DNA from: a virus
Virus record (IMG/VR): IMGVR_UViG_3300018062_000110
Location: 1 to 22,556 of that record
Strand: one strand, 5' to 3'
DNA: 22,556 nucleotides
The position numbers and the translations under genes are program-made. Positions within the stretch are counted from its first letter, which is position 1. Every line of letters begins with the position of its first letter. Shown piece by piece: positions 1-22,556 of this stretch. Below the pieces are notes generated by a model. It had not been told where the DNA came from and ran no database searches. It saw only the letters and a program-made list of their open reading frames with translations.

Positions 1-47
1 AACGCTCTTTTCGTAGGCTTACGGTTGAACCTGACTTATGAACCAGT

Positions 48-905
48 TTATTGCAGCAGTGGCATCTTTCTCTTGAGAAGGGCAGTTACTGCATCAGTCA
101 AGGCTTCGCAGGCGGCTCGTCTGGCATCCAAAGAGCCATCGATCTCTATGCTATTGATTTCTTTCTGCAGATTTTGTATCCGTTCTACGACAGGTTGTTG
201 CATTTTTGTCTGTTCCGTCAAGAGCCTTTGTCGCTCAGCAGTGAAATTTGGCACGATCAAGTCAAGTTTGCCACGTGCCAAGTTCAGTTTTTGGCTTGCT
301 TCTGCCGCTTTTTGAGCTTTTGCTTTCCTCGACATGGATCTGAAGATACCCGTCTTCGTTTGGGTTATTCGATCAAGTTCCTCTTTGAAGTCTTGAACAG
401 TTCTAGATAGACGTTTGATCTCGCCATTTTTCCTCCGTTCCATCTCCCTCATTTTTATGGCATAATCTTTATCGATTCGTTCGAGAACACGCTTGTCTTC
501 TGAGAGAGTCTTTATCGCCAAATCATACGAAGCTTCTTTGTTGCGTCTTTCGTTAAGCGCCAGTTCAAGATTCGAAAGTATTTGCGAACACTGCTCGTTG
601 AACTGATCGTCTGTGGCGATGTCGGAATCAAGCTCAAAATCACCAAGTACTCCCCTCACGTTCTCAAGCCAGTCGTCAAAATATTCACTGAAAGGGAAAA
701 TGGCGAATGCCTGATTTCCTAGGCCACGCAGTTTGTCCAGAGTTCTCTTCACGACCTCTTCAGAGGGTATGATATTACTCTTTTTAAGCTGGTATCCGCC
801 ACTAAATCGATGTTTTGGCCTAGGAGTGTTTGCCTTTTTCCGTCTATGTATTTTATTTGGGTGGCTAACGTCCCGAGATTGATTATCCTGCTGGCTGTAC
901 TCCAT
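48..905 (-). CDS. coiled-coil protein of unknown function
   Basis: I do not recognise a family. The protein of about 285 residues has a basic, disordered-looking N-terminus (NKIHRRKKANTPRPKHR), a middle segment with aromatic and acidic residues, and a long heptad-rich charged region over roughly its last 170 residues that should form coiled coils. There is no signal peptide or membrane segment, so it is probably cytosolic. The frame is open to an earlier ATG at 971, but I chose the ATG at 905 because a TATA box (929-938, minus strand) lies about 28 bases upstream, the spacing expected for a leaderless archaeal transcript. It is divergent from the promoter at 1031. The architecture loosely resembles the other long minus-strand gene (15349-16317), but I see no alignable similarity. 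That this is a gene is likely; its function is unknown. Confidence 0.8.
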   Translation of the reverse strand: MEYSQQDNQSRDVSHPNKIHRRKKANTPRPKHRFSGGYQLKKSNIIPSEEVVKRTLDKLRGLGNQAFAIFPFSEYFDDWLENVRGVLGDFELDSDIATDDQFNEQCSQILSNLELALNERRNKEASYDLAIKTLSEDKRVLERIDKDYAIKMREMERRKNGEIKRLSRTVQDFKEELDRITQTKTGIFRSMSRKAKAQKAAEASQKLNLARGKLDLIVPNFTAERQRLLTEQTKMQQPVVERIQNLQKEINSIEIDGSLDARRAACEALTDAVTALLKRKMPLLQ

Positions 906-928
906 GGATAAGCCTTCTGTATCTATAG

Positions 929-938
929 TATTTAAAGA
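929..938 (-). promoter_or_regulatory. TATA box of the coiled-coil gene
   Basis: Read on the minus strand the site is CTTTAAATA, centred about 28 bases before the ATG at 905. This is the archaeal TBP-to-start distance for a leaderless mRNA. It is the reason for preferring ATG 905 over ATG 971. Confidence 0.6.
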
Positions 939-1030
939 ATGGTACGTGTCGCCGAGTACTGTTCCCTTCATGTGCTAAAAACAAACGGGTTCTAAAATTG
1001 TGCCATCAACTTACAAGAAACCTTGGGTTC

Positions 1031-1041
1031 CTTATAAAAGG
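1031..1041 (+). promoter_or_regulatory. strong archaeal TATA box
   Basis: CTTATAAAAGG is a near-ideal archaeal TATA element. Transcription should begin about 25 bases later, near 1057-1062, yet the first believable coding start is at 1260. It therefore drives either a roughly 200-base leader or a separate small RNA. Confidence 0.65.
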
Positions 1042-1057
1042 CGCCTACATTGCAAGA

Positions 1058-1220
1058 ATAGTTGTGTTAGGCTCAGCACTCAAGATCCCAATCATTATTG
1101 GGTTCAGAGGGGCCAGAGTCTTCATCGCCCAACATTAGTCAATGCTTAAGGGCACAGATAAAAATCTATCCACAGGTTCGTGGAGATATCTCCACGTCTC
1201 CCGCACTTCCCTCTTTTTTT
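1058..1220 (+). ncRNA. possible small RNA or long structured leader
   Basis: This stretch begins where transcription from the TATA box at 1031 should start and ends at a run of seven T residues (1214-1220). In between are a perfect hairpin, CCCAAT-CATT-ATTGGG (1087-1102), a GCCC/GGGC pairing, and an 18-base perfect palindrome at 1179-1196. An open frame exists from 1098, but its N-terminal part does not look like protein. I do not recognise a tRNA, C/D box or riboswitch. The start is inferred from promoter spacing; it could equally be the 5' leader of the zinc-ribbon gene. Confidence 0.3.
1179..1196. repeat. perfect 18-base palindrome
   Basis: CGTGGAGATATCTCCACG is a perfect palindrome with no spacer. 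It lies 18 bases before a seven-T run and about 64 bases before the GTG of the zinc-ribbon gene. It may be an operator for a dimeric regulator or the stem of an RNA terminator. Confidence 0.6.
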
Positions 1221-1259
1221 GGAGCCAGATCTTCTCTAATGAGAGGAGGATGCTTCATA

Positions 1260-1433
1260 GTGCTCTATGTTTGTAAGAATCCTTGTTGCCGCAGAGTCTT
1301 CAATGGTGCCAAGAAGGAAAAGTGTCCAGTGTGTGGAACTCCCAAAGACGAGGCGTGGAGCAGAGGAAGTCGGATCCTGAATAACGTTAAGGCGAGAGCG
1401 CAGAATCGGCAAGTGACGTGCGTGTTCGGGTGA
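1260..1433 (+). CDS. small zinc-ribbon protein
   Basis: A 57-residue protein with CKNPCC followed about 15 residues later by CPVCG, a typical four-cysteine zinc ribbon, then a basic C-terminal tail. Such small ribbons usually bind nucleic acid or partner proteins; no more specific role can be read. The frame is open from 1098, but I place the start at GTG 1260 because GAGAGGAGGA (1241-1250) is a strong ribosome-binding site about 9 bases before it, while the upstream translation is low-complexity and not protein-like. An ATG at 1239 in the same frame precedes that site and is less likely. The gene follows the promoter and palindrome region at 1031-1220 and could be controlled by it. Confidence 0.7.
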   Translation: MLYVCKNPCCRRVFNGAKKEKCPVCGTPKDEAWSRGSRILNNVKARAQNRQVTCVFG

Positions 1434-1478
1434 TTTTTTCTGGCTGGAGCTCAGTCTACTCTTGCGCAGCCTAAGAAT

Positions 1479-1970
1479 TTGATTTGTAATTTTCGAGCTC
1501 CTTCAATCGAGGAGTATTTGGAGCATAAGGCCTTCGTTAAGGAAGTTAGGGAGGACGGTTTGGACGCTTGTCGCGTGCTCTTGGGTTTTGAGCGTGCTTA
1601 CCGTAAGGCGAGGAGAAGTGTGAAGGGCGTGGTCCAGCTGGAGTCGCCTCAGCAAGTGATTAACCTTCGCCAGAATAACGTTTTTCAATATCAGGTGCAG
1701 AAGCCGAAGCGTGAGCCTTACAGTTTAGATTGTGTCAAGTCGGAGTTTCGGAGAACATTCAGTAGTATATTGTTCGAGGCGTACGTCCTCAACAAGGCGA
1801 GAGAGATAAATCGTGAATTTAGTTTCCGCGACTTTTTGGAGCTCAAGCATGACGCTTTTCGCCGAATCGTGCTCAGATTGAAACGGAAAGGCAGAGTAAT
1901 CGCGCATCCAGAGCGAACCATCCCACGATTCTACATTTTGGCCGAAAGACTAGAACTAGAGAGGAAGTGA
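1479..1970 (+). CDS. hypothetical protein with winged-helix-like C-terminus
   Basis: About 163 residues, basic and soluble, family not recognised. The last 45 residues (SFRDFLELKHDAFRRIVLRL then a turn and KGRVIAHPERTIPRFYIL) look like the recognition helix and wing of a winged helix, suggesting DNA binding. The start is uncertain: TTG 1479 is the first usual start codon in frame after the preceding stop but has no ribosome-binding site; TTG 1560 has GGGAGG just upstream but would remove a plausible helical N-terminus. It lies 45 bases after the zinc-ribbon gene on the same strand and may share its transcript. The next gene also seems to carry a winged-helix-like end. Confidence 0.7.
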   Translation: MICNFRAPSIEEYLEHKAFVKEVREDGLDACRVLLGFERAYRKARRSVKGVVQLESPQQVINLRQNNVFQYQVQKPKREPYSLDCVKSEFRRTFSSILFEAYVLNKAREINREFSFRDFLELKHDAFRRIVLRLKRKGRVIAHPERTIPRFYILAERLELERK

Positions 1971-2190
1971 ATCGGAACACTTGTGTAAAACAAATGTTTA
2001 CGGGAAGAGGCGTCCAACGCGCCCATACTTGCATAATTGCGTGTTAAATCGTCCTTTTTCGCTGGTCGGAAGAGCATGGAAAAAGTCCATTGTTTTCAGA
2101 GGTCGATGCATTGAGGGGTGAATGGTCAGGGGCTGGTGATGCACATTTGCCGTGTCTTGTTGTTGAGGTTGTTGGAGGTTTTCGAAGATA

Positions 2191-2712
2191 ATGACGGTTG
2201 CTTCCCAGAATGATGTTGAAAACGAGGTTAAAAGGAGCTCTAAGAGACGTACTCCGGAGCAGAAATTTGGCGTAAATCGTTGGCATCATATCGAGCAGCA
2301 TCGCACTTTGATTGAGCTTCGCGAGGCTAAGGCGCTGTTGCAGCAGATCTTTCTGGGTCTGAGCTATTTGATGCAGTATGGCAGTCAGTTCTTGGAAGAC
2401 TTAGTGACCAAGGATGATGATGGCCAAAAGGACGATTTGGACTTGGCCATCTTGGACGTGTTGCGTCAAGCTCCTGCTTCAGGTATTCTGCCCAAAGACA
2501 TCTACGCCAAGGTATGTCGCCATGGGTTGGCGTATCATCATATCACGCGGCGCATTAAGCGCATGAATAGGCGACTGCGGCTGAAGACTAGCCAGAATGC
2601 GGCTGTGAAGGTTGGTAACCGCTGGAGCCTTTCGCCTTTTATGCGACAGAACTGGGGTGCAAAATTGGAAGAACTTGACGAAGAAATCAAAACAGAGGAG
2701 GGAGAGTTATGA
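2191..2712 (+). CDS. winged-helix-like DNA-binding protein
   Basis: A 173-residue soluble protein. A basic N-terminal region is followed by a helical stretch, and then from about residue 85 to 155 a segment typical of winged helices: LDLAILDVLRQAPASGILPK, a helix ending in ITRRIKRMNRRLRLK, and a short wing with VGNRWSL. The C-terminus is acidic. GGAGGT at 2175-2180, ten bases before the ATG, fixes the start. Its stop codon overlaps the start of the next gene (ATGA at 2709-2712), so the two are translationally coupled and probably act together. The role as a transcriptional regulator is inferred from the fold only. The 220 bases upstream have no gene I can support, only a weak hairpin near 1985-2001. 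Confidence 0.8.
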   Translation: MTVASQNDVENEVKRSSKRRTPEQKFGVNRWHHIEQHRTLIELREAKALLQQIFLGLSYLMQYGSQFLEDLVTKDDDGQKDDLDLAILDVLRQAPASGILPKDIYAKVCRHGLAYHHITRRIKRMNRRLRLKTSQNAAVKVGNRWSLSPFMRQNWGAKLEELDEEIKTEEGEL

Positions 2713-3152
2713 CAGAGCTGGAGTTGCGCATCACTTGGGAAAAAGGAGAGGATGGCAAAACAGAGTTTCTCGTTTCAGCTAACGACGGTGCTACGCCGTT
2801 TTTCTCTAGTTCTCAAGTGGAGGAAACCGTGGAGTATTTGTCGCACAGAATTAGATGGTTGTTGCATAGAATTACTAATGAGAGATCCGGAGATGGCAAC
2901 AGCTTTGTCGTCTCGGCTAGACAGATGGCAACGTTACAGGTTGATGGCATCAAGGAAGCAAACCCGGAAGAGTGGCAAAGCTTCATCAGAGCATTAATTC
3001 ACATCGGCGGCTACAGCGGTCATTACGGTTTAGGGATCACGATTCCAATTCCAGTAAGGGCTGCCATGAGACTAAAGCACGGCGAGAAACTGCTCATAGC
3101 AATCAAAAGACCTTCAAAACAGGAAATCACAGAGTATATCAAGCTAATTTGA
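2709..3152 (+). CDS. protein with AbrB-like C-terminal domain
   Basis: A 147-residue soluble protein coupled to the preceding winged-helix gene by an ATGA overlap, with a strong purine-rich ribosome-binding site (GAGGAGGGAG) ending 4 bases before the ATG. Residues about 105-135 (LGITIPIPVRAAMRLKHGEK then LLIAIKR) match the pattern of SpoVT/AbrB swapped-hairpin domains, in which an I-x-I-P-x-x-V-R core is followed by a glycine turn and a hydrophobic strand. Such domains bind DNA as dimers or act as antitoxins. The N-terminal 100 residues are not recognised. The pair with the winged-helix gene suggests a two-part regulator or an antitoxin-type unit, but no toxin is evident. Moderately sure of the domain, not of the role. 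Confidence 0.75.
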   Translation: MTELELRITWEKGEDGKTEFLVSANDGATPFFSSSQVEETVEYLSHRIRWLLHRITNERSGDGNSFVVSARQMATLQVDGIKEANPEEWQSFIRALIHIGGYSGHYGLGITIPIPVRAAMRLKHGEKLLIAIKRPSKQEITEYIKLI

Positions 3153-3227
3153 GAGAATAAGGCATCCAAAGTGTTCCAGCGAGATTGAGATTCAATGAGA
3201 TAGGATTAGCTTGCGCTGTAACCCGAG

Positions 3228-3240
3228 TTAAATATTTATT
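3228..3240 (+). promoter_or_regulatory. TATA-like element before the membrane/soluble gene pair
   Basis: TTAAATATTTATT, which contains the 10-base palindrome TAAATATTTA, is centred about 42 bases before the TTG at 3275. Transcription would start near 3258, giving a leader of about 15 bases. It is the only AT-rich core element in the gap 3153-3274. Confidence 0.45.
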
Positions 3241-3274
3241 GCAGTTGTAAAGAAGTAATTGAAAATGACTAATA

Positions 3275-3871
3275 TTGGTTGGACTGTCTCAACTACTTGA
3301 GGTTTACGAACAAATCTTTCGGGATACTGCTTCTTGGCTCAGAAACATAAATAATATGCTTCAAAGAGGTTTGAGTGGCAATTTGCCCTCAATCATTCCG
3401 AACCTGGGAATAGCTCTTTTGAGCATTCTCATTCCTCTGGCAATTGTTATCTTGACGGATTTTTATCAGAAGAAAGGAAAAGAAGACAAAAGCTTTTCAG
3501 AACTGGATTTACGTGTGATTTTGGATACGGTTTTTCAAGTTAAAAGAATAGTGATTTATAGCATTCTAATATTCTTGCCTTATGCTTTTTGGGATATCTC
3601 TTATGGATTTACTCGGCTGCTTGAAGCTGTTCTATCACTGATTGGAGTTACATTCATGGTGAAGATCATCTTGAATGTCTATAATTGGACTAAAGGCAAT
3701 GTCTCCACCTATAGGGTCTCTTATCTGAAGGCTTTAGAAGATCCGACAGGCTTGGGTATAGCTTGGCGGTCTGTATGGCGAAGCAGCGAAATTGGTTATA
3801 GAAATGAATTAGACCTTTTTGATATATTCTCGTCGAAAATTGATGAAAGAGTAAAGCCTCATGACAAATGA
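3275..3871 (+). CDS. membrane protein with three predicted helices
   Basis: A 198-residue protein of unrecognised family. Hydrophobic stretches near residues 42-62 (LGIALLSILIPLAIVILTDF), 91-108 (RIVIYSILIFLPYAFW) and 113-135 (TRLLEAVLSLIGVTFMVKII) should cross the membrane; the last 60 residues are polar and likely soluble. There is no signal peptide. The start is the first usual start codon in the frame (TTG 3275); an ATG at 3265 is in a frame that stops after 11 codons. The gene overlaps the next by 11 bases, so the two form a coupled unit. Codon use is AT-rich like the neighbouring restriction genes and unlike the capsid genes. A membrane-anchored member of a two-gene defence or signalling system is a reasonable guess, not shown. 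Confidence 0.75.
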   Translation: MVGLSQLLEVYEQIFRDTASWLRNINNMLQRGLSGNLPSIIPNLGIALLSILIPLAIVILTDFYQKKGKEDKSFSELDLRVILDTVFQVKRIVIYSILIFLPYAFWDISYGFTRLLEAVLSLIGVTFMVKIILNVYNWTKGNVSTYRVSYLKALEDPTGLGIAWRSVWRSSEIGYRNELDLFDIFSSKIDERVKPHDK

Positions 3872-4868
3872 CCTTGAGACCACAAAGACCCTTCTAAACG
3901 ATTTCTTAGTTTTAATGGATAATCGGACTACATTTTTCTTAGTTAGCAATGAAAAGGTGCTTCCCAAATTCTTGGAGTGGAATCTTGTAATATGGAAGAA
4001 CACGCTACAAAGCTCTCTTAGAAAATCAGGCGACCTAGTAAATTGGTTTGAGCTTTCGAAAACTTCTGAATCAACAATTCTAAAGATCGGAGAACGTGCG
4101 ATAAAGGAAGGTCAATACCTATTTACACTATTCTTTCTGAAGAATTTTCAAAAGCACGTGGAAGCCCATAAAGAAGAAAGTATTCAGATCGAAAAAGAAA
4201 GGCGATACTACGTGGAGTATATGTTCGACTTTCTGTTCAAATTGCTAGCTGAATTCGTAGAGGTAGATAACCTTAATGAGAAAGAATTTATGTGGAGCAA
4301 TTTTCCTGCTGAATGGAAAATTACAAAAGACAATCTTGAGGACAAAAGAAACCTTTTTGCCAGAATTTCGCTATACAAATTTCTTGATTGGGCAAGCACT
4401 CGGATTCAAATGGGCAGGGATTTTGACCCAGAACTAAATGATTTGTCTGTCAACCTATTTCCAGACGTGGATCCGAGGGTATGGGCGGTAATCCTTATCT
4501 TTTGCACTCTAGCTTTTGACCCAAACAATAGGGTAAGGTCAGTTATTGAACAGCCTTGGAGTTTTGGCTACGACTTCGGCGCAGCGGTTTACTCTTTTTC
4601 AGGCGAAGAGCCTACGGAGCGACAGCTTGAGACAGTGAGGCTACAGAAAGAAGCAGTGAGAAAAGTTAAAACTCAAAAAGCGTACGAATTGGCTATCCTA
4701 TTATTCCCGAGTGTTTTTGAAAGGGAACTTTTGACCAAATATATAGAGGAAGCATCTCATTTGAAATTTGAGGAAGACCATGCAAGAGATCATAAGAGAA
4801 TAGCAATGTTAAAGATTTTCAACGAGATGTTAGAGAATCAACCAGCTCCAAATCCTAACGTCGGTTGA
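3861..4868 (+). CDS. soluble partner of the membrane protein, unknown function
   Basis: A 335-residue protein, rich in helices, lysine, glutamate and phenylalanine, without signal peptide, membrane segment or motif I can name. It contains several F/L-rich amphipathic stretches (GQYLFTLFFLKNFQKHVEAH; YYVEYMFDFLFKLLAEFVEV) that suggest an alpha-helical repeat or membrane-associating scaffold. It starts inside the end of the membrane-protein gene (11-base overlap), strongly implying co-production and perhaps a complex at the membrane. It ends about 70 bases before an inverted repeat shared with the convergent gene. Low GC and position beside restriction genes suggest an accessory, possibly defensive role. 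I found no nuclease, ATPase or protease signature. Confidence 0.8.
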   Translation: MTNDLETTKTLLNDFLVLMDNRTTFFLVSNEKVLPKFLEWNLVIWKNTLQSSLRKSGDLVNWFELSKTSESTILKIGERAIKEGQYLFTLFFLKNFQKHVEAHKEESIQIEKERRYYVEYMFDFLFKLLAEFVEVDNLNEKEFMWSNFPAEWKITKDNLEDKRNLFARISLYKFLDWASTRIQMGRDFDPELNDLSVNLFPDVDPRVWAVILIFCTLAFDPNNRVRSVIEQPWSFGYDFGAAVYSFSGEEPTERQLETVRLQKEAVRKVKTQKAYELAILLFPSVFERELLTKYIEEASHLKFEEDHARDHKRIAMLKIFNEMLENQPAPNPNVG

Positions 4869-4935
4869 AATACTGGGCAGAGATGCAGATGGCAAAGCAG
4901 CGGTATTATCTTCTTTCTTTTTATGAACTATCTCA

Positions 4936-4975
4936 TTAACCTCCGCGGCGCACGCTAGGTGGAGGCGAAGGTTAA
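4936..4975. terminator. inverted repeat between convergent genes
   Basis: TTAACCTcCGC at 4936-4946 pairs with GCGaAGGTTAA at 4965-4975, giving 11-base arms with one mismatch. It lies between the plus-strand gene ending at 4868 and the minus-strand gene ending at 4972, and covers the latter's TAA stop (4972-4974). A T-rich stretch (4908-4923) precedes it on the plus strand. A two-way terminator or mRNA 3' stabiliser is likely. Confidence 0.5.
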
Positions 4976-5262
4976 AACTGATTTTGCGGGCAAGCGCCGA
5001 TGGGGTCTTCCTTGACTGATGGACTCAGTTTCTTCTCCAGCTTGGTCAGTTGTTTCTGTTGACCTAGCATTATAGACATGATCATCGCCTCAAAAACAAG
5101 CGGCCTACAAGCGTTACTGGCTGCCACACAGTTATTTCGTGCAGCATCCATCAACCGCTCAAAAGCCTCTTGATCCTGAGAATTCAGAGCTTCCCGGAAC
5201 CCACGCCAACTAGATATCTCATACTCCAACGCCACACGATACGACGGAACAGTCTTACCCAA
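4972..5262 (-). CDS. small conserved archaeal-type protein
   Basis: A 96-residue soluble, helical protein beginning MGKTVPSYRVALEYEI and continuing with WRGFREAL, FERLMDAARN and a Q-Q-K-containing final helix. From memory this pattern (TVPSYR, W-x-GF, AFxxLM, RPxxxE, QQK) belongs to a short uncharacterised family found widely in archaeal chromosomes; I cannot confirm a family number. Function unknown. It has a TTG start at 5262; the frame continues upstream without an ATG. It is the only minus-strand gene between the membrane/soluble pair and the restriction enzyme, and its stop lies inside the inverted repeat at 4936-4975. Its presence argues for archaeal DNA and may mean this part is host chromosome or a virus-captured host gene. 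Confidence 0.75.
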   Translation of the reverse strand: MGKTVPSYRVALEYEISSWRGFREALNSQDQEAFERLMDAARNNCVAASNACRPLVFEAMIMSIMLGQQKQLTKLEKKLSPSVKEDPIGACPQNQF

Positions 5263-5412
5263 ACCAGAAGCCTCATGACATAGCTCTCTTGGTGAAAGTT
5301 TATGAAGATTGAGACGAATCGAACACGCTAAGATTACAGAGCCGAATGAAACTGATGCAAAACGGGCCTACAAGATTCACTGACAGTCTCTGCAAAGCGT
5401 AATTATAACAAA

Positions 5413-5421
5413 TCTTATACA
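5413..5421 (+). promoter_or_regulatory. TATA box of the type IIG enzyme
   Basis: TCTTATACA is centred about 26 bases before GTG 5443. Transcription should start at or within a base or two of the start codon, so the mRNA is predicted to be leaderless. There is no Shine-Dalgarno site before the GTG, in agreement. The rest of the divergent gap 5263-5442 holds nothing else I recognise. Confidence 0.65.
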
Positions 5422-5442
5422 ATCGCAAAATAACTCTCTTTT

Positions 5443-8400
5443 GTGTCTCAGACAAGATTCAGCTTTCAAAAACCCTCACCGGTAAAGAGAGAAAAGCTAG
5501 ACCAGAAACTTTCCGAGATTTATGACAAAGTAGCGAGTAGGTTCAAGAAATTCCCGAAATTCCAAGAGCTATTGACCAATCCAAAGTCAAGCTATTCCTC
5601 AGCAGATTTGAAGGATGAACAGGAACCAGAACCCTTTATCAAACAGCATCTTGTTGAGCCACTCTTTGAAATCTTGGGTTATGAAATTGTTCCTGAAACT
5701 GTCCTTCCTGTTCCAAGTGGCAGAAAGAAACCAGACTATACGATCAGACCCATGAATCGAAATGAACCTATCTTCTATGTTGAAGCAGAACCAATCAATA
5801 AGGACCTCTATGCTGATGGAAGTGGTCTTTCACAAGTAAGAAGCTGGCTCCTATCCAGAGGCTCAAAGACTGATTATGGAATTGCCACCGATGGCTTTCA
5901 ATGGATACTTTTGAAATTTGACACTTCTTCCTTGAAAAGCAAGGAATTCTTCAAAGTTGACCTGAGACCAATATTCCTCAAGATACTAAACCCTGGCAGT
6001 TTTGTGGAAAGGACATTGGTAGAGAAGACAGAGGAAGACTTCCTTCAGCTTGACAAAGATTCCGTCTCAACATTTTTGACCAGTTATCTTGAGCGAATTG
6101 AGGAAGAAAAAGAGGAGATTACAAAGAAATTCTATGGCGATTATGTCAAGCTTGTTTTTGGATATGATGAAAAGGGAAACATTGTTAAGGGCACATACTT
6201 GCTCAGCAACATTATAACTCCCACTGAGCAAGTCAGCACTGAAGCAAATCTATTTTCCGTTGTGCTTATGAACAGACTGATTTTCATCAAATTTCTTGAA
6301 GAGAAGGAAATAGTTCCAAAGGATTTGCTTAAGAAGCTACTTGGAAGATACAAAGACTCCCCTACACCTGGAACTTTCTACGAGACATATTTGAAACCTC
6401 TGTTTTATGAGGTCTTCAACAAGAGCAAGAATAACAGAATCTCGAGTGTGAGAACCAACCCCCTTTACAGTCAAATACCTTATCTTAATGGTGGCTTGTT
6501 CAGAGAAGTCATCAAGAATGAAAAGAACTACAATCTGAAGGATGAGGGCATACAACTGGTTCTAGAGAATCTATTGGAAAAGAAAACGTATAGCTATGGT
6601 ATGGAAGCTGGAATCAACCCAGACATCCTTGGTTATATTTTTGAGAGAACGATCAACTTCATCTCTGGAACTGGAACAAACCAACAGAAGATGGAAGGAG
6701 CATACTACACTCCAGATGACGTGGTTGAGTTTATTGTAGAGAAAGCCTTGACTCCGGTCATCTTAGGAAAGATGATCGAAGGGTTAAAAGAATCCGATTG
6801 GTCTGAAAAAGACCTCAAAGGGTATGATTCAATCGAAGATATATTGATTCCAAAGAACATGCCAAGAAACCCAGCTCATGTTCACAGAATGATTGATTCA
6901 CTAGATTCTATGAGAGTATTAGATCCTGCCTGCGGTTCTGGGCACTTCCTCACGGCTATGCTATCTTTAATACTCAGAGTCAAAGAGAGCTTGATGAATG
7001 CAATAGGAGAAAAAGTTGATAGATACAAGCTAAAGAGAGGTATCATATCTCATAATCTGTTTGGGATTGATATCGACCATAATGCTGTTGAGATAGCAAG
7101 GTTGAGGCTGTGGCTCTCATTAATAGAGGAGGTTGTTGATCCAGAGCATATAGAAACGTTGCCCAACATAGACTTCAACATTATTGCTGGCAACTCGCTT
7201 GTTGGTTGGATGGATGAGAAACTAAACACACATCCTTTCACTAACTTGCTGGATGATTTGTACATAAAGGAAACTCTAGACAATCTGCGCATATCGTACA
7301 AAGAAAGGGTTGACAAAATTAGAGACCTTATGCAGAAGATGAGAATAGAGGACACAATCAAGGCATATGAAGCATTAGTTGAAATATACTCTCAAGAATC
7401 TGGAGAGAATGCTATCAGACTCAGAGAGACACTTGAGAACATAAGGCAAAAGCTCTACGAAGTGATTAACAGCTCCTATCTTGCTTTGCTGAAAGGGAAG
7501 GTGCCTGACAATGATTTTGGTGAATTGAATAAGCACTTGACAGAAAGAACTCCTTTCCATTGGAGAGTCGACTTTGCTAATGTCTTCTTTGATGGGGGCT
7601 TTGATGTGATTACTGGAAACCCGCCATACGTAGAAGATAGAAACAACAACGCATTGGACCTCAAAATCATTCAAGCCATGAAGACTCCAGAGCAGAAGCC
7701 TCGACAGCATTGGAAGGAAGAGAAGCCAGGAGAGCCATTTTTCTATATCTCCAAAGACTGTGGGAACACACATGCCTACTTCATTGAAAGGTCAATCAAA
7801 CTGCTGAAGAATCGAGGCAGATTTGGTTTCATAGTTCCAATTGCCCTTGTATCGACTGAGAGGATGGACTGCATCAGGGAGTTTATTCACGTCAATTCAT
7901 CAGAAGTAGAATACTACAATTTTGATGATAGACCTGGAAAGATATTTGGTGGTATTGAGCACTGCAGGGAAACAATAGTTCTCACCGAGAAAGGAAAGGG
8001 ACAGGGTTTTGTGCTCACAAGCAAGTATCACAGATGGTACAGTGAAGATAGGTCAAAGCTTCTGAAGAATCTGAAAACTCATAAATGGAGAATCGTTAAT
8101 CCAACAGATATCATACCAAAAATAGGGACAAAGATAGAGGAGGACATCCTTCAGAAGCTGAAGCAGAAATCTAGTGGAAAGAGTGTCCAAAACTACTTGA
8201 AAGACTCCGGAACAAGGATATGGTATCACAATGCGCCACAATACTGGACACATGCCCATACAGAGGAATACCTTCCAAAAGTTGAGTATTTTGCCAAGAT
8301 CAGGGAGAACAAGGTGACTGGAGAGAAACTACCCTACGAGTTGAAGGAAACAAAAGTATCCTCTCACTACAAACCAATTACTGTTGAGAAAGACGATGCT

Positions 8401-8784
8401 TACATTTTCAATGGTTTGTTGAATAGTTCTCTGTTCTATTGGTGGTTTGTGGTTTGGTCTGATGGAAGAGACCTTTTGGCAGATCACATTAAGAGCTTCC
8501 CAATTGACGTTGAAGCTTTTAGTCAAGCTGCAAAAGACAAATCGAGGAAGCTTGTTGAAGAACTGATGAATAGCTACGATAAGAGCTCTAATGTGAAAAT
8601 CAATGTGAGAATGGGCGGCTATGCAATCAAGATAAAGGAGATAATTCCCTCAAAATCAAAGGCCATAATTGATGAAATTGATGGTATTTTTGCTGAGCAA
8701 TTTGGCTTTACTCAGAAGGAAAGAGAGTTCATTATGAAATTTGACATAGAGTTCAGAACAGAGAATAAAGACTCGACATTGTGA
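5443..8784 (+). CDS. type IIG-like restriction-modification enzyme (N6-adenine methyltransferase with nuclease-like N-terminus)
   Basis: The 1113-residue protein has the layout of single-chain Eco57I/MmeI-like enzymes. Residues about 60-160 form a PD-(D/E)xK-like domain: PDYTI (D98), FYVEAEP (E114-x-E116), then SQVRSWLL and a nucleotide-specificity-type strand. A helical linker follows. The methyltransferase has YYTPDDVVEFI near 422, SAM-binding DPACGSGHFL at 494-503, GIDIDHNAVEIARLRLW, and catalytic NPPY at 726-729, marking adenine-N6 methylation. The last 250 residues (for example FNGLLNSSLFYWWF) look like a target-recognition domain. The usual catalytic lysine of ExK is glutamate here; BamHI also uses E-x-E, so activity is possible but unproven. 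Size also fits a BREX PglX methylase, but no other BREX gene is nearby. The leaderless GTG start is set by the TATA box at 5413. AT-rich composition (about 38% GC in a counted line) suggests acquisition. Confidence 0.93.
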   Translation: MSQTRFSFQKPSPVKREKLDQKLSEIYDKVASRFKKFPKFQELLTNPKSSYSSADLKDEQEPEPFIKQHLVEPLFEILGYEIVPETVLPVPSGRKKPDYTIRPMNRNEPIFYVEAEPINKDLYADGSGLSQVRSWLLSRGSKTDYGIATDGFQWILLKFDTSSLKSKEFFKVDLRPIFLKILNPGSFVERTLVEKTEEDFLQLDKDSVSTFLTSYLERIEEEKEEITKKFYGDYVKLVFGYDEKGNIVKGTYLLSNIITPTEQVSTEANLFSVVLMNRLIFIKFLEEKEIVPKDLLKKLLGRYKDSPTPGTFYETYLKPLFYEVFNKSKNNRISSVRTNPLYSQIPYLNGGLFREVIKNEKNYNLKDEGIQLVLENLLEKKTYSYGMEAGINPDILGYIFERTINFISGTGTNQQKMEGAYYTPDDVVEFIVEKALTPVILGKMIEGLKESDWSEKDLKGYDSIEDILIPKNMPRNPAHVHRMIDSLDSMRVLDPACGSGHFLTAMLSLILRVKESLMNAIGEKVDRYKLKRGIISHNLFGIDIDHNAVEIARLRLWLSLIEEVVDPEHIETLPNIDFNIIAGNSLVGWMDEKLNTHPFTNLLDDLYIKETLDNLRISYKERVDKIRDLMQKMRIEDTIKAYEALVEIYSQESGENAIRLRETLENIRQKLYEVINSSYLALLKGKVPDNDFGELNKHLTERTPFHWRVDFANVFFDGGFDVITGNPPYVEDRNNNALDLKIIQAMKTPEQKPRQHWKEEKPGEPFFYISKDCGNTHAYFIERSIKLLKNRGRFGFIVPIALVSTERMDCIREFIHVNSSEVEYYNFDDRPGKIFGGIEHCRETIVLTEKGKGQGFVLTSKYHRWYSEDRSKLLKNLKTHKWRIVNPTDIIPKIGTKIEEDILQKLKQKSSGKSVQNYLKDSGTRIWYHNAPQYWTHAHTEEYLPKVEYFAKIRENKVTGEKLPYELKETKVSSHYKPITVEKDDAYIFNGLLNSSLFYWWFVVWSDGRDLLADHIKSFPIDVEAFSQAAKDKSRKLVEELMNSYDKSSNVKINVRMGGYAIKIKEIIPSKSKAIIDEIDGIFAEQFGFTQKEREFIMKFDIEFRTENKDSTL

Positions 8785-8837
8785 AATGACGATTCTAACG
8801 TTTGTTAACTAACTGTCTTTTCAATTGTGAGCTCCCT

Positions 8838-8852
8838 TTGACGCATCGTCAA
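8838..8852. repeat. short perfect inverted repeat
   Basis: TTGACG-CAT-CGTCAA lies 54 bases after the stop of the type IIG gene and about 70 bases before the next start. It could be an operator or an mRNA-end hairpin. The gap 8785-8921 otherwise holds only an AT-rich TATA-like element, AAATATTTGA at 8881-8890. Confidence 0.4.
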
Positions 8853-8921
8853 TTCATGAGGTCTTAGGTCACCGATAACCAAATATTTGAACTAATCAAA
8901 GTGGTTGTTTGAGGTCGAACC

Positions 8922-9887
8922 TTGGTCAGGAAAAGAGGAGTCAGGAAGAAGATTCTTAGTGAAAAACGAAGGGATGAGGAGTCGCTCTACTACATTCTTG
9001 AGAGAGATCTTGATAGAGAGGCGATCTTTCAATGCCATGACGGCTGGTATTCCCAGGTTTCCTTTGGCAAAGGAAAAAAGATTGACTATATCGTGAAATA
9101 CAGAGACAAGGTTTATGGCATCGAGGTTAAGAAAGATTTCCCGAGCTTCAGGCATTTTGAACAAGCAGAGAAATACCTGAGCGCTTTGAACGGCGTGTTC
9201 CTTGCATACCCTTCTGACTGGGTTGGTCAAGCGGTTTACATTAGCGAGATGAAAGAAGAGGAGTATCCAGACGTTGGTCTGATTTCGTTGACTCTTTACC
9301 GTTCGCACGTAATTAGAAGAGCCAAGCAACGTGAACGACAAAGCGATCAAATTTGGAAAGACATGCTTCTTGATGATAAAGACTATCTAAGTCTACCGCC
9401 AGAGAAATGGACCGTAGAGCAGATAGATCGTCTTCCAGAGACGGTGTTGAGAGATGGCTGCTTCTGGGTCTCCTCAGATCGATCTTACCATGAACAGGAA
9501 AAAGATGAATTATCACCGTTACCCCTTCGCGGGTCTGATTGGAGGGGACTAGGACTCCTGTATGGAGCATCTCTTGCCACAAGTGTCAACAGATATTTCT
9601 CCACGAATAATCTCTGGGAAGACTACTGCAAGGATCTTGGATGGAAAGGGTTCAATCTCGGGAACCTTGAAATGAGCGGTCTAGCTTTCATGCGGAGCTA
9701 TGGCGGGCTTCTTTGGATGTGGTCCCTGAGCGGATCTTCCATATATTTCATAGATAAAGTGCGCAGAGCATTGCGTAAGCACTTGGGAAAAACGGAATAC
9801 GAGAGATTGAACCAGAAAGTAGACGAATGGAGGGCAAGGCATAACGAGAAACAAGATATCTCCGAAACAGAATTTGCGCAACTCTAG
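8922..9887 (+). CDS. PD-(D/E)xK nuclease-like protein
   Basis: A 321-residue soluble protein. The N-terminal third carries a recognisable PD-(D/E)xK core: KKIDYIVKYR (D55), YGIEVKKDF (E68-x-K70), followed by a helix with Q81 in FEQAEKYL and a hydrophobic strand GVFLAYPSDW. This is the fold of restriction, repair and Holliday-junction nucleases that cut DNA with a metal ion. The C-terminal 200 residues are not recognised and may give specificity. The start is TTG 8922, the first start codon after an in-frame stop at 8910; a TATA-like AAATATTTGA lies about 37 bases upstream. Its place directly after the type IIG gene on the same strand suggests a linked defence function, but separate spacing (137 bases) suggests its own promoter. 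A hairpin with T-run follows at 9961. Confidence 0.8.
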   Translation: MVRKRGVRKKILSEKRRDEESLYYILERDLDREAIFQCHDGWYSQVSFGKGKKIDYIVKYRDKVYGIEVKKDFPSFRHFEQAEKYLSALNGVFLAYPSDWVGQAVYISEMKEEEYPDVGLISLTLYRSHVIRRAKQRERQSDQIWKDMLLDDKDYLSLPPEKWTVEQIDRLPETVLRDGCFWVSSDRSYHEQEKDELSPLPLRGSDWRGLGLLYGASLATSVNRYFSTNNLWEDYCKDLGWKGFNLGNLEMSGLAFMRSYGGLLWMWSLSGSSIYFIDKVRRALRKHLGKTEYERLNQKVDEWRARHNEKQDISETEFAQL

Positions 9888-9960
9888 CCAAGATGGTGGT
9901 GGAAAGTGCGCCTGAGATTGGGGTCTTTGAGGGAAAAACCTGGTCATATTGTGAGAATGT

Positions 9961-9985
9961 CACAGCTTTAGCTGTGGACTTTTTC
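9961..9985. terminator. hairpin with T-run, shared by convergent genes
   Basis: CACAGC-TTTA-GCTGTG (9961-9976) is a perfect hairpin followed by GGACTTTTTC on the plus strand. It sits about 75 bases after the nuclease-like gene and overlaps the TAA stop (9968-9970) of the minus-strand ribbon-helix-helix gene. It can serve as a terminator for the plus-strand transcript. Confidence 0.6.
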
Positions 9986-10129
9986 TGTTATGAGGCTTAT
10001 GCTTCTGGCGTATTCCATGAAAGCCATGCGTAGGACTTCGCTTTCGCTTTGACCTAGTTTGTCGGCTATTCTTGTGAGCATTTCTTGCTGCTGTTTGCTG
10101 AGAAATACTTTGTGACTTCTTTTCTGCAC
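9968..10129 (-). CDS. ribbon-helix-helix DNA-binding protein
   Basis: With GTG 10129 as start, the product is 53 residues, a standard size for MetJ/Arc-type repressors: strand HKVFLS, helix KQQQEMLTRIADKL, turn GQ, helix SESEVLRMAFMEYARSI. Such proteins bind operators as dimers through the N-terminal strand. The frame stays open to an ATG at 10354, but the longer N-terminus is arginine-rich, not family-like, and would overlap the start of a plus-strand gene. AGAGGG lies about 8 bases before the GTG, and an AT-rich TATA-like patch (around 10173-10185) is upstream. It stands divergently before the terminase genes and may repress them or itself; the palindromes in this window are possible targets. 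Confidence 0.75.
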   Translation of the reverse strand: MQKRSHKVFLSKQQQEMLTRIADKLGQSESEVLRMAFMEYARSISLITEKVHS

Positions 10130-10286
10130 TGCTGCGGCCCTCTGACGGCCCCTTCTGCGGTCCTCTCTAGGGTACCGTTCATCATTTATGTTGATTCCGC
10201 CTATTAATCGTAGCGTCCGTCGTTTCGTGTCTTTGCCGCGCGCTCTACCCAAAAAGAGACCACGTGGCCGTGAGGGGTTCCCTTTT

Positions 10287-10526
10287 ATGTCTAAACATAA
10301 GCGAACAGAAGAGGCAATCAAGAAACGTTTGGCAAAAAGAATTCTGCGCAGCATAGCGCTAGAAAGGGGCTTTCACGATGTCGAGCGTTGCGAGACCGTT
10401 TGTCTCTTGACGCGTGTTGAGCTCATCGGCTTAGCCGGACCAATAGTGCAAGTTTGCGATGTTCCAGACGTTGAACGTGGCGAGGTTCTCGTCGACAGCC
10501 GCGGTCAGGGAAGTTTTCAGCGTTGA
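10287..10526 (+). CDS. small basic hypothetical protein before terminase
   Basis: A 79-residue product beginning MSKHKRTEEAIKKRLAKRIL, with a strongly basic helical N-terminus and a more neutral second half (ELIGLAGPIVQVCDVPDVER). No family recognised. The frame is open from 10188, but the ATG at 10287 is preferred because GAGGGGT lies about 9 bases before it. It ends just before the small terminase gene and could be part of the packaging operon, perhaps DNA-binding. The second half overlaps an alternative upstream extension of the next frame, and I cannot exclude that this frame is spurious. A low-confidence call. Confidence 0.4.
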   Translation: MSKHKRTEEAIKKRLAKRILRSIALERGFHDVERCETVCLLTRVELIGLAGPIVQVCDVPDVERGEVLVDSRGQGSFQR

Positions 10527-10554
10527 CTTGGAAAATGGTAGGTGGGAGGGGGAG

Positions 10555-10950
10555 GTGTCTAATGACGTGAAGGTCAAGGCAATAGATCAGGCCTCCCTAT
10601 ACCTGGTTAAAATTCGCAAGATTACGTTTGTTGACACTCAGGCGATTCGTACTAAACTGCTCCGGCAGCTTGAGGGCCTGTTTGATTTGGCTATCGCGAT
10701 ATCGAAAGGCAAAGTGAGACACCTCAGCGACGAGGATGGGAATGAGTATAAGATCACGCTTAAAGTGCGCGAGAAGTGGGCGCGTATCGCAGCTTACACG
10801 GGTCAGGTGATGGGCGGCTTAGCCCTGGGCTATGATGAGAAGCAACTTCAGACCGACTTGAAAAAGCTGGAGCAGATGGTGAATGAAGTCCGACGTCACA
10901 GAAAAGCAACTGAAGAAAACAATCCAGCAAATGTACCAGGAAGAGTTTGA
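10555..10950 (+). CDS. terS: probable terminase small subunit
   Basis: About 131 residues, mostly helical and charged, overlapping the large terminase start by 68 bases. Small terminase subunits recognise the packaging site and deliver DNA to the large subunit; they are poorly conserved, so the call rests on size, helical character and position directly upstream of the large subunit. The end (YDEKQLQTDLKKLEQMVNEV) is a likely coiled coil for ring assembly. The frame is open to ATG 10459 and TTG 10528, but I prefer GTG 10555, which follows the purine-rich GGTGGGAGGGGGAGG and avoids overlap with the gene ending at 10526. No clear helix-turn-helix is visible in the retained N-terminus, so another packaging accessory protein is possible. 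Confidence 0.55.
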   Translation: MSNDVKVKAIDQASLYLVKIRKITFVDTQAIRTKLLRQLEGLFDLAIAISKGKVRHLSDEDGNEYKITLKVREKWARIAAYTGQVMGGLALGYDEKQLQTDLKKLEQMVNEVRRHRKATEENNPANVPGRV

Positions 10951-12277
10951 ACAATCGCAATCGGGCAAGGCTAGAATTCCCGAAAAAATTCTCCCATTCC
11001 TGAAAGACCTCTTTAACTTTACGCCCAAAGACTATCAAACTAAGCTTCTCGAAGAAGACGCTAAGCGCATCGTTGTGCGTTGGAGCCGCCAGGCTGGCAA
11101 GACAACCTGCATAGCGTTAAGGGCCATCAGATTCGCGCTGACGCATGACAAGACGCTTACATTAATCGTGGCGCCCTCGCTCAGGCAGAGCATGATCATG
11201 AGCGATCGCATCGGCGACTTTCTGGGCGGCCTGCCTGAAAAGTACAAGTACATCGTCACGAAGCTGCAGAGAACCACGGTGCGTTTCTGGAATGGCAGCC
11301 GGATCGTGGCGTTGCCCAACAGTCCACAACTTCTCAGGGGCTACACGGCAAATCAGGTCATAGCGGATGAGGCCAATTTCTTCAAAGAAGATCAACTCGT
11401 CTTCTACAACGTGCTCTACCCCATGCTGAGCACAACCGACGGCACTCTCATCGCGTCCAGCACGCCCTGGAACAAGGACAGCGTCTTCTACCAGATGTGC
11501 CAGAACAGCGAGTTCAAGCAGCACGTCTGCACCTGCGAACAAGTCGTCGAAAGCGGCCTCGTCAAGCAGAGCTTCATGGACGAAATGCGGGCTCAGCTTC
11601 CGTTCGAAAGGTTTCAGCGCGAGTTCATGGCCGAATTCGTCGAAGACGTCGACGCCTGGCTCACCCAGAGCCTCATCGTCAATTGCATCGACAGCCGCCT
11701 GCAGCCTTACGATTTTCAGGACCAGCCTAAAGGCGAATTCTACGTGGGAGTAGATTTCGGCAAAGAAATGGACTTCAGCGTCGTACTGGCTGCCCAAAAG
11801 ATCGGCGACATGCTACAAGTCGTGCATGTTCATCGTTTTCCGCTGAAAACCGAGTATGCCAGCGTCATAGGCTACGTCAAAAGCCTCCTAGACCGGTGGC
11901 ACGAAATCAGGGCTGTTTATGCGGATATCACTGGCGTAGGCAATTATATCGTTGAAGACATGTTCCGCAGCGGCATCCAGAACGTGAACGGCATCACTTT
12001 CACCGTGCAGTCGAAGGAAGAGATGGCAACGATCATGCGGGAAAAGATGCGGAACGGCGAAGTCAAGCTGTTCTACATTCCAGCCACTAAACGCGAAGAC
12101 GTTGACCTGACCGCTGAGCTTAACGTTGAAAAGTACGAGCTCATGAAAACAGGTCACCTGCGGTTTAGCCATCCTGAAGGCGGGCACGACGATGTTTTCT
12201 GGAGCATGGCACTAGCAGTGTACGCCGCTGTAAAAGCACCACTACCAGGAGCAGGCGCCGTAATGCTACCTCACTGA
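10883..12277 (+). CDS. terL: terminase large subunit
   Basis: The 464-residue product is the DNA-packaging motor ATPase and nuclease. The ATPase domain has Walker A WSRQAGKTT (67-75), Walker B VIADEANFF with D162-E163, and the coupling motif ASSTPW (191-196). The RNase H-like nuclease has YVGVDFGKEMD (D291), VYADITGVGNY (D348) and GHDDVFWSMALA (D436/D437), the three acidic positions expected for cutting concatemers. It acts at the portal vertex of the empty capsid. The start at ATG 10883 gives full N-terminal coverage and overlaps the small subunit gene; translation is probably coupled. GC is high (about 62% in a counted line) and arginine codons favour CGN, unlike the AT-rich restriction block upstream. 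Confidence 0.97.
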   Translation: MKSDVTEKQLKKTIQQMYQEEFEQSQSGKARIPEKILPFLKDLFNFTPKDYQTKLLEEDAKRIVVRWSRQAGKTTCIALRAIRFALTHDKTLTLIVAPSLRQSMIMSDRIGDFLGGLPEKYKYIVTKLQRTTVRFWNGSRIVALPNSPQLLRGYTANQVIADEANFFKEDQLVFYNVLYPMLSTTDGTLIASSTPWNKDSVFYQMCQNSEFKQHVCTCEQVVESGLVKQSFMDEMRAQLPFERFQREFMAEFVEDVDAWLTQSLIVNCIDSRLQPYDFQDQPKGEFYVGVDFGKEMDFSVVLAAQKIGDMLQVVHVHRFPLKTEYASVIGYVKSLLDRWHEIRAVYADITGVGNYIVEDMFRSGIQNVNGITFTVQSKEEMATIMREKMRNGEVKLFYIPATKREDVDLTAELNVEKYELMKTGHLRFSHPEGGHDDVFWSMALAVYAAVKAPLPGAGAVMLPH

Positions 12278-12358
12278 ATAAATGCTAAGAGCTGCGGTTC
12301 AGAGTCCTCTCATTAAAAACAGGCTTTTTCTGTGTGAGCAAATGTTATTAGAAGATTG

Positions 12359-12369
12359 AAAGATATAAT
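12359..12369 (+). promoter_or_regulatory. TATA box of the CHAT-like gene
   Basis: AAGATATAATT is centred about 34 bases before ATG 12398, giving a predicted leader of roughly 8 bases. An own promoter between terminase and portal marks this gene as a separately expressed insert. Confidence 0.55.
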
Positions 12370-12371
12370 TG

Positions 12372-12390
12372 CCGACGAACCTTAGGTCGG
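12372..12390. repeat. inverted repeat at the CHAT gene start site
   Basis: CCGAC at 12372-12376 and GTCGG at 12386-12390 form 5-base arms around 9 bases, lying between the TATA box and the ATG, right where transcription should begin. This is a good place for a repressor site. Confidence 0.4.
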
Positions 12391-12397
12391 AAATACT

Positions 12398-12919
12398 ATG
12401 GAAGACAGGCGTATTCTAGTTCTTGACTGTACGCCCAAAAAAGAGCCAAGAGAGGGGCAGTTGCTCAAGAGTTTCTTCGCGATATGTAAAGTGTTCAAGC
12501 CAAGGCAAGCAGCATCCCTGTACTATCCTGTGACTTCCAAGACGAAATTTCTTAAGAAGCTTGGAACGAAGAAACGATATGACATAATCCATATTTCCGC
12601 TCACGGATCCTCAACGGGAATAGGATGCGGGAAAGCCTGGGAAGTGAGCCCAGACGAAATCAAGAGCGTTCATTCTGCTAGAACCAAACTGGTTCATGTA
12701 AGTGCATGTCAGTCTTCGTACAAGGAAATGGCAGACGCTTTCAATTCTGAATTCTTCTTGGCGCCAAGAACGGATATAGAATGGATTGATGCAGCAATGT
12801 TCTCGATGATGTTTTACAAGCGCTACATCGTGGACGGCATTAGCATGAGGAACGCGTTCGAATATGCCAGGACACGAACTCAGACAGCAAGTGTCTACCC
12901 GAACCTATGGGAAGAATAA
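12398..12919 (+). CDS. compact CHAT/caspase-like cysteine protease candidate
   Basis: The 173-residue protein shows the caspase-hemoglobinase core of CHAT-type peptidases: a hydrophobic strand then DIIHISAHGS with catalytic-type H69, and about 30 residues later KLVHVSACQSS with C104, followed by a helix-strand segment (EFFLAPRTDIEWIDAAMFSMMFY) and a last helix (DGISMRNAFEYARTR) as in CHAT domains. Family members cleave proteins and many act in cell-death or anti-phage systems such as gRAMP/TPR-CHAT. Here it is a lone domain without TPR, sensor or membrane part. It sits between large terminase and portal with its own TATA box and lower GC (about 45% in a counted line), as expected of an added cargo gene. 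Possible roles: anti-defence protease, superinfection exclusion, or head-maturation helper. The fold call is good; substrate unknown. A small hairpin (12923-12935, AGACA-GAT-TGTCT) follows. Confidence 0.75.
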   Translation: MEDRRILVLDCTPKKEPREGQLLKSFFAICKVFKPRQAASLYYPVTSKTKFLKKLGTKKRYDIIHISAHGSSTGIGCGKAWEVSPDEIKSVHSARTKLVHVSACQSSYKEMADAFNSEFFLAPRTDIEWIDAAMFSMMFYKRYIVDGISMRNAFEYARTRTQTASVYPNLWEE

Positions 12920-13117
12920 GGCAGACAGATTGTCTCGGTATAGGTAAGTCGACATCAGCGCAATGACTCGACCTAGTTCAACCTGAATTCAGTGTTGATA
13001 TAGAAGTCATCTCCTTTTGCCTCTTAATTCTAGAGAGTTGATAACTTTTGACTTATGAGCAGAGGTTTCACATTCGCAGAAAGAAGAAGAAACCCGTGAA
13101 ACAGAAGTGAAACACTT

Positions 13118-13315
13118 TTGGAAGAAGAGCTTCTTGTAGCGAGTAGTAAAGGCGAAGTCAAAGCCCTAGGCATGAAAGTCAGCTGCGCACCTACGGATTT
13201 GCACATCTACGTTAACGGCGTGGACATAACGAAGAACGTGGTCCTTGAGGAAGTTCGAGTTGTCATCACTCGAGACCAGCAAACTACAGCGATTGCGGTA
13301 ACGTCTCAGAAGTGA
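13118..13315 (+). CDS. small structural-type protein before portal
   Basis: A 65-residue, strand-rich protein ending 6 bases before the portal gene. Its core LHIYVNGVDITKNVVLEEVR followed by TTAIAVT resembles in pattern the short beta proteins found among tailed-virus head genes (a hydrophobic strand, N/D-G turn, D-x-T, second strand), but I cannot name a family. The start is uncertain: TTG 13118 has no clear ribosome site, and ATG 13172 (MKVSCAPT) would leave about 47 residues with the whole core intact. The gap 12920-13117 before it has purine-rich sequence and a TTGATAAC/TTATGAG AT-rich patch but no gene. Confidence 0.6.
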   Translation: MEEELLVASSKGEVKALGMKVSCAPTDLHIYVNGVDITKNVVLEEVRVVITRDQQTTAIAVTSQK

Positions 13316-13321
13316 TAGCCA

Positions 13322-14695
13322 GTGCCTTGGACAAGCCAACGAGACAAGCCTGGCCTAGTGGCGCAGCGGCAGTATCCTGAGGCGATAGCTGAGAAACAGA
13401 TTGCGGAAGAGATCCCGCTTAGCTGGCGTAGTGATAGTCTCTTATGGGGCTACGTGACCAAATATTACCTTAAGGGTTCGGGCGCCGGCTTCGTGGTTCC
13501 GCCCTATGCTGCTTACTGGGAGCGGATTTGGGGAGCCACCCCGGTCGAGGATTTACCCCGCTACAAAGAATTGTACGCCTTCACTCCGTACATTAAAGCG
13601 TGCATTGACGTCACAGTGAACCTTGCCATCAGCAACGGGTTTGAGCTTGAGGGCGGAGATGACGCCGTTAGAGAATGGCTTCTAGACTGGTGCGACGGAC
13701 ATAACATTTTGCAAACTCTTCGGATAATCGCGACGGATATGCTTGTTTTTGGGGGCGGCATGTTTGAGATCTGCCGGGAAGACGGCCAAGCGCCTGAGGA
13801 GTGGTGGCTTAAGCCGTTGGATCCCGTTAACATGCGCGTTCGTCGTGACGCTTATGGTCAAGTCATTGGTTATGTGCAGCTGCTTACTATGCCGCCAGTC
13901 GTGTTTACTCCGCAGAATATCGTTCACGTACGGTGGGGCGCTAAGAGTTGGTGGTACGAATTCAACTATGGCATCTCGCTTCTTCGACCATTGCTGAAGA
14001 TTCAAGCCCTGATAGATCAATTCGAAAATGACATGGCTACCATCATTCATTGCTACACGAAGCCCATGCTCTGGATCCAAGCGGGGCGTCCGGACCAGCC
14101 TTTCGGGGACACGCAGCTCAATCAGCTTATGCAGGCGTTCAGCCAACGCGGCGTAGCAACGGACGTGTTCACGCGGGGCGACGTCAACGTAAAACCGCTC
14201 ACGTCGCTCACGAGGGATATCAAAGTCGATTATTGGCTCAGTTATCTCTATCAGCAACGTAGCGCCGTGCTGGGCGTTCCAAAAATCTTCCTAGCCGAAG
14301 ATCTTGGCGGCACGAACCGCGCAACAGCTGATATTGTAATGCAGGAGTACTGCGCTCGGCTACGTATGCTCCAGACTCTAATCGGTGAGAATATCGAGAC
14401 AGACCTGTTCGCGCAGCTCGTTGAGACCAAGTTTGGCAAAGGTGTCGAAGTTCCGCATATCGCATGGAAGCCAGTGTGGGAGCCCACGCTAGATTTGAAA
14501 GCAAAATACATCGGCGAATTGGTCCAGCTTGGTATCATCTTACCTAGTGAAGCAAAGCCGCCGTTGGGCTATTCGGAACAGCCATCAGAAGAGGCGATTC
14601 AAGCTGCGAAGTTGCTTCCTCCGCCTAGAGGTCCTGTGAAGGGTCTGATGGCTCCATCGAGTGAAGAAACGGAAGGTATTCCAGCGGGAGACTAG
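13322..14695 (+). CDS. portal protein
   Basis: The 457-residue product matches portal proteins of HK97/SPP1-type tailed viruses: an N-terminal region ending in VPPYAAYWERIW, a stretch FTPYIKACIDVTVNLAISNG followed by LVFGGGMFEI, wing strands with LKPLDPVNMRVRRDAYGQVIG, a stem/clip region with NIVHVRWG and YGISLLRPLLKIQALIDQFE, and a late helix VPKIFLAEDLGGTNRATADI leading into EYCARLRMLQ. It forms the ring through which DNA enters the capsid and onto which the neck assembles. GTG 13322 has GTGATAG, part of the anti-16S match, about 5-8 bases upstream. The proline-rich C-terminus looks flexible. No MuF-type gene follows directly, unlike many related viruses. Confidence 0.93.
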   Translation: MPWTSQRDKPGLVAQRQYPEAIAEKQIAEEIPLSWRSDSLLWGYVTKYYLKGSGAGFVVPPYAAYWERIWGATPVEDLPRYKELYAFTPYIKACIDVTVNLAISNGFELEGGDDAVREWLLDWCDGHNILQTLRIIATDMLVFGGGMFEICREDGQAPEEWWLKPLDPVNMRVRRDAYGQVIGYVQLLTMPPVVFTPQNIVHVRWGAKSWWYEFNYGISLLRPLLKIQALIDQFENDMATIIHCYTKPMLWIQAGRPDQPFGDTQLNQLMQAFSQRGVATDVFTRGDVNVKPLTSLTRDIKVDYWLSYLYQQRSAVLGVPKIFLAEDLGGTNRATADIVMQEYCARLRMLQTLIGENIETDLFAQLVETKFGKGVEVPHIAWKPVWEPTLDLKAKYIGELVQLGIILPSEAKPPLGYSEQPSEEAIQAAKLLPPPRGPVKGLMAPSSEETEGIPAGD

Positions 14696-14698
14696 TTT

Positions 14699-14962
14699 TT
14701 GAGCATGCCCTGCAAAACTCTGTGTCGTCACAAGCTGCGCAGGTTTCACTTCACCTGCCTGTACTGCCGTATCAGGCGTTTCTTTTACGGGAAGATGGAT
14801 AAGAAAAAGTACCATTACAACCGGTATCTTGGCGTTGTGATGCCGCAGCCAGACAAACGGAGCACTTACGTTTTGATTATCGACGAGAACAGGCATCTTA
14901 GGGCGCTTAAGGCGGCTATTCTGAAACGATGGTTAACGATCGCAGAGTGGTTGGCGAATTAG
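14699..14962 (+). CDS. small zinc-binding protein
   Basis: An 87-residue basic protein with MPCKTLCRHK and FTCLYCRIRRFF near the N-terminus, giving a C-x3-C...C-x2-C arrangement suited to one zinc ion, followed by a helical C-terminus (ALKAAILKRWLTIAEWL). It starts 3 bases after the portal stop. GGGAG at 14686-14690 is 8 bases from TTG 14699 and 14 bases from ATG 14705; both starts keep the motif. Function unknown; the tight spacing suggests co-translation with portal and a role in head assembly or DNA packaging. Confidence 0.65.
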   Translation: MSMPCKTLCRHKLRRFHFTCLYCRIRRFFYGKMDKKKYHYNRYLGVVMPQPDKRSTYVLIIDENRHLRALKAAILKRWLTIAEWLAN

Positions 14963-14965
14963 CGC

Positions 14966-15280
14966 ATGCGTGGAATCGAAGAGACTTCCAACACCTTCAG
15001 ATACCGAGTAAAGGACCCGTCCGTCTTTGACAAGTTCCGTGTCAAGGAGATCGGCAGCGGCGAAGTCAAGGTCACGGTAGGTCGGGTGAAAGGCACAAAC
15101 CGCTGGGAAGTCCAGAACTACATTTTCGACAAGACGAGGTTCGAAAAGCCCGAGCAGGTTCGCAGCTGGCTTGACAAACACCTCAAAGGCCAGATCCAGA
15201 CATTGCTCGATTTCAAAGCTTGGAACGAGTACCGCCGCAGAGCTATAAATGCCTTCGTACAGATCTCGAACGTTGAGTAG
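14966..15280 (+). CDS. conserved-looking small protein of the head operon
   Basis: A 104-residue soluble protein. The first part is strand-rich (TFRYRVKDPSVFDKFRVKEI, then GEVKVTVGRVKG and WEVQNYIFDK) and the second helical (EQVRSWLDKHLKGQIQTLLD). The pattern of an F-R-x-R-V-x-x-P opening, a glycine-rich second hairpin, then Q-x-Y-x-F-D-K and a W-containing helix reminds me of short proteins placed near portal and protease genes in tailed viruses, but I cannot name the family. It begins 4 bases after the preceding stop, so it belongs to the portal operon, and is convergent with the gene ending at 15349. The gap 15281-15348 has a small hairpin (AATCT-TC-AGATT). Confidence 0.7.
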   Translation: MRGIEETSNTFRYRVKDPSVFDKFRVKEIGSGEVKVTVGRVKGTNRWEVQNYIFDKTRFEKPEQVRSWLDKHLKGQIQTLLDFKAWNEYRRRAINAFVQISNVE

Positions 15281-15348
15281 AATCTAACGATTCTTACGTT
15301 GGAAAATTATTAGGCCGAATCTTCAGATTGGGTGGCACGCTTGTTAAT

Positions 15349-16317
15349 CTACGTCCTTCGTTTGAATGGGTTGAGGCTGAATCTGGATTTTTTCGCCTGA
15401 GCTTCCGCTTCGTATTCTGCTTTTATTGCTTCTACCCTTTTCACTATTGACTTTACCCTTTCGGTCTCTCTTTCAACTTGCTCCTTTAACTCTGGGTGTT
15501 TCTCAAAATCTTCTTGCACCAATCTATCTAGTGTGTGTGCAAATGGTTTTTTTAGCCGCGGGTTTGGCGCGGGGTCGTCTCCATATAACCAAAGAAACTC
15601 ACGTTTGTTAAGTTTCTCATAGGCGCGTGCGCAGGCTTCAGCGGTTGAGGGACTTTCGTTGCTCTTGTCAAAAACTACTTCAAAATTGGATACATAATAT
15701 AAGCGATTTAACTCAGAGATCCTCTGTCGGCTTATACCTTTTAAACGACCGCTGGTAGCATCATAGCCAAAATCCTTTGCTGACTTGAGTTCTTTCGATA
15801 AGGCCTTCGGTAAAGCGCCGCGTGCCCATAGCTCCACTCTTCTTTCTGGTGTTAATTCTCTGAGGACCTGTTCGAGTTTCTGTTCGTTTTCCAATTCTTT
15901 TTGAAGTTTGCCCGTCTGACCATCGATAACTTGAGCAGCCTCTTCCTGGTTTGTTAACTTTCCTGCTCTGCTTGAGGGATCGTTTTGCGTCTTGCACCTC
16001 GGACAAACCCACGTGACATTGCTGTCTGAAACTCTCAACTCATAACTGCATGATGTACATTTCACGACGACCATACGTGGTTCTAGGCTTTCTATGGACT
16101 GGAACTTGGCTATGATTTGCTGACATGGGTTGAACATGTATGTGCTTGGATTCATTGTCACATCGATCAGCTTGTAACCATACTCTTTTGCCGCTATTTC
16201 CATGTAACTCTGAGCTAGGCCGGTCATCGTACCAAAGGCCTTCTGCGTCACGATAACAATTTTCTCGTTGTTGGCTCTAGCTTCCTTGAACGTTTGACGA
16301 TGATTTGACCCTTCCAT
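15349..16317 (-). CDS. zinc-ribbon and coiled-coil protein on the opposite strand of the head module
   Basis: The 322-residue protein starts with an alpha/beta-like segment (EKIVIVTQKAFGTMTGLAQS, then YGYKLIDVTMNPSTYMFNP), continues with a zinc ribbon at about 86-110 (VVKCTSCSYELRV, then TWVCPRCKTQN), a charged helical region, a middle part with GYDATSGRLKGISRQRISEL, which looks like a DNA-binding or site-recognition element, and ends in a long coiled coil and a basic tail. No family recognised. It interrupts the plus-strand head operon, sits tail-to-tail with the small gene ending at 15280 and head-to-head with the prohead protease gene. ATG 16317 has GTGGGAAC upstream; a TTTTTTAA TATA-like patch near 16372-16379 is about 60 bases away. 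Probably a regulator or host-takeover protein rather than a virion part. Confidence 0.75.
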   Translation of the reverse strand: MEGSNHRQTFKEARANNEKIVIVTQKAFGTMTGLAQSYMEIAAKEYGYKLIDVTMNPSTYMFNPCQQIIAKFQSIESLEPRMVVVKCTSCSYELRVSDSNVTWVCPRCKTQNDPSSRAGKLTNQEEAAQVIDGQTGKLQKELENEQKLEQVLRELTPERRVELWARGALPKALSKELKSAKDFGYDATSGRLKGISRQRISELNRLYYVSNFEVVFDKSNESPSTAEACARAYEKLNKREFLWLYGDDPAPNPRLKKPFAHTLDRLVQEDFEKHPELKEQVERETERVKSIVKRVEAIKAEYEAEAQAKKSRFSLNPFKRRT

Positions 16318-16404
16318 CTTGTTCCCACTTTTTGGTCGTTAAGAGATGTCCCCCAAGGTAACTATCGACCGCGGATTAAAAAATGTATTGAACTAAAGTA
16401 GTGT

Positions 16405-16418
16405 TGCAAACCTTTGCA
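16405..16418. promoter_or_regulatory. dyad symmetry between divergent genes
   Basis: TGCAAA-CC-TTTGCA is a perfect 6-base dyad with a 2-base spacer in the 206-base gap between the minus-strand zinc-ribbon gene and the protease gene. It lies just upstream, on the plus side, of the AT-rich patch ATTAAAAAATG (16375-16385). It is a likely operator for control of one or both directions. Confidence 0.45.
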
Positions 16419-16471
16419 CTGTTATCCCGAGTACTGAAATCTACTAGATAGCTGGCAGAAAAAACACGTGT

Positions 16472-16494
16472 ACAGGCTCAGTGAAGAAGCCTGT
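16472..16494 (+). repeat. hairpin in the leader of the protease gene
   Basis: ACAGGCT and AGCCTGT form 7 perfect pairs around a 9-base loop, extendable by G-T pairs, and directly follow the palindrome ACACGTGT (16464-16471). It ends 30 bases before ATG 16524. It could be an RNA control element or a DNA-binding site. Confidence 0.45.
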
Positions 16495-16523
16495 GTGATG
16501 AAGTAAATCAAGTGATCTGAGGA

Positions 16524-17669
16524 ATGCAGCTCCGATATTTTGTGCCTTTCAAAGCGCAGCAGAGCGTTGACGCACAGTATGCGCTGAAGGAGAAGCTTTT
16601 GAATATTGAAGGCGAGGTTATTGATGACTCTGTTAACCTGAATAAATGGCAGGTTCCGGCTGAGGATCTTGACTTCTTTGTGTCGTCCCTCATAGGTGCG
16701 CAACTTCGAATCGATCATGCAGAGAGCGCTATGGCAGTCATTGGCAAGGTCCCAGAAGGCAAGAGGGAGGGCAATACTGTACGTTTTCGTGCTGAGATTG
16801 GTGATGAAGCGATAATCGAGAAGGTCCTGCGCGGCTATTTATCCCATGTCAGCGTTCAGGTTGACAGTGACAATATCGAGTGCTCGCGTTGTAAGCGCCC
16901 AACACGCAAAGAGGGAGTTTTGATCCATCTCTGTCCAAATGCTTGGGAGATCGTTCATAGACCCAAAGTTCGCGAGCTCAGCATCGTGGCCAGCCCAGCG
17001 TACAAGAACACTACTTTTGCTCCATTAGGCTTCGCCGCTGCCATGAATGAGGATCAGTGGAGCGCAGTTTCACAGTTACTTAACGGTAACAAGGATGTGG
17101 GATCTAGACGGGAGTCGCAAGATCCTGAAAATAAACTAGAAGGCAAACAAATGGAGGTGAAGCGCTTGTCTGGACAAAATGCTCAGCAAGAGGCTTCTCC
17201 GCACAAAACACAAGTTGTTCCTCTTGGCCAAGGCGAATCAGCGCCCACACAAGTAACATACCAAGACCTGATGAATCAAGTGACATCACTGCAGAAACAG
17301 ATGGGTGCCAGCGACGCCTCAGATAGTGAGATCGACACTTTGAACAAGAAGGTCGCCGAACTCGAAGGCGAACTAGCCAAACGAGCAAAGAAGTCAGAGT
17401 TGAGCAGGCGTGTCGCGGAACTTGGCAGGAAACTCTCATCTGAAGCAGAAGAAGGCGAAGAAGACGGAGACGGAGATGGGAACGGTGGGCCTAAACCAAA
17501 TGGTCCTATAGACGTTGTTTCTGAAGAAGGGAAGAGAGCGAAGAAAGCGACAGGTAAAGGCGTGGTCGCTATCGAAGAAGTTGACAAGAGCGGACTGAAG
17601 GGACCAGAGTATGACTGGTTCAGCAAGGACCTGTTGAAGGCTGCTAGTCAACTGCCAGGCTTCAAGTAA
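16524..17669 (+). CDS. prohead protease fused to scaffold-like C-terminus
   Basis: The 381-residue product starts with a herpes/HK97-type capsid protease of about 170 residues: LNIEGEVIDDS, the histidine in LRIDHAESAMAVIGKV (H65), the serine candidate in LSHVSVQV (S110) and the ELSIVASPAY strand (E151) before APLGF. A small zinc-binding-like insert sits between them (C120, C123, H135, C137). From about residue 175 the chain becomes glutamine-, lysine- and glutamate-rich with coiled coil (SEIDTLNKKVAELEGELAKR) and an acidic linker, the character of an internal scaffold. Such fusions guide capsid assembly, then digest themselves and the scaffold. GTGATC, complementary to archaeal 16S rRNA, lies 6 bases before the ATG. 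It is directly followed by decoration and capsid genes, as expected. Confidence 0.85.
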   Translation: MQLRYFVPFKAQQSVDAQYALKEKLLNIEGEVIDDSVNLNKWQVPAEDLDFFVSSLIGAQLRIDHAESAMAVIGKVPEGKREGNTVRFRAEIGDEAIIEKVLRGYLSHVSVQVDSDNIECSRCKRPTRKEGVLIHLCPNAWEIVHRPKVRELSIVASPAYKNTTFAPLGFAAAMNEDQWSAVSQLLNGNKDVGSRRESQDPENKLEGKQMEVKRLSGQNAQQEASPHKTQVVPLGQGESAPTQVTYQDLMNQVTSLQKQMGASDASDSEIDTLNKKVAELEGELAKRAKKSELSRRVAELGRKLSSEAEEGEEDGDGDGNGGPKPNGPIDVVSEEGKRAKKATGKGVVAIEEVDKSGLKGPEYDWFSKDLLKAASQLPGFK

Positions 17670-17680
17670 GGCGATTCAAG

Positions 17681-18118
17681 ATGTCTCAAACTTTTTCAAC
17701 GGGTCCATTTCCACAGTTTGACGCTAGTGGCGCTACGGGCGCTCTCATAGCAGACCGATTCATTAACTCTTTCATCGCGGGCGAAGTCTTGGATCAGACG
17801 GTGGGCGGTCCTGGATTGGCTGTTTACTTGTCTGCGGCTTTTACCGTGAAAAGAACGAACGCTGCGAACATGACGACTTTTATCGGCATAACGATGACGA
17901 AGCAGTCAAACGTTGGAGGCAAAGTAACAGTGCTCTGCAGAGGCATGACGAGGGCGAAAGCCTTCGGCTCAATCTCAGTAGGGGATCAGTTGACGACGGG
18001 TCCACCTTCGCAGCCAGGTTCAGTGCAGACAGACAACACGAGCAAAAACTCAACGATAGTCGGCATGGCTTTGCAGGCGATCAGCAGCGGCGCCACGGGC
18101 ATCATCATTTTGTGGTAG
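17681..18118 (+). CDS. DUF2190-like capsid decoration protein
   Basis: The 145-residue, small-residue-rich protein has the repeating strand pattern of DUF2190/capsid-cement proteins: FIGITMTKQSNVGGKVTVLC, FGSISVGDQLTTGPPSQPGS, then NSTIVGMALQAISSGATGII ending in IILW. These proteins bind the outside of the capsid lattice and stiffen it. It begins 11 bases after the protease/scaffold gene and ends 11 bases before the major capsid gene, the common order for decoration proteins. AAGGCGAT, one mismatch from the consensus, precedes the ATG. There is no signal peptide; it acts after assembly in the cytosol. Confidence 0.82.
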   Translation: MSQTFSTGPFPQFDASGATGALIADRFINSFIAGEVLDQTVGGPGLAVYLSAAFTVKRTNAANMTTFIGITMTKQSNVGGKVTVLCRGMTRAKAFGSISVGDQLTTGPPSQPGSVQTDNTSKNSTIVGMALQAISSGATGIIILW

Positions 18119-18129
18119 GGTGACAAACA

Positions 18130-19023
18130 GTGAGCTTCTATCGAGATGCTCTAACGTGGGTTGACACGGCCGGAATTGGCTATCCAGCTTTGCATCAGAA
18201 GCTGGTTGAGCTCACTATGCCGGCGTTGGTCGTCAAACAGTTACTACCCGAAGTGCCACTCGTCGCGGGCAAATCATTCACCATAGCGAAGCAGAAAGGC
18301 AGCCGCAGCGTCGGAATTAGCGAAATCACAGAAGGCGCCGAGATCCCGCTTGACTTTACGCCCTACTCGTACGTGAACGTTATTCCTTACAAGAAGGGTC
18401 TGCGCGAGAGGATCAGCCGAGAAAACATCGAAGACCTGTACATCCCCGTCATAGAAGACCAATTGCGACGTCTAGCGCGACGTATGGCTTACGCAATTGA
18501 CCTGGACTGCATGACAGCGATCGCATCGGCTGCAGGATCCGCGGGCACTGCAACTGGTAAATCATTGTCAGCAACCGGTACAGAGTTCACGATAGCCGGA
18601 GGCTTGGGCACTAAAGACATACTGAGCGGCAAGGCTCTGATCGAAAGCTATAACGCCATACCAGACTCGATTATCCTAAACCCCATAAATGCGCGTGACA
18701 TGTACTACTTGCCACAATTCAGCCTTTACGGGGAATATGGGGAAGCGATCGTGAAGGGCGGGTTCATCGGAACTGTCTACAACATGCGCGTCTACGTGAC
18801 AACGGTGTGCTCGGCCGGGTCGGCGTACATTCTCAGCACAGGCCAAAACGTTTCGGCGGCTTATGCTCCCCTTGGCTTCTTTGTTATCAAACGACCTTTG
18901 ATGACTGACATCCAGGTGCAGAAAGAGTTCGACAGCATAGACGTTATGCTTACCACGAGGTTCAGTCCCGTCGTGATGTGCGGTGAATTTGTGTGCAAGA
19001 AGATCGGGCTTAACACAAGCTAA
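18130..19023 (+). CDS. major capsid protein, HK97 fold
   Basis: The 297-residue product sits after protease and decoration genes and reads as an HK97-type capsid protein: an N-terminal arm (MSFYRDALTWVDTAG), a strand pair with KSFTIAKQKGSRSVGISEIT, then the E-loop-like GAEIPLDFTPYSYVNVIPYK and the long spine helix IPVIEDQLRRLARRMAYAID, followed by A-domain strands (NPINARDMYYLPQFSLYGEY) and the closing segment LMTDIQVQKEFDSIDVMLTT. It lacks a long cleavable N-terminal domain, consistent with scaffold being supplied by the protease gene. GTG 18130 is set by GGGTGA (18118-18123), 6 bases upstream. A T-rich stretch follows the stop, so this is probably the last gene of the most strongly expressed unit. 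Confidence 0.9.
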   Translation: MSFYRDALTWVDTAGIGYPALHQKLVELTMPALVVKQLLPEVPLVAGKSFTIAKQKGSRSVGISEITEGAEIPLDFTPYSYVNVIPYKKGLRERISRENIEDLYIPVIEDQLRRLARRMAYAIDLDCMTAIASAAGSAGTATGKSLSATGTEFTIAGGLGTKDILSGKALIESYNAIPDSIILNPINARDMYYLPQFSLYGEYGEAIVKGGFIGTVYNMRVYVTTVCSAGSAYILSTGQNVSAAYAPLGFFVIKRPLMTDIQVQKEFDSIDVMLTTRFSPVVMCGEFVCKKIGLNTS

Positions 19024-19036
19024 ACAAGCGGAATTC

Positions 19037-19063
19037 GTTTTTTCTCTCTTTTTCTCCCTTTCT
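19037..19063 (+). terminator. T-rich terminator after the capsid gene
   Basis: Within 15 bases of the capsid stop there are TTTTTT (19038-19043), TTTTT (19049-19053) and further pyrimidines without a strong hairpin, the usual form of an archaeal intrinsic terminator. An AT-rich patch CTTAAAATC follows at 19075-19083, possibly the next promoter. Confidence 0.65.
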
Positions 19064-19094
19064 TAGTCTCAGTTTCTTAAAATCAAACTATTAA

Positions 19095-19574
19095 ATGGAA
19101 GGAATAGGTTTGAGTGTCGCGTTTGTAGCTTATTCGGATATTCAGAACGAGCTTAACGCTACGTTTGACGCTTCAACCAGCACATACACTGTTTTCGGCC
19201 TAGCGGTTGGTCAAGCGGCTTTTCAGGCGCACGTGGACTTCGCAAACCTTTATGTCAATTCAATTGTCGGGCAGAACCTGTTGACGACGGATCCAAGGTA
19301 CAACTGGGCGAAGATGACGGCCATAAACTTGGCTTGTCTGCGTGTCCTGGTTGCTGCGTCTGGCGGGCTGATGCTTGGCGGCTTTGACTATCGCTTGGGC
19401 GATTTGTATGTTATGAAGGCGAATGTCAGCAAGCTTGCCTTCCAGACTGCGGTACAGCGTTATCAGACGGATTTGGTAAAGATATTGCTGAATTTCGCAA
19501 CTCCGGTGATGACGGCGGATGCGCAAGCTGCCGGCGATGTGCCCACTTACCGAGGCGGGTTAATCTCGCCATGA
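19095..19574 (+). CDS. probable head-tail connector (adaptor-type) protein
   Basis: A 159-residue soluble helical protein directly after the capsid gene, the usual place of the gp6/gp15-type adaptor that binds the portal ring. YSDIQNELNATFDASTSTYT opens the chain, then helices AFQAHVDFANLYVNSIVG and MTAINLACLRVLVAAS and a final helix AFQTAVQRYQTDLVKILLNF; size and helix content fit, but there is no diagnostic motif. ATG 19095 has no ribosome site. An alternative TTG at 19110 (MSVAFVAYS) has GGAAGGA about 6 bases upstream. Its stop overlaps the next start (ATGA), beginning a chain of four overlapping small genes. The identification is by position. Confidence 0.6.
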   Translation: MEGIGLSVAFVAYSDIQNELNATFDASTSTYTVFGLAVGQAAFQAHVDFANLYVNSIVGQNLLTTDPRYNWAKMTAINLACLRVLVAASGGLMLGGFDYRLGDLYVMKANVSKLAFQTAVQRYQTDLVKILLNFATPVMTADAQAAGDVPTYRGGLISP

Positions 19575-19726
19575 TGAAAGTTAAGCGTGAAGAAAGGGCT
19601 GAGAAGGCTGCAGTGTGCTATTGGGGTATTTACTGCGGCCACGCGATTTTCACTAATACGTTAGGCGTTTATCACTGTCCCTTTGGCGGCTGCTGCTTCA
19701 AACAAGTCGAGAGCGTGAAGAAATGA
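19571..19726 (+). CDS. 51-residue cysteine-rich zinc-binding protein
   Basis: A short gene starting at ATG 19571 and ending at TGA 19724-19726. Both ends overlap neighbours by ATGA (19571-19574 and 19723-19726), which strongly supports it as a real coding unit despite its size. The product has a charged N-terminus (MMKVKREERAEKA) and then C-x5-C-G-H, followed after about 12 residues by HCPFGGCCF, able to bind zinc. No family is recognised. The coupling with connector-type genes suggests a small assembly factor or nucleic-acid-binding protein made in step with the neck proteins. Confidence 0.7.
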   Translation: MMKVKREERAEKAAVCYWGIYCGHAIFTNTLGVYHCPFGGCCFKQVESVKK

Positions 19727-19920
19727 TTGACGATAGAATTCTTGAACTTAAAAGTCAAATTTTCGAGTTTCTGGCAGAGTGTTTTAGTATGTGCAGGGCT
19801 TGTGAAACTCCTGTTCCTTTTCGGTGCGGAATATGCCGAGTTAACGCGGTGGTTGAAAGACTAGAACGTTTATATGACGAGTTAAAATCACTGCAACAAG
19901 AGTTGAAAAGCTGTGAGTGA
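19723..19920 (+). CDS. 65-residue zinc-finger and coiled-coil protein
   Basis: A short protein with an amphipathic helix (DRILELKSQIFEFLAECF), a C-x2-C...C-x2-C cluster (MCRACETPVPFRCGICR) and a second leucine/glutamate-rich helix (VERLERLYDELKSLQQEL). It looks like a helical hairpin closed by zinc and probably forms a dimer. It overlaps the preceding gene by 4 bases and the following one by 8. It might be an assembly chaperone or regulator; nothing more specific can be read. Confidence 0.65.
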   Translation: MIDDRILELKSQIFEFLAECFSMCRACETPVPFRCGICRVNAVVERLERLYDELKSLQQELKSCE

Positions 19921-20131
19921 TAGCTTAGGCACTGTGCAGAGCGCGGTTTCTGCAGGGTCGGGTGTTCTTGATTTTAGTGTTCCTTGGAGACTTAAGGGAA
20001 AGACGTTGTATAATGGTAATTTTGTGGTCGCGAAGGTTGAGGGCCAGAAGCTTGTACTGTCAAGCATGGAGCTGCAGAATTACATAAACGCCGGCTACGA
20101 TGCTGAAGTTCTCGGCTACATGCGAGAATAA
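19913..20131 (+). CDS. 72-residue hypothetical protein
   Basis: A small soluble protein, mostly strands (GVLDFSVPWRLKGKTLYNGN then FVVAKVEGQKLVLSSMELQN) with a final short helix and turn (YINAGYDAEVLGYMRE). It starts with GTG 19913 inside the end of the preceding gene, so translation is coupled. No family recognised. The stop TAA (20129-20131) lies in the first copy of a repeated palindrome. Possibly a small virion or neck-associated part, by position only. Confidence 0.6.
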   Translation: MSDSLGTVQSAVSAGSGVLDFSVPWRLKGKTLYNGNFVVAKVEGQKLVLSSMELQNYINAGYDAEVLGYMRE

Positions 20132-20145
20132 CAATTTCTGTTAAG
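20128..20145. repeat. palindromic repeat, copy 1
   Basis: The core TAACA-ATTTC-TGTTA (within 20128-20145) overlaps the TAA stop of the plus-strand gene ending at 20131. A near-identical second copy lies 45 bases further on. It may be a two-way terminator or an operator. Confidence 0.55.
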
Positions 20146-20172
20146 TGAACGAATGGAACTTCATCAGCCTGT

Positions 20173-20189
20173 ATAACAATTTTTGTTAT
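20173..20189. repeat. palindromic repeat, copy 2
   Basis: ATAACAATTTTTGTTAT is a perfect hairpin (7-base arms, TTT loop). It overlaps the TAA stop (20186-20188) of the minus-strand zinc-ribbon gene and shares ATAACAATTTYTGTTA with copy 1. Both genes end in GAA TAA CAA when read on their own strand. Confidence 0.6.
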
Positions 20190-20386
20190 TCAACATTATA
20201 GCGACGCATATTCATATGCGATAATTCTCTGTCAGTCAGGAATTCTACGACAACTTTGGTGCATCTGGGGCAGTGCACATGGTATCCGTAGGCATACCCT
20301 TTACCGCCACTGGCAAGGGCGTCTTTCTTGGGAAATCGATAGCCGCAACATTTGCATTGAAACGTGTCGTCTCTCGATCTTGCCAT
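20186..20386 (-). CDS. 66-residue zinc-ribbon protein
   Basis: The product MARSRDDTFQCKCCGYRFPK continues with a glycine-rich linker and VHCPRCTKVVVEFL, a clear C-x2-C...C-x2-C zinc ribbon with a short acidic/basic tail. The frame is open to ATG 20521, but that extension overlaps the next plus-strand gene and is not family-like; ATG 20386 has AGAAGGGGG just upstream and a TATA-like TCTTATTA (20411-20418) about 29 bases away. It is convergent with the preceding small genes and divergent from the large neck gene. Possibly a transcription regulator of late genes; no named family. Confidence 0.7.
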   Translation of the reverse strand: MARSRDDTFQCKCCGYRFPKKDALASGGKGYAYGYHVHCPRCTKVVVEFLTDRELSHMNMRRYNVE

Positions 20387-20408
20387 ATTCCCCCTTCTTG
20401 CCGCTTCA

Positions 20409-20420
20409 CCTAATAAGATT
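20409..20420. promoter_or_regulatory. AT-rich core element between divergent genes
   Basis: CCTAATAAGATT reads as TATA-like TCTTATTA on the minus strand, about 29 bases before ATG 20386, and could also serve the plus strand, where it would give a leader of about 65 bases before ATG 20506. A GC spike with the near-palindrome GCGCGCAGCGCGC (20434-20446) lies just downstream on the plus side. Confidence 0.35.
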
Positions 20421-20505
20421 TGACAGCTTAGTCGCGCGCAGCGCGCTCGAGAATCCACGAACCCTGACAGCGAGACAGACGAGAGAGTTAAAGTGAAGTG
20501 AGAAC

Positions 20506-22128
20506 ATGGGAACCGTTCCACAAAGCTACTACGATTTCGTGATGCATTACGCGCCCTATTATTACGTTAAGACTACGGCTATGACGTCGAGTCCGCCGAG
20601 CGGCCAAAAAAACGTTGCCGTCGCGAATGGAGCCAACTTTCAAGCCGGCTACCCGGTGCAGATCTATGACAACAACAACAGCGAGTGGAACGTTGTAGCC
20701 AGCGTAAACGGTAACACGTTGACGATGCAGAACAACCTTCAGAACACGTACTACACCACCGCTGGCGGGAGTGTTGACGGTCCAGATCCGGCTTATGGCC
20801 AGGGTGCTTTTCCAGCTGCTTTCGCCATAGACTTTCTCTATCTAGCGTATAGTGCGCCGCAGTTTGCAGTTGAGCAGGCAGCTATTCTAGCAGAGATAAC
20901 GACTCTTGCAAACTTCCTCGTCGCGCAGCAGTGCACGAATTCAAGTCTTGCAGCTTATGGCGGGTTTCAGAGCAGTGTCGGCAGTAACCAGTACTGGGCT
21001 GTCGACGCATGCCGATGCATCCCCAGCCTTCTCCGAGCCTATGCGTTGACTAACAACCCGTCGTATCTAGCTGCGGCTCAACTTGCTGGGTTGACTTTTC
21101 TGTACAACATGCAGCATCAGCCCGCAGTTCTCGGTTTGCATGATCACTATTACGGCGGCTTTGCAGAATCAGTGAATAGCTCTGGTGTCTGGTCGGCTCA
21201 GATGGATGTTGAATGTCTCTACGGTTGCATCGGCCTGATGATGCTCGCAGGTACGTACGATGCAGCAAACGCGGCCGTCTATAATCAAATTTTGAGCGAT
21301 CTCACAGGTTTCTTGAGTCAAGGTTTTTCGCAGCTCTACTTGGACTTTACACCATTGCCTTCTGGCGATGACAACTGGCACAGGGTCGGCTCGCCTGAAA
21401 CGCAGATCTACGACGATTCAATGGCCTTCGCGCTATTGGGCCTGTTCACCTATGAAGGCTGGAGCGCAACTTGCCAGCAGGTTTATGGTTTCATTCAAAC
21501 GATACGGGCTTCGGCGCAGTATCCCGCTTATAATCCGTTCATTTGCTGGTCAGGCTACATCGATGTCGTACAGAGGTTTCCAGCATGCGCATACTATGAC
21601 GCGATCACCATCGGCATTCTAGGCCAGATCCGAAAGGCGCATGACAAGCCTAGTTACGCTTTGGCCATGCAGATAATCAGCCAATACCAAGCACAGTTCA
21701 TGAATTGGGGGCCGCAGTTCATTGATTACAGCGCCATCACACCGCAGAAGGCCATGGCAAACGTCTCTTGGTTGGGCGAGTTTTACCTGAACTATATCGA
21801 TCCTGTAACAGACTTCACGCAGCTGCTCGACCTCAACGGCGACGAGTTGCAATTGTTTCCGATCCAGGAAGCAGCTAACGAGGTAACTTGGGGTCAACCG
21901 ATCACCCTGCTAGGCATGGTGACGATGGGCGCCACAAGCGAGTTAATCCTGGAACCCGGCTACATCTCGCAGAAGCAGATTACCGTTCACAGTTTCCTGC
22001 CCACGCGAGTTCATGACAAGATTCGCTATAGCGGCGAAGATTACGAGGTTATCACGGTCAGCGATTACGATTTGGATGGGGATCCGCTGTTTTACAAGAG
22101 CGTCTGCAAGAGGCTGATTACGCAATGA
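20506..22128 (+). CDS. neck protein fused to a sugar-hydrolase-like toroid (inferred)
   Basis: The 540-residue product seems to have three parts. Residues about 30-90 form a small beta domain (KNVAVANGANFQAGYPVQIY, then VNGNTLTMQNNLQNTYYTTAG) of a kind common in virion proteins. Residues about 95-430 are helical with paired hairpins and conserved-looking aromatic and acidic loops (GGFQSSVGSNQYWAVDACRC, LHDHYYGGFAES, MDVECLYGCIG, PETQIYDDSMAF), the style of an (alpha/alpha)6 glycoside hydrolase or lyase. Residues about 435-540 (RVHDKIRYSGEDYEVITVSD, then FYKSVCKRLI) resemble head-closure/stopper proteins of tailed viruses. The next gene overlaps by ATGA and looks like a neck or tail-completion protein, which fits the C-terminal assignment. 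GTGAAGTGAG lies just before the ATG. No signal peptide. Enzyme activity is not shown. Confidence 0.7.
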   Translation: MGTVPQSYYDFVMHYAPYYYVKTTAMTSSPPSGQKNVAVANGANFQAGYPVQIYDNNNSEWNVVASVNGNTLTMQNNLQNTYYTTAGGSVDGPDPAYGQGAFPAAFAIDFLYLAYSAPQFAVEQAAILAEITTLANFLVAQQCTNSSLAAYGGFQSSVGSNQYWAVDACRCIPSLLRAYALTNNPSYLAAAQLAGLTFLYNMQHQPAVLGLHDHYYGGFAESVNSSGVWSAQMDVECLYGCIGLMMLAGTYDAANAAVYNQILSDLTGFLSQGFSQLYLDFTPLPSGDDNWHRVGSPETQIYDDSMAFALLGLFTYEGWSATCQQVYGFIQTIRASAQYPAYNPFICWSGYIDVVQRFPACAYYDAITIGILGQIRKAHDKPSYALAMQIISQYQAQFMNWGPQFIDYSAITPQKAMANVSWLGEFYLNYIDPVTDFTQLLDLNGDELQLFPIQEAANEVTWGQPITLLGMVTMGATSELILEPGYISQKQITVHSFLPTRVHDKIRYSGEDYEVITVSDYDLDGDPLFYKSVCKRLITQ

Positions 22129-22556
22129 GTACGTTGGACACTTATGAGGATCCTGTGACGACTGCGATTCGTCTAATTCAGAGTAACATTAACGTCATCA
22201 AGAACGACGAGTCCATAGCCAGTATTTACGTTTCGGCGCAGTGGTATGATCGTGAGCTCTTCAAGAACTACGACGCGCAGATCAGCATCGGCCTCGTGCG
22301 AAGTATCGATAAGAAGCTGACAGTTGACGGAGCCACACGTCAGCGCATAGGAAGCTTACGACTTAACACGTGGAGCACCAACAGACCCCAAACCAGCGAC
22401 GACGGCCCAACGATGCGACAGAAGATATGCCAGGAAATCAACCGCATAATCCATCAATACATGAAAACGCCGAACCTTGTCAACCTAAACTACGCAGGCG
22501 AAGGCTACCCTTCAGGGTCTCCACATAAAGCATTCTGGGCAGACGCATCAACAGAA
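22125..22556 (+). CDS. neck or tail-completion protein, cut by the window end
   Basis: The frame from ATG 22125 is open for 144 codons to the end of the window. The product begins MSTLDTYEDPVTTAIRLIQS, includes strands (SIASIYVSAQWYDRE; AQISIGLVRSIDKKL) and RIGSLRLNTWSTN, then a helix MRQKICQEINRIIHQYM. A helix, a strand pair, then a final helix is the order of tail-completion/tail-terminator proteins that cap the head-tail joint. The ATGA overlap with the previous gene implies co-translation. The 3' end is missing, and the family call is by pattern and position. Confidence 0.65.
   Translation, partial: MSTLDTYEDPVTTAIRLIQSNINVIKNDESIASIYVSAQWYDRELFKNYDAQISIGLVRSIDKKLTVDGATRQRIGSLRLNTWSTNRPQTSDDGPTMRQKICQEINRIIHQYMKTPNLVNLNYAGEGYPSGSPHKAFWADASTE

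Follow-up and report, generated by a model that had tools for sequence, protein, structure and literature searches.

An (alpha/alpha)6 toroid fused to a predicted head-closure protein in tailed viruses of Bathyarchaeia

Glycan-active decoration of the virion neck is already known; phi29 gp12, for instance, degrades teichoic acid. Neck collars and appendages such as those of phage Milano, T4 (wac), XM1 (gp40) and phi29 (gp12) are made of other proteins (PMC10491603). Lactococcal phages of the 936 and P335 groups carry a neck passage structure that equips the head-tail joint with domains of carbohydrate-binding or pectin/alginate-lyase-like type (PMC6669499). The archaeal virus HFTV1 contacts its host mainly through the head (PMC9973310), and its turrets contain carbohydrate-binding and deacetylase-like domains with a proposed role in binding and modifying S-layer glycans (PMC12494034). 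P22 gp4 is cited there as a head-tail connector protein with a glycan-hydrolase (peptidoglycan) role (PMC12494034). In SPP1, six copies of gp16 on a dodecameric adaptor close the channel (PMC9701221).

The gene analysed here shares with SPP1 gp16, other siphovirus stoppers and PHROG 939 a C-terminal fold and the slot between adaptor and terminator; those proteins are unfused and ~105–125 aa in length, whereas here ~430 residues (a toroid and an optional beta domain) are fused N-terminally. HFTV1, likewise an archaeal member of the Caudoviricetes, also has a domain resembling a carbohydrate enzyme at the head side of its virion, but this has a deacetylase-like fold and belongs to separate turret proteins over capsid hexamers, while the toroid here is fused to the DNA-gate protein. 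The lactococcal neck passage structure is a separate fibre protein of ~500–900 aa with a BppU-like N-terminal ring and other folds; the fusion lacks these hallmarks (separate gene, BppU-like ring), its toroid being part of the closure gene itself. phi29 gp12, T4 wac and XM1 gp40 differ as separate trimeric appendages on other scaffolds, and P22 gp4 is another protein with another fold and a bacterial wall target. C5-epim_C proteins and AGE 2-epimerases have the toroid fold in common with the fusion, but their catalytic residues are not conserved here, their N-terminal beta-sandwich/hairpin domains are absent, and the toroid is joined to a virion protein. In the open-licence literature we could not find this fusion partner and fold described, nor any paper on a C5-epimerase in a bacteriophage or virion context. 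The accessible parts of a Bathyarchaeia virus survey that reports tailed viruses (PMC10848311) and of a paper on a tailed provirus in a complete Bathy-6 genome (PMC11697101) do not mention it.

The window, i.e. the whole stretch of DNA analysed, is itself a virus record of 22,556 bases and, like all data on the fusion family, is a metagenomic sequence. Its packaging, head and neck genes are as follows:

10883..12277, plus strand: terminase large subunit (phrog_2, 7.3e-42)
13322..14695, plus strand: portal protein (phrog_9232, 1.5e-22)
16524..17669, plus strand: probable prohead protease/scaffold, from its position and a weak match to phrog_4523 'major head and protease protein' (0.11)
17681..18118, plus strand: capsid decoration (cement-like) protein (Pfam Phage_cement_2, 0.0059, below the cut-off)
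18130..19023, plus strand: major capsid protein (Pfam Phage_capsid_4, 5.2e-7; phrog_1650, 5e-11)
19095..19574, plus strand: probable head-tail adaptor, gp6/gp15-like (adaptor profile of relatives, 15.6 bits, E 3.8e-6, five window proteins searched)
20506..22128, plus strand: toroid/head-closure fusion protein, 540 aa, open and without an internal stop
22125..22556, plus strand: tail terminator, truncated by the window end (terminator profile of relatives, 160.9 bits)

Between terminase and portal, positions 12398–12919 encode a 173-aa protein that resembles by eye a CHAT-type caspase-like protease.

An earlier note, made from the sequence alone, had read the fusion gene as a C-terminal neck protein of about 105 residues preceded by a glycosidase/lyase-like (alpha/alpha)6 part and a small beta domain, and its coordinates and reading frame hold. 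We modelled the 540-aa protein with AlphaFold2 from 127 homologues, a diverse set including three unfused closure proteins, and obtained a mean pLDDT of 95.0 and a pTM of 0.93; a run with 18 close homologues alone reached a pLDDT of 48 and was set aside. The model contains 12 helices (residues 6–15, 101–115, 118–141, 165–182, 185–208, 235–251, 253–275, 303–317, 321–331, 367–379, 381–393 and 417–429), a small beta domain at 20–93 and a C-terminal beta domain at 446–536. In this prediction the 12 helices form six alpha hairpins that close into an (alpha/alpha)6 toroid, which comprises aa 1–23 and 92–434, VIA-align matches to solved toroids beginning at residue 1. The resulting layout is:

20506..20574, plus strand: toroid helix 1, aa 1–23, retained in beta-less variants
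20575..20778, plus strand: small mobile beta domain inside the toroid, aa 24–91, missing in 144 of 221 relatives
20779..21807, plus strand: toroid helices 2–12 ((alpha/alpha)6), aa 92–434 (fold matches and Pfam C5-epim_C)
21412..21417, plus strand: D303-D304, adjoining carboxylates at the N-terminal end of a toroid helix, invariant in 124/124
21598..21600, plus strand: D365, an invariant carboxylate of the toroid alignment directly 3' of invariant Y363-Y364
21808..22125, plus strand: head-closure (stopper) beta domain, aa 435–540 (phrog_939, viral fold matches and the standalone homologue L137:9126-9503)

The fusion is thus a conserved two-part protein, with a C-terminal closure domain of ~105 residues and a remainder made up of toroid and beta insert. 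Structure prediction and fold search, which the note had suggested as checks, gave a toroid for the middle part and closure-protein matches for the C-terminus. Between the window protein and a 91%-identical relative, dN/dS was 0.067 for the toroid and 0.045 for the closure part, values that point to strong purifying selection on both. Across the family alignment the toroid is the more conserved part, with a mean pairwise identity of 0.61 against 0.52 for the closure domain.

The neck identity of the C-terminal residues was borne out by several lines of evidence. PHROG 939 ('head protein') matches aa 476–537 (8.4e-4), and a viral fold library returned head-tail joining proteins, head-to-tail stoppers, a closure knob, SPP1-type head-tail adaptors and a head-to-tail connector complex protein, with ~100–140 aligned columns and TMt mostly of 0.4–0.7; these matches were assigned to the C-terminal domain by their length, their names and the independent sequence evidence. 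The best evidence for closure identity is a naturally unfused version. One related provirus (L137, 9126–9503) encodes a standalone 125-aa closure protein in the slot between adaptor and terminator, which matches the fusion C-terminal profile at 1.9e-16 and phrog_939 at 1.2e-7 and has close relatives in four IMG/VR contigs; its length also accords with the ~100–120 residues that the note had given as usual for neck proteins. At 540 aa, against ~100–125 for a whole stopper, the fusion corresponds to such proteins in its C-terminal ~105 aa only. An unfused closure protein in the same slot means that the toroid was either added to an ordinary closure gene or lost from the unfused form. Sequence searches of the PDB with the single fusion protein and with the C-terminal alignment gave no useful match, and tblastn of the unfused protein against phages gave only insignificant matches, a few of them annotated as head closure, stopper or connector. 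The head-closure profile also matched (1.6e-14) the C-terminal domain of a Bathyarchaeia topoisomerase VI B subunit (L136:7327-9411; Topo-VIb_trans, 4.9e-61), a match set aside as outside this system.

Gene order agrees with the note's placement of the gene in the head-closure slot. Among loci whose contig reaches far enough, a terminator comes directly after the fusion in 204 of 216, a tail tube follows within 4 kb in 166 of 167 and an adaptor lies upstream in 129 of 167. Proviruses show the order protease, cement protein, capsid protein, portal, adaptor, fusion, terminator, tube, tape measure and hub. In most loci the terminator beside the fusion is 320–380 aa long as opposed to ~150 (e.g. 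L086:11599-12606), the long forms bearing an additional, conserved domain at the C-terminus (phrog_5793, weak GH114_assoc); the window ORF at 22125–22556 is the truncated start of this gene. Two further proteins occur in the block of relatives: a 415-aa GH5/GH35/GH42-type TIM-barrel protein between terminator and tube (L083:12294-13541; Pfam Cellulase, 4e-9), and, between the genes for the capsid protein and the fusion, a right-handed beta-helix protein of 712 aa (L086:6781-8919) that might likewise decorate the neck or the capsid.

No relative of the fusion was found by tblastn among 50,697 annotated phages. IMG/VR yielded overlapping sets of full-length relatives, with 17 found by single-protein patterns, 104 by alignment, 160 by a profile of shorter relatives and 36 further divergent ones. 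The same fusion, which the note had proposed to look for in related archaeal viruses, is present in hundreds of contigs and proviruses. Genome-contig matches fell exclusively in Bathyarchaeota/Bathyarchaeia assemblies, with 54 of 257 Bathyarchaeia genomes containing a match (a count that takes in fusions, fragments and single-domain matches); in a phylum-wide draw of 398 genomes none was found outside Bathyarchaeia, all 18 matches belonging to genomes of the class search. Since many matches lie within proviruses inside large host contigs (e.g. 1.1 Mb and 0.3 Mb), the hosts of these relatives are Bathyarchaeia, and by extension so presumably is that of the window virus.

Several loci depart from this pattern. 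In one Bathyarchaeia assembly (G001; L099, L103-L107) the fusion gene occurs six times, each in a different provirus or fragment, and a remnant with fusion aa 1–106 alone (L097:2981-3355) lies upstream of a host elongation factor 2 gene. At L104:9511-16337, with L284, genes of host appearance flank an adaptor-fusion-terminator-tube-hub block, and the ~30 kb around it contain neither capsid nor portal nor terminase gene; this block is either a remnant or a capsid-less tail particle.

In the PDB, Foldseek matched the toroid to glucose-2-epimerase, GH76 mannanases, cellobiose 2-epimerases and 3ren, an enzyme of the alpha-amylase type, with E values down to 7.7e-8. VIA-align gave a Z of 28.3 against 3ren (rmsd 3.2 over 304 residues) and 24–28 over ~290–340 residues against AGE epimerases, unsaturated glucuronyl hydrolases (GH88), GH63 and GH76, with GH8-like enzymes also matched; such values far exceed those from a merely common helical arrangement and bear out the glycosidase/lyase-like reading of the middle part. 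By sequence, the nearest family appears to be the helical domain of D-glucuronyl C5-epimerase, a weak but repeated match. Pfam C5-epim_C matches 12 of 18 family members below E 0.1 (best 8.9e-4), the window fusion scoring 14.7 bits against a curated cut-off of 23.3 and the relative L263 exceeding it with 25.4 bits, and the family profile found C5-epimerases as its top matches among PDB sequences (E 0.07–0.11). Matches to Pfam TPR_18, phrog_557 and the like were below threshold and taken as chance.

Catalytic residues of the human C5-epimerase are E499, Y500, N510, Y560 and Y578, and those of the R. albus AGE enzyme are histidines H184, H243 and H374 (PMC13308652). In the profile alignment the EEY motif of C5-epimerases is not kept, falling on the variable R/E221 and position 222, while the other catalytic residues lie outside the aligned stretch. 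No histidine is invariant among 124 toroids, the best being H292 (in 106), which makes AGE-type chemistry unlikely. Because EEY falls on variable positions and an invariant histidine is lacking, neither chemistry is simply transferable. Other positions are strikingly constant: R170, W291, D303, D304, Y351, Y363, Y364, D365 and W401 are invariant (in all, or all but one, of the 124 toroids), and D167, Y302, W348, D353 and D407 are almost so. Helices 165–182, 303–317 and 367–379 have several conserved residues modelled at their N-termini or immediately ahead of them, and each of these helices is preceded in the model by a short strand or conserved loop. N-terminal helix ends are the usual place of the active site in the (alpha/alpha)6 fold, and from these modelled positions we infer that the conserved residues line a cleft. 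GH76 mannanases have an adjacent Asp pair in the catalytic centre, and GH76 structure titles among the PDB fold matches name D125 as a residue of that centre; the invariant D303-D304 pair and the fold Z of ~24–25 make the comparison one of sequence and fold.

The small beta domain exists as the note had described, but it does not simply precede the toroid. In beta-less relatives aa 1–23 are joined straight to 92–540, with aa ~24–91 cleanly missing, which makes the domain an insert between the first two helices of the toroid. It is present in 77 and absent from 144 of the 221 distinct full-length toroids, and an essential role was rejected on this count. Pfam K1-lyase_Rider matches it in 8 of 18 members (best 4.3e-4), with two other carriers of the module scoring 14.9 and 16.7 bits against a cut-off of 27 bits. 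The same viruses also carry this module in their tail-hub proteins, and Bathyarchaeia have it in secreted proteins that bear a dockerin; it would be a shared accessory module used in the tail hub too. Large secreted Bathyarchaeia proteins with this module, one with a dockerin, are encoded at L141:2178-6233 and 7585-8523 (profile E ~1e-26).

We consider it probable, though well short of certain, that the fusion is a head-closure protein with outward N-terminal toroids that bind host glycans and perhaps process them. We hold the same degree of belief, by analogy, in the joint claim of a gp16-like C-terminal closure, a neck ring of six toroids and clefts that engage glycans. The C-terminal domain would close the DNA channel as SPP1 gp16 does, in six copies on a dodecameric adaptor. 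Because the closure domain is taken as six copies like gp16, from which the copy number and outward orientation both derive, six toroids would surround the neck and DNA gate and protrude as a collar. Their conserved clefts would engage glycans of the host surface, most likely S-layer N-glycans or a surface polysaccharide, and may cut or epimerise what they bind, given the invariant carboxylates; for processing as well as binding we see the chances as roughly even. Modelled on HFTV1, this neck grip would be a first, reversible step near the head that loosens the surface before the tail tip engages. Supporting context comes from other genes of sugar type that relatives carry in this block, the GH5-like one of L083 and the beta-helix one of L086. 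Pseudomurein, which the earlier note had named beside S-layer sugars as a target, is an unlikely one, as it is a wall polymer of methanogens and the hosts are Bathyarchaeia; glycans of the S-layer or N-linked ones are better candidates. The note's wider proposal, that the ring binds or cuts surface glycans or acts as a collar, fits all the evidence that the sequences provide. An extension in which the binding or cutting of host glycan by the neck toroids would promote gate opening, so that live enzyme, surface sensor and genome lock are combined, seems to us quite improbable.

A shared fold alone shows no function, and the lack of conserved C5-epimerase residues and of any invariant histidine also weighs against the preferred reading. 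A cleft that binds glycan without chemistry, making the ring an auxiliary receptor-binding device, is a plausible if tentative sub-case, whose probability overlaps with that of the wider reading. The toroid does not keep the catalytic residues of its two closest enzyme families, and the carbohydrate-binding modules that 936 lactococcal phages have on the neck attach to host cells (PMC6669499), but the invariance of D303, D304 and D365 is, we infer, of the kind usual where (alpha/alpha)6 enzymes have kept their catalytic carboxylates.

Whether the toroid might have no sugar function at all, and simply brace the neck or the place where it meets the capsid, turns largely on where else it is found. 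Toroids are joined to the closure domain in 220 of 221 distinct full-length cases; in the exception (L263:5992-9228) the same toroid (7.7e-134) lies N-terminally on a 1,078-aa protein encoded after a tape-measure-like gene. This appears by position to be a tail-tip protein, which suggests that the toroid module moves between neck and tail tip. The C-terminal part of the L263 protein resembles by eye a second, different alpha/alpha toroid. The Milano collar has neither fibres nor spikes and was suggested to contribute to particle robustness (PMC10491603), and the loss of known C5-epimerase and AGE catalytic residues would suit such a bracing part. A purely structural role is nevertheless unlikely: the invariant aromatic and acidic residues at helix ends exceed usual packing needs, the toroid is not confined to the neck, and viruses with the standalone closure protein manage without it. 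With toroid and beta module at both host-facing sites of the virion, neck and tail tip, a role at the host surface is favoured, and it is the toroid after the tape measure in L263 that argues for the outward-facing, host-directed orientation of our preferred reading. That the protein acts instead inside the cell, trimming or epimerising host or viral glycans before assembly with its closure part as a packaging tag, is very improbable, for although sugar epimerases and glycosidases are among the toroid relatives and the toroid profile also finds cellular Bathyarchaeia proteins of 788 aa (4.8e-8), a free enzyme would need neither the near-universal fusion nor the joining, in the exception, to what is by position another virion protein.

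A head-closure protein is normally a minimal DNA plug, and here a sugar-enzyme toroid is welded onto it in nearly every member of a widespread virus group of the sediment Bathyarchaeia, one of the most abundant archaeal classes. By analogy, the toroid ring probably lets the virus hold on to host-surface sugars or trim them. The fusion can be used as a marker for tailed viruses of Bathyarchaeia, and the first grip of archaeal viruses on glycan-coated cells becomes testable with one soluble domain, in the form of the ~460-aa beta-less variant.
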